The position numbers were made by a program, and so were the translations under genes. The notes under the pieces were generated by a model that saw nothing but the letters and a program-made list of their open reading frames with translations, ran no database searches and was not told where the DNA came from. DNA of 64,000 bases from positions 62,001 to 126,000 of the forward strand of contig NZ_JALJCL010000012.1 in the NCBI RefSeq assembly GCF_023698535.1. Reading direction: 5' to 3'. Of the stretch, positions 1 through 64,000 are shown piece by piece; the first letter of the stretch is position 1; the number at the start of each line of letters is the position of its first letter. This DNA comes from Halorientalis regularis (GTDB taxonomy: Archaea > Halobacteriota > Halobacteria > Halobacteriales > Haloarculaceae).

Positions 1-592
1 CCGGTTCGTCAAGGACGATCACGTCAGGGTTGTGTGCCAGAGCTCGGGCCAACGCGACGCGCTGGATTTGCCCACCCGATAACTCGCGAGGGTACCGGTC
101 GGCGATCTCCGGGCCGAGATCGACGCTGCACAACAATTGCTCGATGTCTCCGAGACCGCGTTCGTTTTCCGAACCCATGTCGGCGTCATGTCTGGCCTCG
201 GAGAGCGACCGGCCGACCGGCCACCGCGGATCGAAACTTTCTCCGGCGTGTTGAAAGACGACACCGATTCGTCGACACTGCCCGGCGGAGCGATCCGATA
301 CCCCGCCGACGCGAGTGCCGTCGAGACGGACCTGTCCGCGATCCGGCGTGAGCTGGCCGGTGACGAGCTTCGCGAGCGTCGATTTCCCGCAGCCGCTCTC
401 ACCGACGAGGCCGACGGTCTCACATGGGTGAACAACCAGCGATACGTCACAGACCGCTTTTGCTGACGAGTCGCTGCCAGAGAGCCGTTCCAGAACCGAA
501 TTGCGTACCGAGAACGACTTGGAGACCCCACGTAACTCGACCACGGGGGTGTCCGACGGGGGTTCGAACGCGTCCCGATCAGGTTCTATCAT
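1..592 (-). CDS. oppF: Oligopeptide ABC transporter ATP-binding protein (OppF/DppF type), partial
   Basis: Second ATPase of the peptide-type importer; it would hydrolyse ATP at the cytoplasmic face of the DppBC permease. The frame starts with ATG at 592, inside the stop codon of the upstream ATPase gene (4-base ATGA overlap), and is open to the window edge, so the C-terminus is missing. Visible: Walker A GESGCGKST at about residues 64-72, a Q-loop region (GVVFQHAGESF), the ABC signature LSGGQIQRVALARAL and Walker B VIVLDEP at the truncated end. These are diagnostic for the ABC ATPase family. Assignment to the F-type partner rests on gene order after DppB, C and D. Substrate unknown. Confidence 0.9.
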   Translation of the reverse strand, partial: MIEPDRDAFEPPSDTPVVELRGVSKSFSVRNSVLERLSGSDSSAKAVCDVSLVVHPCETVGLVGESGCGKSTLAKLVTGQLTPDRGQVRLDGTRVGGVSDRSAGQCRRIGVVFQHAGESFDPRWPVGRSLSEARHDADMGSENERGLGDIEQLLCSVDLGPEIADRYPRELSGGQIQRVALARALAHNPDVIVLDEP

Positions 593-1671
593 TCTGTCGT
601 TCCCCCGTCTGGCGTCGGTGACACTCGCTGTGGAGACGACTCTCGAGTGGCGGGTAGTGGCGCCTCGAGGCAGCTCAGTCGGTGTTCGGAACTGCGTTCG
701 GTGGTCGGGATGGGACCCTCGCGACACGCCGCGGTCGTGTGACGGCATCGATCTGCAAACGGACACCCCTCGTGGCCGTCGACGGGATCCGGCGGCCGGC
801 CCTGTGCCGAGTGAATCCGCTCACCAGAGTCTGTGTTCCGGACAGAACAAGCGAGCAGCGATCGGGTGTATGGGTGGGCCGGATCGGTCAACACCCGCTC
901 GACCGGGCCAGCCTCCATCACCTGACCGCCGTACAGGACGATCACGCGATCACACGTTTGCGCGATGACACCGATATCGTGGGTGATGAGGAGTATCCCA
1001 ACGTCTCGCTCGTCTCGCAGGGAGCGCAGCCGTCGCAGAATGTCGGCCTGTGTCGTCGTGTCGAGTGCAGTAGTGGGCTCATCGGCGATCAGCAAGGAGG
1101 GTTCACTCGCCAGAGCAACCGCGAGGACTGCACGCTGACGGAGCCCACCCGAAAACTCGTGTGGGAATGCCGTCGAGCGCGACTTGGGACTCGGGATGTC
1201 CATTTGGCCCAGTAATTCGACGGCACGCTCTCGCGCGTCCGCCCAGGCTGACCGGTCCCGGAACGGCGGCACGCCGAGGAAATCGAGGAGACGCTGGCGG
1301 TCGTTCGTCTCGTGGATCCGCACCGCCTCGGCGATCTGCTCACCGACCGGGAACACCGGATTCAGTGTCTCGGTCGGATCCTGGAAGACCATCGAGATCT
1401 CGTTGCCGCGAAGTCGTCGCAGCGTGGATTCTTCGGCAGTGGTCAGTTCGATACCTTCGAATTCGATCGTCCCGCCGGCGATCCGTCCTGGGTCTTCTAG
1501 TCTGCAGATAGATCGGGCGGTGACGGACTTGCCGCTGCCGCTCTCGCCGAGGACGCCGACGATCTCGCCACGGTCGACGGTAAACGATGTGCCGTCGACC
1601 GCGTGAACGGTTCCGCGATCGGTGTCGAAGCGAGTATGGAGGTCTTCGACGCGAAGCAGTGGTTTGCTCAT
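589..1671 (-). CDS. dppD: Dipeptide/oligopeptide ABC transporter ATP-binding protein (DppD/OppD type)
   Basis: ATPase of a peptide/opine/nickel-type importer, 360 residues, about the usual length. Walker A GESGSGKS at 42-49, Q-loop VFQDP near 95-99, signature FSGGLRQR at 173-180, Walker B LLIADEPTTALD at 193-204 and the switch His in LLITHD. The C-terminal CPFADRC (303-309) is the cysteine-containing oligopeptide-transporter extension typical of this subfamily. Start codon overlaps the stop of the DppC-type permease by 4 bases, so translation is probably coupled. Substrate cannot be read from the ATPase. Confidence 0.92.
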   Translation of the reverse strand: MSKPLLRVEDLHTRFDTDRGTVHAVDGTSFTVDRGEIVGVLGESGSGKSVTARSICRLEDPGRIAGGTIEFEGIELTTAEESTLRRLRGNEISMVFQDPTETLNPVFPVGEQIAEAVRIHETNDRQRLLDFLGVPPFRDRSAWADARERAVELLGQMDIPSPKSRSTAFPHEFSGGLRQRAVLAVALASEPSLLIADEPTTALDTTTQADILRRLRSLRDERDVGILLITHDIGVIAQTCDRVIVLYGGQVMEAGPVERVLTDPAHPYTRSLLACSVRNTDSGERIHSAQGRPPDPVDGHEGCPFADRCRHTTAACREGPIPTTERSSEHRLSCLEAPLPATRESSPQRVSPTPDGGTTE

Positions 1672-2561
1672 AGTTGTTCCATCTGTGCCGACTGTGTCGG
1701 TGAGAGTGTGTCTCGGAGACTATCTCCGAGCAGGTTGAACCCGAAGACGGTGAACATAATACAGACGCCCGGGGCGTTGACGAGCCACCACGCCTGGCGC
1801 AGGTAAGTGCGGCCCGACGCGAGCATCGTTCCCCACTCGGGCGTCGGTGGCTGTGCGCCGAGGCCCAGAAACGACAGGCCCGCAGTCCCGAGAATGACGC
1901 CACCAATATCGAGAGTCGCGAGGACGACAACCGGTGCGACGACGTTCGGTATCAGGTGCCGGGCGGTAACGTGGGTCCGGGTGTGCCCGAGCAGCCTGGC
2001 GACCGTCACGAACTCCCGTTCTCGGACCGAGAGGACGCTACTCCGTACGAGCCTGGCGTAAGAGGCCCAGCCCACGACGGACAGTGCAAGCATCACGTTC
2101 ACCAGACTCGGCCCGAGTATGCCGGCGATGACGAGCGCGAGGACGATTCCGGGGAACGCCAGCAGCGTGTCGACGAGCCGCATCAAGGCCTCGTCGATCC
2201 ACCCCCCGGCGTAGCCAGCGACGAGACCCACCGCCGTGCCGACGACGAGTCGGACACTGGTCACCGCGAGGGCGATTCCCAGCGACAGTCTGGCACCGTG
2301 AAGGAGTCGAGTGAGCACGTCGCGACCGAGCTGATCGGTCCCGAGCGGATGCGTCAGCGACGGAGCTTCGAGCCGGCTACTTAAGTCCTGAGTGGCCGGA
2401 TCGTATGGCGACACGATCGGTCCGAACACCGCGAGGACGAGCAATATAAATACAATTCCGAGACCGACCTGCGCGAGGCGATCCGCCGGAATCACCTCGG
2501 TCCACTCATCGCGCTGGTCACTCTCTTGCCGTACTCCCGTATCGGCTGCCGGTCCACTCAC
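1668..2561 (-). CDS. dppC: Dipeptide/oligopeptide ABC transporter permease (DppC/OppC type)
   Basis: Inner-membrane permease subunit, 297 residues. After a cytoplasmic N-terminus there is a first membrane helix (LGIVFILLVLAVFGPIVSPY, about 33-52), the family-typical periplasmic-loop phrase PLGTDQLGRDVLTRLLHGARLSL, then further helices and the coupling-loop region around GHTRTHVTARHLIPN, which contacts the ATPases. This is the usual PF00528 layout with the OppC N-terminal domain. It overlaps both neighbours by 4 bases within one tightly coupled minus-strand operon. Confidence 0.92.
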   Translation of the reverse strand: MSGPAADTGVRQESDQRDEWTEVIPADRLAQVGLGIVFILLVLAVFGPIVSPYDPATQDLSSRLEAPSLTHPLGTDQLGRDVLTRLLHGARLSLGIALAVTSVRLVVGTAVGLVAGYAGGWIDEALMRLVDTLLAFPGIVLALVIAGILGPSLVNVMLALSVVGWASYARLVRSSVLSVREREFVTVARLLGHTRTHVTARHLIPNVVAPVVVLATLDIGGVILGTAGLSFLGLGAQPPTPEWGTMLASGRTYLRQAWWLVNAPGVCIMFTVFGFNLLGDSLRDTLSPTQSAQMEQL

Positions 2562-3508
2562 GTTGGTTCACCCCCGAGTTCGATCCGCGGATCGAGCCGA
2601 CTGTAGGTCAGATCGACCACGAAGTTCGTTACAACGAAGACGACGCCGATGAGTAGCGTCACGCCCTGTACGACCGGATAGTCGCGTGCGAAGATCGCAT
2701 CGACCAGAAGCGTTCCAAGTCCTGGTCGCTGGAACACGACTTCGACGACGACCGCGCCGTTGAGGACGTAACTCAACTGCAACCCGACGATCGTGACGAC
2801 AGGCACGAGCGCGTTCCGGAGCGCATGCTTGTAGACCACGATCCGCTCTCGCAACCCCTTCGACCGGGCGGTGCGGATATACGCGTCGTCGAGTACGTCC
2901 AGCATCGCCGTCCGAACCAGGCGCGCGATCACCGCGGCCATCCCAGATCCGAGCGTCAGTGCAGGGAGAACCAGATATTCGGGGCCCTCCGCACCGGCGA
3001 CCGGGAACAGGTCGAGCCAGAGCGAGCAGACGATAATGAGCAGGTACCCGAGCCAGAAGTTCGGCATGGAGATGCCGACGAGCGCGCCGAGTTGTGCGGC
3101 GTAGTCGGTCCGACTTCCCGGCTCCACCGCGCTTGCTATCCCAGCCGGAATAGCGATGACAATCGCGACAAGCATTGACGCCACGGCCAGTGCGATCGTG
3201 TTCGGAAGTCGCTGGGCGATCATCGCACTGACCGCCTGGTCGCTGTAGTACGACTGTCCGAGATCGCCACGGAGTACATCACCCATCCAGCGGGCGTACT
3301 GCATCGGGAACGGATCGTCGAGACCGTTGGCGACACGGAACTGTTCGACCGCCGCTTGAGAGGGGCTTTGTCCTCCCATCTGCTGGGTGAGAATCGTTCG
3401 CGCCGGATCGCCGGGCGTGACGAAGATCAATCCGTACGTGAGAAGTGACACGGCGAACAGGACGACCCCCATCGTCAGCAACCGCTTCGACAGGTGCCAC
3501 CCATTCAT
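2558..3508 (-). CDS. dppB: Dipeptide/oligopeptide ABC transporter permease (DppB/OppB type)
   Basis: First permease subunit of the importer, 316 residues with about six membrane helices. The N-terminal helix is followed by the family-typical FVTPGDPARTIL, and the C-terminal half carries the coupling region RTARSKGLRERIVVYKHALRNALVPVVT, with the conserved RxKGL and HALRNAL phrases of OppB/DppB. Its start overlaps the stop of the solute-binding protein gene by 4 bases and its stop overlaps the DppC start by 4 bases. It forms the heterodimeric channel with the DppC-type subunit. Confidence 0.93.
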   Translation of the reverse strand: MNGWHLSKRLLTMGVVLFAVSLLTYGLIFVTPGDPARTILTQQMGGQSPSQAAVEQFRVANGLDDPFPMQYARWMGDVLRGDLGQSYYSDQAVSAMIAQRLPNTIALAVASMLVAIVIAIPAGIASAVEPGSRTDYAAQLGALVGISMPNFWLGYLLIIVCSLWLDLFPVAGAEGPEYLVLPALTLGSGMAAVIARLVRTAMLDVLDDAYIRTARSKGLRERIVVYKHALRNALVPVVTIVGLQLSYVLNGAVVVEVVFQRPGLGTLLVDAIFARDYPVVQGVTLLIGVVFVVTNFVVDLTYSRLDPRIELGGEPT

Positions 3509-5040
3509 TGCTGGTCCGTGACGTTCTCCAAGTGATAGCAGGACTCGATCGGATGGGGTCGATAGGCCTCGACGCCAGCACGCGTTGCGACCACGTTGGT
3601 GTAGTAGGTGAGCCAGCCAATAGGGAGGTCTCGCTGAAGGATGTGCTGTACTTCAGCGTACCGCCCGAACCGCTCGTCTCGATCGGTCGTCCGTCTGGCT
3701 TCTTCGAGGCGTCGATCGACCGTCTCGTTCTCGTAGCCGCTGAACATAGTCGCAGTCTCCGAGTGAACGAAGTCTGACAACCGGTCCGGGTCGGGATACC
3801 ACAACACCGAATTCGACCAGAGAACGGCGTCGAACGATCCGTTCGTGGCTCGTTCTTTGATCGTCGACGATTCCATTACTTCGATGTCGACTTCGAACCC
3901 GACCTCGCCGAGTTGTGTCTGTATCACCTGTGCGATGGTAGGGAGCAGTGGGCGAGTGTCGTACGTCCAGATCGACACGGAGAGGGGGTCGCCATCTCGG
4001 GTGCGACCAGTACCGTTCGGTTCCCAGCCAGCCTCGGCCAGGAGATCGCGCGCCCGGCCTGGATCGTGCTCGTACGGTTCGAGGTCGTCGGCGGCCCAAT
4101 CTGTCACATCCGACGGAAATGGACCGACGGCTGGCGACCCAAGCCCATTCAGCAGATTTTCGACGATCGTCTCGCGGTCGACTGCGTGCATGACCGCTCT
4201 TCGAACTCGTCTATCTGCGAACGGTGAGGAATCTAGATCGAATACGAGGTACCGCGCCCGTGGAATCTGGTACGTGTGAGCGGTGATGTCGTCGCGTAAT
4301 TCGAGCGAATCGACCGTCTCGTTCGGAAGGATCCGGGCCATGTCCAGTTCGTCGTTTTCGAGTTTCAGCCGACGGGTCTGGTCGTCGGTAATTCCTTCGT
4401 AGACCAGCGTCTCGATGCTCGCGTTCTCACCGTGGTAGTCCGAATTTGCACTCGCTGTGATACTGGAACCCTGATTCCAGCTTTCGAACTGGAACGGGCC
4501 GGTCCCGATCGGTTCGCTGACAGACCCATCGTCGGCGATTGCAGTGGGGGAAACGAGACAGGTCGATCCTCGGGTGCAGTGTGCCGGTAGTGGCGAAAAC
4601 GGCTCGTCCGTCTTCATCGTCAGCGTCCGATTATCAGCTGTTTCGATCGATTTGACCGGCACGGAAGCCATCGAACTCGAGTCAAAGGCTCGCCTGAGCG
4701 ATGGGAGTACTGTTTTCGCTGTCAACTCGGTTCCGTCGTGGAACGTGACGCCCTCACGGAGGTCAAATTCCCACGTCTCGTCGTCGACCATGCGCCAGTC
4801 CGTGGCTAGACCCGGAGCCACGGTCGCATCGTAATCGACGGTCAACAGCGGTTCGAGTACACTTATACGTCGCCAGAGCCACCCGTTCACGACCGGGTCT
4901 CGCGAATCCGGCGTCCATGGAGAGCCAACCGTGAACACGTCTTCTTTTCCACCGGTACCGCTGATTGCCCAGTAGCCACCGAGGCCGGTAATCCCGGCCC
5001 CGAGTCCGGACAGTTTCTGTCGTCTGGTGAGTTCGATCAT
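3505..5040 (-). CDS. Family 5 extracellular solute-binding protein, second copy in the operon
   Basis: Peptide/opine-class solute-binding protein (SBP_bac_5 fold), 511 residues. It opens with LTRRQKLSGLGAGITGLGGYW, a Tat-like twin-Arg segment, but I see no lipobox cysteine, unlike the other binding protein of this operon. Family phrases: LATDWRMVDDETWEFDLREGVTFHDGTEL near 80-110, RRAVMHAVDRETIVENLLNGLGSPAVGPFP around the middle and DPGRARDLLAEAGW. It overlaps the creatininase gene upstream and DppB downstream by 4 bases each. Related to the first binding protein but clearly diverged; two binders on one permease usually means two ligands. Ligand unknown. Confidence 0.88.
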   Translation of the reverse strand: MIELTRRQKLSGLGAGITGLGGYWAISGTGGKEDVFTVGSPWTPDSRDPVVNGWLWRRISVLEPLLTVDYDATVAPGLATDWRMVDDETWEFDLREGVTFHDGTELTAKTVLPSLRRAFDSSSMASVPVKSIETADNRTLTMKTDEPFSPLPAHCTRGSTCLVSPTAIADDGSVSEPIGTGPFQFESWNQGSSITASANSDYHGENASIETLVYEGITDDQTRRLKLENDELDMARILPNETVDSLELRDDITAHTYQIPRARYLVFDLDSSPFADRRVRRAVMHAVDRETIVENLLNGLGSPAVGPFPSDVTDWAADDLEPYEHDPGRARDLLAEAGWEPNGTGRTRDGDPLSVSIWTYDTRPLLPTIAQVIQTQLGEVGFEVDIEVMESSTIKERATNGSFDAVLWSNSVLWYPDPDRLSDFVHSETATMFSGYENETVDRRLEEARRTTDRDERFGRYAEVQHILQRDLPIGWLTYYTNVVATRAGVEAYRPHPIESCYHLENVTDQQ

Positions 5041-5846
5041 CGTGTTCCTCTATCGGCAGATACATCCCCAGATTTCACGTCGGTACTACGCTGCTCGTTC
5101 TCCCGAAGCCACTCGATGAGAGCAGTGAGTTCGTCGACGGCCGTTTCGAACAGGCGCTGTCCCTTCGCCGCCGACGCACTCGTCGGATCACCGACGACAC
5201 CGTTCTCGCTAAATTCGTCGGTGAGCCCCGCCACCTGTGCCCCGTGGATCCACTCGCCCCAACTCTCGGTGTCGCCTTTCTGGGGTGTGCCGACCAGTTC
5301 CGGCACGAGGTAGCGCAGGACGCTCGTCTCGGCTTCGCCGGCATGGCTCACGTCTTCGTCGACCGCGTCTGTCCATGCCCAGTACTGGGCATCGAGCGCG
5401 GTCTCTCGTCGCAATTGACGACAGACCGCTTTCAGCGCGGTCCGGTTTCCGCCGTGGCCGTTTACAGTGACAACTGTCTCGATGCCCCACGCTTCCGTCG
5501 ATTCGAGGACGTGGAAGGTGTAGTCCCGAAACACGTCGGCTGGGATATCCAGCGTTCCAGGGAAGTTGCCATGATACGGTGCGATACCAGCCTGCACGGC
5601 CGGAAGAGTGAGGGCTTCCACCCGCCCCGCTGTTGCCTCCGCGATGGCCTCGGCGATGAGGACATCAGTCCCGAGCGGGCCGTGTGGCCCGTGCTGTTCG
5701 ATGCTCCCGACCGGAAGCAGGCACACGTCGATATCGGACTCCGCTATGTCGGTCCACGACTGCTGTCGGACCTTCACGGCGTCCCACGCTCTGTGCCTCT
5801 CACTCGGATCGACGGACCACTCCTCCGGGAGATCATTCCCCGCCAT
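5037..5846 (-). CDS. Creatininase family amidohydrolase
   Basis: Creatininase/creatinine amidohydrolase superfamily, 269 residues from ATG 5846; the frame extends further upstream but into the preceding gene, whose stop is at 5848-5850. Visible motifs: LPVGSIEQHGPHGPLGTD (metal ligands E, H and D of the family) near 46-63, GNFPGTLDIPADVF, the VNGHGGN motif (about 124-130) and AGEAETS, which matches the conserved Glu. The family hydrolyses cyclic or linear amides using two metal ions. Location inside a peptide-type importer operon, with 4-base overlap to the next binding protein, suggests that it processes the imported compound. Which amide cannot be told. Confidence 0.87.
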   Translation of the reverse strand: MAGNDLPEEWSVDPSERHRAWDAVKVRQQSWTDIAESDIDVCLLPVGSIEQHGPHGPLGTDVLIAEAIAEATAGRVEALTLPAVQAGIAPYHGNFPGTLDIPADVFRDYTFHVLESTEAWGIETVVTVNGHGGNRTALKAVCRQLRRETALDAQYWAWTDAVDEDVSHAGEAETSVLRYLVPELVGTPQKGDTESWGEWIHGAQVAGLTDEFSENGVVGDPTSASAAKGQRLFETAVDELTALIEWLRENEQRSTDVKSGDVSADRGTR

Positions 5847-5847
5847 G

Positions 5848-7374
5848 TCACTCACTCTGTGTGAGGCCGGACCAGCCGACCATGTTGTCGACTGGGTGCC
5901 AGTCGATCCCGGTGATATCAGCCTGTCGGCCGAAGACGTACTCGTTGTAGTACAGGGGAATGACTGCACCGGTCTCGACGACCCGTTGTTGTACCTCTCC
6001 GTAGTAGTCGCGCTTTTCGGCCATCGTCTCGGCCCGGTACCCCTGCTCGATCAACCGGTCGACTTCGCCGCCAGGATTGTAGACGCCAGTTCCGTTTTGC
6101 TCGTAGAGTTTCCGATTGTCACTCCCTTCGGAGTGGAACATCGCCCGGATGAGGTAATCACTGGCCGCACTGTTCGAGCCGAACCCGACGAGTGTTAGGT
6201 TCGCCTCGCCAGACGTGAACGTGTCGTAGAACGACGCCGGACCGACCTGTCGGATCTCGCTCGCGACGTTGATTTCATCGAACCAACCTGAGAGGATCTG
6301 TGCGATAGTCCTGTCGTCGGTATTTTGACTGTTGATCAGGATGGAGAGTGTTTCGCCGCTATAGCTGGACTGTGCGACCAGTTCCCGGGCCCGTTGTCTG
6401 TCGGGTCCGTACGTCGGAAGGTCGTCGTGAGCTGCCCAGGGAATGACCGAAGAAATCGGACCGGTGGCTGGCTGGCCAATTCCGTTCAGGACGCTCTCGA
6501 CGATCTGGCGCTGATCGACGGCCCAGTTGAGCGCCTGTCGAAGTCGCTCTTCGTCGGTCGGTGACGAGTAGAGGTTAACCGCGACCAGTCCTGCTTCAGG
6601 CGTGAGTTGGGTTTCGATCGCCGTTCCGGGGGCCTCACGCAGGGAGGTGGCACGGCTCTTCGGGATTTTCTGTGTGACGTCGGCCGACCCTTTCTTGAGG
6701 GACAGTGCTCGTGTATTCGGGTCTTGGATCCACTCGAACGTGAGTTCGCTCGGCTTTGCCGTCTCATTCCTGTAGCCCTCGTACGGCGTGAGTGTGATCG
6801 ACTGTTCTTCTTCGACATTTTCGACCCGGAAGGGACCAGTACCGGCCGGTGGGTCGGTCGCATCCGGGTGCTGGATGCCAAAGTAATTATGCGAGATTGT
6901 ACCCGGAAAGGCAGGAAACGGCTCCGTCGTCTGGAACCGGACAGTGGTTTCATCCACTGCGGAAACGCCATTAGGCTCGACGCCGATCCATCCAGGAACC
7001 CACGACAACTGTTTGAAGACCCTGTCGAACGAGTGGACAACAGCGTCGGCTGTCAGCGGTTTGCCGTTGTGGAAGGTGACGTCCTCCCGAAGCGAGAAGT
7101 CCCACGTCGTCTCGTCGACGGCTTTCCAGTCGGTGGCCAGTAACGGTGCCGTCTCCATCTCATCGGTGGTCTCCACGAGTGGTTCGAAGACGTGGGTGTA
7201 ATACGGAGAAACACCGTGGAACATATCCCACTTCTCCTGTGTAGGGTCCCGGGCGAGCGCCACTGTATACGACCTATCCGAATTGGCTTCCGAACCACTA
7301 CAGCCCGCAACAAGTCCGGCAGCCCCAGCCGCGGCACTGCCGAGCAGTTGTCGTCTGGAACAGGCTCTACGCAT
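5848..7374 (-). CDS. Family 5 extracellular solute-binding lipoprotein, first gene of the transporter operon
   Basis: Lipid-anchored peptide/opine-class binding protein, 508 residues. The N-terminus CSRRQLLGSAAAGAAGLVAGC has a Tat motif (SRRQLL) and a lipobox with Cys25, so export by Tat and anchoring outside the membrane is expected. Family phrases: LLATDWKAVDETTWDFSLREDVTFHNGKPLTADAV and LRQALNWAVDQRQIVESVLNGIGQPATGPI. It leads the seven-gene minus-strand operon down to position 1; an A+T-rich promoter with an inverted repeat lies upstream (7509-7540). About 130 bases of leader would separate that promoter from the ATG at 7374. Confidence 0.9.
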   Translation of the reverse strand: MRRACSRRQLLGSAAAGAAGLVAGCSGSEANSDRSYTVALARDPTQEKWDMFHGVSPYYTHVFEPLVETTDEMETAPLLATDWKAVDETTWDFSLREDVTFHNGKPLTADAVVHSFDRVFKQLSWVPGWIGVEPNGVSAVDETTVRFQTTEPFPAFPGTISHNYFGIQHPDATDPPAGTGPFRVENVEEEQSITLTPYEGYRNETAKPSELTFEWIQDPNTRALSLKKGSADVTQKIPKSRATSLREAPGTAIETQLTPEAGLVAVNLYSSPTDEERLRQALNWAVDQRQIVESVLNGIGQPATGPISSVIPWAAHDDLPTYGPDRQRARELVAQSSYSGETLSILINSQNTDDRTIAQILSGWFDEINVASEIRQVGPASFYDTFTSGEANLTLVGFGSNSAASDYLIRAMFHSEGSDNRKLYEQNGTGVYNPGGEVDRLIEQGYRAETMAEKRDYYGEVQQRVVETGAVIPLYYNEYVFGRQADITGIDWHPVDNMVGWSGLTQSE

Positions 7375-7870
7375 CGACGATCACCGACCGATTGGACCTG
7401 GAGACTGCCCGTACTGAACCGGAAGACGCGCGTGACTCCGCGCGATTTTTCCATACATCTCCTTCTGTCTCGTTTAGTATCACATGAGTGCCACCACGCC
7501 CCCTCAAGTAATCAATTTTGGTTTGATTAACTAAATTATATTTGTAAAAGGTCGGCCGTTGGCGCACGACGGAGATTGAATACCGTGGGTAATCTTCCAC
7601 TGGATTGCGCATCGCGGCCGATAGGCCGGTACCAGATATCTCCATTACACCGTCCATCGCCTTCTCCTTCGACTGCTGAGTGGTCATATCCTGCTGCATC
7701 GTGGTTATTATTCTTATGCTCTTTTCTAATAAGTGTTGTTAATAATTACTACTACTTTATTACACTAGTGACTCGAGAACGGATGTGTCTCGCTTTGAGA
7801 ACGACCGATGAACGGCGAACAAGAAGGGAATATCCTATGATAGATCCTGAAGCTCGGAAACGACGGTATT
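7375..7870. other. Intergenic region upstream of the transporter operon
   Basis: No supportable gene. It separates the stop of the ATPase gene (7871) from the start of the first binding protein (7374), both on the minus strand. The part near 7500-7545 is A+T-rich and holds the likely promoter and operator of the transporter operon. The rest shows only short random frames. Confidence 0.7.
7509..7540 (-). promoter_or_regulatory. Putative promoter and operator of the peptide ABC operon
   Basis: Reading the minus strand, a TATA-like TATAATTTAG lies at 7531-7540. About 27 bases downstream, where transcription should start, is an inverted repeat TAATCAA-N7-TTGATTA (7509-7529). A palindrome over the start site is the expected place for a repressor. 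The regulator is not evident in the window. Confidence 0.5.
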
Positions 7871-8638
7871 TCAGGTATCGAACGTTCCAGTGCGTGCGAT
7901 GACATGACCCTCGTGACAGCGGCAATTACACCGGAAGAAATCGGCTCCATAGCCGTTTCGCCGAAAGCTACGAACAATGCCGATGCCAGACGCGACGCTT
8001 TCAATTTCGACGTTGACGACGGATCGCCGACCGCTATCGAGTGCTGCTTTCGCTTCTCTCACCGGCAGGCGCTCACTCTGGAGGGCCTCGAGCAATATCG
8101 TCTCTATCGTCCATCCGTTGAGCGTGGGAATCTCTCCAGCCGACATCGCCGTCTCTATTATCTCGTTTTCATAGAGGTATTCCGCGAGTTCGAGACCGTC
8201 GAAGGCCCCAAGCCGATCTCGATCATCCTCTTCGAACCGGTTGACCACGAGGAACGTGTCCAGAGCATGACGGTCTGCGACCGTTTCGTACGGGGCCACC
8301 TGATCTAACGTCTCGGGCGTCGCGACGACAAATGCTGTATCGAGCGCGTCGGCCGCGGTCGCAAGTACGTCCACACCAGCGTCGTAGTCGAGGATCGCCC
8401 AGCTGATACCGAGCGTACCGCTGTCCATCGTCGAGACCTGTGGCTGATCGAAGAAGCCTGCTGCCTCACCGGTAATCTCGACCGCTGTTCGCTCAGTGAG
8501 CCGATCTGCCGCTAGCGTAGCGACTGTCGTCTTGCCGACGCCTTCGGGACCGACGAATCCGATCCGCTTGTGATCGTGATCGAACTGTTGCTGTCCACCT
8601 ACAACGCCCATACGTCCCGATTCAAGTCCCAAACTCAT
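7871..8638 (-). CDS. P-loop ATPase with C-terminal Cys/His metal-binding-like tail
   Basis: 255 residues. Walker A GPEGVGKTT near 31-39, a switch-like DYDAGVDVL, and NRFEEDD resembling the NKxD-type base-recognition strand of MinD/CooC-like ATPases. The last 25 residues carry CNCRCHEGH, a C-x-C-x-C-H-x3-H cluster that looks like a metal site. The start overlaps the stop of the HEAT-like gene by 4 bases and this pair follows a COG0523 GTPase gene, so the three probably form one minus-strand operon. CooC-type ATPases help insert nickel; a similar role is inference from fold and context. An internal start at Met10 is possible. Confidence 0.7.
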   Translation of the reverse strand: MSLGLESGRMGVVGGQQQFDHDHKRIGFVGPEGVGKTTVATLAADRLTERTAVEITGEAAGFFDQPQVSTMDSGTLGISWAILDYDAGVDVLATAADALDTAFVVATPETLDQVAPYETVADRHALDTFLVVNRFEEDDRDRLGAFDGLELAEYLYENEIIETAMSAGEIPTLNGWTIETILLEALQSERLPVREAKAALDSGRRSVVNVEIESVASGIGIVRSFRRNGYGADFFRCNCRCHEGHVIARTGTFDT

Positions 8639-8895
8639 CGTCGAGCTTGCTTTCTGATGGCGGGATCGACCGCTCGATCGGCGGCGATCGTTTCCAGAGC
8701 GTCGGTCGCACCCAGGGCCTCCAACTCCGCGACGGCATCTCGGCGAAAGACACCGTGGAGGCCGTTCGTTCGCGTGATCGTTTTGAGTTGTCTGACTGCA
8801 TCGAGGCGTCCGAGTTCACGAATCGCCTCACGACGCGTCTCACGCGGTGCGGACTTCGTGACGGCTCGTTGGAAGCAGGTACTTGCACTGGGCAT
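8635..8895 (-). CDS. Small HEAT-repeat-like protein
   Basis: 86 residues from ATG 8895, directly after the GTPase stop (8897-8899); the longer frame upstream lies within the GTPase gene and is not credible. The sequence is helical with two repeats of the pattern RREAIRELGRLDAVRQL and RRDAVAELEALGATDAL, the short alternating helix pairs of HEAT/PBS-lyase-like repeats. Such modules bind partner proteins. It sits between the COG0523 GTPase and the Cys/His-tailed ATPase, with 4-base overlap to the latter, which suggests a scaffold or partner role. No catalytic residues seen. Confidence 0.65.
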   Translation of the reverse strand: MPSASTCFQRAVTKSAPRETRREAIRELGRLDAVRQLKTITRTNGLHGVFRRDAVAELEALGATDALETIAADRAVDPAIRKQARR

Positions 8896-8896
8896 C

Positions 8897-10156
8897 TTAG
8901 TCTGCCAGCCCCACTTCCTCGGCGCTCTCGTCGTCGGCCGGTTCGTCCTCGTCGTCGGTCGTGAAGACTGGGAACAGGTCGTCGAACGCCGTCCAGTCGG
9001 CGTCCATTTCGGCCTCTGTGAGCAGCGCATCGGTCAGTGATTCGCGCACTGTGTCGTGGTCCATGTCGGTCCCGATGAGCACCAGCCGTGACGAGCGGTC
9101 ACCGTACTCGGGATGCCAGTTCGCTTCGAGTTCGGGATACGTGTCGAGATACTCCTGTTGTTCTTTCTCCGAGAGAGCCGCGATCCACTGGCCGGCTGGT
9201 TCGATGCGGATCGACTGGCCGGCGACGTTCAGCCCGAGCCCCATCTCTTCACGGCCGGCGAGCCAGAAGCGACCCTTCGAGCGCACGACGTTCGGAGGGA
9301 ACTCGTTCAACACCTCAGCGAAGCGCTCGGGGTGGAACGGTCGTCGAGCTTCGAAGACGAAGGATGTGACACCGTGTTCCTCCTCGGCGGACTCGTGTGG
9401 CTCTTCGAGTTCCTGCATCCAGCCGGCAGACTGGCTCGCCGCCTCGAAGTCAAACCTGCCCGTGTCGACGATATCGTCGGGATCGACACGACCGTGTTCC
9501 GTCCGGATGATCTTCGCCCGTGGCTGCAGGGTCTCGATCATCGCTTCGATTTCGTCGAGGGTGTCCTCGTCGACGAGGTCACACTTGTTGAGCAACAGGA
9601 CATCACAGAATTCGATCTGCTCGACGAGGAGATTTCCGAGGTCCTTCTCGGTGTCGCCGTCCATGAGCGACTCCTCGGAGTCGAACGTCGTCCAGAACTG
9701 GTGGGCGTCGACGACGGTGACTGTCGTGTCGAGGTCGTAGTAGTCCATTACCTCGATACCCGTCTCCTCGTAGAACTCCGTGGGGTCCAGATCGGCCTGG
9801 TCGAATCCCATCGTGAGCGTCTGCGCCACGGGCAGCGGTTCGGCGACGCCCGTCGACTCGATGACAAGGTAATCGAAGTCGCGCGCCTGCGCGAGTTTTG
9901 CGAGCGCGTCAAGCAGGTCACCACGAAGTTCACAGCAGATGCAGCCGTTCGACAGTTCGACGAGTTCCTCATCGTCTTCGGAGATGTCTGAGTGTTCCGC
10001 GACGCGGTCGGCGTCGACGTTCACTTCACCCATGTCGTTGACGAGCACCGCGATGTCTGCGGCTCGCTGTTCGGTAAGCAGGTGATTCAGCGTGGTCGTC
10101 TTCCCCGCACCGAGGTTACCGCTCAAGACGGTGACCGGGATTGAGTCTCGACTCAT
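8897..10156 (-). CDS. COG0523 (CobW/P47K) family metal-chaperone GTPase
   Basis: 419 residues. Walker A GNLGAGKTT at 13-21, the family-defining metal site CICC at 72-75 (in SNGCICCELRGD), Walker B-like VIESTGVAEP, and NKCDLVD as the guanine-recognition motif; the CobW C-terminal domain runs from about 275 to 385 and the tail is very acidic. The family uses GTP hydrolysis to hand Zn, Co or other metals to client enzymes. It is the first gene of a three-gene minus-strand operon divergent from a CbiM-QO transporter, which supports a metal role. The exact metal is not determined by the motif. Confidence 0.9.
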   Translation of the reverse strand: MSRDSIPVTVLSGNLGAGKTTTLNHLLTEQRAADIAVLVNDMGEVNVDADRVAEHSDISEDDEELVELSNGCICCELRGDLLDALAKLAQARDFDYLVIESTGVAEPLPVAQTLTMGFDQADLDPTEFYEETGIEVMDYYDLDTTVTVVDAHQFWTTFDSEESLMDGDTEKDLGNLLVEQIEFCDVLLLNKCDLVDEDTLDEIEAMIETLQPRAKIIRTEHGRVDPDDIVDTGRFDFEAASQSAGWMQELEEPHESAEEEHGVTSFVFEARRPFHPERFAEVLNEFPPNVVRSKGRFWLAGREEMGLGLNVAGQSIRIEPAGQWIAALSEKEQQEYLDTYPELEANWHPEYGDRSSRLVLIGTDMDHDTVRESLTDALLTEAEMDADWTAFDDLFPVFTTDDEDEPADDESAEEVGLAD

Positions 10157-10157
10157 T

Positions 10158-10190
10158 GCGTTATTAACGCTAGCGACTATTTTATTTAAA
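10158..10190 (-). promoter_or_regulatory. Promoter and palindromic operator of the COG0523 operon
   Basis: On the minus strand a TATA-like TTTAAATAAA lies near 10181-10190, about 26 bases before the ATG at 10156, which suggests a leaderless transcript. Between them the perfect palindrome GCGTTA-T-TAACGC (10158-10170) covers the expected transcription start, a good place for a metalloregulator. Confidence 0.5.
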
Positions 10191-10398
10191 ATTGGCTATT
10201 TTATATACGTCTTTAACATCACTAAGATTTTATATTTGCAATTTCCGAGTCTCTACCCAGGGCTTCAGTCTTCTTGATCCGGTTAGCGGGACATTTTGGG
10301 CCGATTCCGGACTGATTCGATAATGCCTGACATGGGAATGTAGACGCTGGCAGTAACAAATCTAGAACCAAAATCTGGAATCAATAATAACTACTATG

Positions 10399-10436
10399 GC
10401 TCTAGAGCGTAGATTTATTATATCTGCACTCTAGAT
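10399..10436 (+). promoter_or_regulatory. Promoter of cbiM with repeated TCTAGA sites
   Basis: TATA-like TTTATTATAT at 10414-10423, about 30 bases before the ATG at 10449, so the mRNA is probably leaderless or nearly so. The palindrome GCTCTAGAGC (10399-10408) lies just upstream, and TCTAGA recurs at 10430-10435 and at 10361-10366. CTAG is usually scarce in haloarchaeal DNA, so three copies in 75 bases may be operator sites. Confidence 0.4.
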
Positions 10437-10448
10437 TGCTAACTACAC

Positions 10449-11132
10449 ATGGCACACATTCATCTCGGTGAGGGGTCGTTCCCGTTGTGGGCGCTGGCCC
10501 TCTGGACGGCCGTCGGCGTCGGACTGATCAGTATCGTCGTCTATCGCGTCCGGAAAGGCGGCATCAAAACTCAGCACATCGCGCTCGCGGGCATCGGCGC
10601 GGCCGCGAGTTTCGCGGTCTTCCAACTCAACCTGCCCGTGTGGGGCGGCATCCACATGAATCTCACCGGGCTGGTCGGCATCCTCGCAGGTCCGACCCTC
10701 GGGGCACTTGTTGCACTCGTCGTCAACATCTTCTCGGCCGCACTCGGCCACGGTGCGGTCGGCCTGCTCGGGGCGAACACCCTCGTGAACGCCACGGAAG
10801 CGATCGTCGCCTACTACATCTTCAAGACGCTGCTGGGGATGGACTGGGATATCTTCCCCGCGAGTGCCGGTGCCGCGACCATCGGTCTCTCGGCCGGTGC
10901 TCTCCTGATGGGGGCGATCATCGTCATCAGTGGCGTCAACGGAAGCGCACTCCCACGCGCGGACCTGACGGTCGCTGTGGCTGGCCTCGTCGGCCTCAAC
11001 CTCGGCGTCGCCGTCATCGAAGGGATACTGACCGGCTTCATCGTCCAGTTCCTCGCGTCGGTTCGGCCCGACCTCGTGGGACTGACCGACCGCCAGCACG
11101 ATGACGAGGAGCCCGCGGGGGTGACTGCCTAA
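10449..11132 (+). CDS. cbiM: ECF-type metal transporter substrate-binding subunit CbiM
   Basis: Substrate-specific membrane component of a cobalt/nickel-type energy-coupling-factor importer, 227 residues, 6-7 membrane helices. The N-terminus MAHIHL matches the conserved Met-His-Ile-His metal-binding start of CbiM/NikM (one residue longer), supporting this ATG. Further family phrases: WGGIHMNLTGLVGILAGP and ALGHGAVGLLGANTLVNA. It overlaps the next gene by a few bases (stop TAA shares the ATG) and is followed by a small membrane subunit, CbiQ and CbiO. Whether Co, Ni or another divalent metal is carried cannot be told. Confidence 0.9.
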   Translation: MAHIHLGEGSFPLWALALWTAVGVGLISIVVYRVRKGGIKTQHIALAGIGAAASFAVFQLNLPVWGGIHMNLTGLVGILAGPTLGALVALVVNIFSAALGHGAVGLLGANTLVNATEAIVAYYIFKTLLGMDWDIFPASAGAATIGLSAGALLMGAIIVISGVNGSALPRADLTVAVAGLVGLNLGVAVIEGILTGFIVQFLASVRPDLVGLTDRQHDDEEPAGVTA

Positions 11133-11446
11133 TGCAGCGCTGGAAGCAGTACGGTAGCCTCGCAGCGCTGTTCACGGTTGCCGTCGCGGCTGGGTTGTGG
11201 GGATTCAGAGCCACCGGCGGCGCCCTTCCGTGGGCCAAGCGGTCGGCGAAGGCGCTCCAACGCGGCGTGAAAGAAGGGGGCGGCTCGCTCGTCGATCTCG
11301 GCCGGGGCGTCATCATCGCCGGCCCGATTCGCAAGGGCGGCATGGTTCTGGAGTTCGTCGGGCTGGTCGTCCTGCTGGTCGTCGTGGGCGTCGCTCTCTA
11401 CATCTACGCCGACCGGTATCGCGGCCGGAACAATAAGGCGGCCTGA
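11132..11446 (+). CDS. Small two-helix membrane protein, CbiN-like position
   Basis: 104 residues with two membrane helices (about 8-26 and 70-93) joined by a basic hydrophilic loop. Its place between cbiM and cbiQ, its size and its topology match the CbiN subunit, which supports metal loading of CbiM. I do not recognise clear CbiN or PDGLE sequence motifs, so the assignment is by position and shape. Its ATG overlaps the cbiM stop and the gene ends 7 bases before cbiQ. Confidence 0.65.
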   Translation: MQRWKQYGSLAALFTVAVAAGLWGFRATGGALPWAKRSAKALQRGVKEGGGSLVDLGRGVIIAGPIRKGGMVLEFVGLVVLLVVVGVALYIYADRYRGRNNKAA

Positions 11447-11452
11447 CAGCTG

Positions 11453-12268
11453 ATGACGACGCTCTCGAACCACGTTCCCGACCCGCGACTCATCACGGCC
11501 TACGCGGAACACCGCGATAGCCCACTGCATCGCGTCAACCCGTGGACGAAGTTCGGCATCGTCGGCGCGCTCGTGCTAACGGTGACGGTGGCAGACGCGC
11601 TGGCGATCCTGGTGGGCGTGTACGCCGCGACGCTGGTCGTGTACGGCGTCGCCGGCCTGCCGTACAAACGCCTGGCGCTCTGGTACACGCTGCCGTTGCT
11701 GTTCATCGTCTCCGTCGCGGGCCCGCTCGCCTTTCTCGAACCTGGGACACCAATCGGCGGTGCGCTCGGGACGCCGCTCGGAGAACTATCGGTCACGTGG
11801 GAGGGTGCAATCCTCTTCGCGGAGCTGTCCTGCCGGTCGCTGACCGTCGTGACGTTCGCGCTCACCGCGACGATGACAACCCGGTACGCCGACATCGCGT
11901 ACCTGCTTGGGCGGACGCTTCCGAGCCCGATCGATCAGGTCGCCCTCCTTACCTACCGGTTCACCTTCGTCATGATCGAGACGCTCGAAGACCTCGTCAA
12001 GGCTGTCCTCGCCCGCGGTGCGAGCCTTTCGGAGTTCTGGGCGAACCGGCGCACCTACGCACGCATCCTCGGGATGACGCTGTTGACGGCCATCGAGCGG
12101 TCCGAGCGGCTCGTCAAGTCAATGGAGGCCCGCGGCTACGATGGCGACATCACACTCTACGGCGACGTTCCACGCCCGCCCCTTCGTGAACTCGTCGCGG
12201 TCGTCGCGTGTTACCTCGCCGTCGTCGGCTACGCGCTGATCGCCGTCTACGGGGTGATCCCTGTATGA
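11453..12268 (+). CDS. cbiQ: ECF transporter transmembrane subunit CbiQ
   Basis: Coupling subunit (T component) of the metal importer, 271 residues, several helices. The N-terminal phrase SPLHRVNPWTKFGIVGALV and the two Ala-Arg-Gly coupling motifs, ARGA in KAVLARGASLSEF and ARGYDG in SMEARGYDGDI, are the diagnostic sites where CbiQ docks onto the ATPase. It follows the small membrane gene by 6 bases and its stop overlaps the start of cbiO by 4 bases (ATGA). Confidence 0.92.
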   Translation: MTTLSNHVPDPRLITAYAEHRDSPLHRVNPWTKFGIVGALVLTVTVADALAILVGVYAATLVVYGVAGLPYKRLALWYTLPLLFIVSVAGPLAFLEPGTPIGGALGTPLGELSVTWEGAILFAELSCRSLTVVTFALTATMTTRYADIAYLLGRTLPSPIDQVALLTYRFTFVMIETLEDLVKAVLARGASLSEFWANRRTYARILGMTLLTAIERSERLVKSMEARGYDGDITLYGDVPRPPLRELVAVVACYLAVVGYALIAVYGVIPV

Positions 12269-13146
12269 CCGACCAGTCCGCCGCTGGGGACCCACTCGTT
12301 GACCTCCACTGTGAGGCCCACACCTACCCCGACGGGACCGTCGGGATGCACGAGGTCGACTTCCAGGTCTACCCGGACGAGGTCGTCGCACTCGTCGGCG
12401 GGAACGGCGCAGGCAAATCGACGCTGATGGAGCACCTGAACGCGACGCTCGTGCCCGACGACGGCGAACTCGTCGTCGATGGTACGCCGATCACCGAGGA
12501 AAACAAATCGCACGCGCGGAAGCAAGTCGGCTTCGTTTTCCAGGACGCCGATACGCAACTCGTCGCGCCGACGGTGCTGGACGACGTGCTGTTCGGTCTC
12601 CAGAACTACGGCGTCCCAGCTGACGAAGCTCAGGAACGTGCGCGAGAAGCGTTGGCGACTGTCGACGCGAGCCATCTCGAAGACCGGATTCCCCACTACC
12701 TGAGTGGTGGCGAAAAAAGGCTGGTCGGTCTCGCTGGCGTGCTCGTCCTCGAACCCAGCGTCATCGTCCTGGACGAGCCTCTCGCAGGTCTCGACCCGGA
12801 CCGCTCTCGTCTGGTCGCCGACCGTATCACGCAGATTCACGAAGAAGGCATCAGCGTCGTCCTCTCGACCCACGACCTCGAGTTCGCAGCCGAGGTCGCA
12901 GACAGAATCTGCGTGATGCATGACGGGAACGTCATTGGGGAAGGCACACCACGCGAGGTGTTCTACGACCCCGAATTGCTCGCCAAAGCAAACCTCCACC
13001 CACCCAGTGCCGTCCGCGTTGCCCGTGACGCGGGACTGGGCACCGAAACGCAACCGGTCACGGAGGCTGAACTCGTCGAACTCCTTACTGGGAGTGAATC
13101 AGGACGGACTGCGACATCGCACGCCGATGGACACAGAACAGACTGA
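12265..13146 (+). CDS. cbiO: ECF transporter ATPase CbiO
   Basis: ATPase of the metal importer, 293 residues from ATG 12265, chosen because it overlaps the cbiQ stop by 4 bases; the longer upstream frame is inside cbiQ. Walker A GGNGAGKS at 45-52, Q-loop VFQDADTQL, signature LSGGEKRLVGLAGVL, Walker B VIVLDEPLAGLD and switch His in STHDLEF. This matches cobalt/nickel ECF ATPases, in which one ATPase acts as a homodimer with CbiQ. The tail overlaps the next gene by 20 bases. Confidence 0.93.
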   Translation: MTDQSAAGDPLVDLHCEAHTYPDGTVGMHEVDFQVYPDEVVALVGGNGAGKSTLMEHLNATLVPDDGELVVDGTPITEENKSHARKQVGFVFQDADTQLVAPTVLDDVLFGLQNYGVPADEAQERAREALATVDASHLEDRIPHYLSGGEKRLVGLAGVLVLEPSVIVLDEPLAGLDPDRSRLVADRITQIHEEGISVVLSTHDLEFAAEVADRICVMHDGNVIGEGTPREVFYDPELLAKANLHPPSAVRVARDAGLGTETQPVTEAELVELLTGSESGRTATSHADGHRTD

Positions 13147-13852
13147 CGGCTGGTCCCGGTTTCTCGGGCCACCCATCAGGCGTGTCGAGGATGTGGCACT
13201 GAAGTACGCGTGGGTAATCGTCGGTATCAATCTGCTCGGGACAGTCTTTGGCTTTTGGTACTACATTCCTCAGTTCCGTCTCGAGCCGCTCGTCGCGTGG
13301 CCCGTCGTTCCAGACAGCCCGATGGCAACGCTGTTCATCGCGCTCTCACTGGCCTTCTACAAACTCGGGCGGCCGAACGAATACCTGAACGTGCTCGCGT
13401 TTTTCGGCTGTCTCAAACTCGGCCTCTGGACGCCGTACGTCCTGACGGTGTTCGCGGACGCGTTTCTCGCTACGGTCGTTGCACCGCCGCAGATCGTCCC
13501 GTCTCTGGGCCAGGAACTCGCGTCGAAGGCGATGTACGGCTTCTTGTTCGTGTCTCATCTCGGGATGGCTGCCGAGGCGTTCCTCGTCCGCAGGTACAGT
13601 GCATTCCCGCTCCGTGCGATTCTCGTCGCTGTCGTGTGGTACGGGTTCAACGATCTCGTGGATTATTTCGTCCCAATCGTCGGGACACCACATCATACTC
13701 TGCTCCCAGTTGAGCCAATCGTGGACGGAACAGTGCAGCACGTCTCACCAGCCCACGAGATTGCGGCGGCTGGTGCAGTTGTACTCACCATACTGGCGAC
13801 AGTGTTGGCAGTGGTGATCCAGCGGATGAGCGATCAAACAAGTACTGACTGA
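13127..13852 (+). CDS. DUF1405-like polytopic membrane protein
   Basis: 241 residues from ATG 13127, the first Met of the homologous part; the frame is open further upstream inside cbiO. Six to seven hydrophobic segments, with polar phrases YYIPQFRLEPLVAWPVVPDSP and KLGRPNEYLNVLAFFGCLKLGLWTPYVL, which match the DUF1405/YpjA family of membrane proteins of unknown function. It overlaps the cbiO end by 20 bases, so it is probably co-transcribed with the metal importer, but nothing in it shows a metal role. A conserved HH in VGTPHHTLLPVEP may be of interest. Confidence 0.75.
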   Translation: MDTEQTDGWSRFLGPPIRRVEDVALKYAWVIVGINLLGTVFGFWYYIPQFRLEPLVAWPVVPDSPMATLFIALSLAFYKLGRPNEYLNVLAFFGCLKLGLWTPYVLTVFADAFLATVVAPPQIVPSLGQELASKAMYGFLFVSHLGMAAEAFLVRRYSAFPLRAILVAVVWYGFNDLVDYFVPIVGTPHHTLLPVEPIVDGTVQHVSPAHEIAAAGAVVLTILATVLAVVIQRMSDQTSTD

Positions 13853-14066
13853 GGGATCGATCCGCCTAACGAACGCATATTTCATTGGAATGAAACTGCG
13901 AACGTTGCCTCGTGAGGTGACATCTCTTTAGGAGGGCATCCGAACCGTAGGTTGACGGTTTGAGGTACCACTGAAAGAATTCAGACCGGGATTTCCACAA
14001 CTACGGAACATCGAACTGTTCAGTTTGATCCAACGATATTTATCGTTTCGATGTAGCGTACTTCGG

Positions 14067-14429
14067 TCACGATTCGTACTCTGGCGTGCGATCATCCGAT
14101 CGCGCTAAATAGACCGCTGCGACGACGAGCGCGACCAACACCACGTCGAGCCCGTGTTCTAGCAAATGATGGTTCGCAGGCGAGAGATATCCCATCGTCG
14201 ACAAACCTGCAACAGCAGATCGGGCGAACAGCGCAGCGAACGCGCCGACGATCAACAAATATGACCGGGAACGCCGTTGCAAGAATGCAGCGAGTGCTAA
14301 GCCGAGCAGCAGGGCAGTTGCGGCAGCAGCAACAGTAAGTATCGTTATGAATGGCAACGACGGACCAGTAGCGGTACCGACGTGGAGTAGATGCCACTGA
14401 ATCATAACGCCCCATTTAGAGCCGTCCAC
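14067..14429 (-). CDS. Small haloarchaeal membrane protein, paralogue of the gene at 17233
   Basis: 120 residues, three to four hydrophobic helices. It shares with the protein at 17233-17583 the pattern R-R-x-x-x-Y-L-L-I near the middle and a His cluster (NHHLLEHGLD here, AHHVVAHLLD there) before the last helix, so the two are paralogues of one uncharacterised halophile family. The paired histidines could ligate haem or metal, but this is only an inference. An alternative start at Met9 would give a shorter cytoplasmic end. It lies 22 bases downstream of the beta-propeller gene, same strand. Confidence 0.65.
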   Translation of the reverse strand: MDGSKWGVMIQWHLLHVGTATGPSLPFITILTVAAAATALLLGLALAAFLQRRSRSYLLIVGAFAALFARSAVAGLSTMGYLSPANHHLLEHGLDVVLVALVVAAVYLARSDDRTPEYES

Positions 14430-14451
14430 CTGTCCGCGTCGGCTTGCGCTG

Positions 14452-15702
14452 TCACGATCCCTCCGTGTAATCCAGCGACGTGATCCGGCCGTCGCCGTAG
14501 ATCACGAACACTTCCGCGCCTGGGTCTTCGGTCACGTCGGCAACTGTCGGGAACGTCCAGACTGGCACGTCGCGTTGATAGACCGCCAGCTGGCTTCCCG
14601 AGTCGGGACTCAGAACGGTGATGGTACCGCCGTTCGTGACTGTCACCAGCTCGGCGGTGCCGTCACCGGTGAGATCACCGACGACCGGTGCCGGAGTCAT
14701 CGTGTTCTCTTCGGGGCCGAGTCTGGTCGACCACGCCTGCTCGCCTGAGGTCGCGTCAAGCGCTCCGACGATGTTGCCCGGTTCGCTGAAGTACACCCGA
14801 AGTGGGCCGTCTTTGCCTGCCTCCCCGATTGCGTGCAGCGAGAGCGACGCGCCGCCACGGACCTCGTGTGTCCAGTCCACGCCCCCGTCCGCACCATCCA
14901 TCGCGGTGACGCCCGAACCGGACGCGGTGAAGACTTCGATAGCCTCCTCGTCGTCGACCTGGCCGACATCGAGGTCTTCGGCGGCTATGTCGGTCGTCCA
15001 TGCGAGCGATCCATCAGCGTTCAGTGCCACGGTGCGCTCGTTGGTCCCGACGACGACTTCCTGCTGTCCGTCTGCATCGATATCACCAACGGCTGGCGCG
15101 GCCCAGACCGTCTCGTTCAGCGAGCGCGTCCAGTACACCTCACCGTCGCCGCCGGCCACGACGACGTGGCCGTCGATGTCGCTCGTGACGATTTCCGGTC
15201 CGGATGCGGCAGTGACGTTCCCAATTGTCGGCTTCGAATATCCGTACGTGGACAGGGGGACACGAAACTCTTCGGACCCGTCGGCAGCCGAATAGGCGAT
15301 GGTGGCGTTCCGGATCGTAGCCGCGACGACCTCAGTCGTCCCGTCGCCGTCCACGTCCGCAATCGCGGGCTCGGTCAGTGCGTGCATGAAACAGTCCGCG
15401 GGCGGTGTGGTCGTCTGCCAGCCCACCCCGCCGTCGCCTGGCGCGAGGCGATTGAGGGAACACGAAGTCGGCGAGAGACGCGAGTTGTCGGCCGCGATGG
15501 TCGCGACCGGCGCGACTATCACCTCTCCGTCGGAACCGATCCCGACTGCATGGTGGTTGACCGTGTTGTTACGGGCCGTGTCGCTGATCCAGCGTTCGGT
15601 GAGTTGCCCGTCCGGTGTCCCACCCCCTCCGAGCGTGAGAACGGCGATGCCCGCTAGAACGACCACCAGCCCTGCGAGTACCACACCGGTCACGGGTCGC
15701 AT
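14452..15702 (-). CDS. FG-GAP/PQQ-like beta-propeller repeat protein, membrane-anchored
   Basis: 416 residues from ATG 15702; the frame is open further upstream but that part is arginine-rich and non-homologous. One N-terminal helix (GVVLAGLVVVLAGIAVLTL) anchors an extracellular domain made of repeated blades containing DVDGDGTTEVV, DIDADGQQEVV and DLTGDGTAELV. These DxDxDG sites are the calcium-binding loops of FG-GAP/integrin-type repeats; the intervening WxT and ALNADGS phrases are PQQ-like blades. It probably acts outside the cell as a binding or scaffold protein. It is divergent from the polytopic membrane protein gene at 15795. Confidence 0.75.
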   Translation of the reverse strand: MRPVTGVVLAGLVVVLAGIAVLTLGGGGTPDGQLTERWISDTARNNTVNHHAVGIGSDGEVIVAPVATIAADNSRLSPTSCSLNRLAPGDGGVGWQTTTPPADCFMHALTEPAIADVDGDGTTEVVAATIRNATIAYSAADGSEEFRVPLSTYGYSKPTIGNVTAASGPEIVTSDIDGHVVVAGGDGEVYWTRSLNETVWAAPAVGDIDADGQQEVVVGTNERTVALNADGSLAWTTDIAAEDLDVGQVDDEEAIEVFTASGSGVTAMDGADGGVDWTHEVRGGASLSLHAIGEAGKDGPLRVYFSEPGNIVGALDATSGEQAWSTRLGPEENTMTPAPVVGDLTGDGTAELVTVTNGGTITVLSPDSGSQLAVYQRDVPVWTFPTVADVTEDPGAEVFVIYGDGRITSLDYTEGS

Positions 15703-15794
15703 ACCCGGAATCCCGCTCGGAGAACGGGAAAACGCTTCGTCCCGGGGACGGGTTTCGAGAATCGGACCACCGGACCTTTCACGCGGAGTTCCCG

Positions 15795-17189
15795 ATGGCC
15801 GGTATGGGCCGTTGGACGCGCTGGCTGGTCGTCTGGTGCGGGTACTACGCCCTCGTCGGGGCCGCAAGTGCACACACCATCGGCCGCTCCCGGTTCGGCG
15901 CGCCGCTTCCTCTGGCGTTGCTCTACGCAGGGGCTGGTGGAACAGTCGTCCTCACCGCCGTCTGGCTTGGGGTTACCGACGGCGAGACGACCCACGCGCA
16001 TCCTCGAACCGTGGGCGCACTTTCACCGTCAGCTGGGACAGCCCTCAGAGGCGTCGCACGAGTCTCCTTCTTCGCGCTGTTCGTCGCCGCACTCGGTCAC
16101 GGCTTCGCTGGACGGCAGGTCGCGGCGGAGAACCTGGCGACAGTGTTCGTGTGGCCGATCTGGCTCAAAGGTGTGGGATTGTTGGCGATTCTCTTCGGCT
16201 CGCCGTGGCGGGTCCTCTCGCCCTGGGAGTCGCTGTACGACCTGCTCGTCGCTCTCGAAGGTGAAGAGTTGGCGGTAGTCGGTAATTTGCCATCGTGGCT
16301 CGGTGCATGGCCGGCCGTCATCGGCTTCGTCGTCGGGATCGGAGTCGTCGAAAACCTGACCGTTATCATTCGCTCGCCACGGATGACGGTCCTGATGGTC
16401 GCTAGCTACACACTCGTCATGCTGCTCGGGGCCGTCGCGTTCGGCCGCGAGTGGTTCGAGCGTGCAGACACGCTGACGGTGCTCTACGGGCTGTTCGCTC
16501 GCGTCGCCCCGGTTCTGTTCGATCGGACCGATGCCGGTGGGTGCCGTATCTATCTTCGAACGCCCTGGGCTGGCTGTACGAGGGCCGTCAGTGGCGTCTC
16601 GCTCGTCGTCTTCGTCGTCGCGGCCGTCTACACCGTCAGCTTCGACGGCTTCAGCGAGTCGACCGCATATCAGACCCTCCTGTTCGGGACGCGAGAGCTG
16701 TTCGGCGTCGGCCCGATCGTCAGCGTCCTCGTCTATCTCGCGGGGCTGCTCGCCTTCGTCGGAAGTTTCGCGCTGGCCGCTATCGCCGTCGAGGCACTGG
16801 CGACCGGCGACGCGACCGACTGGATCGCCACTGCCCGCGCGTTCGCCCCGACGGTCGTTCCCATCGCCGCGGCGTACGAAATCGCGCACAACTACCCGTT
16901 CGTCCTCCGGAATGTCGGCCAGTTGCTGACTATCGCCCTGGAGTTCGTCGGGGACGGCGGGACGACGATTTCCCTGCTGGGATGGCTTTCCGTTCCGGTG
17001 TTCTGGGCTTCACAGGTACTCCTCATCGTCGGTGGCCACGTCGTCGCCGTCGTCGCCGCCCACCGCGTTGCCGTCGACCGCTACGAGACGCTCACACTGG
17101 CACGCCGGGGGCACCTACCGCTCGTCGTCGTGATGGTCGGCTATACCGTCCTCTCGCTGTGGATCGTCTCCCGTCCGTTCGCGGCATGA
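15795..17189 (+). CDS. Polytopic membrane protein with N-terminal AH motif
   Basis: 464 residues, about 10-12 membrane helices. After a signal-like first helix comes SAHTIGRSRFGAPLPL, resembling the AHGxGxRxDLPLPL start of a group of actinobacterial membrane proteins often annotated as fenitrothion-hydrolase-like; the C-terminal YEIAHNYPFVLRNVGQLL also resembles that group. No enzymatic activity can be inferred. Conserved His in both places suggests metal or haem ligation. Neighbours are a small His-containing membrane protein, a DyP-like protein and a CCCC-motif membrane protein. Start at the first Met (MAGMGRW); the second Met is an alternative. Confidence 0.65.
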   Translation: MAGMGRWTRWLVVWCGYYALVGAASAHTIGRSRFGAPLPLALLYAGAGGTVVLTAVWLGVTDGETTHAHPRTVGALSPSAGTALRGVARVSFFALFVAALGHGFAGRQVAAENLATVFVWPIWLKGVGLLAILFGSPWRVLSPWESLYDLLVALEGEELAVVGNLPSWLGAWPAVIGFVVGIGVVENLTVIIRSPRMTVLMVASYTLVMLLGAVAFGREWFERADTLTVLYGLFARVAPVLFDRTDAGGCRIYLRTPWAGCTRAVSGVSLVVFVVAAVYTVSFDGFSESTAYQTLLFGTRELFGVGPIVSVLVYLAGLLAFVGSFALAAIAVEALATGDATDWIATARAFAPTVVPIAAAYEIAHNYPFVLRNVGQLLTIALEFVGDGGTTISLLGWLSVPVFWASQVLLIVGGHVVAVVAAHRVAVDRYETLTLARRGHLPLVVVMVGYTVLSLWIVSRPFAA

Positions 17190-17232
17190 CGAGCCGAACG
17201 CATGGGGGCCACGTCGCGGTCGGCGTGGCCGG

Positions 17233-17583
17233 TCAAACCGTGTCTTCCCGTGCGGGTGATCCTGACCCGCTCCGGTACACGGCGTACAGAACCAGGAGCG
17301 CGATGAGGAAATCGAGCAGATGTGCGACGACGTGATGAGCGGTCATCGGGACGACGCCGAAGACGGTGCCCCATCCGACGACGGTCCGGGTGGCGAGTGC
17401 TCCCAGCGCCAGACAGATCAGCAGGTAGCGCTGCTGGAGGCGTCTGGTGTACGCGACGACCGAGAGGACGAACAGTGACAGCGTTCCGAGTCCGGCGAGG
17501 ACCAGCCCGGCGACGAGTAGCGGGGCGAATTCCGGCGTGACCCAGTCCGCAGGGAAATCGACTGTGAGTATATCCAGTGCCAT
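17233..17583 (-). CDS. Small haloarchaeal membrane protein, paralogue of the gene at 14067
   Basis: 116 residues with about four hydrophobic helices and the same layout as the protein at 14067-14429: a central RLQQRYLLICLALGALATR and the His cluster AHHVVAHLLDF before the last helix. The family is uncharacterised. It is divergent from the DyP-like gene (start 17695) and convergent with the AH-motif membrane protein, so the two copies bracket that gene and its divergent propeller neighbour. Confidence 0.65.
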   Translation of the reverse strand: MALDILTVDFPADWVTPEFAPLLVAGLVLAGLGTLSLFVLSVVAYTRRLQQRYLLICLALGALATRTVVGWGTVFGVVPMTAHHVVAHLLDFLIALLVLYAVYRSGSGSPAREDTV

Positions 17584-17694
17584 CTGTCTCGCCTCGTCGT
17601 TACAGGGTCGGCGTATTGAGCCACACGGTGGTTCGGGATGGGATTCGACGGTCGCACCAGAACGTACATTCCGTATTCGTCCCTAGCCCACCCG

Positions 17695-18978
17695 ATGTCA
17701 GAAGACCGCGACCGTGGGATTTCGCGGCGGACGTTCGCCAAGTCCGCCGTCGCGATCGGGGGGACGGCCGCGCTCTCGGCCTGTCTAGACTGGTTCGGTG
17801 GCCCGGACGTACCCCAGGGCCCGTCGGACCTGTCGACGCTCCCCGCCCGTCAGCACGCCTGGAACGACACCCTCTCGACCGACCAGCACGGCAACGTGGT
17901 CACGCCCCGGCACCACGTCTTGCTCCTTCTGAACTACGACGGGAGCGGTCGGCCGTCAGAAGCCGACCGCGAACGGGTCGAACAGGCGTTCCGAAGTCTC
18001 GAACACGCCTACCGTCGCGGGAACGACGGTCTCCTCTTTACTATGGGATATACGCCGTCGTACTTCGATCGGTTCGACGGGGAACTCCCCGAGGCCGTCG
18101 ACCTGCCGGCACCAGCGGCGATGGCTCCCTTCGAGGACCCCGACTTTGATACGCCCGACGCCGTCGTTCACCTCGCCAGCGATTACTCGCAGGTCGTCCT
18201 CGCCGCCGAGGAGGCGCTGAAGGGCACCCAGGCGGAACTCAATGGTGTCGAGATGAACGGCTCCGTCGACGGCGTCCTCTCCGTCGCGGACCGTCGGACG
18301 GGGTTCATCGGCGAGGGGCTCCCGGCCAGAAACGACGACGTCGACGGCGTGCCCGAAGGTGAGGTGCCTGAGGAGTCACCCCTGTACATGGGCTTCAAAT
18401 CCGGGTTCGAGAAGAATCAGGCCAGTGAGGATCGCGTGACCATCCAGTCCGGCCCCTTCGCCGACGGCACGACCCAGCACCTCTCGCTCATCCGCCTCCA
18501 CCTCCAGCAGTGGTACGAACAGGACAGCCGCTTTCACAGGGTGGCCACGATGTTCTGCCCCGCACACGCCCAGAACGACACGGTCGAGGGCGTCGGCGAC
18601 AACCTCGGTGATTCGAGCAAGATGAGCGAGACGGGGTGTCCGGCACACACGACCGAGGATGCGCGGGAGAAAGGGGTAGTCGGCCACTCGCAGAAAACGG
18701 CTCGCGCCCGCGAAAACGATTCACCGATCATCCTCCGGCGGGACTTCGACTCGACTATCGGTGATCGTGCGTCGCTGCACTTCCTCTCGCTCCAGCGGGG
18801 GATCGGCGACTTCGTGCAGACTCGTGAGGCGATGAACGGCACCGACGTGGCCGACGAGTCGGCCGTCGGCCAGCGCACCAACAACGGTATCCTCCAGTAC
18901 ATGACCGTCGAACGCCGCGGGAACTACCTACTCCCGCCCCGACAGCACCGCTCGCTACCGACCCCAAACCCGAAGTGA
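17695..18978 (+). CDS. Tat-exported DyP-peroxidase-like lipoprotein
   Basis: 427 residues from ATG 17695, chosen because the Tat motif SRRTFAKSAV follows directly; the frame extends 19 codons upstream. Lipobox LSAC near residue 31. A ferredoxin-like start (PRHHVLLLLNYDG), then MGFKSGFEKN, and near the C-terminus SPIILRRDFDS and LHFLSLQRGIGDFVQTREAMN, which match the order of motifs in dye-decolorizing (DyP/EfeB) peroxidases. The distal GxxDG motif appears as GFKSG, that is without Asp, so normal peroxidase activity is doubtful. A His in VGHSQKTAR is a candidate haem ligand. Extracellular haem or iron handling is plausible. Confidence 0.55.
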   Translation: MSEDRDRGISRRTFAKSAVAIGGTAALSACLDWFGGPDVPQGPSDLSTLPARQHAWNDTLSTDQHGNVVTPRHHVLLLLNYDGSGRPSEADRERVEQAFRSLEHAYRRGNDGLLFTMGYTPSYFDRFDGELPEAVDLPAPAAMAPFEDPDFDTPDAVVHLASDYSQVVLAAEEALKGTQAELNGVEMNGSVDGVLSVADRRTGFIGEGLPARNDDVDGVPEGEVPEESPLYMGFKSGFEKNQASEDRVTIQSGPFADGTTQHLSLIRLHLQQWYEQDSRFHRVATMFCPAHAQNDTVEGVGDNLGDSSKMSETGCPAHTTEDAREKGVVGHSQKTARARENDSPIILRRDFDSTIGDRASLHFLSLQRGIGDFVQTREAMNGTDVADESAVGQRTNNGILQYMTVERRGNYLLPPRQHRSLPTPNPK

Positions 18979-18991
18979 GGTTCGCGGCGGC

Positions 18992-20176
18992 TCAGGCCGT
19001 CGGGGCCGCACAGGTGCCACCGCCTGTACTGGCATCGTCGTCGGTCTCGCCGACGGGATCAGTCGACCGGAGGAAACTCCAGAGTAGCATCGACACTGCA
19101 CCAGCGAAAAAGAGGCCGCCGACCGGTGAAGTGGGGTCCATGAACGCCCAGTAGACCGGGCTGGCCGCGGTGCCGAAGGCCGCGCCCACGACACCGTACA
19201 TCGCCGGGGCGCAGCAACAGCAGGCAGTCGCGCCCGAGGAGACGACGGCACCCACGGACGCTCCGCCGGAGTCGACCTCGCGGGTCACCTGCCACTGCTG
19301 GGTGATCGACGCCGCGTTCAGCGTGATCAGACCGCCCAGGATCAGGGTCAACAGGACCGTCCCGATAGACACGTACCCCGCCAACGGGATAGCGGGGACG
19401 TAGAACTCCAGAGCCGGCCAGTAGACCAGCGGGCTCCCGACTCGGAACAGTCGGACGAACCCCTCTCCGCTCATCCCGACGCCGAGGTCGGGGTTCAGGG
19501 TCAGCGACCCCGCCGAGAACGCGAAAAAGCCGGCGAAGGCCAGGAGTGCGAGTCCGCCGACCCGACGGGGCCACCGCCGCCCCAGGAGGAGGCGAACCCG
19601 CTCGCGGCGCTCCGTCCAGAGGACGTAGCCGATCGTCGCGGGCACAGCGGCCGCGATCAAATACCCGACGGGATTCGTGAGCCCGCCGGCGGGAAGGAGT
19701 GCGGGATAGACGACCCACGCGGCCAGCAGGACGCCTAGCGCGGTGTAACGAGGTCGGCGAGGCCAGTAGCGAATCCCCAGCAGCAGACTGCCGACGACCA
19801 TCCCCGTCCCGGCGAGCAGGTTCAGCACCTCGAACCAGCCGGTCCAGTCGGGAGCCGTCGGCGGTGTCACCTGAATCTCGACGAGGCCGATGCTCCCGAA
19901 CAGGATCAACACGAGTCCGACCACGAGTACGGGCAGCGAGTAGTATCTGGATCGGTCGGCCCGGAGCAACCGGACACTCAGCCCGCCGGCAGCGAGTCCG
20001 ACCACGACGAAAACGAGAAGGACCCAATGGGGCGTGCCAGCATGTGCGGTGCCGGTATGGGCCTGGACGCCCGGGACGATCTGGAGCGTGACGAAGGCGA
20101 CGATAGCAGCGGGGATCGACCGCCGAATCCAACGCGCCCGACCGCCGGTTTCTCCCGTCGTCTGCATCCCTGCCAT
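18992..20176 (-). CDS. Polytopic membrane protein with CCCC motif
   Basis: 394 residues, nine to ten membrane helices. The N-terminus has a signal-like helix ending in a His-rich segment, AHTGTAHAGTPHW. Near residue 316 is ATACCCCAPAMYGVVGAAFG, four consecutive cysteines at the start of a helix, followed by VYWAFMDP. The last residues include another Cys (GGGTCAAPTA). Such Cys and His placement suggests binding of a soft metal such as Cu. I do not recognise a named family. It is divergent from the P19-like lipoprotein gene (start 20284) and convergent with the DyP-like gene. An alternative start is Met4. Confidence 0.65.
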   Translation of the reverse strand: MAGMQTTGETGGRARWIRRSIPAAIVAFVTLQIVPGVQAHTGTAHAGTPHWVLLVFVVVGLAAGGLSVRLLRADRSRYYSLPVLVVGLVLILFGSIGLVEIQVTPPTAPDWTGWFEVLNLLAGTGMVVGSLLLGIRYWPRRPRYTALGVLLAAWVVYPALLPAGGLTNPVGYLIAAAVPATIGYVLWTERRERVRLLLGRRWPRRVGGLALLAFAGFFAFSAGSLTLNPDLGVGMSGEGFVRLFRVGSPLVYWPALEFYVPAIPLAGYVSIGTVLLTLILGGLITLNAASITQQWQVTREVDSGGASVGAVVSSGATACCCCAPAMYGVVGAAFGTAASPVYWAFMDPTSPVGGLFFAGAVSMLLWSFLRSTDPVGETDDDASTGGGTCAAPTA

Positions 20177-20283
20177 TTCGTGTCGATTCCCGAGTCCGGA
20201 TCAAGAGGATTCTGGTCCATCTCTCGAAATCCGCCGATTCGACGGTCGTACCAGAATTTCTTTTCGAGAAGACCCCCGAACCA

Positions 20284-21360
20284 ATGGTAATGAAGCGCAG
20301 ACAGTATCTCGCCGTTCTCGGGACGGGGAGCGTCGCGAGTGTCGCGGGGTGTATGGGGTTGCTGGAGACGGAGCAGCGATCGGTACGCATGCCGCCGCTG
20401 GTTGACAACCGACCGTCGGCAGTGTACATCCCGACCCACGTCGAGGGGATGGAGATGGCGGGGATGAAGGAAGCAAGCCGGCTTCGACTCGCGCTCTCCT
20501 ACAGTTTCCCGCACCGGTTCTGGACTGTCGACATCGACCGTACGAATCAGGTGTCGGTCCAGTCCGACGACTCGGCTCACCTGATGGTGAGCGTCTGGGA
20601 TGGTGAGACGAATACGGTAATTCCCACATCGAACGCGTCGGTGACGGTCACACAGAACGGGAGTACGGTCACACAGAAGGATATGTGGCCGATGCTCTCT
20701 CAGAACATGGGCTTTCACTACGGTGACAACGTCCAGTTGGATGGCGACGGCACCTACGAGGTCAACGTTCGGTTCGGTCCCGTCGGGACGCGTCGTACCG
20801 GTGCATTCCGGGATCAGTTCGGTGAACAGGCAACGCCCTCTTTCACGATGGAATTCAGCCAGTCGAAGCTGGAAACACTCATGTTCAAGCGACTCAGTGA
20901 TCGCGAGGGTAACCGAGGCGCGGTAACCCCGATGGACATGGAGATGATGCCGATTCCACAACTCCCGAAGCCGGACGGGATGCCAGGATCGGTCCTCGGG
21001 ACTGGGACCAGCGGTGACGCGAAATTCGTCGCGACGGTACTCGATTCGCCGCCGGCCGGCGTCGAGGGATCGGGCTCGTATCTCGCCGTGTCGGCGCGGA
21101 CGCCGCACAATCGGTTCCCGATTCCGATGATGTCGATGACGGCCACTGTCTCCGGGGGCGACAAGTCGAAGTTCGACGGACCACTGACCAGCACACTCGA
21201 CCCCAACCTGAAGTACCACTACGGGGCAGTCGTCGACGGGATCGAGTCCGGCGATACCATCACGATCACACCCCAGTCCGTCCCACAGGTCGCACGCCAC
21301 GAGGGGTACGAGATGGCGTTTCTCGACATGTCGGAGATGGAGCTAACGGTCGAGGGCTAG
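20284..21360 (+). CDS. P19/Tp34-like metal-binding lipoprotein (Iron_transport family-like)
   Basis: 358 residues. N-terminus KRRQYLAVLGTGSVASVAGC: Tat-like motif and lipobox with Cys23, so anchored outside the membrane. The middle contains YIPTHVEGMEMAGM and QKDMWPMLSQNMGFHYGDNVQLDGDGTYEVNVRFGPV, which matches the HYGxNVxLxGxGTYxV core of the periplasmic P19/Tp34 iron-transport proteins, where Met, His and Glu ligate Cu and Fe. The Met-rich stretch MDMEMMPIPQLPKPDGMPG is a further possible metal site. Start at ATG 20284; a second ATG at 20290 is equally possible. P19 usually pairs with an Ftr1-type permease; none is visible here, so the neighbouring membrane proteins may take that place. Confidence 0.7.
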   Translation: MVMKRRQYLAVLGTGSVASVAGCMGLLETEQRSVRMPPLVDNRPSAVYIPTHVEGMEMAGMKEASRLRLALSYSFPHRFWTVDIDRTNQVSVQSDDSAHLMVSVWDGETNTVIPTSNASVTVTQNGSTVTQKDMWPMLSQNMGFHYGDNVQLDGDGTYEVNVRFGPVGTRRTGAFRDQFGEQATPSFTMEFSQSKLETLMFKRLSDREGNRGAVTPMDMEMMPIPQLPKPDGMPGSVLGTGTSGDAKFVATVLDSPPAGVEGSGSYLAVSARTPHNRFPIPMMSMTATVSGGDKSKFDGPLTSTLDPNLKYHYGAVVDGIESGDTITITPQSVPQVARHEGYEMAFLDMSEMELTVEG

Positions 21361-21396
21361 CATATCGACGGAATATTCATCTTCGCGGAGGTCTCG

Positions 21397-21984
21397 TTAC
21401 TCCAGGAATCTCCTGAAGAGGCGAAGTAGAGCGGTGTTGGACTGTTCTCCGCCGTATACTCTGAGGGAATCGACACCCGCGAGCCCGTGTTCCCCGGAAT
21501 CGTCACGCTCCCAGTACAGCCATGCCGCTTCCTCGCTCCCGTCGAGTCCCGTGTCCTCGACTGGGAACTCCAGAACGAGCGACTCGTCACTCTCGCCGTG
21601 TCCGCTCTCGATTTCGGTCACGTCTCCATCACCCGCCGGTCGCGCACCACCCCCATCTTGCAGATCGAACCGTGAGCCGAACCGATACCGCACCGCCTCT
21701 TCAGTCGGGTCGAAGGTCTCTCGCTCGCCGTCACCGTTCAAGTACTCGGTCGGATGGACGGCCACGGACACGGAGTCGTGTTCCGCCAGATCGATGAAAT
21801 TGTCTTCGTTCTGGGGCTGGATATCGATATCCAACTGCGTCGGAAAGTGTGCAGCCGCGACACCGCTCACGGCCGGGATGGCCGCGGCTCCCACTCCGAT
21901 ACCGACGGCATTCCCGAGCAGCCGTCTTCGGGTAGTAGTCTTCGTCGATACGTCCATGGCCGCCCGCTGTGTCCGGTCGTTCAT
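21397..21984 (-). CDS. Tat-exported secreted protein with IDIxPxxxxNxIxL-type domain
   Basis: 195 residues. Tat signal TTTRRRLLGNAVGIGVGAAA, cleavage likely near VAAAH (about 45), no lipobox, so released. The mature part begins LDIDIQPQNEDNFIDL and continues VSVAVHPTEYLNG, RYRFGSRFDLQDGGGARPAG and LVLEFPVEDTGLDGSE, the layout of a small beta-sandwich domain common in archaeal and environmental bacterial exoproteins. Function unknown; acidic pairs suggest calcium binding. It is convergent with the P19-like gene and shares the divergent 22 kb region with the wHTH regulator. Confidence 0.65.
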   Translation of the reverse strand: MNDRTQRAAMDVSTKTTTRRRLLGNAVGIGVGAAAIPAVSGVAAAHFPTQLDIDIQPQNEDNFIDLAEHDSVSVAVHPTEYLNGDGERETFDPTEEAVRYRFGSRFDLQDGGGARPAGDGDVTEIESGHGESDESLVLEFPVEDTGLDGSEEAAWLYWERDDSGEHGLAGVDSLRVYGGEQSNTALLRLFRRFLE

Positions 21985-22290
21985 ACTACATTCTTAAATC
22001 GATCCGTTTGCCGCATAGCGGTTCTGGCGCGATCACCGAATTCATTTGAGACCAGCCGACTGGATGGGAGACCTCAACTGCGGGATCGTTTGAGGCAGGT
22101 GAACGCCGTTCGAGAGCTACACCACGTCCGCTAGTTTCGTCCGTTGTCGGACGCTTCCAGATACGACACCGGTCGCATCTGGTTCGGTCATTGAAACCGG
22201 TCGACGGATCGTGAGGTATAGAAGGGGCTCCCGCTATATTGTGGGCAAGAAGCACACGGACCGGATCACTGCTACACCAATAGTCCATAG
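21985..22290. other. Intergenic region, divergent promoters
   Basis: No gene seen. It separates the Tat-exported protein (minus, start 21984) from the two-domain wHTH regulator (plus, start 22291). The A+T-rich stretch ATTCTTAAATC near 21990-22000 is close to the minus start, but no convincing operator was found. Confidence 0.5.
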
Positions 22291-22830
22291 ATGTCTGATA
22301 CAAGAACGAGTATCGCGTCCGAGATTCGCCGAACGCCGGGGATTCACTTCAACGAACTTACCCGGGCCCTCGATCTCGCACCGGGACAGGTCCAGTACCA
22401 TCTCAAGAAGCTCACCGGGACCGACGAAGTCGTCGAAGAATCCCTGTACGGACGGACTCACTACTATCCGGCAAACTATGGATCGTGGGAGCGAGGGGCG
22501 CTGGCCGTATTACGGAGGGAGACGGCCCGCGATATTCTGGTGTACCTGCTGACCAACGGCCAGACAAGTCCAGCCACCGTCGCGGACGGCGTGGGGATTG
22601 CACGAAGTACGCTCGAGTGGCATCTCGATCACCTCGTCGAACAGGACCTCGTCGAAAAGGAGCGCGACCATCGGAATCATGTCACGTTGGTCGTCTCACA
22701 TCCGAAAGAGACAGCCGAGCTCCTAGGACTGGTCGAGCCATCGGTCGCAGACCGGCTGGTCGATCGGTTCACGCGATTAGTCGACGGACTCCTTGACGGT
22801 GGCGCCAACCCGCCTGCGGAAGACCAGTAA
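22291..22830 (+). CDS. Transcriptional regulator with two winged-helix domains
   Basis: 179 residues. First wHTH: TSIASEIRRTPGIHFNELTRALDLAPGQVQYHLKKL (about 6-41), with a wing YGRTHYYP. Second wHTH: ILVYLLTNGQTSPATVADGVGIARSTLEWHLDHLVEQDLV (about 80-120). This tandem arrangement is common among haloarchaeal DNA-binding regulators and acts in the cytoplasm. No metal-binding Cys are present. It may control the nearby metal/haem-type genes or CtaA, but no shared operator was identified. Confidence 0.8.
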   Translation: MSDTRTSIASEIRRTPGIHFNELTRALDLAPGQVQYHLKKLTGTDEVVEESLYGRTHYYPANYGSWERGALAVLRRETARDILVYLLTNGQTSPATVADGVGIARSTLEWHLDHLVEQDLVEKERDHRNHVTLVVSHPKETAELLGLVEPSVADRLVDRFTRLVDGLLDGGANPPAEDQ

Positions 22831-23055
22831 TCTGGTGTGTGTTCATCCGTCTCACCGGCACCACACTCGAATTCTGAGTGATAGGGGTCCGTAAAATCGG
22901 CTGCACAACCGAAAGTCGAACGAATCTGCCGATCCCGATTCCGAGGATATAGCCGTCGAACGTATCGTTCCAGTCTGCCAAGTGGCCAGTGATTACAATT
23001 CGATGGGTGGACCAGAATCCGCTTTGTTATCGGAGCTCACACTTCGAGTTGTGGT

Positions 23056-23574
23056 ATGAAACAGGCACAGTTGTTTTCGTCATTTCGGAGGGCAATCGTT
23101 CCCGGAATCAGCTATCACCAACTGGCTCTGACCACACTGATCGGAACATACCTCCTCATGATTCTCGGAGCTTACACGAGCGCGATTGGGGCCGGTCTGG
23201 CGTGTCCCGACTGGCCAGCCTGTTATGGCACTCTCGTTCCGTTCTTGCATCCAGAAATTATCGCGAGTTCACCGTATTCGGGACTCCAGATCTTCGCCGA
23301 ATGGGCCCACCGTACCCTGGCTGTAATCATCGGACTGTTAATTGTCTCGACAGCATTCACTGCCTGGTATACACGTGACAGTGCCCTCGTAAGGGGGCCT
23401 GCTGTATTCGCTGCCCTATTGTTACCATTCCAGGTTATTCTGGGCGGACTTACTGTCACAGCATCGTTGGCACCCATCGTCGTGACATCCCATCTCGCGA
23501 CAGCGACATTGATACTGATTGCACTGACAGCGACGACAGTTGCAAGTTGGCCCTCGATTGTTATCACTCACTGA
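23056..23574 (+). CDS. ctaA: Haem A synthase CtaA/Cox15-like protein, half-size
   Basis: 172 residues, four membrane helices. It converts haem O to haem A for terminal oxidases in its family. Conserved features of one CtaA half are all visible: the extracellular Cys pair in ACPDWPACYG, the EWAHR motif (ExxH) after helix 1-2 and TSHLATA with the second His ligand in helix 4. Bacterial enzymes have two such halves (eight helices); some archaeal enzymes have one. Here the gene ends 34 bases before the transposase frame, so natural half-size and truncation by the IS cannot be distinguished. Confidence 0.75.
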   Translation: MKQAQLFSSFRRAIVPGISYHQLALTTLIGTYLLMILGAYTSAIGAGLACPDWPACYGTLVPFLHPEIIASSPYSGLQIFAEWAHRTLAVIIGLLIVSTAFTAWYTRDSALVRGPAVFAALLLPFQVILGGLTVTASLAPIVVTSHLATATLILIALTATTVASWPSIVITH

Positions 23575-23608
23575 CAGTGTATTTTGAGATGATTTCAGGT
23601 TCTACGTA

Positions 23609-25222
23609 ATGGAGTGTACAACGGACCCGTACTCTGCCCGCGATAGTCGGATGACTGATGCCTACACGACTGGCATCGCGATACACGATGACCTTCGGGA
23701 TGGCGAGTCGCTTTCTGGTGCCGTAAGCGACGCACCAATGCGGACTAGGACACTCGACGACGCGTATCCTGACTGGCACCCTGCGCCGGACTCGTTTCGC
23801 GGGATGCTCCGACTGTTCATCTACCGAGAGATCACGGGCGATAGCTACCGCTCCTTGGCTCAGTACCAAGAGCTGGCCGACGCGTTTGGACTGCATCACA
23901 TCCCCGACGAATCAGTGCTCTCCCGAACGTGGCGTAATCGCTTCAACGATGAGGTCCGCGAATTCATCACTATCGGTGCCCACTTCGTCGTCAAAGAAGT
24001 CCACGATCGCGGGCCGGCCATCCCGGCTGTCCGCCCGAAAGATGAGGTTGTTGACCACGAGACTGAATCTGGAGAAGACGATTCCAAAACGGAACGAAAG
24101 TTCACAGACGAGCAGATTCACCGGACGACACGCCTCGCCCGTAACCACGGCTTCGATGGGTTCGATTCCGGCCGAGCACACAACACATCCTACGGAGACA
24201 CTCAGTTTTTCGAGTTGCAGACGTTCATGGGGATGGTTGGCTGTGGCACTGCCCAAGGCGCGTCCCGCTTCCAGTACCGGCGCGGTGAGGAGTACGGCCC
24301 CCACGGCGATACTCACCTCCGATCGGTCAAACAATTCGAGTCGGATAGTCTGATCGACGGATTTGACGCAGCCAGCGACCGCCTGCTCTCGGTAATCGCC
24401 GAGGAAACCTCATTCCGGCGGCCGGTGACCGTAGCGATCGACATTACGACCGTCCCATACTACGGTGAGGTCGAGGAGATGCCGATGGTCAACGGCATGC
24501 GAGGGGAAGAGAAACGCGCGTTCAAATTTGCGACGCTGTCAATCGTCGGCGAGAATATTGCGTTCGTTCTGGCGATCGAACCAGTCCGAGAGAGTTCAGC
24601 GTGGGACAAGAATCGGTCAAATCAGGTTCATCAGACCGTCCGACGACTCGTCCAACGTGCGAAGAAGCACGTACCGATTGAGACCGTCCTCTGTGACCGC
24701 GAATTTGATTCAGCAGGCGTGTTTCAGGCCCTCACCAACCTTAACGTAAATTATCTGATTCCCACACGGATCTCCAGCACTGAACGGGAGGCGATCGAGA
24801 TAATGGACGAAGATGGACGTAATGTGGCCGTTGAGAAGGCGTCTATCGATGTTGAATCGGGCACGCACGCGATGCGATTTCTTTACGTCCCGTCGACGAA
24901 CGGCGATGGGACAGCAGTCTTCGCGACGAATCTCTCCGTTAGTCCAGACGAAGCCGAATCGTTCTGTCGGCGGTACAGCCGGCGGTGGCAGATCGAAAAC
25001 GAATACAAGTCCATCAAGAACGATTTCCTCGCGAGCACGTCCTCGAAAGACTATCGGGTTCGGTTGTTCTACTTCGTGTTCGCGGTGCTGCTCCACAATA
25101 TCTGGCGGCTCACGGACTTTCTGCTGAAGGCAGCCGTAGACAGAGAGATGGACTACGCACCCGTGCTGACTGCCGGCGAATGCGTTGAATTGGTATCCTC
25201 AGGCCTTATTCCCACGGATTAG
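23609..25222 (+). mobile_element. IS4-type DDE transposase, long haloarchaeal form
   Basis: 537 residues, apparently intact. DDE pattern: first Asp in VAIDITTVPYYG, second in VLCDREFDSAGVF, and the Glu in RRYSRRWQIENEYKSIKND, the Y-2R-3E-6K signature of IS4 transposases. The hydrophobic FYFVFAVLLHNIWR follows. Met15 (23651) is an alternative start. It is related to, but much diverged from, the transposase at 25622-27298 and faces it. I could not identify its terminal inverted repeats or target duplication by eye. Confidence 0.85.
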
Positions 25223-25621
25223 CGCCGACACCACCCGATCGGTTGGCGTTCGGGAGTGAGTGGCAACGCTCTGCTGAGCGCGTCTCAAACACCTGTGTTG
25301 AGACGAAGTGGCGATATTAGCTCAAATTATGGTTGGTTTTAGATATCTTCGCGTCCCTATTCCATCACTCACCGGCGAAATCTGGCCGTGAGATTGGTAT
25401 CCTCCGAAACTGTGAACTTCAGAATTGCGATGGAAGTTGAGACTACAGCGGGTACAGCGGGTGTATAATGCGTGGTTTCGGCCGATTCAGTGATCGGAAA
25501 CCGACTCAGATTACCCTCCAGACGGCACATTCTGTTGAACTTCCAACCATATACGCGAATTTCCACGACTTTCGACAGCGTAGCCACTCAGACGCCGGGC
25601 TACCACGGGTAGAGCTCCTCG
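25223..25621. other. Intergenic region between two convergent transposase genes
   Basis: No gene supported. It holds an imperfect hairpin after the first transposase (25282-25304) and a short tandem GCGGGTACAGCGGGTGTA near 25449-25466. The IS termini probably lie here but were not resolved. Confidence 0.5.
25282..25304 (+). terminator. Hairpin downstream of the first transposase
   Basis: GTCTCAAACAC followed after two bases by GTGTTGAGAC forms a 10-base-pair stem with one bulge, about 60 bases after the transposase stop. No strong T-run follows, so it could be a terminator or part of the IS end. Confidence 0.35.
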
Positions 25622-27298
25622 CTATCCGATTCCGGTTTCCTTCTTCACCAGCGTCAGCGTATTGTCGGCTGTTACAATCGGCGAGTGTTCGTATTCACCG
25701 GTCAATTGCACCTGTACCAGCAGATCAACCGCTCGCCAGATCGAGTACAGGAGACACGCGAACGCGAAATAGAAGAACCGCAGGCCGAAGTGCTTCGAGG
25801 TCGTCGCACCCATAAACCGCTTGATCGATTTGTAGCCGCTCTCAATCTCCCACCGATATCCGTACTCTGTGAGATGCCCGGTTCCCGTATTCGTCATGAA
25901 CACAGAGTACTGCCGGTGATCGGTGTGTTCGGAGTTCTCTTTCCGTCGGTAGATCAGCGTCGTCGAGTGCCACTCGTTGTCGCCGAGATGCAGTTTTCGA
26001 TCAGTCTCGTAGCGGTCCTTCCCCCGCTTGAGAAGTCGTTTCGCCTGCGCTTTTTCGCTAGTCTGCATCCGCTTCGGCACGACGTAGGACATCCCGCGCT
26101 GGCTGATCATCTCCAGGATATGCTGGCTGTCGAACTCACAGTCCATCAGCACATTATCGACGTGAACGAGGGCCTCTGCCGAGTCCAAGAGGTCCTCGAC
26201 GATCTCCTTGCGTGTGTCGCCTTTCCGCACCGGCCGGGCGTCCAGCACAATCGGGACAGCATTCCCGACCAGTTGGACTGTCGCCCACTGGTAGGCGTAC
26301 TCGTCTGTCTTCTCTTTTGTGCCGATAATCTCGTATTCGTGGCCCGCACGGTCGCCAGTGAACGGGTCGGACTCGGTAATGTCGATCGCGACAATGCCAG
26401 CTCGGAAGAACTCCTCTGTGTCTGCTACTCGGTCCAGCAGTCGACTCACCGCCTGTCGATACATCTCGCGTATCTGCTTGACCGAGAGATCACGGACGTG
26501 ATCACGGTGTGCGTGGCCAAGTGGTGTCCGCTCCCTATTGGACTCATGAATGAAACTCCGAGCGCCTTCGTTGACAGCCAAGTTCTCTCGAAGCCCGAGA
26601 TACGTCTGTAAGTCCCAGTAGGCGTTCTCATGAATCTCACAGCCCTCGCCACGGTCCAGTGAGAAGGCAGGGAACGCAACATCACTGACCCGCTCAGTAA
26701 CTGTCTCTGCCTGGTTCAGGATGGTCTGGTCGTCAGGGTCCGGTTCTGTATTCTCGTCACCGTGTCTACGGCTCTGTCGTTCTGGATCGCGTGGGACTGT
26801 GACGCCCGCATTCTGGGCTTTGATGAGGATGGTTCGCGCTGCCGTCCTGATGATGTCTTGGAGATCGGCCGTGAAGCGGTGGTGCCAGCTGCGCCACAGC
26901 GTCGACTGATTCGGTACCGACTCTAGACCGATCTGTTCGCGGAAATCGGGGTGTTGGGTGAGGTACTCGACGAGGGCAGTCTCGTGGTCCCAGCCATGGC
27001 ATTCTTTCAGCAGGAACAGGCGAAACAGTGTCTCCATCTCGTAGCTCGTTGAGCCTGCGTATCGGTCGTGGGGATCGAACTGGACGTATGCGAGTGGTAA
27101 TGCTTGGACGAATGGTTCGACGGTCTCGTGATCGTCATGCTGGAACCAGGTTTCCGCAACGAGACGAATATCCGATTCTACTCCGGGGAGTGACGTCCGA
27201 TCGAACAGCGGGCTCGACTCGTACGTTGGCCAGTCAACGTAGGATAGCTGGACGATCCGGCAGAAGACAGTGCGACGAGACTCACGGGTTGGGGCCAC
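25622..27298 (-). mobile_element. IS4-type DDE transposase, second long haloarchaeal form
   Basis: 558 residues, apparently intact. First Asp in IVAIDITESDPFTG, second in VLMDCEFDSQHIL, Glu in EYGYRWEIESGYKSIKRFMG, again the IS4 Y-R-E-K pattern, followed by FFYFAFACLLYSIWR. The overall layout equals that of the transposase at 23609 but sequence identity is low, so this is a different IS. The two genes point toward each other across about 400 bases. Ends and target duplication not determined. Confidence 0.85.
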
Positions 27299-27462
27299 AG
27301 AGGAATGCTGAACCCGGGATGTTCAAGTATTCGTTCAACTGCTCAACACAGGTGAGATACTCATCCCCGTACAGATAGAGCGCCCAGCCACCCTCTAGAC
27401 CATTCCTGCCGCACGACAGGCCCGGCAGTCGTTCGGCGAATCGGCCTGACGGATCGGCTCTC

Positions 27463-28239
27463 TCAGTGTAGGGCGATATACGGCCCCAGCAGCAGCATCA
27501 GAACCGCGAGGAACCGCGTCAACCTGTCGGCGTCGACCGCCTGTGCGACCCGCCAGCCGAGCACGACGCCGACGAGTTCGGGGACGCCGATGGCGACCAC
27601 TAGGGCCCAAGAAACTGCGTCGCGCACGACGTAGCCCAGGGTCGCGAACGCCGCGATGAAGATGGACTGGACCTGCGCGACGCCGACGGCGAACAGCATC
27701 GGCACGCCGAGTGCGACCAGTAGCGGGACCGTGAGTACGGGGCCGCCGACGCCGAGGAGGCCTCCAGAAATACCGACGAATGTGCCAACGGCGGCGACGC
27801 CGAGCGTTCCCCGCGTCGAGGTCGTGTCGTAGCTGGCACCGCCCGTGCCGTAGCGTGACCGGTAGAACACGAGCACGCCCGTCACCATCACCAGTCCGCC
27901 GAGCAACAGCCCGAAGGCGTCTCTCGAGACGAACGCGTTGAGCCGGACACCGATCAGTGCGCCCACGAGCCCGGTGACGCTCAGGACGCCGGCGGAGCGC
28001 GGGCCGCCGTGGGAGCTGAGTTCTCCGGAGCGGTAGTATCCTGCCGTGCCGACAAGTCCCGTGGCGATGAACGTCGCGCTGGCGGTGCCGACGATGGTCG
28101 CCGGCGGCAGGTCGGTTAGCGCGTACAGCGCGATGGTGACGAAGATACCACCCGGTCCGACGGCGGTGATGCCGATTCCGGACAGCAGCGAGATGACCAG
28201 CAGGAGAGCGAGGGTTCCAGCGGGGATGCTAGCGGGCAT
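27463..28239 (-). CDS. TauE/SafE family membrane permease
   Basis: 258 residues, eight hydrophobic helices in two similar halves. Family phrases: GIGITAVGPGGIFVTIAL in the first half and FVGISGGLLGVGGPVLTVPLLVALG in the second, the G-G-x-L-G-x-G-G repeat of TauE/SafE (DUF81) exporters, which move sulfite, sulfonates or related anions. The start lies 3 bases after the stop of the Nramp-like gene, so the two are co-transcribed. Substrate unknown. Confidence 0.88.
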   Translation of the reverse strand: MPASIPAGTLALLLVISLLSGIGITAVGPGGIFVTIALYALTDLPPATIVGTASATFIATGLVGTAGYYRSGELSSHGGPRSAGVLSVTGLVGALIGVRLNAFVSRDAFGLLLGGLVMVTGVLVFYRSRYGTGGASYDTTSTRGTLGVAAVGTFVGISGGLLGVGGPVLTVPLLVALGVPMLFAVGVAQVQSIFIAAFATLGYVVRDAVSWALVVAIGVPELVGVVLGWRVAQAVDADRLTRFLAVLMLLLGPYIALH

Positions 28240-28242
28240 TCC

Positions 28243-29439
28243 TCAGAGCCCGCCAGACAAGATGGCGTTGATGACGAACCGACCGGCACTCCACGCGGAG
28301 TAGACAGCCAGTAGGATGAGCGCGCTATTGAGGATGTTCAGTTTCCAGCCGTTCGTGTACTCACCCATGACATCGCTATCGTTGACCGCCCAGAATAGCA
28401 GCAGAGCGGTTATCGGGAGTCCGACAACTCCGTTGTACGCGGGGAAGAGAATAATCATATCGATGACACTCAGTCCGAGATACTGGTGGACGAGCGGCGA
28501 GAGGCTCCCGACCCCGACGCCGATGACATAAATGAGCTTGAACAGGCGAGTGCTCTCGGCGAACTCCTCGCCCATCGCTTCCGGGATCATGTACGCGGGC
28601 GCCCACATGATCGGAATGATGCTGTTGAACGCGGCCGCGAGCGTCCCGACGAGGAAGACAACCATCGCCCACTCGCCGAGAACGTTCGCGAGGGCCCTCC
28701 CCGGTGTGAGGAAGGTCTCAAGGTGGGTGTAGCCAGCCGGCCGCAGCACGGCAGCAGCTGCGACGACGATGGCGATCGTGGTGACGCCGCCGACGGCGTA
28801 GCCGATGGAGAGGTCGCGGCGCATCGTCGGCACGTCGGACTTACTTGTCCAGCCCTTGTTTTCAACGAGCTGTGACTCGAGAAAGAAGTTCGGCCAGAGC
28901 GCGGTCGTCCCGAGGATACTCACCGCGAGCGCCATCGCCCCGGCCGATTCGATTGCGGGAACGAATCCCTTCGATACGGCGACGAGGTCGGGGCTACTCG
29001 CGCCCGCGACGACGACGTACGCGATGAGGAGACCGAACATCATCGTGACCATCACCTTCTCAACCATGTCGTAGCCGAGGATACCGATGACCATGGCTGT
29101 CAGTCCGGTCAGGTAGGCGAACGGATGCCAGCCGATTCCGTGGAGACCGAGGAGGACGACGACCCCCTTCCCGACGGCCGCTGTGAGTTCGAGGGTCCAC
29201 GCGATACAGCCGACCGCCAGCAGAACCATCAGGATGGTCGCGACGGTCGAGCCGAGTCTCTTCCGTGCGAACGCCGCGAGCGACTCGCCGAAGATGCCGA
29301 GTCGGGCGCTCATGTCCTGTGCCATGAACCCGAGGAGGACGGCGCCGACGACGGCCCACAGGAGACCGTACCCGTAGCGGACCCCGGCAGAACTCGCGAT
29401 GAAGACCGACCCCGAGCCGAAGTAGCTCGCGACCATCAC
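28243..29439 (-). CDS. Nramp-related membrane transporter, 5' end uncertain
   Basis: 398 residues from GTG 29439 (ATG at 29436 is next), about 11 helices. The same frame stays open upstream to about 29625 and codes for plausible protein before this start (LTITELFQQYGLAFV), but contains no ATG, GTG or TTG there; a start at 29439 would cut the first membrane helix. Nramp-like phrases: SAGVRYGYGLLWAVVGAVLLGFMAQDMSARLGI, and ALWPNFFLESQLV where classical members have AxxMPHNxxLxSxLV. The DPGN metal motif of helix 1 is replaced by GSGS. Hence it belongs to a non-classical Nramp branch, substrate unknown, or is a 5'-damaged gene. Confidence 0.7.
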   Translation of the reverse strand: MMVASYFGSGSVFIASSAGVRYGYGLLWAVVGAVLLGFMAQDMSARLGIFGESLAAFARKRLGSTVATILMVLLAVGCIAWTLELTAAVGKGVVVLLGLHGIGWHPFAYLTGLTAMVIGILGYDMVEKVMVTMMFGLLIAYVVVAGASSPDLVAVSKGFVPAIESAGAMALAVSILGTTALWPNFFLESQLVENKGWTSKSDVPTMRRDLSIGYAVGGVTTIAIVVAAAAVLRPAGYTHLETFLTPGRALANVLGEWAMVVFLVGTLAAAFNSIIPIMWAPAYMIPEAMGEEFAESTRLFKLIYVIGVGVGSLSPLVHQYLGLSVIDMIILFPAYNGVVGLPITALLLFWAVNDSDVMGEYTNGWKLNILNSALILLAVYSAWSAGRFVINAILSGGL

Positions 29440-30129
29440 GAATGCGAGACCGTACTGCTGGAAGAGTTCGGTGATTGTGAGGTCTGGCGCTAATCCGGTG
29501 AATGATTTGATTTCTATATGCGAATAGTCGAAATTATTGGTTTTTAGCCGATTCGAGAGCAGTCGCTCCCACGGAGTATTCTGGCACGTTGCCCCGAAAC
29601 TGCCGAGACTAAGCCCAGAATGTAACTATTCAATCCATACCGAAATATGCTGTGAAATCCTGCCGCGACTACTGCCGTATCTGACCACACCCGGCCTTCT
29701 GGAGCGTCCGCTTGAGCCAGTTGCGACAGTCATTCGGAACTTTGCCGGACGATGTATTCGCAGATACACTGAGAAGTCACGCAATCCGCGTTTCCTGAAT
29801 GAACTCTGGACTTTCGGACCATATGCATTGAGAGTCCCAGTCTCAACTACTGAATCGAAACGCAGTCTCCTCTACATACAGCGCTCCCTGACGCAACGTT
29901 AGTTTCAGCGGTGGTAGCTAATACCATACCTGTTGTTGGGGTACTCGCGTTCGATATGTTGGCCCTGTAGTTTCGGCATACACCGGTTGATGCGGACCGA
30001 TAACCTCGTAGAGTTAGCCGAGGAGTACGCAGTGCAACCACGCAATTGGCTCGCTGTCTGTTCGCTGTTGCTGGGGCTGAAACAGTGGTACACAGTATAT
30101 ACCCCTACGCTCCAATCGACTACCTGCAG
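29440..30129. other. Intergenic region without recognisable gene
   Basis: Lower G+C than its surroundings. The first 50-190 bases continue the open frame of the Nramp-like gene on the minus strand. The rest has only short frames; one of 47 codons at 29991-30131 (plus) has no recognisable features. No IS ends seen. Confidence 0.5.
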
Positions 30130-30273
30130 ATGAGATTCAACAGGAAGCAGATAGCTGGCATAACCGCTGTGGCACTCACTGTAGTGTATAGCCTTCGCCG
30201 CTGGCGTGATGACTCCGCCACTGTAGACGACCCAGAGTTCGAGCCTGAACAGACAGCTCCAATTGCGGACTGA
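30130..30273 (+). CDS. Small membrane-anchored protein, 47 residues
   Basis: Frame from ATG 30130: a basic start (MRFNRKQ), one hydrophobic helix (IAGITAVALTVVYSL), an arginine pair, then an acidic tail (ATVDDPEFEPEQTAPIAD). This is the composition of a genuine haloarchaeal small single-span protein. It ends 21 bases before the AIM24-family gene and is probably co-transcribed with it. Function unknown. Confidence 0.5.
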   Translation: MRFNRKQIAGITAVALTVVYSLRRWRDDSATVDDPEFEPEQTAPIAD

Positions 30274-30294
30274 TAACCGATCGAAATACTACCA

Positions 30295-30993
30295 ATGGAC
30301 TACGAATTCTCACACCGACCGTCGTACACGCACTTGACCGTCTCACTACAACAGGGTGAATCAATCGTCGCTGAACCCGGTGCGATGGTCGGTCACTCAA
30401 CGACCGTTGATGTCGAGACTGAAACGAGCCGCGATGGGTTGCTCAGTTCAGCTAAATCGATGCTGGGCGGCGAATCGATGTTTACCAACACGTTCGTTGC
30501 CAGAGAGGGGTCAGGACAGGTTACCCTGGCACCGCCGACACCAGGAGACATGATGACCCACGAACTCAGAAATGAAACACTGTATTCGACTGACGGGGCG
30601 TTTGTCGCCGGAACAGAAGGTATTGATATCGATTCGGAGGTCGGTGGCCTCAAATCGATGCTCAGCGGGGCTGGGATCACGCCGCTCGCGCTGAAAGGCA
30701 GCGGCACAGTCTTTATCGACGCCTACGGCGGCCTTGAGAAATTAGAGTTGGCCGCAGGCGAATCGTACGTTCTGGATAACGAGCATCTTATCGCGTGGGA
30801 TGACACGATCGAGTACTCCACTCGACGGGTTGGCGATCTAAAATCAACGCTGTTGAGTGGTGAAGGGCTTGTCTTCGAGTTTACTGGCCCTGGGACAGCG
30901 TGGTACCAGACCCGTGATATGGACTCACTGGTGGAGGTCATCGCTCCGCGACTGCCGAATCAGGACTCAGGCGACGGCATTGAGTTTGAATAA
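30295..30993 (+). CDS. AIM24/TIGR00266 family protein
   Basis: 232 residues, soluble, rich in beta strands. Family phrases: LTVSLQQGESIVAEPGAMVGHS at the N-terminus, SMLGGESMFTNTFVAREGSGQVTLAP in the middle and GGLEKLELAAGESYVLDNEHLIAW toward the C-terminus, matching the AIM24/DUF124 beta-prism proteins (TIGR00266) of unknown biochemical role. Length is normal for the family and no residues appear missing. A small membrane-protein gene precedes it closely. Confidence 0.88.
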   Translation: MDYEFSHRPSYTHLTVSLQQGESIVAEPGAMVGHSTTVDVETETSRDGLLSSAKSMLGGESMFTNTFVAREGSGQVTLAPPTPGDMMTHELRNETLYSTDGAFVAGTEGIDIDSEVGGLKSMLSGAGITPLALKGSGTVFIDAYGGLEKLELAAGESYVLDNEHLIAWDDTIEYSTRRVGDLKSTLLSGEGLVFEFTGPGTAWYQTRDMDSLVEVIAPRLPNQDSGDGIEFE

Positions 30994-31332
30994 ATGGTTG
31001 CCTGAATGCAGTATAAGCCGGTGGTGCAGCGGCGACCAAAATTTGTGGACGTAAACTACTACGCGACCTCATGCGGTAGTCCGGAGCAATCTAACTTGTT
31101 TGCTGAGCAGTTAGCAGAGAACACTAACAACCGAACATGTCAGTAAAAAAGTTGAAACGGTAGTGAGTGATCACTCTCGTTCATCTAAAACTGTGAGCCG
31201 TTCAGATCGAGTAATCGGACTCAGTATACCCAGTCTCATCGCTATCTGATTCGATTTCGGTTCCCGGTGAATCTCCTTGTCGTTCAGAACTTCCTGAGTC
31301 AGTTGTGGATGCCTCTGATGATTCTGTAGTGA
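30994..31332. other. Intergenic region, start of the accessory zone
   Basis: No gene supported. A+T-richer than the flanking core genes. A decayed GST fragment follows. Confidence 0.5.
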
Positions 31333-31560
31333 GGGCAGCTCTGGGACTACGCCCGCGATATCTACCAGCATTCGGGCGTTGCAGAAACATGCAATATGTC
31401 GCACATCAAGGCGCACTACTACCGGAGCCACGAGGATCTCAATCCAACCGGATTTGTCCGAGTTGGTTCCGAGAGTGAGTGGTCGGACTCCCCCATTGAG
31501 ACCAGCTCACTAACTCAAAAATCACATCGATGTATAACCAATCTACTAGGGCTCGCGTAA
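31333..31560 (+). pseudogene. C-terminal remnant of an ECM4/YqjG-type glutathione S-transferase
   Basis: The frame begins directly after a TGA and reads GQLWDYARDIYQHSGVAETC, then MSHIKAHYYRSHEDLNPTGF and VRVG, which matches the C-terminal domain of the Xi-class (glutathionyl-hydroquinone reductase-like) GST family, where the YYxSHxxLNPTGIVPxGP ending is conserved. Only about 50 residues of the family's roughly 320 are left; the thioredoxin-like domain with the catalytic Cys is absent. After the homologous part the frame continues without meaning to TAA 31558-31560. A dead fragment. Confidence 0.7.
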
Positions 31561-31687
31561 AACACGCGCGATGTATTCAGCACTTGCCGTTGTAACGGCT
31601 ATCAGACAGGTCAGTTGAGCAACTGCTGAATATACATTATACACGGGGTGTGTGATAGAAAAATACGGCAGTTGTCCCTTTGCTCGT

Positions 31688-31857
31688 ATGGGTTGGCTGG
31701 CGATTTATAAAACAGAGCTTGTCAGAGCTGTCGAAAGGTTGCTGTCGCCGTTGGGCTGGGATCGCTCGAAGATTCGTCGGGAACATTCGTCGGGAACTCG
31801 CCGAGACAGGGGTGCCGGAGTTAACGGCGTTTGCGAACACTGAGAAGGATTAACCAA
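31688..31857 (+). pseudogene. Fragment disrupted by a 13-base tandem duplication
   Basis: From ATG 31688 the frame reads ...TELVRAVERLLSPLGWDRSK and IRRE, then shifts. The cause is visible: ATTCGTCGGGAAC occurs twice in tandem at 31772-31797. Removing one copy restores IRRELAETGVPELTAFANTE and then KD and a stop at 31855-31857. I do not recognise the family; the fragment looks like the helical C-terminal end of a larger protein. Confidence 0.45.
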
Positions 31858-31930
31858 CACGAGGGTTACCCGTAACAAGTTTGTTGGTTAACCATACCCC
31901 CACGAGGTTGAACCCTCACACCCCGTGTGC
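31850..31930. repeat. Cluster of inverted repeats
   Basis: TTAACCAACA (31850-31859) and its complement TGTTGGTTAA (31882-31891) flank a 22-base spacer that itself contains GTTAC-CC-GTAAC. GGTTAACC overlaps the right arm, and CACAC-CCC-GTGTG follows near 31917-31929. Such dense dyad symmetry outside genes may mark a recombination or replication site, or a regulator-binding region. Confidence 0.4.
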
Positions 31931-32151
31931 GAGATGAAATCGGGAAAACGACGGGAGGGGGTGGTCGAGGAGAGAGCCAACGAAACGCTAGAAATTCACG
32001 ATTTCACAGAGGAGAAGTCTCAAAGACGGCAATATCGAGATGATCTCTAATATAGAGAAATCTTTATGTACTCACTCTGTCAACAACGTTCAAACTAGAA
32101 CTAGTGTCGGTCGAAACGAAACAATACGTTTCGTGATATGACCGCACTCAT

Positions 32152-32890
32152 GGCACTGTCTAGTTCAGGGCCGCCTCAACGGGCGTTTGATTATTTAGCG
32201 CTTGATTCGGTCGATCGTGGTTATAGTGGTGTCGAAAGCGGCGTAACCAGCGCCGGGCGCTTGATTAACTGCCCCGCCAGAACGAGCGAAAACGGTCGAT
32301 CGAGACTGTCTGGAACCACTTTTCGATGTGATTCCGTTCTTCATAGTCGAGCTGACCGCTCAGATCATGCCGAAAGAGGGCAGTCAAATACCCACCAGCA
32401 TCAACCAGAAACTCGGCGTTTGAAACGTCGTGTTTCTCAGTGAGGCGATACAAAAATGCCGCCGCGGGATCGGTCCCGCGGCGGCTGTATACATCGATTT
32501 CAAGCAGTAATTTTGACTCCGTATCGATCGCCGCAAACAGCCACTTCTTTTCTACATCAACCTCGATTTGTTTCTCATCGACGGCGACCCGCGACGGCTC
32601 AGCCGTCGGCGGGTCGGCCTGCGATTCAGCGAGATCGTGCGTCCAATTCCAGACCGCTCCATGAGAGCGATCAACGCCGAGTAACTCCAATACGGCAGCC
32701 ACTTCCCGCACCGACAACCCCATCGAATGAAGCCGGACCCCGAACACCCTAACGGGTGTCGGGGTCCGCTCATTCTTCCAAACCTCATCACAATCCACAT
32801 CTAACGTCTCTCTGAGCAGGTCTGCAAATGTCATAACCACCGCTCACTACGACCTGCTCGCTTCTCAAACTCCCTCAACTAGACAGTGCC
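32152..32890 (-). mobile_element. IS6-family insertion sequence with inactivated transposase
   Basis: Terminal inverted repeats GGCACTGTCTAGTT at 32152-32165 and its complement at 32877-32890 (14 of 14 bases), enclosing one transposase frame. Length about 740 bases fits IS6. The flanking octamers do not match, so no target duplication is left, as expected for an old or recombined copy. Confidence 0.8.
32160..32840 (-). pseudogene. IS6-family transposase with an internal TAA
   Basis: Reading from ATG 32840: N-terminal helix-turn-helix part, then the DDE residues in RVAVDEKQIEV (D), AEFLVDAGGYLTAL (D) and RNHIEKWFQTV (E). After FWRGS the frame hits TAA at 32265-32267, but the same frame continues with SSARRWLRRFRHHYNHDRPN and ends at TAG 32160-32162, exactly the normal C-terminus of the family. 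A single CAA-to-TAA change explains it. The full gene would code for about 226 residues. Loss of the last 35 residues probably inactivates it. Confidence 0.85.
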
Positions 32891-33009
32891 GTATTTTACC
32901 AACTCTAATCTTCCCAACTCATCATTATGTAGCTGATCCAGAGAGGGATTGCCATCTGCCCATAAGATATATTTCCGGCCAAAACCATATCTTATCCACG
33001 CTAAGAAAT

Positions 33010-33014
33010 GGAGG
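33010..33014 (+). promoter_or_regulatory. Shine-Dalgarno site of the wHTH antitoxin-like gene
   Basis: GGAGG 12 bases before ATG 33027. It supports that start rather than the upstream Met at 32949, and shows a leadered mRNA, which is less common in haloarchaea. Confidence 0.55.
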
Positions 33015-33026
33015 CACTATAGATTC

Positions 33027-33548
33027 ATGAGTTCTGATCCAACTGAGGAATACAACGACGTAAACGAGGCAGCAGTGGCCGACTGGAAGGGCGAGACAAC
33101 GACACGAGAGCGAATCAAGGCTATCATCACGCGAACGACCGAGCCCACGCCAGCCTCCGAGATCGCCGAAAAAGCACGTGCGAGCAAGCCGGTAGTCCGT
33201 GATGAACTCAACGAGCTTACTGAGCTCGGACTCGTCGAGAAAATCGACGGTGGACAGGGTGCATTGTACAAACGCAACGATCAGATGTATATCTACCAGC
33301 AGGTGCTGAAGCTTCACGACGAGTACTCCGAGGACGAACTGATTGAGACACTGCAGGAACTGAAGCAGACAGTCCAAGACATCAGGACAAAATACGGCGT
33401 CGAATCACCTGCAGAACTCGCACAGCAACTCGACCCAGACGATCAGGACGGCTGGGACGACCATACGATGTGGCAGACCGCCCAGAAGAATCTCTACCTC
33501 GCGAAAGCGGCGATCAGCTTCTATGATGCGCGGAAAGTGGTTGCCTGA
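33027..33548 (+). CDS. wHTH protein, antitoxin-like partner of a TumE-family protein
   Basis: 173 residues from ATG 33027. Winged-helix part: TRERIKAIITRTTEPTPASEIAEKARASKPVVRDELNELTELGLVEK (about 25-72) with wing GGQGALYKRN. Then a coiled region (DEYSEDELIETLQELKQTVQDIRTKYG) and the C-terminal DGWDDHTMWQTAQKNLYLAKAAISFYDARKVVA. This matches a halophile family found next to TumE-type toxins. It ends 3 bases before the next gene, so the two are one operon. Role as DNA-binding antitoxin and autorepressor is inferred from gene order. Confidence 0.7.
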   Translation: MSSDPTEEYNDVNEAAVADWKGETTTRERIKAIITRTTEPTPASEIAEKARASKPVVRDELNELTELGLVEKIDGGQGALYKRNDQMYIYQQVLKLHDEYSEDELIETLQELKQTVQDIRTKYGVESPAELAQQLDPDDQDGWDDHTMWQTAQKNLYLAKAAISFYDARKVVA

Positions 33549-33551
33549 GCA

Positions 33552-33995
33552 ATGTCGTATCTAACCGGGAACACAGGGCCGATTGATTACGAGGCTCTCC
33601 AGCGCATCCGAGACATCTTTCTCGAACACGAACCACTGGTAACTCATCACGACTTAGGTAACCGACTTGACCCTCAGCTAGAGTTGAATATTACCGTCGA
33701 CGAAGGCTTTGGCGATAGCCCCAGTGGCCGGTTTGATATCGTCTGGACTGAGCGCGACTGTTACAACTTCCACTACACCGAGTCGGATGGCATCGACTTT
33801 CGTTTCGATCGCCATCCTGAACCGCACGCTCCAGAGAAGCACTATCACGAACCACCGAATGCGAATACACGAGTCCTTTCGTGTATCGACGTCGAACCAG
33901 TCGACATAGTCACTCGCGCAGTGCTGAAATGCTGGCGCACAGCACTCAATCGGGATGACCCTACACTGGTGAATATGCAGTCGAATCCGCCCTGA
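33552..33995 (+). CDS. TumE-family toxin-like protein
   Basis: 147 residues. It starts 3 bases after the wHTH gene. Family-like phrases: SGRFDIVWTERDCYNFHYTESDGIDFRFDRHPEPHAPEKHYHEPP and CIDVEPVDIVTRAVLKCW. The H-P-x-x-H-x-x-x-K-H-x-H cluster resembles the conserved histidines of the TumE (DUF6516) group of type II toxin-like proteins, thought to act on nucleic acids. All motif residues appear intact. Target unknown; function as toxin is inference from the family and pairing. Confidence 0.65.
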   Translation: MSYLTGNTGPIDYEALQRIRDIFLEHEPLVTHHDLGNRLDPQLELNITVDEGFGDSPSGRFDIVWTERDCYNFHYTESDGIDFRFDRHPEPHAPEKHYHEPPNANTRVLSCIDVEPVDIVTRAVLKCWRTALNRDDPTLVNMQSNPP

Positions 33996-34241
33996 CAGCT
34001 ACTCATTACCCGTGTTCGGAGGGCAATTCCTCGCTGGCTTCGTTGTTGACCGACCGTCTCTGTCGTCCCTTAGGCCTTCTCAATCGGTGATAGATTACAG
34101 CACTCCTGCTGAATACAACGCGCATATGCAGCACGCACTTCAGCTCTGACTTCCGGAATCGCGCTAAACTATATACAGTCGGTGAGTACAGCGATAGATA
34201 CTGGCAATAGTGGATTTTCCGTTGGCCGTTCAAATAGGGGT

Positions 34242-34511
34242 ATGGAACGTACGCAGGAATTCTACTACGAGCCGGATGAGGACGAAACGCTGAGCTTAGC
34301 AGTCGTATCGGCGGTTGCAGAGGCTCACGACGAGGATGTAATCGAACAGGAATGGCGCATCAGTGAAGATATTAATACAGACGCTCTCGACGGACTGTTT
34401 CAGGAACATAATCTCAAGATGACTCTCCAGTTTGAGGCGGATACGACGACCGCGACTATCGTTGCCGACAACAACGGAAACCCGATGATCAAGATTGAAT
34501 CACACCGCTAA
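34242..34511 (+). CDS. HalOD1 (halobacterial output domain 1) protein
   Basis: 89 residues from ATG 34242; the open frame reaches 20 codons further but that part is non-homologous. The sequence TLSLAVVSAVAEAHDEDVIEQEWRISEDINTDALDGLF followed by a beta strand pair (MTLQFEADTTTATIVADNNGNPMIKI) is the single-domain HalOD1 layout, a haloarchaeal domain assumed to serve in signalling output. Stand-alone copies are numerous in halophile genomes. No operon partner. Confidence 0.75.
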   Translation: MERTQEFYYEPDEDETLSLAVVSAVAEAHDEDVIEQEWRISEDINTDALDGLFQEHNLKMTLQFEADTTTATIVADNNGNPMIKIESHR

Positions 34512-34750
34512 TTATCAGCTCTACTGAACGCTAATACGTGTGAAACCACTGATAGCTGGCTGGACCCTCTAAATTCAGCAACCGCTCAAATCCCATGTCT
34601 GAAATTCGTCACAGTGGCGATTGATGAATAGAAAGCGCGAGTCTTGCACGTCGCAAACCGAGAATCGGGGTCGTCTGATCCAGTAAGTACAAATTCTCTA
34701 CTGAACAGTCAACGGCAATCCATCAACAACCGATGACATGAGTAGATTCA

Positions 34751-35071
34751 TTAAACTCTTTTCGAGATATTTGAAGTGCGTGGTGTCCAGAGACCATACA
34801 GTATCAGGCATAGCCCGACAGTCTGGTTAATAGCGCTAATCGCATACAAAATAGCTTCCTCTGCTATTGGAAATAGAAACTGGAATAATAACGGAAATGG
34901 CGTCAAGAGTACCAAAATGAACCCAGCAGCAATGAATAACATCGGTCGTTGACCATTCCGAAGATAGCCGCGCACAGCAAGGTACGCAGTACTGATCCCG
35001 AGTCCGAGGCCTACAATGGAAAAAATCAACCCAACTACCGCAACTGGGTGCCATGAACCAACGTCTATCAT
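34751..35071 (-). CDS. Small haloarchaeal membrane protein paired with an ArsR-type regulator
   Basis: 106 residues with three hydrophobic helices (about 10-33, 44-68, 76-98), the last two separated by an acidic PIAEEAILY. Its start overlaps the stop of the wHTH gene by 4 bases (ATGA). Pairs of a short three-helix protein and an upstream wHTH protein recur in halophile genomes (DUF7521-like). The membrane protein may signal to, or be controlled by, the regulator; no activity is known. Confidence 0.65.
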   Translation of the reverse strand: MIDVGSWHPVAVVGLIFSIVGLGLGISTAYLAVRGYLRNGQRPMLFIAAGFILVLLTPFPLLFQFLFPIAEEAILYAISAINQTVGLCLILYGLWTPRTSNISKRV

Positions 35072-35415
35072 TTATCCCTCACCTGGCTTATGAATTCGCT
35101 GAAACGGTCGGCCATTCTTTCCCGTTTGCTGATAGTCATATCAGTATTCTCCTCGGAAATGCCAATCACAACCTGAGTAGGATCGGCGGTATACATCTGA
35201 AAGTGATGGCCATCTTCGTCATACTCCATTTCCGCATCTAAAAGGTCATAAGACGAGAGTTTGTCCGTCCGGCGATAGACTGACTGTGGTGATATATCAC
35301 ACACATCACTCAATTCCTCAGCTGACATCGGCCGTTTCATTGTCTCTTGGAGAATCTTTCTTGAGTGCTCGTCACTTAATATTTCCAATATGTTACTCAG
35401 ATCCTCATCGGTCAT
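35068..35415 (-). CDS. ArsR-like winged-helix transcriptional regulator
   Basis: 115 residues. Helix-turn-helix: LSNILEILSDEHSRKILQETMKRPMSAEELSDVCDISPQSVYRRTDKL (about 6-53), with wing DEDGHHFQMYTA. No metal-binding Cys, so a non-metal ArsR-type protein. It overlaps the downstream membrane-protein gene by 4 bases and leads that two-gene operon; autoregulation is likely but no operator was identified. Confidence 0.8.
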   Translation of the reverse strand: MTDEDLSNILEILSDEHSRKILQETMKRPMSAEELSDVCDISPQSVYRRTDKLSSYDLLDAEMEYDEDGHHFQMYTADPTQVVIGISEENTDMTISKRERMADRFSEFISQVRDK

Positions 35416-35562
35416 CGTCTCTAAATATTCATGCGATCCACTCTACTTGTCATTGCCATACAGGAGTAAATTGGGACGGATAATAAGGGGTAGTTCACAA
35501 TTCCATACCTTGGAACTGTGGCTGACGCTTCTTTTGTACTGGTTGATAACACATCGGTACCG

Positions 35563-35922
35563 ATGACAGCGACCGTGACTGGAAGAGAGAGTAACAGCAA
35601 TCAAAACACCACCATTGCAGCGTTGGTCCACATAGCCGGCCTCTTTTTTGGCTTTTTTGCCATTGCCTTTGTTTACTTGGCTACCGATGATGAGTTTACA
35701 AAAGCAAATGCAGCTAATGCATTAAACTGGCATGTTCCTCTCTCGTTGATAGCTCTGTTAGTCGTTATAATTGGCATTACTGTAAGTGAACCCGCCGGTG
35801 TAGCAATAGCAATGATACTAGCGTTGGCAACGATCTGTTTCGCGCTTATAGCAAGTATGAAAGCATACCGAGGCCGAGCGTGGAAATATCCGATAGCACC
35901 TGAGATAATTGACTTTTCATAA
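35563..35922 (+). CDS. DUF4870-family membrane protein
   Basis: 119 residues from ATG 35563; a GTG at 35518 would add 15 residues of no clear role. Phrases TIAALVHIAGLFFGFFAIAFVYLATDDEFTKANAANALNWHVPL match the DUF4870 pattern (AHxxG...NAxNALN), with three membrane helices. Unknown function. The gene is A+T-richer than the haloarchaeal core, as are its two neighbours upstream. Confidence 0.75.
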   Translation: MTATVTGRESNSNQNTTIAALVHIAGLFFGFFAIAFVYLATDDEFTKANAANALNWHVPLSLIALLVVIIGITVSEPAGVAIAMILALATICFALIASMKAYRGRAWKYPIAPEIIDFS

Positions 35923-36173
35923 GTAGCGACTCTACAGCAGATCCTGCCCTGTCGAAACCGTTTTGTTCAATTTACATTTTCGTGAGTTTACTGCACATTA
36001 CGCAGTTCTACTGGCTGGCTGATTCATCGGAATCTGTGTGAACCAAAGATGGCCTACTGCTGACTCCAGCCTCTATATTCAGCACGCGGTTTCTGACAGA
36101 CTCTGAGTAGATCGGCGTTCAAGGTGGTACAGCGTTCCTCTGTACTGAACGATTCGCAGATGCTCTCCCACAG

Positions 36174-36210
36174 TTTGTGTCCCCCTGGCGGGTGGGGGAA
36201 TCATCCCCCA
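36174..36210 (+). promoter_or_regulatory. Leader with two mutually exclusive hairpins
   Basis: CCCCC at 36181-36185 can pair with GGGGG at 36194-36198; the same G-run can instead pair downstream as TGGGGGA (36193-36199) with TCCCCCA (36204-36210) around an ATCA loop. The second stem ends 9 bases before the ATG at 36220. A similar TTTGTTTCCCC-AGG-TGGGG segment precedes the ArdC-like gene (38357-38375). Confidence 0.45.
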
Positions 36211-36219
36211 AGAGAGCAT

Positions 36220-36627
36220 ATGTCGAACGAGAATTCCGTCACTGACACCGACCGCGCAGTCGCACAACCGAGCCCAGATCCAGTGGACTGGGAAGCTCAG
36301 ATCGGCCAGTCGATCCGTGACACTGCCGAGCAGGACAGCCACGTCGAACGGGACGCCGTCACGTTCCATCCCTCGCAGTTGGCCAAGTGCAAGCGGCAGG
36401 CAACACTCGCCAAACTCGGCCTCAAGGACTTCGACACCCATACCCTCGGGACCTTCCGGGCGGGAACGCTCGTCCACGAGTGGGTTCAGTCGGAGCTGGC
36501 CGACCAGTTCCCCGACTGTGAGTTCGAACGCGAGATCGAAGAGGCCTACACTAACCCCGTCAACGGCGAGGAGATCCGTCTGACCGGCCACGCCGATCTG
36601 TGGGACCCCGAGCAGGAGATCGTGTAC
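36220..36627 (+). pseudogene. PD-(D/E)XK (Cas4/RecB-like) nuclease, 5' part, interrupted by a TnpB element
   Basis: From ATG 36220: FHPSQLAKCKRQATLAKLGLKDFDTHTLGTFRAGTLVHEWVQ, then EFEREIEEAYTNPVNGEEIRLTGHADLWDPEQEIVY. The first Cys, the LVHEW helix and GHADLW (family Asp) match the RecB/Cas4-like nuclease superfamily. At VY, where homologues continue with DFKS (catalytic core), the sequence changes into the left end of a TnpB element. The C-terminal part reappears at 38128. The catalytic K segment is missing, so the gene is dead. Confidence 0.7.
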
Positions 36628-36812
36628 AGGCGGAGCAGGCCGAGTGCCTCGGGGTCGTTCGGAAATCGAAGATTTCCGTGATGACGAGAGACTCCGTCTC
36701 TCGAACCACTTGACCCCGAGGGTGAAGGCCGTAAGCTCAGGTGAGTGTTCCACTTTCACTGTGGATGGCTGACATTCAAGATAATCGCACTACTACACTC
36801 GTACTGTAGCGA

Positions 36813-38090
36813 ATGATCGACGCACAGGCTCTCGTCAAGACGCTCGACTTCCAACTCGACATCCAGAGTGATAACGAGGGCCTGCTGTACGACGCCACAC
36901 GTGAAGCACGGTGGGCGTACAACGAAACCATCCGACTCGCCAAAGAAGGCGTGGACTGGGACGCCATTCCCGACAGGGTAGCCGACGACGCTGACCTCGT
37001 GAAGAACACTACTCAGCGTGTCGTTGCGAAGGCACTCGGTGCGATGGAGAACTACTACGAATACGACGACTTCGGCCAACCGAGCCACACCAAGGGCGGA
37101 ACGTACCCGCTTCGTGCGAACTACGAGGAGGGGTACAACCTGTCGCTCACCGACAACGGCGACGTTTCGTTCCGAATCAGCGCGAAGCCGTACAAGCACG
37201 TCAAGGGCGTTCTCGAAGGCGACAACGCCCACCTCGACGTTCTCAAAACCGCACTCGAAAGCGACGAGTGGAAGATTGGGACGGCGGAAGCCCTGTTCCA
37301 CAACGACAATCCCGAATTGCACGTCAATGTCACCAACACCAAGCAGACCGTTCGAGACAAGCAGGACTCACGAACGGTCGTCGGCGTGGACGTGAACGAA
37401 GACAACGTGGCTCTCACCGCTCTCTCCGAGGATGGCATTGAGGACTCGTTGGTTATCGACTTCCCCGAAATCAAGTTCGAGCGTCATCGCTACTTCACGA
37501 TGCGGAAGCGCGTGCAAAACGCAGGGAAGCAGAGTATGCACGACACGTTGGAAGGACGTGAGGAACGGTTCGTCCGCGACCGACTCCACAAAGTGTCACG
37601 ACACATTGTGGAGTGGAGCCGTCAGTTCAAGACGCCGTGCATCGTCTTTGAAGACCTCAAAGAGATGCGCGACAGTATCGACTACGGTACACGGATGAAC
37701 CGACGCTTGCACCACCTCCCGTTCCGCGCCCTTCAGTTCTATACGTCGTACAAGGCGTCGTTCAAGGGGATTCCGACTGGCTGGATTGACCCGTACAAGA
37801 CGAGTCAACGGTGTTCGCTGTGCGGGCACGCCGAGCGTGCGAATCGGAACAAGAAGCGGTTCAAGTGTCGGTCGTGCGGGCATCAAGACCACAGCGACCG
37901 TGGTGCAAGCGTCAATATTGCCGTGAAAGGCATCGAGAAGCATCAGGACTGGAATGTGCCTGCTCTCAACAGCCTTCCCCAAGTGCGGAAGGTGCGACGG
38001 CGGGCATCGGGGGCCGTGGACGCCCCGACCGTGACCCACGACGCCGTTCGAGGTTATCAGACCGATGGTATCGTGGGAGTGTCCGATTAA
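36813..38090 (+). CDS. tnpB: TnpB, RNA-guided endonuclease of an IS605-type element
   Basis: 425 residues, full length. The RuvC catalytic triad is intact: D193 (VGVDVNEDN), E280 (IVFEDLKEM) and D362 (HSDRGASVN). The zinc ribbon is intact: C334, C337 (CSLCG) and C352, C355 (CRSCG). TnpB proteins are nucleases guided by an RNA made from the 3' end of their own element; they help the element survive by cutting empty target sites. All visible features suggest an active protein. It lies inside a broken nuclease gene on the same strand. Confidence 0.93.
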   Translation: MIDAQALVKTLDFQLDIQSDNEGLLYDATREARWAYNETIRLAKEGVDWDAIPDRVADDADLVKNTTQRVVAKALGAMENYYEYDDFGQPSHTKGGTYPLRANYEEGYNLSLTDNGDVSFRISAKPYKHVKGVLEGDNAHLDVLKTALESDEWKIGTAEALFHNDNPELHVNVTNTKQTVRDKQDSRTVVGVDVNEDNVALTALSEDGIEDSLVIDFPEIKFERHRYFTMRKRVQNAGKQSMHDTLEGREERFVRDRLHKVSRHIVEWSRQFKTPCIVFEDLKEMRDSIDYGTRMNRRLHHLPFRALQFYTSYKASFKGIPTGWIDPYKTSQRCSLCGHAERANRNKKRFKCRSCGHQDHSDRGASVNIAVKGIEKHQDWNVPALNSLPQVRKVRRRASGAVDAPTVTHDAVRGYQTDGIVGVSD

Positions 38091-38127
38091 ACCACAGGAA
38101 GCCTCGGGGCTTGACCCCGAGGCGGTT
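37990..38127 (+). ncRNA. Predicted omega RNA (reRNA) of TnpB
   Basis: By family rule the guide RNA scaffold overlaps the tnpB 3' end and runs to the element's right end, here finishing with the CCTCGGGG-CTTGA-CCCCGAGG hairpin at 38102-38122. The guide would be the adjacent chromosomal bases from about 38128. The 5' end is not determinable by eye. Confidence 0.45.
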
Positions 38128-38322
38128 CACATCAACCGGAAGAATCTCGAAATCCGACCCTGGCCGGCAGATACGACGTATCCCTTCGATGTCGACCGGC
38201 GGGCGAAACTCCTGCAGAAGGCCCGCGCGATCCGCGATGGGATCCGTGAAGCAGGCGCGATCACCAGCAAGGCCGATGTTCCCTTCGAGGACTGTGGCTG
38301 CTGGCTCTGTGGACAAGAGTAA
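38128..38322 (+). pseudogene. PD-(D/E)XK (Cas4/RecB-like) nuclease, 3' part
   Basis: The frame reads VHINRKNLEIRPWPADTTYPFDVDRRAKLLQKARAIRDGI, then VPFEDCGCWLCGQE. This is the C-terminal end of the nuclease begun at 36220, including the terminal Cys cluster (CGCWLC) that with the N-terminal Cys binds an Fe-S cluster in Cas4-type proteins. Between both halves about 45 residues, including the catalytic segment, are missing, so simple removal of the IS would not restore the gene. Confidence 0.65.
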
Positions 38323-38414
38323 TCCAAATCCACCTCACAGCCTCTCCTCGGTGTGTTTGTTTCCCCAGGTGGGGTGAGGGAGCGTTCCATCGAGAGTGCT
38401 TCCGAACCAGACCA

Positions 38415-39377
38415 ATGTCGACGACACACTCCGAGCAGACCGACGAAACGAACCAGCAGGAACCGAACGTTGCGTTCGACGAATCCGATTCTCGCGCCGA
38501 CGATATGCGCGAGCGCCTGGATAGCTGGGTCGAGGACCTTGCCAACCTGACCGACGAAGCCCTCGCCAGCGAGCAGTTCCAGGAGTGGCTGGACGTCCAG
38601 AGCAAGTTCCACGACTACTCACACCGCAATACGCTCCTGATCAAGTTGCAGTGCCCCGAGGCAACGAAGGTTGCCGGCTACTGGACGTGGCAAAACGAGT
38701 TCGACCGTCACGTCACGGAAGGCGAGAGCGCGATCTGGATCTGGGCACCGATCATCACCAATCGGTGTCCCAAATGCGAGAATGCGCCGTCGTACCACGA
38801 CAACATCGACTGTGACTACGACGAGACGGACCCGGACAACTGGCCAGAGGGGCTGGTCGGATTCAAGCCCACCAGCGTCTTCGATGTGAGCCAGACCGAG
38901 GGCGAGCCACTCCCTGAACTCGATGCCGAGGCCCACGGTGACCCCGACGGCCTCGTCGAGGCGCTGATCGACGCCGGCGAGGAGCTTGGGTTCGAGGTGG
39001 ACATCGTCGCTCCCGACCAGTGGGAGCACGGGTCGAGTAAAGGCATCTGCAAGCGTCGCAGTCCCGTGACGATGCACCCGATCATCGAAGTTCGGGAACG
39101 GAACAACAGCGCCGACCTCGCACGGACGCTCATCCACGAGATCGCCCACGCGATCCTCCACTTCGAGCCCGACGAGGACGAGGAAGAAGCCAAGATCGAA
39201 GTCGAAGCCGAAGCCGTCGCCTACGTCGTCTGTCGGCACTTCGGCCTCGATGCAGCAAACTCCCGGTTCTACCTCGCCGCCTGGGATGGGGACGCACCAG
39301 AAACTGTCCACGACCGATTGAGTCGGATCTCGAACACCGCACAGGAAGTCATCGAGACAGTCGAACCAACTGATTAG
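38415..39377 (+). CDS. ArdC-like ssDNA-binding domain protein with zinc metallopeptidase motif
   Basis: 320 residues. N-terminal ArdC-like domain (about 35-160): FQEWLDVQSKFHDYSHRNTLLI and VAGYWTWQNEFDRHVTEGESAIWI. A zinc-finger insert CPKCENAPSYHDNIDC (118-133). C-terminal peptidase part with HEIAH at 241-245 and a downstream Glu-rich helix EVEAEAVAYVVCRHFGLD, the HExxH...E layout of ImmA/IrrE-type and ArdC metallopeptidases. ArdC-like proteins are typical of plasmids and conjugative elements and protect incoming DNA. Leader resembles that of the nuclease gene at 36220. Confidence 0.8.
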   Translation: MSTTHSEQTDETNQQEPNVAFDESDSRADDMRERLDSWVEDLANLTDEALASEQFQEWLDVQSKFHDYSHRNTLLIKLQCPEATKVAGYWTWQNEFDRHVTEGESAIWIWAPIITNRCPKCENAPSYHDNIDCDYDETDPDNWPEGLVGFKPTSVFDVSQTEGEPLPELDAEAHGDPDGLVEALIDAGEELGFEVDIVAPDQWEHGSSKGICKRRSPVTMHPIIEVRERNNSADLARTLIHEIAHAILHFEPDEDEEEAKIEVEAEAVAYVVCRHFGLDAANSRFYLAAWDGDAPETVHDRLSRISNTAQEVIETVEPTD

Positions 39378-39550
39378 CAACGGTCAACTAGTTCAGAAAC
39401 CCGTTCCCGAAGTTCGGGGTTCGTGTCGATTTTGTCAAGGGATATGTCCTTCACGACCCAACTGTGGCCACCGGGACAGCGATACAGGTCGCCGTTCGTC
39501 GCCGTTTCTCGATCTTCATGAGCGTGCTCGCACACCGGGCAAGTCGCCAT
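39374..39550 (-). CDS. Small zinc-ribbon-like protein, 58 residues
   Basis: From ATG 39550: MATCPVCEHAHEDRE at the start, then DLYRCPGGHSWVV, giving CxxC and CxxxH ligands as in a one-domain zinc ribbon, and a helical tail ending LVDRC. Its stop codon overlaps the stop of the ArdC-like gene on the other strand. Small zinc proteins of this kind are frequent near haloarchaeal mobile DNA genes. Function unknown. Confidence 0.6.
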   Translation of the reverse strand: MATCPVCEHAHEDRETATNGDLYRCPGGHSWVVKDISLDKIDTNPELRERVSELVDRC

Positions 39551-39609
39551 ATGGCTCGGTGGTCTCCCAATCGAATTTGAAGTTTATCCCTTCCCGGCTC
39601 GGTGAGGAA

Positions 39610-39966
39610 ATGCTGTCGTCAGCAGCTTCCATAGCGGCAGACCCACTAGAACAGCTGTACCAGACACTCGCCGACCTTCGCGAGCAGACCCACGGGCCGT
39701 ACTATCTCGACGACGTCGACGGAACGTTGGACTGGCCCGACCGCGGTGTGTATTTCTTTTTCTTGCCAAACAGCGAGCTCGGAAGGATGTCGCCCGCAGA
39801 CTGGCGACTGTCCCGGATCGGCAACGTCGGCGTCAGCGAAGGGTCAAGCAACACGCTTTGGAACCGCTTGCGACAAAACCGAGGCAACGTCTGAAGTAAG
39901 TACGCCGGTGGCGGCAACCATCGAGGCTCGATCTTTCGACTCCACGTCGGCCGTGCGCTAAACACC
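39610..39966 (+). pseudogene. GIY-YIG-like protein with in-frame stop
   Basis: From ATG 39610 the frame reads through PDRGVYFFFLPNSELG, RIGNVGVSEGSSNTLWNRLR and QNRGNV to TGA 39892-39894. The same frame then continues SKYAGGGNHRGSIFRLHVGR and AL, which is the normal continuation in this GIY-YIG-like halophile family (GVYFFF ... RLxxHRG ... GGGNHRGSxFRxHVG). Thus a nonsense change, and homology is lost soon after. Relation to GIY-YIG nucleases is by motif only. Confidence 0.6.
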
Positions 39967-40065
39967 GGTATGTTAACTGCAGAAACGGAAACGGCGAGGT
40001 CGAAACCTGGAACGGAGCCGGCCCGAATCGACCCCGTGCGTCAAACGGCCGTTATCGGGTCCCAT

Positions 40066-40077
40066 CTAGAGAACTAG
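40066..40077 (+). promoter_or_regulatory. CTAG-N4-CTAG element upstream of the beta-helix lipoprotein
   Basis: CTAGAGAACTAG, 39 bases before ATG 40117. Same pattern and nearly the same distance as at 42095 and 46653. Confidence 0.5.
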
Positions 40078-40116
40078 GTCGCCAATACAACCGCCACGGC
40101 TGTGAACGCGGTGGTG

Positions 40117-42018
40117 ATGACACGGGAGAACGGCGGCGACGGCGGGATGGGATCGACGGGCGGAACGCGACGGAAGTACCTCGCGATGGTCGGCGCGGGG
40201 ACCGCGAGCGTCTTCGCCGGCTGTGGCGGGGGCGACGGTACCACCACGGCTCCCGGCGGTACCGAAACGCCTGGCGGGTCGGCGCTGTCGGCGGTCCCGT
40301 CGGGTCCCTGCCAGCAGCCACCCACTGACAGCACCACCACGTACGAGGGACCGTCCCGGATCAGTCAGGACACGACGCTCGGGTCCGACGCCGACGTGGT
40401 CGAACTCGACTACGGTCTCAGCGTCGATCCTGACGCCACGCTCACCGTCGAGTCGGGGACCACGCTCTCGTTCGCCCAGGGAACGTCTGTGTCGGTGGCG
40501 GGGACGCTCACGGCCGCTGGCAGCTGTTCGGCGCCGATATTCTTCACCGGCCGGTCGGACACGAGAGGGATCTGGGGCGGCATCACGTTCACCGGCGAGG
40601 CCAGCGGGACCCTCGACCACGTCCTCGTCGAAAACGCCGGCTCGGAGGACGGCGCCGGCGTCGAGATACGGAGCACCGGCCCAGTCGCCGTCACCAACTC
40701 GGAGATCCGGGGAAGCCGGAACTTCGGGATCTCGGTCGACTCGGTCGCCCGCCTCGAGTCGTTCAGCGGCAACGGAATCACGGGCAACGCCGAGCCAGTC
40801 GAAGTCACGGCGAGCAACGTCGACGCCATCGCCGGCGACAACGCGCTGACCGGCAACGACACCGATCGACTGTTCGTGTGGGCCTCGATCGACTACGTGG
40901 TCCCGGAGGGGGAGCAACACACGTGGGCGAATCCGGGCGTCCCGCTGTACCTGAACCAGAACCGACTCACCTTCGAAGTCCGGGGCGACCTGACGCTCGA
41001 ACCGGGGATCGAACTGCGGGTGGCGGAGGGCAACGGCATCTTCGTCACCGGGTCGTTGAACGCGGCGATCCCCGGGGACGACCTCCCCGGAGAGGGAGCC
41101 GTCGAGAGCCCGCCCGAGAACGCCATCACGATCCGCGGCGCCCAGGCCACGCCCGGCTTCTGGGAGGGGCTGATGTACGCGGAGACGGCGGACGCGAACA
41201 ACGTCCTCCGAGGCGTCGTCGTGCGCCACGGCGGCGGCGAGCTCGGCGGTCGCGGCATCTACCAGGAGCCGGCGGGCGTGAGCGTGCTGACCGGCTCGCG
41301 CCTCACCCTCGACGGAGCGGTGATCGAGGACAACGACGGGTACGGGCTGTTCGTCAATAAGGAGAACGAACTCCAGACCGTCGACCGAACGCGCATCAGG
41401 AACAACGTCGAGCCGGCGATGCTGTACGTCACGACCGTTCCCGCGCTGGGGACGTCGACAGATTACTCCGGCAACGAGACGGACCGAATCGAGGTCGTCA
41501 ACCCGACGAACGCGATCGAGACCTCGATGACGGTGCCCGCCGTCGACGTCCCCTACCGGTTCTCGCTGAGCCAGGTGGGGACACTTGTTCGGATCGCAGC
41601 CGACGTCGTGATCGCCGACGGGACGGAGATCCAGTTCGGACAGGACGCCGGCATCGACGTGGATCACGGCGGTTCGCTGACGATCAAGGGCAGCGAGACC
41701 GACGACGGCGGCCGGTCGACGGTGCTACGTGGCGAGGAGGCGACCCCGGGCTTCTGGAAGGGGATTCGCTACTTCGACACCCGAAGCCAGGACAACGTCA
41801 TCGACGGCGCGGAGATCCGTCACACCGGATCGTCGAACTGGGCGAACATCGAGCCGCCGTCGAAGGCGGCCGTGGCGGCCGCGGTCGCGGCGGAGGCGAC
41901 GGTCCAGAACTGCCTGATCGCCGAGTTCGAGGGCGCCGCGTTCCAGGCCTCCGGTGATCGGGCGCCAGCGGGCGATCAGACCTCGACGATCACGACGTCG
42001 AACAACGTGGTCCGATGA
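40117..42018 (+). CDS. Tat lipoprotein with right-handed parallel beta-helix repeats
   Basis: 633 residues from ATG 40117; GTG 40102 would add five. Tat/lipobox signal TRRKYLAMVGAGTASVFAGC. A Thr/Gly/Pro linker follows, then repeated beta-helix rungs such as LTVESGTTLSFAQGTSVSVAG, LEPGIELRVAEGNGIFVTG and IADGTEIQFGQDAGIDVDHG, together with ATPGFWEGLMY and ATPGFWKGIRY. These give a surface-anchored, pectate-lyase-like fold; no catalytic residues identified. Its promoter carries the CTAG-N4-CTAG element, as do the other two lipoproteins near the Bat-like regulator. Confidence 0.75.
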   Translation: MTRENGGDGGMGSTGGTRRKYLAMVGAGTASVFAGCGGGDGTTTAPGGTETPGGSALSAVPSGPCQQPPTDSTTTYEGPSRISQDTTLGSDADVVELDYGLSVDPDATLTVESGTTLSFAQGTSVSVAGTLTAAGSCSAPIFFTGRSDTRGIWGGITFTGEASGTLDHVLVENAGSEDGAGVEIRSTGPVAVTNSEIRGSRNFGISVDSVARLESFSGNGITGNAEPVEVTASNVDAIAGDNALTGNDTDRLFVWASIDYVVPEGEQHTWANPGVPLYLNQNRLTFEVRGDLTLEPGIELRVAEGNGIFVTGSLNAAIPGDDLPGEGAVESPPENAITIRGAQATPGFWEGLMYAETADANNVLRGVVVRHGGGELGGRGIYQEPAGVSVLTGSRLTLDGAVIEDNDGYGLFVNKENELQTVDRTRIRNNVEPAMLYVTTVPALGTSTDYSGNETDRIEVVNPTNAIETSMTVPAVDVPYRFSLSQVGTLVRIAADVVIADGTEIQFGQDAGIDVDHGGSLTIKGSETDDGGRSTVLRGEEATPGFWKGIRYFDTRSQDNVIDGAEIRHTGSSNWANIEPPSKAAVAAAVAAEATVQNCLIAEFEGAAFQASGDRAPAGDQTSTITTSNNVVR

Positions 42019-42094
42019 CGGCCGTCGCGACGGAAGCCCAACGCCCCGCACGGGACCGCAGCGACTGCGCTCCCGGTCCCGTAACACCGGTATC

Positions 42095-42106
42095 CTAGCC
42101 AGCTAG
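42095..42106 (+). promoter_or_regulatory. CTAG-N4-CTAG element upstream of the lipoprotein at 42145
   Basis: CTAGCCAGCTAG, 38 bases before the ATG, within ACCGG...CCGGG flanks that are also present before the paralogous gene at 46614. Confidence 0.55.
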
Positions 42107-42144
42107 ATCCGGGATAGGAGTCCACGACGGCCGTTGCCCGACGT

Positions 42145-42831
42145 ATGTCCGACGACTCGGACGGACGGCAGGCATCACGAACGGAATCGTACCGGCGACG
42201 CGACGTCCTGGGTGCGCTGGGGGCTGCGGGTGCCCTCGCGCTCGCAGGATGCGCCTCCGATGGTGGCAGCGACGACGATGGCGACGGCGGCGGTGAGGAC
42301 CCAGACGACGGCGACGATGGCGGCGATCCCGACTCGACCGCGACGTCGGGTAACGCCGACGGCGGGCGATCCGGCGGCGACGGCGGACAGCGAGTGGCCT
42401 GTGGCTCGCCGTCGTTCGCGTACCGGACCGAGACCTTCCAGCCCTCGACCGGTGACGCGACGTTGCAGACGTCGGTTCCCGAACGTGCGTCGGTGCGGAA
42501 AACGACAGGCCTAACGGCACAGATCTACTACCAGAACTATCAGACCGACGCGCTCAGCCTGTACGCGACGTACATGCCGGCGGGCACCGCCGACGACGCC
42601 GCCGCTGGCATGGCTGGTGCGGAGGACGTCACCGACGAGTACGACCCCACGGTGGCGGGCACGCGGGTCGTGCGGACCGCCTCGGATGACGGTCGTCGCG
42701 TGCTCAGGGCGTTGCAACCGGCCGACGACGGCTACTTCGATGTTCGCGTGACGATCGGCGAGCGAGCGTGTCCGGAAGCGACCGCGGTCGCCGCCACCGA
42801 GATGATCGACACTCTCCGGCCGACCGGCTGA
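42145..42831 (+). CDS. Haloarchaeal lipoprotein, paralogue of the one at 46018
   Basis: 228 residues. Tat motif YRRRDVLGALG and lipobox LAGC near 36, followed by a long Asp/Gly linker (about 38-85), typical of halophile surface lipoproteins. The globular part begins CGSPSFAYRTETFQP and ends with CPEATAVAATEMIDTL; it keeps two Cys that could form a disulfide. The N-terminal 40 residues are nearly the same as in the lipoprotein at 46018-46614 and the globular parts share the C-x-S-P-x-F-x-Y start. No known function. Confidence 0.75.
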   Translation: MSDDSDGRQASRTESYRRRDVLGALGAAGALALAGCASDGGSDDDGDGGGEDPDDGDDGGDPDSTATSGNADGGRSGGDGGQRVACGSPSFAYRTETFQPSTGDATLQTSVPERASVRKTTGLTAQIYYQNYQTDALSLYATYMPAGTADDAAAGMAGAEDVTDEYDPTVAGTRVVRTASDDGRRVLRALQPADDGYFDVRVTIGERACPEATAVAATEMIDTLRPTG

Positions 42832-42972
42832 GTCGCCCTCCGAACGGGCTGGGTGCGTTCGTTCTCACGATATCTAGGACACCACCGTTCGGAGACGCTC
42901 TGAGAGAGATCGTTTTCTTTATCGACACTAACGCCCGCCCGCGTCCGTTCTCACAATCCCGCATCCGGGCAC

Positions 42973-43686
42973 TGCCAGGGGGCATTGTTCAGATTAGCTG
43001 GGTCCATGCGAACGCGAAGGTTTGCAGCCAATTTTCGGCCGACTCAGGAGTTGCGTTGCGGAAATGATTAGCAAACTGTTCGGTTCGTCGTTTTACCCCA
43101 TTGAAGACACGTTCGACGGCATTCCGATTTCCATGAGTGACGTGCTGAAATCGGAGGCTTTCTTCAAAGAGCGCGGCCTGTAACCATGGTGCGCCATCGA
43201 CGAGAAACACGGCGTCGGCCACGTCATGTTTCTCTTGGAGTTCCTGCAGGAACTGTTTTGTCAGGACGATGGTTCGCGTCGGAAACAGCCGCACATGGAG
43301 AAATTCGTTCGTGTCGGGATCGACCGCGGCGTACAGCCAAAATCGTTGATCGTTGAGTTGAATCACTGTCTCGTCGACCGCAACGTGATTCGGGCTCTTT
43401 CCGCCTTCGGGCTGTAGATCGGCTTTCTGCCCCCAGTTGTGGACGGTGGAACGAGCGCGTTGGACACCGAAGCTATCGAGAACACAAACAGTGTCTGAAA
43501 GCGATAGTTCAGCCGCGTGCAGGTGGATACTGAGCCGCATCAGCGGCTCCGGTGTCGCCTCGCGCTCCACAAAATCTAATTCGATGCAGTCGCTAGAACC
43601 GCCGAGGCGGTCGATTTCTGGCATAGGCACCACAAATTTCGACCGCCTCGTCCTTCAGACCTTATCTGAACAGTGCCCTGCCAGGG
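42973..43686. mobile_element. Complete IS6-family element with target duplication
   Basis: Inverted repeats GGGCATTGTTCAGATTA (42980-42996) and complement of GGGCACTGTTCAGATAA (43662-43678). Flanked by the direct repeat TGCCAGGG at 42973-42980 and 43679-43686, the 8-base target duplication of IS6. The copy is therefore recent and intact; it sits between the lipoprotein gene and the Bat-like gene. Confidence 0.85.
42989..43624 (-). CDS. IS6-family transposase, intact
   Basis: 211 residues from ATG 43624 (an earlier Met at 43633 is possible). DDE residues in HVAVDETVIQL (D), VFLVDGAPWLQ (D) and NAVERVFNGVKRRT (E). The N-terminus has the short helix-turn-helix REATPEPLMRLSIHLHAAELSLSDTV. It fills the element almost completely. 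The same subfamily occurs as two decayed copies at 62803-63761. Confidence 0.92.
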   Translation of the reverse strand: MPEIDRLGGSSDCIELDFVEREATPEPLMRLSIHLHAAELSLSDTVCVLDSFGVQRARSTVHNWGQKADLQPEGGKSPNHVAVDETVIQLNDQRFWLYAAVDPDTNEFLHVRLFPTRTIVLTKQFLQELQEKHDVADAVFLVDGAPWLQAALFEESLRFQHVTHGNRNAVERVFNGVKRRTEQFANHFRNATPESAENWLQTFAFAWTQLI

Positions 43687-43776
43687 AGCCGAATAGTTTT
43701 TCCGTCCGGACTGTTCACTGACCTGATATCGATCGGTCGGATCCGACGGGGGTCCGGCACGTCGTCTGTGTAACAC

Positions 43777-45990
43777 ATGGTACCGAGCTTTCGAATCGTC
43801 TTCACCGCGGCCCTCCTTCTCTCGGGGGCCTCGACGCTGGTGCTGGCCGTGTTCTCATACCGGCAACGGGAGAAGCCGGGGGCACTGCCCTTCGCCGGTC
43901 TGGCCGCGTCGCTGGCCCTCTGGGCGTTCGTCTACGCCGTGGGAATCCAAATTCGGAACCCGACGGCACGGATCGCCATCCTCCAGATCCAGTGGCTCGC
44001 TCATCCGTCGGTCCCGCTGTTTCTGTTCCTGTTCGGCCTCAGCTACACGGGCCACGACGAGGTCATCACGCGTCGGACCCTGCCGCTCATCGCCGCAATT
44101 CCGATACTCGTGGTGGTGGGCGCCTGGACGAACCCCTGGCACCACCTCCTCTGGACCGACCAGGTGATCCATGTCGTCGACGGGGTGTCGGTCCTCGTTC
44201 CCACGTACGGCCCGCTGTTCTGGATCAACATCGTCTACGGCTACGGCATTGAGGCCGTCGCCATCGCGATGCTGATCCGCCTCGTCTACGAGTCCGACTA
44301 CCTCTACGCCGATCAGTCGGCGCTCCTGTTGCTCGGGATCGCCATCCCGTTCGTCGCGAACGTCCACGAGATATTCATCGTCGGAGCGACTCCGGCCGTC
44401 GACTGGACGCCGATCGCCTTCGCCGCCAGCGGAGTGGCCTTCGGCGCCGCCGTGTTCCGGCACCAGCTGTTCGACCTGATCCCGGCGACCCGGACGCTCG
44501 GCCGCGACGACGCCATCACGCAACTGGAGAGCGGTATCGTGATCATCGACAGCGACGACCGCGTGGTGTACGCCAACGGCGAGGCCGGCGACATCTTCGA
44601 GCGCGACCCTCGTGACATGCTCGGCCGGCAGGTCCAATCGTTCGTTGACGAAGAGTGGGTCGACTTCGACGCGGTCGACGCCCTCGCTGAGGCAGAACGC
44701 GGGGGCCGGACCTACGAGATCCGGACGTCACCGATCACCGACCGCTCGGGCCGGGAGATCGGTCACACCCTCGTCCTCTACGACGTCACTGCCCGGAAGC
44801 GCCGCGAGCGCGAACTCGCCACGGTCAATGAACTCAACGCGCTGATCCGCGGGGTCAACCAGGCGCTGGTCTCGGCGACCAGTCGCGAGGACATCGAGTG
44901 TGCGGTCGCGGCGCACCTCGCCGACGCGGACCTCTACGAGGGCGTCCGCGTCGCCGACGTCCAGACGTGGATGGGGGAGGCCGACCGCTGGCGCGTCTCG
45001 GGCACAGGCGTCGACGACGATTCGGCCGCGACCGTCAGCGGGGGACACGGCGCGATACCACCCGAACTCGATATCGATCGCATCCGTGCCGAGCGGGACG
45101 GGACCGCGGACGGCGACGCGCCGGTGACGGCCGCGATCCCCGGTGACGCGACGGCGAGCAACTGGCTGATCGTCCCGATGGTCTACGGACGGACGGTCTA
45201 CGGGGCGATCGGACTGGTAACCGACCGGACGGACGTCAGCGATCGCGAGCGGGAAGTGCTCGGTGAACTCGGCGAGCTCGTCGGCCATGCCATCAACACC
45301 ACGGAGTCGCGGCGGCTATTCGCGACGGACGGCGTGATCGAGATGACCGTCGCCGTCGAGGACGACGCCGACCCCGTCGTCGCGGTGACCGTGGGCTGTG
45401 ACGCCCGGATCGACGTCGTCGGCATCGTCCCGAAGAACGGCGAGGGCAACCACGCTTTCCTGGAGGTGACGGGGGGCGACATCGAGGCGATCCGGGATCG
45501 CCTGGCCGCTGCGGACGTCGACGTGCGGATCGTCGAAGGGGACGGTGAGAGCGGTTTCATCGATGTCGCACTCGACCAGGCCACGTCCCTGGCTCCCATC
45601 GCCGAGCGCGACACCCAGCTCCTCCGCGGGACGGTCGCCAACGGGACGGCGACGTACGAACTGCTCGTTCCCACCGCCGCAGAGGGTCGGACGTTGATCG
45701 ACCGGCTATCCGCGGTTTTCGACGGGACGGACCTCCGCGCCAAGCGAGAACGCGACCATCCGTTCGACACGATGGACGGGATGACACCGGAGGACCTCGA
45801 GAGCCTCACTGACCGCCAGCGCGAGGCGCTGGAGGTCGCCTATCGCGCCGGCTACTTCGAGTGGCCCCGGGACGCGAACGCCGAAGAGGTCGCCGAATCG
45901 ATGGACATCACGTCGCCGACCCTGCACAGCCACCTGCGCAAAGCCCAGCGGACGCTTTTCGAGGACCTCTTTGATCGCGATCCAGAGTGA
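43777..45990 (+). CDS. Bat-like regulator: 7TM-PAS-GAF-bacterio-opsin activator-HTH_10
   Basis: 737 residues. Seven membrane helices (about 5-225) of the histidine-kinase N-terminal type (IQWLAHPSVPLFLFLFGLSYTG), then a PAS domain (about 245-355: IIDSDDRVVYANGEAGDIF), a GAF-like domain (about 365-515), a bacterio-opsin activator domain (about 525-675) and the HTH_10 domain (LTDRQREALEVAYRAGYFEWPRDANAEEVAESMDITSPTLHSHL, about 690-733). There is no kinase domain: sensing and DNA binding are in one membrane protein. Flanked by two lipoprotein genes that share a promoter element, it is the likely regulator of them. Confidence 0.85.
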   Translation: MVPSFRIVFTAALLLSGASTLVLAVFSYRQREKPGALPFAGLAASLALWAFVYAVGIQIRNPTARIAILQIQWLAHPSVPLFLFLFGLSYTGHDEVITRRTLPLIAAIPILVVVGAWTNPWHHLLWTDQVIHVVDGVSVLVPTYGPLFWINIVYGYGIEAVAIAMLIRLVYESDYLYADQSALLLLGIAIPFVANVHEIFIVGATPAVDWTPIAFAASGVAFGAAVFRHQLFDLIPATRTLGRDDAITQLESGIVIIDSDDRVVYANGEAGDIFERDPRDMLGRQVQSFVDEEWVDFDAVDALAEAERGGRTYEIRTSPITDRSGREIGHTLVLYDVTARKRRERELATVNELNALIRGVNQALVSATSREDIECAVAAHLADADLYEGVRVADVQTWMGEADRWRVSGTGVDDDSAATVSGGHGAIPPELDIDRIRAERDGTADGDAPVTAAIPGDATASNWLIVPMVYGRTVYGAIGLVTDRTDVSDREREVLGELGELVGHAINTTESRRLFATDGVIEMTVAVEDDADPVVAVTVGCDARIDVVGIVPKNGEGNHAFLEVTGGDIEAIRDRLAAADVDVRIVEGDGESGFIDVALDQATSLAPIAERDTQLLRGTVANGTATYELLVPTAAEGRTLIDRLSAVFDGTDLRAKRERDHPFDTMDGMTPEDLESLTDRQREALEVAYRAGYFEWPRDANAEEVAESMDITSPTLHSHLRKAQRTLFEDLFDRDPE

Positions 45991-46017
45991 TAGGCGCGCC
46001 GGGACCGTCCCGGCTCG

Positions 46018-46614
46018 TCAGGCGAGCTGTGCCGACGTTATCGCGCGTTCCTGCACAGCCGTCACCGGATCAACGCAGGCGACGTTGCCGCGGAAGGTCG
46101 CCTCCACGGCGACGAGTCTGGTTTCGGTGGGAAAGAGGATGCTGAGCGTTTGTGGTACGCCGAACCGTTCGTCGTCGGCCGCGACCGCGGCCGCGTCTGA
46201 GGGAACGTCGTACCGGTCGGTGACCTCGCGGAGTCGCCAAGTCTCCAAGTGCTCGTCGACCGTCGACTCGCCGTAGTTCAACGCGCCGACGGTGACGGCG
46301 ACATCACCCAGGCTGACCTCTCGACCGGGGCCGGTTTGCACCGCGTGTGCACGAGACCTCGGGATCTCGGCGGACGCCAGCACCTGATCGTTGTGGGAGA
46401 GTTCCGTGCGCTCGTACGAGAACGGTGGCGACGGACAGTTCCCGGTCGGAGTACCGGAACTGTCCCCCGCGGAGCCGGGAGAGTTTCCCGGCCCGTCGCT
46501 GGAGCAGCCCGCGAGTGTTAGGACGCCCGCAGTCCCGACCGCGCCGAGCACGTCACGTCGTCGGTACGAATCGCCGGTTCGCGTCTGCTGTCCGTCCGGA
46601 GTGTCGTCGGACAT
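46018..46614 (-). CDS. Haloarchaeal lipoprotein, paralogue of the one at 42145
   Basis: 198 residues. Tat motif YRRRDVLGAVG and lipobox LAGC near residue 36, then a Gly/Ser/Pro linker. The globular part starts CPSPPFSYERTELSH and contains VTVGALNYGESTVDEH; a late Cys (VACVDP) could pair with the first. Signal region nearly identical to that of the lipoprotein at 42145, and both have the CTAG-N4-CTAG element 38 bases upstream. Convergent with the Bat-like gene, stops 27 bases apart. Function unknown. Confidence 0.75.
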   Translation of the reverse strand: MSDDTPDGQQTRTGDSYRRRDVLGAVGTAGVLTLAGCSSDGPGNSPGSAGDSSGTPTGNCPSPPFSYERTELSHNDQVLASAEIPRSRAHAVQTGPGREVSLGDVAVTVGALNYGESTVDEHLETWRLREVTDRYDVPSDAAAVAADDERFGVPQTLSILFPTETRLVAVEATFRGNVACVDPVTAVQERAITSAQLA

Positions 46615-46652
46615 GGATCAGTCCGGGACTCCCACCCACTCTTACCCCGGCA

Positions 46653-46664
46653 CTAGCTGACTAG
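46653..46664 (-). promoter_or_regulatory. CTAG-N4-CTAG element upstream of the lipoprotein at 46614
   Basis: On the minus strand CTAGTCAGCTAG, 38 bases before the ATG, flanked by ACCGG and GCCGGGGTA as before the paralogous gene at 42145. Confidence 0.55.
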
Positions 46665-46750
46665 AGCCGGTACTCCGGCGACCGTCGTCACATCGCATTC
46701 GGAACGCCTACTCAGTCCTGAACCGGGAACTGGGGCTTCCCGTTCCACCA

Positions 46751-47023
46751 CAGCAACCTGTCGCCTTCGTTCCAAAACTCGCGTCTGAGGTCGATACCTC
46801 AGCTGAGACACGACACGAAGCATCTCAAATCGCGGAGCGTGCAGCAGAGACAGGACGCTCCAGCGGACGAAATCCAGCTGGGGTAGCAGCTGCCTGTCTT
46901 GAGATAGCTGCTACTGACACCGAAGATGAAATCACGCAAGAGGAGCTTGCGGCAGCAGCTGATGTATGTTCTGCAACTGTCCGTTCAAATCGGGACACGC
47001 TCAAGAAACAGCTACGAAGGTGA
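46751..47023 (+). pseudogene. C-terminal fragment of transcription factor B (TFB)
   Basis: The frame reads FVPKLASEVDTSAETRHEAS, then GRSSGRNPAGVAAACLEIAA, then ITQEELAAAADVCSATVRSN, RDTLKKQLRR and a stop. This is the second cyclin-like repeat of archaeal TFB, with the GRNPAGVAAA helix and the terminal helix-turn-helix that reads the BRE element. The zinc ribbon and first repeat are missing, and no start codon precedes the fragment. Many halophiles have several TFBs; this is a relic of one. Confidence 0.75.
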
Positions 47024-47213
47024 TTGCCGACTGGATTGTGGGCATCTTCTTTCTGAGATCTGTCTTTCCACAGATGAAGTTTGTAAGCAATTTTATACGT
47101 TTCTTATTTGGGCTTTGATGAAAAATGTTAGCAGCACATATATAATTGTTAATATGATTGCATCTGAGTTTAAAAGAAGCTGAGGGAGCGTGATCCGACG
47201 ATATCACCCGTCA

Positions 47214-47816
47214 GGGCGTTCGTCATCCCACTTTACACTATTGATTGTACACTCAAAGAGACAACATCATTTCTGGCAGAATTAGGTTGTGAATGCTCTC
47301 AACAAGCAGTTTGGCAGTGTGTACATCGGCTGGCTGACAAGGTTCCTGATCCGCCAACCACTTACCCGTCGCGGGTCGGTGTCGACGAGACCGCTGTCAA
47401 AATTAATGGAGAGTAGTCTTGGTTGTATAATAAAATATAAATCGACACAAAGCTAATCTCTGACGCCGAGTTGTTCGGACACTGCAGCACTGATCAACTG
47501 ATTGCGTTTCTGCCTGAATCCTCGGAACAGCACGATCTTTCAAACGCCACGGTTTTCATCCATTTATTCGTTCAGCGGCCTGACATTCCTTAATTATGAT
47601 TAAACGGTCGTGTGGACCATACCGGCCGACCCTCATAAAAAATGGTTTCTCACGCCCAAAATGCGACTTGACTGTTTCCATACTTCGTTGGGGAAATCCG
47701 GCGGAGCGGTCGCCTATGAATTGCGCTATTTGTACATTACTGTATCCGTCTCAAACCACACCTATCGCTTCCCGATTGAATGCCAGCCGACGGGGTACTG
47801 AATTAGAAAGTACCGG
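47214..47816 (+). pseudogene. Decayed IS6-family transposase
   Basis: Pieces in shifting frames: TTSFLAELGCECSQQAVWQC and VGVDETAVKINGE (first Asp), a TAG where Trp is expected, SWLY, a TAA, then DTKLISDAELFGHCSTDQLI; later GRVDHTGRPS and KKWFLTPKMRLDCFHTSL, and near the end PADGVLN and TAG. Order and content match one IS6 transposase with at least two stops and two frameshifts. A+T-rich surroundings suggest long decay. Confidence 0.7.
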
Positions 47817-48104
47817 GAAATCTTATTTAACCATCAACGAATATATAATACATCTTTGTTATTTAGAATGTTATACTATCGCGAGTGAGTGTATTGTGTA
47901 AATTATATTTTCTGAACCGGTTGCTGTCGGTAAACCTAAATTCAATTCGGACAAAGGCCATCTGAAGTTGGCGTCCCGGAACTTATGTTATGCTGAAAAC
48001 TCAGCGCTTCAGAGTTGCCAATCTTAACGGCGGATCACCATACAATGGGCATTAGCGATGATACAATAGCTACTTATTTATTCGTCCGTTCAGTTCCTGT
48101 GAGT
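47817..48104. promoter_or_regulatory. A+T-rich upstream region and promoter of the SMC-related gene
   Basis: No gene seen. TATA-like TTATTTATT near 48074-48082 lies about 27 bases before ATG 48105, supporting that start and a leaderless mRNA rather than the upstream Met at 48015. Confidence 0.5.
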
Positions 48105-50054
48105 ATGTCAAAAGCTGATTCCGCTGTTTCAGAAGCGACAGTCCAAGCCGAGAATATCGGGGGGATTACGAGGACGAAAGTCAACATCCCAGCAGGTGTG
48201 ACTATTCTTTCTGGAGAAAACGCCACGAACCGGACATCTTTTTTACAGTCGATTATGGCTGCGGTAGGGAGTGATGATGTCACACTCAAGGGTGACGCCG
48301 ACCAAGGAGAAGTACAGCTCACTATCGGTGGGGAAACGTATCACAGGACCCTCCGTCGCACGAACGGGTCAATTGCATTCGGTGGCGATCCGTATCTCGA
48401 TGATGCCACGCTCGCTGATCTTTTTGCCTTTCTGTTAGAGTCGAACGAGGCCCGCCAAGCGGTGGTCCAGCAGCGCAACCTACGAGAACTCATCATGCGG
48501 CCCGTCGACACTAACGAAATCAAGGCCGAAATCGACCGGCTCGAACGTAAGCGCAACGAGATTGACGACGAACTTGAGGAGTTGAATTCGCTCAAGGAAG
48601 AACTTCCATCGTTGGAGGAGCGAAAACGGGACCTCGAGGACCAAATCAAGACAAAACGAGAGGAACTCGCCGAAAAGGAGGCAGAGATCGAATCAGCTGA
48701 CGCTGATGTCGACGAAACCCGCGAGGAAAAACGCGAACTCGAATCACGGCTGGACGACCTCCGTGAACTCCGGTCGGATCTCGAATCCGTCCGGTCCGAC
48801 ATCGGCGTGCAGGAAGAGAGCATCGCATCACTCAATCGTGAGTTAGCCGATCTCAAATCCGAGCGCGAAGAGTTACCTGACACACCGATGGGTGATCAAG
48901 AAGAGATCGACCGAGAGATCTCGCGCCTTCGAGAGCAGAAACAGACGCTCGAATACGAGGTTAGCGCCCTTCAGGATATCATCCAGTTCAACGAGGAGAT
49001 GCTCGAAGGCGAAGAAACAAATGTTACTGACGCACTCACAGCAGAGGATGACTCCTACGAAGATCTGACTGATCAACTGCTCGAATCTGAAACGACGATC
49101 TGCTGGACGTGCGGGAGTGAAGTCGATCCTGAGCGAATCGAAGACACTCTGGACACGCTCCGGACGGTCCGGCAAGACCAGATGAGCGAGATCCGCGAGT
49201 TCGAGGACCAACTCGACGAACTCCGCACAGACAAGCGTGAGCGGGAGAAACAGCAACGCAAGCGAGAATCGCTCGATAGTGAAATAGACGACCTGGAAGC
49301 CGAAATTGAACGGCGAGAGAGCCGACTCGACGACCTCCAAGAGAAGCGAGACGAACTCAGCGACGAGGTTGAAATGGTCGAAGCGGAGGTAGAATCACTG
49401 GAATCAGAGGATTTCTCGGAGATACTCGATCTCCATAAGGAAGCCAATCAGTTGGAGTTCGAGCTGGGCCAGCTCGAATCCGACCTCGACGACGTTACTG
49501 ATCGGATCGCGACGATTGAAGACCGACTGACCGACGAAGAGGATCTGCAAGCTGAGCGCGAGGAGATCAGCGACGAACTCGAGACCCAGCGGACGCGAAT
49601 CGATCAGATCGAACAGCAAGCCGTCGAAGAATTCAACAGTCACATGGACGACGTGCTTGATCTGCTCGGCTATGAGAACCTCGCGCGCATCTGGATCGAG
49701 CGCATCGAGAAGACCGTTAGAGAGGGCCGGCGCAACGTCGAAAAGACCGTATTCGAGCTCCACGTCGTGCGAACCACCGAATCCGGAGCAACCTACGAGG
49801 ACACGATCGATCACCTCTCGGAGAGTGAACGCGAGGTGACCGGCCTAACGTTCGCTTTAGCAGGGTATCTCGTTCACGATGTCCACGAAACAGTGCCGTT
49901 CATGTTGCTCGACTCTCTCGAGGCGATCGACTCCAATCGGATCGCCGATCTCGTCACGTACTTCTCAGACTACGTGCAATTCCTCGTTGTCGCACTCCTC
50001 CCCGAAGACGCTCAAGCACTATCCGATGACTACACTCGCGTGACTGATATCTGA
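48105..50054 (+). CDS. Archaea-specific SMC-related protein (Rad50-like)
   Basis: 649 residues from ATG 48105. N-terminal ATPase half with a Walker A-like GENATNRTS (37-45) that lacks the usual Lys; two long coiled coils (about 140-300 and 350-530) around a CWTC zinc-hook motif (333-336); C-terminal half with LSESEREVTGLTFALAGYLV (from 571) in place of the ABC signature and LLDSLEAID (601-609) in place of Walker B, with Ser where the catalytic Glu is usual. The overall build equals Rad50/SMC, and the gene is convergent with RdfA, a pairing expected for this halophile group. Role in DNA or cell-shape control is unproven. Confidence 0.85.
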   Translation: MSKADSAVSEATVQAENIGGITRTKVNIPAGVTILSGENATNRTSFLQSIMAAVGSDDVTLKGDADQGEVQLTIGGETYHRTLRRTNGSIAFGGDPYLDDATLADLFAFLLESNEARQAVVQQRNLRELIMRPVDTNEIKAEIDRLERKRNEIDDELEELNSLKEELPSLEERKRDLEDQIKTKREELAEKEAEIESADADVDETREEKRELESRLDDLRELRSDLESVRSDIGVQEESIASLNRELADLKSEREELPDTPMGDQEEIDREISRLREQKQTLEYEVSALQDIIQFNEEMLEGEETNVTDALTAEDDSYEDLTDQLLESETTICWTCGSEVDPERIEDTLDTLRTVRQDQMSEIREFEDQLDELRTDKREREKQQRKRESLDSEIDDLEAEIERRESRLDDLQEKRDELSDEVEMVEAEVESLESEDFSEILDLHKEANQLEFELGQLESDLDDVTDRIATIEDRLTDEEDLQAEREEISDELETQRTRIDQIEQQAVEEFNSHMDDVLDLLGYENLARIWIERIEKTVREGRRNVEKTVFELHVVRTTESGATYEDTIDHLSESEREVTGLTFALAGYLVHDVHETVPFMLLDSLEAIDSNRIADLVTYFSDYVQFLVVALLPEDAQALSDDYTRVTDI

Positions 50055-50061
50055 AATCGCG

Positions 50062-50694
50062 TTACCCTGATTGGCAATCGCATCCACCTTGTTGTACCAA
50101 TTCTACGAACCCGTACTGTGAGTTACAGTCCTCACAGTGGACGCTAATGTCGATAAACAGGCGAAACTCGCCGAGGGTGATTTTGTCGGTCCCACGGAGT
50201 TGGTCGAGACTCTGTTCAGCCACCGAACGGGTGCGTGATTTCAGTCGCTGAATGGTGTCGATTACACTGTCTATGCGATCTGTCTGGCTCTGACCCTCGT
50301 ACTCCGCCCCACGGTATTCCTTGAGATACGAGCGAATCGCCTGGTACGTAACGAAATCCCGTTCGAGTTGGTCGACATCGATGTCGTTTTGTTCGAGTCG
50401 TCGCCGAGCTTCAATTCGGTTGCCGCTGCTCACGTCGTCGTCGGTGAGCAGTCGATAGATGTTGGCAACTTCACCGTCGACCGTCGACATCCCGGCGTCC
50501 GTAATCGCGGCTTCGAGCACACGTTCGTTGAACCGATCGGCGAGCGATCGGAGGCTCTCGCGTTCACTCCTATCGGCGGTCCAGAGTGATTCGAGACGGT
50601 CGCCGTACGCTTCACCGAGGCCGTACTCGTCGATCAGACGGGCGACTTTGCTGTCGACCGTATTTCCCTCTTCCTCCTCGCTATTTGCCACCAT
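50062..50694 (-). CDS. rdfA: RdfA (rod-determining factor) family protein
   Basis: 210 residues, helical and acidic. VDSKVARLIDEYGLGEAYGDRLESLWTADRSERESLRSLADRFN at the start, then IYRLLTDDDVSSGNRIEARRRLEQNDIDVDQLERDFVTYQAIRSYL, and a C-terminal Cys cluster HCEDCNSQYGFVELVQQGGCDC, probably a zinc site. The pattern matches the haloarchaeal RdfA family, named from a factor needed for rod shape in Haloferax. Convergent with the SMC-related gene, 7 bases between stops. Genomes carry several RdfA homologues, so this copy's role is open. Confidence 0.8.
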   Translation of the reverse strand: MVANSEEEEGNTVDSKVARLIDEYGLGEAYGDRLESLWTADRSERESLRSLADRFNERVLEAAITDAGMSTVDGEVANIYRLLTDDDVSSGNRIEARRRLEQNDIDVDQLERDFVTYQAIRSYLKEYRGAEYEGQSQTDRIDSVIDTIQRLKSRTRSVAEQSLDQLRGTDKITLGEFRLFIDISVHCEDCNSQYGFVELVQQGGCDCQSG

Positions 50695-51028
50695 CGTCTA
50701 CAACGAACTACGACGGATCAATCATTAAAACTGGGGATGTTCACCAGGGAGTTGTGGCGTGGAAGCGAGGGATCCGAAAAGAATAACAAAAATATGTTTG
50801 TTATTTTGATGGCGAGCAGCCGGTTCCGGTACAGTCGGCACGTCAGTTCCCTCGGAACCGCCTGGACACTCCAATCCGAGTTGTCCGAAACCGGTTCGGT
50901 CTTGCGGAGTGGATCCACTCCCACTTGTTCACGTACATCGAATAATTATTTGATGTCATACATTAATCCTTCTGTGTGGATTCATCTATTCCAAATTGGC
51001 AGGGGTTATAGAGCCGTAGAATATTATC

Positions 51029-51043
51029 GTATATTCGATATAC
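51029..51043. promoter_or_regulatory. Palindromic operator candidate, copy 1
   Basis: GTATAT-TCG-ATATAC, a perfect inverted repeat. The same 15-mer with one change occurs at 51287, both upstream of the IclR gene. Confidence 0.5.
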
Positions 51044-51286
51044 TCAAAGTATTGGACCTCGTCCCCTTCAGTAAATGTTCGCCACTCTGCCACGTTCCCG
51101 GTGGCTGATCCCCACTGACTGTCTCACGATGTATTCAAGCGGGCATCTCCGCCGTTGTCCGTCCTCACGAGGAAGTTCGCGGATTCGATACTAGTAAACT
51201 GGTCGTTCATGTTGTCACGGGACATCGTGGCGAATCCGTTTTTCGGTTGGTTTTGTCTTTCACACTAGAATCGGGAATTTATATAG

Positions 51287-51301
51287 GTGTATTCGATATA
51301 C
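51287..51301. promoter_or_regulatory. Palindromic operator candidate, copy 2
   Basis: GTGTAT-TCG-ATATAC, 14 of 15 bases the same as at 51029-51043. It overlaps the TATA-like TTATATAGG region and lies 84 bases before the IclR start, fitting autoregulation. Confidence 0.5.
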
Positions 51302-51384
51302 TCGTCTCAGTGGCGGCAAGCGATACGCGTTTCGATGGGACCCATACGAAAATACTAATACAAGGTGGGGTGTATCATGTTAGC

Positions 51385-52155
51385 ATGGCACTCTCCGAAC
51401 CCGGCCGGATGGTCAAATCGGCCCGAACTGCGTTCGAGATCATCGAGTACATCCACGACCACGGAGGGGCAGATCTAGACGAGATGACCGACGAGTTCGA
51501 CCTCGCAAAGAGTACACTCCATGGATATCTTTCGACACTCGAGTCGCTCGAATACCTCGTGAGCGACGGCGGAAGCTACCATCTGAGTCTCAAATTTCTC
51601 TCTCACGGGATCGCTGCACGCAACTCCGTACCAGTATCCGGACAGGCCGACACGATCCTATCCGCGCTGGCCAACAAGACTGGTCTAGTAGCTTGGCTCG
51701 TTGTCGAGGAACACGGCCGGGCGGTCTACCTTGACCAAGCAGTGGGTGACGAGGTCGGACAGACCTACGGTCGTATTAGCAAGCGAACCGATTTGCACGG
51801 CCCTGCTGCCGGGAAGGCTATTCTGGCCCATCTCTCCGACGGGAAAATCGACGCAATCGTGGACAACTACGGGCTTCGCGGACGCACAGACTACACGATT
51901 TCAAGCGAGGATGAACTCCACGAGGAGCTTTCGACGATTCGACGACAGGGGTACGCGACCAGCAAGCATGAGGTCGCGCTGGGTGTCCAGTCCGTGGCAG
52001 CGCCGGTTCATCACGAGGGCAGCGTACTCGGTGCCATCAGTGTCTCCGGCACCTCAAATCAGATCGACGACCGATATTTCGAGGAGGAGCTCCCGGCCGT
52101 GGTAACGACGGCAGCGGCCGATCTTTCGGACCGGTACGTTGAGCAGCACGGCTAA
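51385..52155 (+). CDS. IclR-family transcriptional regulator
   Basis: 257 residues from ATG 51385; the longer upstream frame covers promoter DNA. N-terminal wHTH VKSARTAFEIIEYIHDHGGADLDEMTDEFDLAKSTLHGYLSTLESLEYL (about 10-58), then the IclR effector domain, with typical phrases DLHGPAAGKAILAHLSDGKIDAIV and GYATSKHEVALGVQSVAAPVHHEGSVLGAISVSG. Such regulators control catabolic operons by binding a metabolite. It lies upstream of the acetone carboxylase operon on the same strand, separated by a small Cys-protein gene. Confidence 0.9.
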   Translation: MALSEPGRMVKSARTAFEIIEYIHDHGGADLDEMTDEFDLAKSTLHGYLSTLESLEYLVSDGGSYHLSLKFLSHGIAARNSVPVSGQADTILSALANKTGLVAWLVVEEHGRAVYLDQAVGDEVGQTYGRISKRTDLHGPAAGKAILAHLSDGKIDAIVDNYGLRGRTDYTISSEDELHEELSTIRRQGYATSKHEVALGVQSVAAPVHHEGSVLGAISVSGTSNQIDDRYFEEELPAVVTTAAADLSDRYVEQHG

Positions 52156-52276
52156 TTTGCGATGACTCCCTCTCGAGCCCAGGAATTGCGGCACTACAGC
52201 GCCCCTGCGACGACCACGATGAGGGTGTTCGTGGTACCGCCATAATACTTTTTTCGACTGCGGTCCGTGATTATAT

Positions 52277-52510
52277 ATGGTGCGCATTGAGAACCCCGAT
52301 TCGTGCGCCATCTGTGGAAACGAGCTGCCGGACGATCCGACGTGTGTCACGCTCCCGGGTTCGTTCACGCCCGCGATGACACCCCTGACGGAGCCCGGGA
52401 TTCGGAAGATCGCCTTCTGTAGCGATCGCCATCGGCAGGACTGGCTCGACGCCAAACGAGGGGAATGGCCAGAAGGCGTTGAAGGCGGGACGCCGGAGGA
52501 GAAAAACTGA
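52277..52510 (+). CDS. Small zinc-binding-like protein, 77 residues
   Basis: Starts MVRIENPDSCAICGNELPDDPTCVTLPG, with a CxxC pair plus Cys at 23, and later IAFCSDRHRQDWLD, giving four or five metal ligands in a treble-clef or MYM-like finger (the C-S-D-R-H pattern resembles FCS-type fingers). The tail is charged. It lies between the IclR gene and the carboxylase operon, with its own spacing, so co-regulation is uncertain. Possibly a chaperone or regulator of the pathway; this is not shown. Confidence 0.65.
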   Translation: MVRIENPDSCAICGNELPDDPTCVTLPGSFTPAMTPLTEPGIRKIAFCSDRHRQDWLDAKRGEWPEGVEGGTPEEKN

Positions 52511-52733
52511 ACCGCTCTGTGACTGGATCTGTATCGACCGTCACGAATCACGATCCATGATGAACGTCTCGTCGCTGAATATGAATTGTTTCGTGGGCTG
52601 TGTCGTGTTCGGTGTCACCGCGCGGGGACGCTTGGTCACTCTATGAGCAGCGTGACCGTCTCCGGCGTCCGATTGCTGCCCCGGTGTAGGGATCCGTCCA
52701 CATTCCCGCTCGGATCGCGATTATACAATTGAT

Positions 52734-52763
52734 GATTAAAAAACAGTAAGGTTTTTGTTAATC
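52734..52763. promoter_or_regulatory. Inverted repeat upstream of the acetone carboxylase operon
   Basis: GATTAAAAAAC, seven bases, GTTTTTGTTAATC: near-perfect dyad with one extra base pair step, 63-92 bases before the acxA ATG. It could be an operator or overlap the promoter. It differs from the IclR-gene palindromes. Confidence 0.4.
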
Positions 52764-52810
52764 GGTTCTGTGGTTATGGGTGGCACGGGATGTGTGGTGA
52801 CAATTCCCGT

Positions 52811-52815
52811 GGAGG
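52811..52815 (+). promoter_or_regulatory. Shine-Dalgarno site of acxA
   Basis: GGAGG 11 bases before ATG 52826; confirms this start and a leadered transcript. Confidence 0.6.
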
Positions 52816-52825
52816 TTAGCCACCG

Positions 52826-54991
52826 ATGAGTACTGAGGATCAATCAGAACACGAACCTCGGCTCCTCGCCCTCGACACGGGCGGAACCATGACGGATTCG
52901 TTCATCGTGGACGAGGAGGCGAACTATACGGTCGGAAAAGCACAGACAACGCCAGACGACGAATCAATCGGCGTAAAGAATTCCTTCGACAACGGGCTGG
53001 GGTACTGGGGGACCTCATTCAGCGAAAGCGCGGCCTCTCTCGACGGTGTCGTCTACGCCGGGACGGCCATGCTCAATCGACTGCTCGAACGCGAGGGTGA
53101 AGGGAACATTGGCGTCGTCACGACGGCGGGTTTCGAGGATCACCATCGGATGGGACGTGGGATCGCGAGCTGGGCCGACCTGTCGTATTCGGGTCGCCTC
53201 CACGCTCGGGAACACGAACATCCCGATCCGATCGTTCCCCGTGAAAACATCAAGGGGGTCCGCGAGCGCGTCAACATGCTCGGAGACCCGGTCGTCAGCA
53301 TCTACGAGGACGAGATCCGGGAGGCCGTCCACGACCTCCTCGACCGGGACGTCCGGGTCATCGCCGTCTGCATGATCTTCTCGTATGCGAACCCGGAACA
53401 CGAACAGAAGGTCAAAGAGATCGCCGAGGAGGTCAAAGACGAGCGGAACGATGACACGCCGGTGTGGCTCTCGAGCGAGCAGAATCCGGTCCGCGGGGAG
53501 ACGCCACGGCTAAACACGCTCATTCTGGAAGCCTACGCCGTGGAGCCGTCGCGGGAACAACTGTACAGCATCGAGGACCAGCTACAGGACGAGGGCCTGG
53601 ACTCGCCGTTCCGGGTGCTAACGTCCTCCGGTGGAACCATCGCGCCTGACCACGACTGGCTGGCCGAGACGATGCTGTCGGGCCCCATCGGCGGCGTCTT
53701 CGGGGGCGAGTTCCTCTCGGAGAAACTCGGCATCGACAACCTCGTCTGCTCGGACGTCGGAGGCACCAGCTTCGACGTGGCGCTCATTACGGAGGGGCAC
53801 TACCCGACACGCTGGGACCAGACCCTGGCCCAGATCCCGACCAACATCCCGATGACTGCGCTGGACTCCATCGGCTCGGGGACCGGGTCGTACCTCCGCG
53901 TCGACCGCGCCTCGAATCGTATCGAGGTTGGCCCGGACTCGGCGGGCTACCTCGTCGGCGTTGCAAACGAAGACGCCGGGGTCGAAACCCCAACGGTCAC
54001 CGACTGTACGGCATTGCTGGGGTACATCAACCCCGACTTTTTCCTCGGCGGCGATATCCCAATCGACGTCGATGCCGCGAGGGAGGCCATCGACGAGCAA
54101 CTCGCCAGCAAACTCGGCGAGGATCCCGTCGAGACAGCACGTGGCGTGCTCGACATCGTCGAGCGCGACATGGCGAACGAACTTCGGTCCATGGTCCACG
54201 GGCTGGGATACTCGCCGGAGAACTACAACCTCATCAGTTACGGTGGCGGTGGGCCGCTCCACGCGGCCGGGTACACCAAGCCTCTGAACTTCAAGGACGT
54301 CATCGTGCCCGACTGGGCGGCCGCGTTCTCCGCCTTCGGCACCGCCTGTGCGGATTCGGCGTACCGGTACGACCAGTCCGTCGACATCATCCTCCAGCCC
54401 GACTTCAGTAACGCCGATGAGGTAGCAGATATCTTGACCGGCGTGTTCCACAAAGTGCGTGACAAGGCAGCCGATGCGTTTAGACGGGATGGTATCGACG
54501 TCGACAAGATGGAATTCCAGCCGGCCGTCCGCGCCCAATACACCGGAATGCTCGACGACCTAGAGGTCGAGATCGAGGAGTTCTGGGACGGCGAACTGAA
54601 TGGCGGGGACATCGAACGGATCGTCGAGAAGTTCGAAGACGAGTTCGGTCGCGTGTTCCAGCGTGCGGCCCGCTCGCCCGAGAACGGTTATCAGTTCACC
54701 GTCGCGATCGGTGAGGGTGTCGCACCATCGCCAAAGCCCACGCTCCCTGATGAGGAGCCGGTCTCGACTGACACGCCGCCGGAGCAGGCCCACAAGAGTG
54801 AACGTGCCATCTACTGGGAGGGCGACTGGCACGATGCTGACATTTGGGACATGGACCACATCCAAGCGGGGAACGTCGTCGAAGGGCCAGCAGTCACAGA
54901 GGCGCCCGCGACGACGATGCTGGTCCCGCCGGGCTTCGAGGCATCGCTCGACAACAACCGCATTTACCACCTGACTCAGACCAATGAGTAA
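52826..54991 (+). CDS. acxA: Acetone carboxylase beta subunit (hydantoinase A-like)
   Basis: 721 residues, the usual length. The N-terminal LLALDTGGTMTDSFIVDE (14-30) is the phosphate-1 motif of the HyuA/acetone carboxylase ATP-binding fold, and GTMTD is typical of the ketone carboxylases. Other matching phrases: GTAMLNRLLEREG, DHHRMGRG, CSDVGGTSFDVALIT, GPDSAGYLVGV, LGYINPDFFLGG and ISYGGGGPLHAAGYT. With alpha and gamma it turns acetone and bicarbonate into acetoacetate using ATP (to AMP). This subunit phosphorylates the substrates. The stop overlaps the next start by 8 bases. Confidence 0.9.
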   Translation: MSTEDQSEHEPRLLALDTGGTMTDSFIVDEEANYTVGKAQTTPDDESIGVKNSFDNGLGYWGTSFSESAASLDGVVYAGTAMLNRLLEREGEGNIGVVTTAGFEDHHRMGRGIASWADLSYSGRLHAREHEHPDPIVPRENIKGVRERVNMLGDPVVSIYEDEIREAVHDLLDRDVRVIAVCMIFSYANPEHEQKVKEIAEEVKDERNDDTPVWLSSEQNPVRGETPRLNTLILEAYAVEPSREQLYSIEDQLQDEGLDSPFRVLTSSGGTIAPDHDWLAETMLSGPIGGVFGGEFLSEKLGIDNLVCSDVGGTSFDVALITEGHYPTRWDQTLAQIPTNIPMTALDSIGSGTGSYLRVDRASNRIEVGPDSAGYLVGVANEDAGVETPTVTDCTALLGYINPDFFLGGDIPIDVDAAREAIDEQLASKLGEDPVETARGVLDIVERDMANELRSMVHGLGYSPENYNLISYGGGGPLHAAGYTKPLNFKDVIVPDWAAAFSAFGTACADSAYRYDQSVDIILQPDFSNADEVADILTGVFHKVRDKAADAFRRDGIDVDKMEFQPAVRAQYTGMLDDLEVEIEEFWDGELNGGDIERIVEKFEDEFGRVFQRAARSPENGYQFTVAIGEGVAPSPKPTLPDEEPVSTDTPPEQAHKSERAIYWEGDWHDADIWDMDHIQAGNVVEGPAVTEAPATTMLVPPGFEASLDNNRIYHLTQTNE

Positions 54992-57269
54992 GCCAGAATC
55001 CGAACTCCACGATCCCGAAACTACCACCCGCGACCGCGAGTTCAACGACGTAGAGCCACCGATCGGCTGGGACGGTCAAACGCTCCAGGAGATGCTCAAC
55101 GAGAGTGAGCACCTGCTGGAGGAAACCGGCCACTACCGCGGCCTCGACGAACTCGAACTCAAAGAACAGGACCCGTTTCAGTACGAACAGATGTACTCGC
55201 GCCTCCGTGGCGCGCTCGTCTCCGCCCGTGAGACGGCACTCCACGTGAGCGCCTCACCGATCGTCCGCGAGATCGGGGAGCTGTGCTTCCAGATCTACAC
55301 CCCGGAGGGCGACTCGGTCGCAGTCTCGACAGGCATCATCGTCCACGTCCACACCGGCTCCCTCGCGATCAAGTACATGATCGAGGAGGACTACGAACAC
55401 GGTCGTGGCATCCAGCCGGGAGACGTGTTCTGTAACAACGACAACGACCTCGGCAACGTCCACACCACGGACGTCCACACGTTCGTCCCCATATTCTACG
55501 AGGACGAACTCGTCGCGTGGGCCGACGGCGTCACCCACGAAATCGATATCGGCGGGATGACTCGCGGCCACGACCAGATCGCGTCTACCAACCGGCACGA
55601 GGACGGGCTGTACGCGACGTGTGAGAAGATCGGCGAGGACGACAAACTGTACCAAGACTGGCGGGATCGCGGCCAGCGCGGCGTGCGGACCCCGATGTAC
55701 TGGGACCTCGACGAGAAGTGTCGGCTCGCGGGCTGTCACATGATCCGCGAGGCGATACACGAGATGATCGACGAGGTCGGCGTGGAGACGTTCAAACAGT
55801 TCCTCTACGAGGCCGTCGAGGAAGGTCGCGAGATTATGGAGTCCCGGGTCAAAGAGCGCATGTTCCCCGGGACGTATCGGGAGGCCGGGTTCCACCCAAT
55901 CCAGTGGGAGGACAAGGCCTGGCAGCCCGGTGCCCAGCAGAACATGATGAACCACCTCCCCGTCGAGATGACGATCGATGGGGACGGCGAGATGGAATTG
56001 GACCTGGAAGGTGCTACGCCACCAGGTCCCCACCCGTTCAACTGTGCGAAGGGGTCGATGGAAGGTGCCCTCTGGGTGTACCTCACCCAGTCGCTGCTAC
56101 ACGACGGGAAAGTAAACGACGGGGCCAACTACGCGGTCGACACCAACTATCCGGAGGGGAGCGTGGTGAACCCACAGGACCCAGAACGCTCCTACCACAC
56201 CCCATGGGCTACGATCTTCTCGACCTACCTGGCGGTGTCGAAGTGTCTCTCCAACGGATTCTTCTCGCGGGGCTTCCGCGAGGAGGTGATAACTGGCTAC
56301 GGCGAGCCCGGCGACGCGCTGCAGGGCGGCGGGAAGCTGAAGGACTCCGTGGCCGACGCCATCCCGGACGCGCTGGGTGACTACTGGCCAGTCGGTCCGT
56401 TCGACTTCTCGTGTCAGGGGCTGGGAGCCTCGGCGTGTCGCGACGGACTGGACTACGGCTACGCGATGTTCAACCCCGAGGCGGACCTCGGCGATGTCGA
56501 GGAGTGGGAGCAAACCCAGTGGGGGCTGTTGCAGCTCAGCCGACGGGTCAAGCCCAACACTGCCGGCCACGGCAAGTACCGCGGTGGCTCCGGCTGGGAA
56601 GGCCTTCACACCATCATGGGCAGCGAGGACGTCTCGATGTACGCGTTCAGTATCCCCACAGTGACGTGGTCGGCCGCTGGGATGTCCGGCGGCTACCCTG
56701 GGGGCACCAGCTACTCCGTGCGCGTCCACGATACCGACCTCGCCGAGCGGGCCGCCGCGGACGAGCCCTACCCCCTCGACGACCAGCCGGTTGGGTCCCT
56801 CGAGGAGCAGATCGAGGGCGAGGAGGTCATCCGTGATCAGGACGGTATGTTCTTCCCGGAGGAGTTCGAGAACCACGACCTGCTCCGCTACCAGACCAGC
56901 GGGGGCCCCGGCTGGGGAGATCCGCTGGAGCGGCCACCGGCGAAGCTCAAGGAGGACATCGAGGAGGACATCTTTACCCCGGATATCGTCGAACAGGTCT
57001 ATGGCGTCGTGGGCGAGTACGATGCGGACGACCGCGATTTCACCGTCGACGAGGAGGCGACCAAACAGCGGCGGAAAGAAATCCGCGAAGAGCGCGCCGA
57101 GCGAACCCAGTCCTTCGAGGAGTTCTTCGAGGCGGAGCGAGAGCGTGTCGAGGAAAGCGACTGGAACGACGGCGTCCAGTACATGTACGAGGGCGTGTTC
57201 GAGCAAAGCGACCAGTGGGCCGAGGAGTTCCGCGAGTTCTGGAACCTCGACGACGCCTACTCCCCCTAG
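54984..57269 (+). CDS. acxB: Acetone carboxylase alpha subunit (hydantoinase B-like)
   Basis: 761 residues, near the usual size. The carboxylation half of the enzyme. Visible: YSRLRGALVSARETALHVSASPIVREIGE, PGDVFCNNDNDLGNVHTTDVHTFVPIF (the His/Asp-rich segment expected to hold the catalytic metal), GGMTRGHDQIASTNRHEDGLYAT, HPFNCAKGSMEGALWVYLTQSLLHDGK and GYPGGTSYSVRVHDTD. The layout follows HyuB/AcxB. It starts inside the acxA end and ends 9 bases before acxC, so the three subunits are translated from one mRNA. Confidence 0.9.
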   Translation: MSKPESELHDPETTTRDREFNDVEPPIGWDGQTLQEMLNESEHLLEETGHYRGLDELELKEQDPFQYEQMYSRLRGALVSARETALHVSASPIVREIGELCFQIYTPEGDSVAVSTGIIVHVHTGSLAIKYMIEEDYEHGRGIQPGDVFCNNDNDLGNVHTTDVHTFVPIFYEDELVAWADGVTHEIDIGGMTRGHDQIASTNRHEDGLYATCEKIGEDDKLYQDWRDRGQRGVRTPMYWDLDEKCRLAGCHMIREAIHEMIDEVGVETFKQFLYEAVEEGREIMESRVKERMFPGTYREAGFHPIQWEDKAWQPGAQQNMMNHLPVEMTIDGDGEMELDLEGATPPGPHPFNCAKGSMEGALWVYLTQSLLHDGKVNDGANYAVDTNYPEGSVVNPQDPERSYHTPWATIFSTYLAVSKCLSNGFFSRGFREEVITGYGEPGDALQGGGKLKDSVADAIPDALGDYWPVGPFDFSCQGLGASACRDGLDYGYAMFNPEADLGDVEEWEQTQWGLLQLSRRVKPNTAGHGKYRGGSGWEGLHTIMGSEDVSMYAFSIPTVTWSAAGMSGGYPGGTSYSVRVHDTDLAERAAADEPYPLDDQPVGSLEEQIEGEEVIRDQDGMFFPEEFENHDLLRYQTSGGPGWGDPLERPPAKLKEDIEEDIFTPDIVEQVYGVVGEYDADDRDFTVDEEATKQRRKEIREERAERTQSFEEFFEAERERVEESDWNDGVQYMYEGVFEQSDQWAEEFREFWNLDDAYSP

Positions 57270-57278
57270 GTGATACCA

Positions 57279-57803
57279 ATGACTGACTTAGACAAACACC
57301 GCGTCGAATCGCTGATTGAGGGCGAACTAACCTGGGACGAGATGCGCAATGACGTGCTCCCGGATCCGAAGGACCCGGACCGCTTCGAGAAGACTCGTGA
57401 GGTCTTGCAGGATCGCGTCGACTGGGACGATCCCATCCTCGTCCCGCTAAACGATCACCTCTACGTGGTCGGGACCGACGACGGCCGCGTCGTCAGGGCA
57501 GAGTGCGGCGAAGACCTCTGTGAGGTAGACGAGAACTGGAAGCGCTCCTGTGAGGTCTTCGTACGCGAGGACGCCGAGGAGTTCGAGGAACTCTACGAGG
57601 AGTACATGCACGTCGACCCGGACTGGGCCTTCGAACTCCGGGAGTGGTACTGCCCAGAGTGCTACGAACTCATCGACGTCGACGCCGTCCCGGTCGGCTA
57701 TCCGGTCATCAAACCGTTCGACCCGGATATCGACACGTTCTACGAGGAGTGGCAGGGACGCCCGGCCCCTGACCGCGAGAGCACGGAGACAGCGGCGGAC
57801 TGA
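57279..57803 (+). CDS. acxC: Acetone carboxylase gamma subunit
   Basis: 174 residues from ATG 57279 (a GTG at 57270 is less likely). Matches the small zinc-binding subunit: LDKHRVESLIEGELTWDEM and PKDPDRFEKTREVLQDRV at the start, then RAECGEDLCEVDENWKRSCEVFVR and WYCPECYELIDVDAVPVGYPVIKPFDPDIDTFYEEW. The four Cys (CGxxLC and CPEC) form the zinc site. Presence of this subunit separates true acetone carboxylase from general hydantoinases, which have only A and B. Confidence 0.9.
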   Translation: MTDLDKHRVESLIEGELTWDEMRNDVLPDPKDPDRFEKTREVLQDRVDWDDPILVPLNDHLYVVGTDDGRVVRAECGEDLCEVDENWKRSCEVFVREDAEEFEELYEEYMHVDPDWAFELREWYCPECYELIDVDAVPVGYPVIKPFDPDIDTFYEEWQGRPAPDRESTETAAD

Positions 57804-57844
57804 GGCTGCTGTCCCCCGTTACTGTCGTCGTGGTGTGCGGTATC

Positions 57845-57852
57845 TTTTTTAA
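57845..57852 (+). promoter_or_regulatory. TATA box of the first acyl-CoA ligase gene
   Basis: TTTTTTAA about 26 bases before ATG 57875. It gives the ligase its own, probably leaderless transcript and supports that ATG over GTG 57869. Confidence 0.5.
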
Positions 57853-57874
57853 GCATGCTCTACAATAAGTGGCC

Positions 57875-59491
57875 ATGTCGACCGAAAGCGGCAGTTCTGA
57901 GCGTCGGCAGAGAAGTGGCGAAGCGACAGGTGCGCCGACGACCCTGACTGAAGCACTGACCAAGAGTCTCGACCGATTCAGTGACCGGGTTGCTGTGACC
58001 GTCGGTGGGTCGGCGTATACTTACGGCGAACTCGACGAACGGTCGAACGCGGTGGCGAACGCGCTCGTCGAGCGGGGGGTCGAGCCGGGCGACCGGGTTG
58101 CGCTGATGATGTCCAACTGTCTCGGCTACGTGATCGCGGATCTGGCACTGCTGAAGGCCGGGGCGGTCAAGCTCCCACTCAACGATATGCTCACCGAGGA
58201 CGAGTTCCAGTACATGCTCTCGGATTCGGGTACTGAGACCGTCATCGCCGGACCTACCTTCACCGACACACTGGCATCGCTCGACGCATCCCTCGAGACG
58301 CTTGACCGCGGGTTCGTCATCGACAGCGAGAGCGACCAGTTCGACTCGCTCGCGGACCTGGAGACCGAGGGTGACACCACAGAACCGCCGTCCGTCTCCA
58401 TCTCCCCGGATAGCCCCGTTGGACACTTCTATACCGGCGGGACGACCGGCGACCCCAAGGGCGTCATCCATTCACACGACAACTTCCTCCAGAACGTATA
58501 CGCACACATCACAGAACTAGACATGACGGGGGACGATACACTACTTTTGATGACGCCGCTCCCACATTCGGCGGGGCTGTTCCTCTGGGCAGCACTGCTT
58601 CTGGGTGCCGAATCCGTCATCCGTCCGGGGTTCGAACCGGAACAGGCGCTTCGGGATATCGAGGACCACCAGGTGACGTGGTCGTTCCTCGTCCCGACGA
58701 TGATCTACACGCTCCTCGACGATCCGAGACTCGACGAAACCGACACGTCGTCACTGGAGACCCTGGTCTACGGGGCAGCACCGATGACCCCAGCCCGTCT
58801 CCGGGAGGGGCTTGAGGAATTTGGGGCGGTGTTCACGCAGTTCTACGGCCAGACGGAGGTGCCCAACCTGATAACCGTTCTTGGGAAAGAAGAACATCGT
58901 ATCGCTATCGATGAGGAGGAGGAACAGCGATTGGGATCGGCCGGCCAGCCGACACTGATGGCCGACGTGAAAATCGTCGACACCGAAACGGGTGAGCGGC
59001 AACCCCCCGGACGCGAGGGCGAGATCATGGCGACTGCGCCGTACGTCATGGACGAGTACTGGGAGCTTCCGGAGAAGACCGCCGAGACAGTCGAGGACGG
59101 CTGGGTCCATACGGGCGACATTGGGAAGCGCGACGAAGACGGCTACGTTTACCTCCTGGACCGAAAGAGCAACATGATAATCTCCGGCGGGATGAACGTC
59201 TACAGTACCGATGTTGAAGATGTCCTCGCGACACATCCAAATGTGGCGCAAGTCGCCGTCATCGGGGTCCCGGATGAAAAGTGGGGCGAGGCAGTGACGG
59301 CCATTATCGTTCCGGACGGGGAAGTCACGTCGGCGGACATCCACGATTTCTCGGACGACGAACTCGGCGACTACAAGCGCCCAAAACACGTCGAGTTCCG
59401 TGACGAGTTGCCAAAGACGCCCTACGGAAAGATCGACAAGAAAGCACTCAGAGAACCGTACTGGGACGACTCAGATCGCAGTATCAACTGA
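57875..59491 (+). CDS. AMP-forming acyl-CoA synthetase, candidate acetoacetate-activating enzyme
   Basis: 538 residues. ANL-family motifs: P-loop FYTGGTTGDPKGVIHSH (about 190), YGQTEVPN (core A5), VHTGDIGKRDEDGYVYLLDRKSNMIISGGMNVYSTDVEDVL (A7-A8 hinge) and catalytic Lys in LPKTPYGKIDKKAL. It makes an acyl-AMP and then the CoA thioester. Placement straight after acxABC suggests acetoacetate or a related ketone-derived acid as substrate, but the sequence looks like medium/long-chain or aromatic acid ligases rather than classical acetoacetyl-CoA synthetase, so the substrate is open. Confidence 0.85.
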   Translation: MSTESGSSERRQRSGEATGAPTTLTEALTKSLDRFSDRVAVTVGGSAYTYGELDERSNAVANALVERGVEPGDRVALMMSNCLGYVIADLALLKAGAVKLPLNDMLTEDEFQYMLSDSGTETVIAGPTFTDTLASLDASLETLDRGFVIDSESDQFDSLADLETEGDTTEPPSVSISPDSPVGHFYTGGTTGDPKGVIHSHDNFLQNVYAHITELDMTGDDTLLLMTPLPHSAGLFLWAALLLGAESVIRPGFEPEQALRDIEDHQVTWSFLVPTMIYTLLDDPRLDETDTSSLETLVYGAAPMTPARLREGLEEFGAVFTQFYGQTEVPNLITVLGKEEHRIAIDEEEEQRLGSAGQPTLMADVKIVDTETGERQPPGREGEIMATAPYVMDEYWELPEKTAETVEDGWVHTGDIGKRDEDGYVYLLDRKSNMIISGGMNVYSTDVEDVLATHPNVAQVAVIGVPDEKWGEAVTAIIVPDGEVTSADIHDFSDDELGDYKRPKHVEFRDELPKTPYGKIDKKALREPYWDDSDRSIN

Positions 59492-59695
59492 TACTGTCTG
59501 ACAGCGGATTTCACAGCCAGGGTGTGTCGAAGACGACCGGAGAAGGTGTCTCCGGAGGAACTCGACGGACGACAGTTTCGAACGTCTCTCCGGCAGTATG
59601 AGCGGACCGTCACTCGACACCGCGACGTGGAGTGCGGGGAAAATTTAAGTTCTCGGGTGTCCCTGTTGCGTGAGGATGCACACCACCGAAACCGA

Positions 59696-61318
59696 ATGCG
59701 GTTGGAATCGCTCGCGTCTGACGCGACACGGATGAGCCGGGCCGACGCTGACGAGTACGAGACCATCACCACGTTGCTGGCAGACCGGGCGGCCAGCAAG
59801 GGAACCAGTCCGCTTGTCCATACTGCCGGCGGGAGCTACAGTTACCGGGAGCTACACGAAAGGTCGAACGCGATCGCGAACGCGCTCGTAGAGCGGGGCA
59901 CCGAACCGGGCGATCGAATCTGTACGTTCCTTCGGAACAGTCCGGAGTACCTCGCGGTCTGGTTTGGGATCGCCAAGGCTGGCGCGGTGATGATCTCGTT
60001 GCACAACGACCTCCGTGACGACAGTCTCTCGTACGTCCTGCGTGACTCGTCGGCAACGACGATCTTCCTGGATTCGTCGACTCGTGAGAACTACGAGACA
60101 GTCCGCAGCGAACCGAACGAAGTGACGTCGGAGTTCCTGCTCGGCGATCACCCGCCTGAATCCTCGTACCAGACCTACGAGTCGTTGCTTGACTTCGATC
60201 AGCGTTCTTCACCGGATCACTCACCGCGGCCGTCGGATCCGATGTCGGTCATCTACACTAGCGGGACCACGGGAAAGCCGAAAGGCGTGATACTGCCCCA
60301 CTATTCCTACATCAATACCGGGCGGGAGTTCGTGGACAACGTCCTGGATCTCGACCAGAGCGACCGTGCATTCACCACGTTGCCGCTTTCACACTGCAAT
60401 GCACAGCAGACGACGGTCACAGGGTCGATACTCGCCGGCATCGACTTCGTTCTGTACGAGGAGTTCGACCCGGACCGGTTCTGGGATCAGATCCGACGCC
60501 ACGACGCAACGGTGTTTAGCTACCTCGGGACGATGATTACCAATCTTCACAACACCGATCCCCAGCCTGACGACGCCGACAATCCAGCGGTGTACGGAAT
60601 CGGTGCCGGGGCACCGGCGGGTGTTATCGACGAGTTCGAACCCCGGTTCGACGTCCAGCTCCTCGAAGGCTACGGACTCACCGAGACAGCGACCATGGCG
60701 GCCGTTAATCCCCCGGAAGCGTCGCGATCCGGAAGCATCGGGAAGCCCCTCTCGTATACGGAGATCGAGGTCGTCGATGAAGAGGACCGACCGCTCCCGC
60801 CGGGCGAGGATGGCGAGATTGTCGTCAGACCGACGGAGCCGAACTCGTTCATGCTCGGGTACCACGACAAGCCAGACGAGACTGTTGATGCCTGGCAGAA
60901 CCTCTGGTTCCACACGGGCGATGTCGGATACAAAGACGAAGACAACTACTTCTACTTCGTCGACCGGAAGGCCTACGCCATCCGGCGGCCGGGCGGCAAC
61001 GTCTCGTCGCACGAGGTCGAGAACGTCCTCAGTGACCACCCAGATCTACAGGAAGCAGCGGTGTTCGGTGTTCCGAATGAACAGGGAGACGAGGCAGTGA
61101 AGGCGGTGGTCGTCCCCAAGCCGGGAACAGACCCCTCCCCAGTCGACATCGTCGATCACTGTGACGGTCGGCTCGCCTACTTCAAGGTGCCACGGTATAT
61201 CACGATTCGAGACGAATTGCCGAAGACTGCGACCGAGCGGGTCAAGAAGTATGAACTGATCGCCGAGACCGACCAAGATACGTGGGACCGCGAGCGAGGC
61301 TATGAACTCAAACGATGA
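59696..61318 (+). CDS. AMP-forming acyl-CoA synthetase, CaiC-like
   Basis: 540 residues from ATG 59696; ATG 59732 is an alternative, and the frame upstream is non-homologous. A TATA-like AAATTTAA at 59641-59648 lies about 50 bases before it. Motifs: VIYTSGTTGKPKGVILPH, YGLTETATMAAVNP, FHTGDVGYKDEDNYFYFVDRKAYAIRRPGGNVSSHEVENVL and the catalytic Lys region LPKTATERVKKYEL. The VDRKxxAIRRxGxNxSSxEVE form and the THLPLSHCNAQQ-like region resemble crotonobetaine/carnitine-CoA ligases (CaiC). It follows the first ligase by about 200 bases. Substrate not determined. Confidence 0.82.
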   Translation: MRLESLASDATRMSRADADEYETITTLLADRAASKGTSPLVHTAGGSYSYRELHERSNAIANALVERGTEPGDRICTFLRNSPEYLAVWFGIAKAGAVMISLHNDLRDDSLSYVLRDSSATTIFLDSSTRENYETVRSEPNEVTSEFLLGDHPPESSYQTYESLLDFDQRSSPDHSPRPSDPMSVIYTSGTTGKPKGVILPHYSYINTGREFVDNVLDLDQSDRAFTTLPLSHCNAQQTTVTGSILAGIDFVLYEEFDPDRFWDQIRRHDATVFSYLGTMITNLHNTDPQPDDADNPAVYGIGAGAPAGVIDEFEPRFDVQLLEGYGLTETATMAAVNPPEASRSGSIGKPLSYTEIEVVDEEDRPLPPGEDGEIVVRPTEPNSFMLGYHDKPDETVDAWQNLWFHTGDVGYKDEDNYFYFVDRKAYAIRRPGGNVSSHEVENVLSDHPDLQEAAVFGVPNEQGDEAVKAVVVPKPGTDPSPVDIVDHCDGRLAYFKVPRYITIRDELPKTATERVKKYELIAETDQDTWDRERGYELKR

Positions 61319-61907
61319 CACCGCGCGCCAATTTTGATTCGTCCACCTGACGAGATTACTGCCTTCGTCGGTGTCATCGATTCGTTTCGGCGAACGCTCG
61401 TTCTGTTCGCGCTTCGATTGATGGGTCTCGTGTGACCCCCTCCTCGTCGTGAACGACGAGGCTTCCCGTACCGCAGGTTTGGGAGATTTGCTGGTTTGCA
61501 GACCAGTCGGCATGACTGATCTCCTGGCGGGACCACGCCGCCGTTACTCCTATACTGTGACGGATTCAGAGTTACCTTGGTATGGGAATCCAGCGGCCCG
61601 AAGGGGATTCCTTCAGGCGTAGAGTCTTGAATCCGATATTATCCGTTTACTCGGGCGGTCAAGGCCGCCTCGGTATATGTCATGTAACGAGACGAAGCAA
61701 AATAAATCTCCGGGTTAGAGTGACCAGAGCGGCTGGCTACCGGAGCTTACGCGATTCACGCCCGTCCCCAGAACGCTTCGCGTTCTGGTGTGCGAACGAG
61801 ACGCTTTGCGTCTCGTCAACGACGTGAACGGCGGGATTCTCTCGCTGTGTTAAGATAGAAACAGAACCGGGGACTCGACCCCAAGGCCAACTGAGCGTTC
61901 CCGCCGG
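61319..61907. other. Gene-free region holding an IS605-like remnant
   Basis: No credible gene. The main content is the hairpin-rich remnant at 61436-61835; a further stem GGAATCC...GGATTCC lies near 61586-61613. Confidence 0.6.
61436..61835 (-). mobile_element. TnpB-less IS605/IS1341-like remnant
   Basis: On the minus strand one end has GGGAAG followed by the hairpin CCTCGTCGT-TC-ACGACGAGG (61442-61461), the same layout as the right end of the intact TnpB element (GGAAG then CCTCGGGG hairpin). The other end has two successive perfect hairpins, ACGAGACGC-AAA-GCGTCTCGT (61796-61816) and CCAGAACGC-GAA-GCGTTCTGG (61768-61788), like the paired hairpins at the left end of that element. About 300 bases lie between; no tnpB is left. 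Confidence 0.5.
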
Positions 61908-62291
61908 TCAGTTCTGCTCTACCGACTCGAGTGGTTTGATGTCTTGGACGACACCACGATGCTCCCAGTCGTCAGGTTCGCCTGGTTCCCGTCGCGTGTG
62001 CAAATGCAGGTCGCCGTTCGGTCGCAACAACAGGGCATGCTGGAAACCGTCGTCGTCGACGACCAGGCGACACGCCTCCCAGTCGCCGTCCTCATCGGCA
62101 TCCAGCGTCCGATTCATCCCGATGATCCGGCCGGATTCATGCGTGAACACGAACTGCTGGATTCCCGGCGCGACTTCTGCCGTCTCCTGTGGTCGAAACA
62201 CCATGACCGACACTTCACCGACATCCGGATCAGTCACGCGTGCGGTATCTCCGTACGTCAGATCACGAACAACAGTGGCTGGCTCTGCCAT
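61908..62291 (-). CDS. Hypothetical haloarchaeal protein, 127 residues
   Basis: Soluble, acidic, mostly beta: VVRDLTYGDTARVTDPDVGEVSVMVFRPQ, QFVFTHESGRIIGMNRTLDADEDGDWEACRLVVDD and HALLLRPNGDLHLHTRREPGEPDDWEHRG. The alternating pattern suggests a small beta-barrel or beta-sandwich domain. No Cys or catalytic motif. I do not recognise the family. It lies next to another single-domain hypothetical gene on the same strand. Confidence 0.65.
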   Translation of the reverse strand: MAEPATVVRDLTYGDTARVTDPDVGEVSVMVFRPQETAEVAPGIQQFVFTHESGRIIGMNRTLDADEDGDWEACRLVVDDDGFQHALLLRPNGDLHLHTRREPGEPDDWEHRGVVQDIKPLESVEQN

Positions 62292-62411
62292 GGTAAGAGT
62301 CCACGAATTGCAATGATTTATAGATAGTGGACGATCTTCGAGAGAATCCTCGCCCGGCAGTCAGTCCAAACGGCACTCCGGACTTGGCGTCGGGGTCACC
62401 TTTCGGGACGG

Positions 62412-62753
62412 CTATCGGATATCGACCGTGCCAGAATCTTCACTCAGGACACCCTGCTCAAACTTGTCACCATACTGCTGTTCGATCCACTGTGAGACCC
62501 GTTCCTCCTGACGGTCGACCGTCCACTCCTCCTCCGGGAACGATTCGAACTGTATCCACCCGTCTTCCGTATCCGAGTACCCTATCAGATGGACCTGATT
62601 CGTTTCGCTCCCGTACAGCGCCATCGTGTAGATAACGAACGGGTCATCGCTCCCTCCCTTGAGGACGGATAACGGGACGATTCGAGCGTCTTGCTGTTTG
62701 AGGTGTTCCGCTTCTTCGTCCGTTAGTGGACGGTCCGGTAATGCTTCCAGCAC
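62412..62753 (-). CDS. Hypothetical haloarchaeal protein, 113 residues
   Basis: Soluble and acidic. RPLTDEEAEHLKQQDARIVPLSVL at the start, then VIYTMALYGSETNQVHLIGYSDTEDGWIQFESFPEEEW and a helical end VSQWIEQQYGDKFEQG. Compact alpha/beta domain; no motif that I recognise. Codon use fits the core genome, so it is probably a real gene. It is about 120 bases upstream of the other hypothetical gene on the same strand. Confidence 0.6.
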   Translation of the reverse strand: MLEALPDRPLTDEEAEHLKQQDARIVPLSVLKGGSDDPFVIYTMALYGSETNQVHLIGYSDTEDGWIQFESFPEEEWTVDRQEERVSQWIEQQYGDKFEQGVLSEDSGTVDIR

Positions 62754-62802
62754 ACTGGTTCAGTTGAGTCTAGGTCACCAAAATGCTTCGGGGACCACTG
62801 TT

Positions 62803-63498
62803 GGTCGTGTTCAGATGAGCCAATTCCATGCGAAGGCAAATGATTGTAACCACTCACCAGCAGTTTTTCGTTCGGCGTTGCTGAAACAGTTTGAAAATAA
62901 ATAGGTGTGCCATTTTACCTCACAAAAGACACGTTTGGTACTATCCCGATTTTCGTGGCATTCGTATCTGAAATCGAGACCGTGTCGCTGGCAGACGTGT
63001 TTCAGCGGGCCCGCTCCATCAACGAGAAACACAGGTCGTCAACGTCGTGTTTCTCACGGAGTTCGGCAAAGAATGTGTGAGCAAGTACATTCGTTCTCAC
63101 TGGCTCAAGCTTTGTATGAAGTAGTTCGTTCGTCTCGGGATTGACCGCAGCGTACAGCCAGTATTGCTCGTTGTCGAGTTGGATCACGGTCTCGTCGACT
63201 GCAACGTGATCCGGCTGGCGTCCGTCTTGGGGCTGTAGATCGGCCTTGTGAACCCAGCTGTGAACGGTGGATCGTTCGCGTCGGACACCGAATACCTCAA
63301 GAAACGATACAGTATTCGAAAGCGAGAGTCCAGCCAGATGTAACTGAATACTGAGCCTCATCAGCAGTCGCGGTGTCGCTTCTCGCTCCACAAACTCTAA
63401 CTCGATCTGGTCTAAACAGCCGTTGAGGCGGTCGGTTTTTGGCATAGAGCACTAAAAACCGCTCCCGCCTCACTTTTCAATCTTATCTGAACACCGCC
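62803..63498 (-). mobile_element. Decayed IS6-family element, inserted into a second copy
   Basis: Inverted-repeat ends GGTCGTGTTCAGATGAG (62803-62819) and the complement of GGCGGTGTTCAGATAAG (63482-63498). Related to the intact element at 42973. Its right end abuts the cut transposase of another IS6 copy (63499-63761). Confidence 0.7.
62811..63445 (-). pseudogene. IS6-family transposase with frameshift
   Basis: From ATG 63445 the frame is good through HVAVDETVIQLDNEQYWLYAAV and LREKHDVDDL, then shifts by one frame; the other frame continues FLVDGAGPLKHVCQRHGLDF and GEWLQSFAFAWNWLI. In addition the usual catalytic Glu in xIERVF is replaced (STKRVF). Two independent defects, so the copy is inactive. 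Confidence 0.8.
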
Positions 63499-63761
63499 GT
63501 AAATGGGCTTTGTGAACCCAATTATGCACGGTGGATCGTGCGCGTTGGACAATGAATATATCAAGCAGCGAAACAGTATTCGAAAGCGAAAGTCCAGCCA
63601 GATGTAGCTGAATACCGAGCTTCATCAGCAGACGCGGTGTCGCCTGGTGTTCAACAAACTCTAAGTCGATCTGGTCGACACTACCGCCGAGGCGTGTGTT
63701 TTCGGGCATGGACACTCAGAAAACACACCGCCTCACTATTCATCCTTATCTGAACACCACC
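63499..63761 (-). pseudogene. 5' remnant of another IS6 transposase with its terminal repeat
   Basis: Terminal repeat complement GGTGGTGTTCAGATAAG at 63745-63761. The frame from ATG 63715 reads ATPRLLMKLGIQLHLAGLSL and RARSTVHNWVHKAH, then runs into the end of the neighbouring IS6 copy at 63498. The rest of this transposase is absent from the window. Confidence 0.75.
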
Positions 63762-64000
63762 GAGAGGATTGACCCTAGTTCATTCGGCTTTAGCTAATAC
63801 TTAGAGTCATACTAAATCCCATTGATATGAGGAGAGATCTCGTTAGAACGGGACTGCTACGGGACGAAAAGACGGTTTCCAAAGGTTCTGTATCGGCTAC
63901 TTTCAGCTGCAACAGCGCTTCAGTTGTTAGATTCCTTCATCTACTACCATCAAGCATTATTTCTTGATAAAGTATTACTGATAGTCTTAGCTAAAGATGA
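63762..64000. other. Terminal stretch without recognisable feature
   Basis: A+T-rich; no gene, repeat or IS end seen before the window ends. Confidence 0.5.

What the first reader, a model, noticed from the sequence alone, without database searches (positions are those of the whole stretch)
40066..46664. Three lipoprotein genes share CTAG-N4-CTAG at near-constant distance, around a Bat-like sensor-regulator
CTAGAGAACTAG (40066), CTAGCCAGCTAG (42095) and, on the other strand, CTAGTCAGCTAG (46653) lie 38-39 bases before the three lipoprotein start codons. For the two paralogous lipoproteins the flanks ACCGG...CCGGG-TA-GAGT are also shared, for the beta-helix protein they are not, so the core is not just residual paralogy. 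CTAG is a scarce tetranucleotide in haloarchaea. With leaderless mRNAs the element would sit just upstream of BRE/TATA, an activator position. The membrane-bound Bat-like protein at 43777, with HTH_10 and no kinase, lies between two of them. I infer a one-component surface-sensing regulon.
Basis: partly seen in the sequence, partly recalled or inferred. Interest (0 to 1): 0.72.

Follow-up and report, generated by a model that had tools for sequence, protein, structure and literature searches.

The report
Shared switch site before lipoprotein genes
In a salt-loving archaeon, three neighbouring surface-protein genes carry the same short, rare DNA site at the same distance before their starts; relatives keep it beside genes for Bat-type regulators, so it is very probably the docking site of that widespread and little-understood regulator family.

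Summary
CTAG-N4-CTAG occurs at 40066, 42095 and 46653, 39/38/38 bases before three lipoprotein start codons. The 4.03 Mb genome has only seven copies, three of them within 6.6 kb. Comparative tests support a real promoter element. Halosimplex pelagicum has a 79% lp1 orthologue directly upstream of a Bat-like gene, with a perfect copy 39 bases before its start; a second copy faces a divergent lipoprotein. A third genus has the lp1-Bat pair with a one-mismatch copy at gap 39. An lp1 homologue in another family has a perfect copy at gap 38.

The element is not lipoprotein-specific. It also lies between other Bat-type (HTH_10) genes and their downstream genes: in five genomes of this genus, in Halosimplex as a tandem pair, and elsewhere. 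Its four spacer bases vary while both CTAGs stay. One diverged orthologue has CTAA-N4-TTAG, a symmetric double change typical of a dimer's operator.

Best reading: CTAG-N4-CTAG is the upstream site of a clade of HTH_10 regulators, and the membrane-bound 7TM-PAS-BAT-HTH_10 protein at 43777 controls the three lipoproteins. Binding, activation and 'surface sensing' are not shown. It is a new operator variant of the known Bat/NarO kind.

The parts
40066..40077 (+). Element 1, CTAGAGAACTAG, 39 bases before lp1 ATG
   Evidence: kept before lp1 homologues in three other genera
40117..42018 (+). lp1: lipobox-containing (Tat-type signal) right-handed beta-helix lipoprotein, 633 aa
   Evidence: ORF; Pfam Beta_helix and NosD; start codon supported by the Halosimplex orthologue
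42095..42106 (+). Element 2, CTAGCCAGCTAG, 38 bases before lp2 ATG
42145..42831 (+). lp2: small lipoprotein, 228 aa, no family match
42981..43677 (-). IS6-family insertion sequence between lp2 and the Bat-like gene (transposase 42989-43633), flanked by the 8-9 bp repeat CTGCCAGG(G)
   Evidence: NCBIfam transpos_IS6 E 7e-52; ends and target duplication read directly
43777..45990 (+). Bat-like one-component regulator, 737 aa: HisKA_7TM sensor, PAS, weak GAF, BAT, C-terminal HTH_10; no kinase domain
   Evidence: Pfam; orthologues
46018..46614 (-). lp3: small lipoprotein, 198 aa, paralogue of lp2 (mature parts 27% identical)
46653..46664 (-). Element 3, CTAGTCAGCTAG, 38 bases before lp3 ATG

Best explanation
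CTAG-N4-CTAG is an upstream regulatory site lying just above the BRE/TATA region, at about -51 to -39 from the start codon of probably leaderless genes. It is bound by a dimer of an HTH_10 (Bat-type) regulator. In this locus the regulator is most likely the membrane-anchored 7TM-PAS-BAT-HTH_10 protein encoded at 43777: its 7TM and PAS parts would sense a signal and its C-terminal HTH_10 would bind the three sites and change, probably raise, transcription of the three lipoprotein genes. SHOWN: the sites, their scarcity, their fixed position, conservation across genera and in another family, variable spacers with fixed half-sites, and repeated adjacency to HTH_10 genes. INFERRED: binding by HTH_10, dimer binding, activation, and that this paralogue rather than another of the 34 HTH_10 matches in the genome is the regulator. 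UNKNOWN: the signal.
For: (a) 3 of 7 genomic copies lie in this 6.6 kb with gaps 39/38/38. (b) Halosimplex pelagicum R2 (G092): lp1 orthologue 79% followed by a Bat-like orthologue (45%), perfect CTAGAGAGCTAG at gap 39, plus a second perfect copy before the divergent DUF7537 lipoprotein; those 19 kb hold only five CTAGs, four of them in these two elements. (c) G011: lp1 (41%) and Bat-like (51%) pair with CTAC-GTAT-CTAG at gap 39. (d) G366, another family: lp1 homologue (about 40%) with CTAGAGGTCTAG at gap 38 and an HTH_10 gene about 4 kb away. (e) G105: Bat-like orthologue followed by CTAGACCTCTAG at gap 39 from the next ATG. (f) In 22 lp1/Bat homologue loci, CTAG-N4-CTAG with up to one mismatch at promoter gaps gives exactly 3 hits, those in (c)-(e); spacers 2, 3, 5, 6 give 1, 1, 0, 1. 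(g) Another Bat-type gene (PAS/GAF-BAT-HTH_10) followed by a DUF7344 gene has ACCTAG-N4-CTAGG between them in 5 genomes, spacer variable; the sixth pair has CCTAA-GTGA-TTAGG, a symmetric change. (h) Halosimplex: tandem elements between an HTH_10 gene and a 119-aa winged-helix-like gene, pattern found in six genomes, three examined; also beside HTH_10 genes in G005, G017, G034, G055. (i) In the genus 7 of 28 copies lie within 1.5 kb of an HTH_10 domain against 2.7% expected (binomial 7e-6; 0.025 after collapsing orthologues); other-spacer control loci 0 of 20 within 1.5 kb. (j) Published 4-N4-4 inverted repeats: in the H. mediterranei denitrification motif CGAA-N4-TTCG, changing the first base cuts nos promoter activity (PMC10062603), and Bat-like proteins related to the HTH_10-type regulators NarO and DmsR are proposed to act on that gene set (PMC11218638).
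Against: No binding or expression data exist. Most Bat-like orthologues, including the 64% one in G019, have no element within about 8 kb. More distant lp1 homologues (about 30% identity) lack it. Many CTAG-N4-CTAG copies in the genus are not near HTH_10 genes, and a conserved promoter-like site in about 14 genomes of another genus is not either, so another binding protein is possible. The HTH_10 recognition helices of element-linked and unlinked proteins look alike. The lp2/lp3 pair may share the site partly by descent.
Confidence: 0.68

Rival explanations
1. The element is a real upstream site but is read by a different regulator (another HTH_10 paralogue acting in trans, or a non-HTH_10 factor); the neighbouring Bat-like gene is incidental.
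For: 34 HTH_10 matches in this genome; copies occur beside unrelated HTH_10 genes and far from any.
Against: The lp1-Bat pairing with the element recurs in three genera, and copies keep turning up at HTH_10 genes rather than at random.
Confidence: 0.2
2. The element is a DNA-modification or chromosome feature: paired CTAG sites marked by the conserved orphan CTAG methyltransferase, with any effect on transcription through methylation rather than a dedicated regulator.
For: CTAG is the target of a widely conserved orphan methylase of unknown role (PMC6471742), and CTAG is enriched upstream of starts in Haloferax lucertense (PMC11001535).
Against: In the cluster and at HTH_10 genes the spacing is four, and the half-site can change symmetrically to CTAA/TTAG, which is no longer CTAG, at the same place.
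Confidence: 0.05
3. Chance plus shared descent: lp2 and lp3 inherited one site from a common ancestor, lp1 has one by chance.
For: lp2/lp3 promoters and 5' coding regions are alike; some copies in the genome look like background.
Against: lp1 has its own conserved element in three other genomes at gaps 38-39.
Confidence: 0.03
4. The dyad acts as an RNA hairpin or terminator.
For: CTAG-N4-CTAG can pair with itself, and some copies follow the stop codon of an HTH_10 gene.
Against: The stem is short and A+T-rich without a T-run; the gap to the next start codon is nearly constant; in the 38/39-gap promoters it would lie upstream of a leaderless transcript.
Confidence: 0.03

Closest known systems
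Bat and the bop upstream activator sequence (UAS), Halobacterium salinarum
   Same: HTH_10 regulator with PAS/GAF/BAT parts; UAS 5' to bop, with UAS sites also at the co-regulated neighbours brp and crtB1 (PMC1447603). From memory, not checked here: consensus ACCcnactagTTnG at -52 to -39, which has the frame CC..A-N4-TT.G; the G002 variant CCTAA-GTGA-TTAGG would fit it in register.
   Different: Window elements read CTAG-N4-CTAG without ACC/GG flanks; targets are lipoproteins, not rhodopsin/retinal genes; this regulator has a 7TM domain.
NarO / DmsR and the CGAA-N4-TTCG denitrification motif
   Same: Bat-like regulators of anaerobic genes; a 12-bp 4-N4-4 inverted repeat in the promoters, with mutational support in H. 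mediterranei (PMC10062603, PMC11218638).
   Different: Half-site CGAA/TTCG rather than CTAG; motif 66-79 bases from ATG; the H. mediterranei regulator is not identified; NarO and DmsR lack PAS and GAF.
GvpE UAS of gas-vesicle promoters (from memory)
   Same: Two half-sites separated by four bases next to the BRE.
   Different: 8-N4-8 of unrelated sequence; GvpE is not an HTH_10 protein.
CTAG orphan methyltransferase of haloarchaea
   Same: Same tetranucleotide; CTAG is scarce (PMC6471742) and enriched upstream of starts (PMC11001535).
   Different: Single CTAG target with no spacing requirement; no link to HTH_10 proteins is reported in the passages read here.

Membership tests
HTH_10 / Bat-type transcription regulators (protein at 43777) | C-terminal HTH_10 domain (PF04967) | tested here: met
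   75.0 bits against cut-off 23.1
HTH_10 / Bat-type transcription regulators (protein at 43777) | BAT domain between GAF and HTH_10 (PF15915) | tested here: met
   81.1 bits against cut-off 25.8
HTH_10 / Bat-type transcription regulators (protein at 43777) | PAS sensory domain | tested here: met
   PAS_4 46.2 bits against 23.1
HTH_10 / Bat-type transcription regulators (protein at 43777) | GAF domain | tested here: inconclusive
   GAF_2 27.4 bits, just under its cut-off of 28.6
HTH_10 / Bat-type transcription regulators (protein at 43777) | Binds DNA upstream of target promoters and activates them | not testable with these tools
   needs binding and deletion experiments
Bat/bop-type UAS (the elements) | Position just upstream of the TATA box, about -52 to -39 (position from memory) | tested here: inconclusive
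   -51 to -39 from the ATG with weak TATA-like sequence about 8 bases downstream; transcription start sites not mapped
Bat/bop-type UAS (the elements) | ACC...GG flanks of the published consensus (from memory) | tested here: not met
   absent in the three window elements, present in the DUF7344-linked elements
4-N4-4 inverted-repeat operators (denitrification motif type) | 12-bp inverted repeat, 4-bp half-sites, 4-bp spacer | tested here: met
   CTAG-N4-CTAG; symmetric change CTAA-N4-TTAG in G002
4-N4-4 inverted-repeat operators (denitrification motif type) | CGAA/TTCG half-site sequence | tested here: not met
   half-site is CTAG

The most novel reading that the evidence does not exclude
CTAG-N4-CTAG is a general operator of a large part of the HTH_10 regulators (24-55 matches per genome in this genus), and this is one reason why CTAG is scarce, is kept upstream of promoters and has a conserved orphan methyltransferase in haloarchaea: stray CTAGs would mis-recruit these regulators, and m4C methylation of paired CTAGs would tune their binding, an archaeal analogue of Dam-sensitive promoters.
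Probability: 0.12. Interest if true: 0.82.

Novelty: new variant of a known kind. Interest (0 to 1): 0.6.

Why it matters
HTH_10 proteins are very numerous in haloarchaea (24-55 matches per genome in this genus), yet few have a known binding site. A short, rare and position-fixed operator that can be found by pattern search gives testable target genes for membrane-bound one-component regulators of this family. It also ties in with an open question: why CTAG is avoided, methylated, and yet enriched upstream of genes in these organisms.

Tried and rejected
Searching relatives with lp2 gave mostly signal-peptide matches, so lp2/lp3 offered no orthologue test. Two same-genus Bat-like homologues (G003, G004) had no nearby lipoproteins or elements; the informative orthologues came from other genera. 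More distant lp1 homologues (about 30%) have no element. The recognition helix of HTH_10 did not separate element-linked from unlinked proteins. Single CTAGs are only slightly commoner at -54 to -37 in 629 predicted genes (18 in three bins, against roughly 10 by the neighbouring bins), too few and too biased a sample to weigh. The gap-53/54 control (17 hits against 38 for gap 38/39) is not a clean null because six of its hits are themselves tandem elements in Halosimplex. The original bop UAS papers are not in the library, so that consensus stays from memory. No structural relative of lp2/lp3 was found by sequence. A plasmid search for lp1 and for a bop-type promoter gave nothing usable. One search was an empty script; one search failed on wrong coordinates.

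Full report
OBSERVATION. They end 39, 38 and 38 bases before the ATGs at 40117, 42145 and 46614. The window has no other copy; shuffles give 0.28 on average and never 3. The 4,031,955-base genome has 7 copies. Spacers 0-20 other than 4 give 35 pairs in all, 1.75 each, so spacer 4 is over-represented (P = 0.002), and three of seven within 6.6 kb has P about 2.5e-7.

PROTEINS. The regulator at 43777 carries HisKA_7TM (residues 13-236), PAS, BAT and HTH_10, with GAF just under threshold and no kinase domain. lp1 is a beta-helix lipoprotein. lp2 and lp3 match no Pfam or NCBIfam family; their mature parts are 27% identical, while signal peptides and about 40 bases of promoter remain alike. An IS6-family element with a duplicated CTGCCAGG(G) target sits between lp2 and the regulator, so the pre-insertion order was lp1, lp2, regulator, with lp3 facing them from the other side.

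CROSS-GENUS TEST. lp1 was used to find the same locus elsewhere. In G092, identified as Halosimplex pelagicum R2 by its contig NZ_CP058909.1, the lp1 orthologue (79%) is followed by a Bat-like gene (45% to ours) and preceded by CTAGAGAGCTAG at gap 39; another CTAGAGAGCTAG lies 47 bases before a divergent DUF7537 lipoprotein. These 19 kb contain five CTAGs, and four form the two elements. In G011 the lp1 (41%) and Bat-like (51%) genes are again adjacent, and the promoter reads CTAC-GTAT-CTAG at gap 39, with the proximal CTAG at the same distance from the ATG as in our lp1. In G366, another family of the order, the lp1 homologue (about 40%) has CTAGAGGTCTAG at gap 38, with an HTH_10 gene about 4 kb away. 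In G105 the Bat-like orthologue is followed by CTAGACCTCTAG 39 bases before the next ATG. Across 22 lp1/Bat homologue loci, matches with up to one mismatch at promoter-like gaps number three, exactly those in G011, G366 and G105; spacers 2, 3, 5 and 6 give 1, 1, 0 and 1. lp1 homologues near 30% identity have no element. Bat-like orthologues without lp1 mostly lack one, including the closest, in G019 (64%).

WIDER ASSOCIATION WITH HTH_10. The genus-wide pattern search, read against the Bat-like coordinates, showed copies immediately after the stop codon of a different Bat-type gene in five genomes. That gene (PAS/GAF-BAT-HTH_10) is followed by a DUF7344 gene. Aligned, the intergenic site is ACCTAG-NNNN-CTAGG with spacers ACAG, ATGG, ATAG, ACAG, GTGT, 45-47 bases before the DUF7344 start. 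The first TAG is also the stop codon in these genes, so coding may explain part of the left half; the right half is non-coding. The sixth genome with this gene pair (G002, 52% and 58% identical) has CCTAA-GTGA-TTAGG there: both half-sites changed symmetrically, as expected for a dimer's operator and not for a CTAG-specific methylase mark.

Further HTH_10-adjacent copies: tandem elements 42 bases apart in Halosimplex, between an HTH_10 gene and a 119-aa winged-helix-like gene (six genomes give the pattern, three were examined), and single copies beside HTH_10 genes in G005, G017, G034 and G055. Counted in the genus, 7 of 28 copies lie within 1.5 kb of an HTH_10 domain; 34 domains in 4.03 Mb predict 2.7% (binomial 7e-6; 0.025 if orthologous copies are counted once). 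Control loci around pairs with other spacers: 0 of 20 within 1.5 kb.

MECHANISM. With start codons as likely transcription starts (leaderless mRNAs are common in haloarchaea: general knowledge), the element spans about -51 to -39 and weak TATA-like sequence follows about 8 bases downstream. This is where activators such as Bat are thought to act: a UAS lies 5' to bop and is shared by co-regulated neighbours (PMC1447603). A 4-N4-4 inverted repeat, CGAA-N4-TTCG, is needed for full nos and nor promoter activity in Haloferax mediterranei (PMC10062603); its regulator there is not identified, but Bat-like proteins related to NarO and DmsR are the proposed candidates (PMC11218638). CTAG-N4-CTAG has the same geometry with another half-site. 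I therefore infer that HTH_10 dimers bind it and that the 7TM regulator at 43777 controls the three lipoproteins. The direction of control, the signal, and the assignment to this paralogue are not shown.

KNOWN AND NEW. Regulator and architecture are of a known kind; the operator sequence, its link to HTH_10 genes and the lipoprotein regulon were not found in the papers available here. The library lacks many subscription papers, so this is not proof of novelty. Two published facts make the motif more interesting: CTAG is scarce and is the target of a conserved orphan methylase whose role is an open question (PMC6471742), and CTAG is several-fold enriched upstream of starts, including -35 to -45 and -50 to -60, in Haloferax lucertense (PMC11001535). 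Paired CTAGs starting at -51 and -43 would fit that pattern; this link is a hypothesis.

LIMITS. Loci were partly chosen because they carry the pattern, orthologous copies are not independent, start codons are predicted, and many CTAG-N4-CTAG copies have no HTH_10 neighbour.

Noticed in passing
L235-L239 (e.g. L238 about 6600-6670); about 14 genomes of genus g3, a Haloarcula-like genus: A conserved promoter-like block CTAG-N4-CTAGGC, TATA-like sequence, then ATGCCTGGGCGTGCCTCTGACAGCAG lies between two convergent radical-SAM-type genes that look like cofG and cofH. The downstream frame closes early and nothing in Rfam matches: possibly an unannotated small RNA or tiny gene.
   Followed up: partly
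G000:C15:31225 (L004 1501) and G015, G024, G041, G080 hits: CTAG-N4-CTAG-like sequence followed by CACACACACCCCTCTATCGATGTGTTCGAT recurs in several genomes, in our genome upstream of what looks like an orc1/cdc6 gene: perhaps an origin-linked repeat.
   Followed up: no
L232 about 6089-6142, L233 6260-6313, L234 6738-6791: Halosimplex species carry two CTAG-N4-CTAG elements 42 bases apart between an HTH_10 gene and a 119-aa winged-helix-like gene.
   Followed up: partly
window 42981-43677: IS6-family insertion with 8-9 bp target duplication between lp2 and the Bat-like gene; the CTAG elements are untouched.
   Followed up: yes
L118 7170-9481 (G011): The lp1 homologue reads in two overlapping frames, so it is either broken or contains an assembly error.
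   Followed up: no
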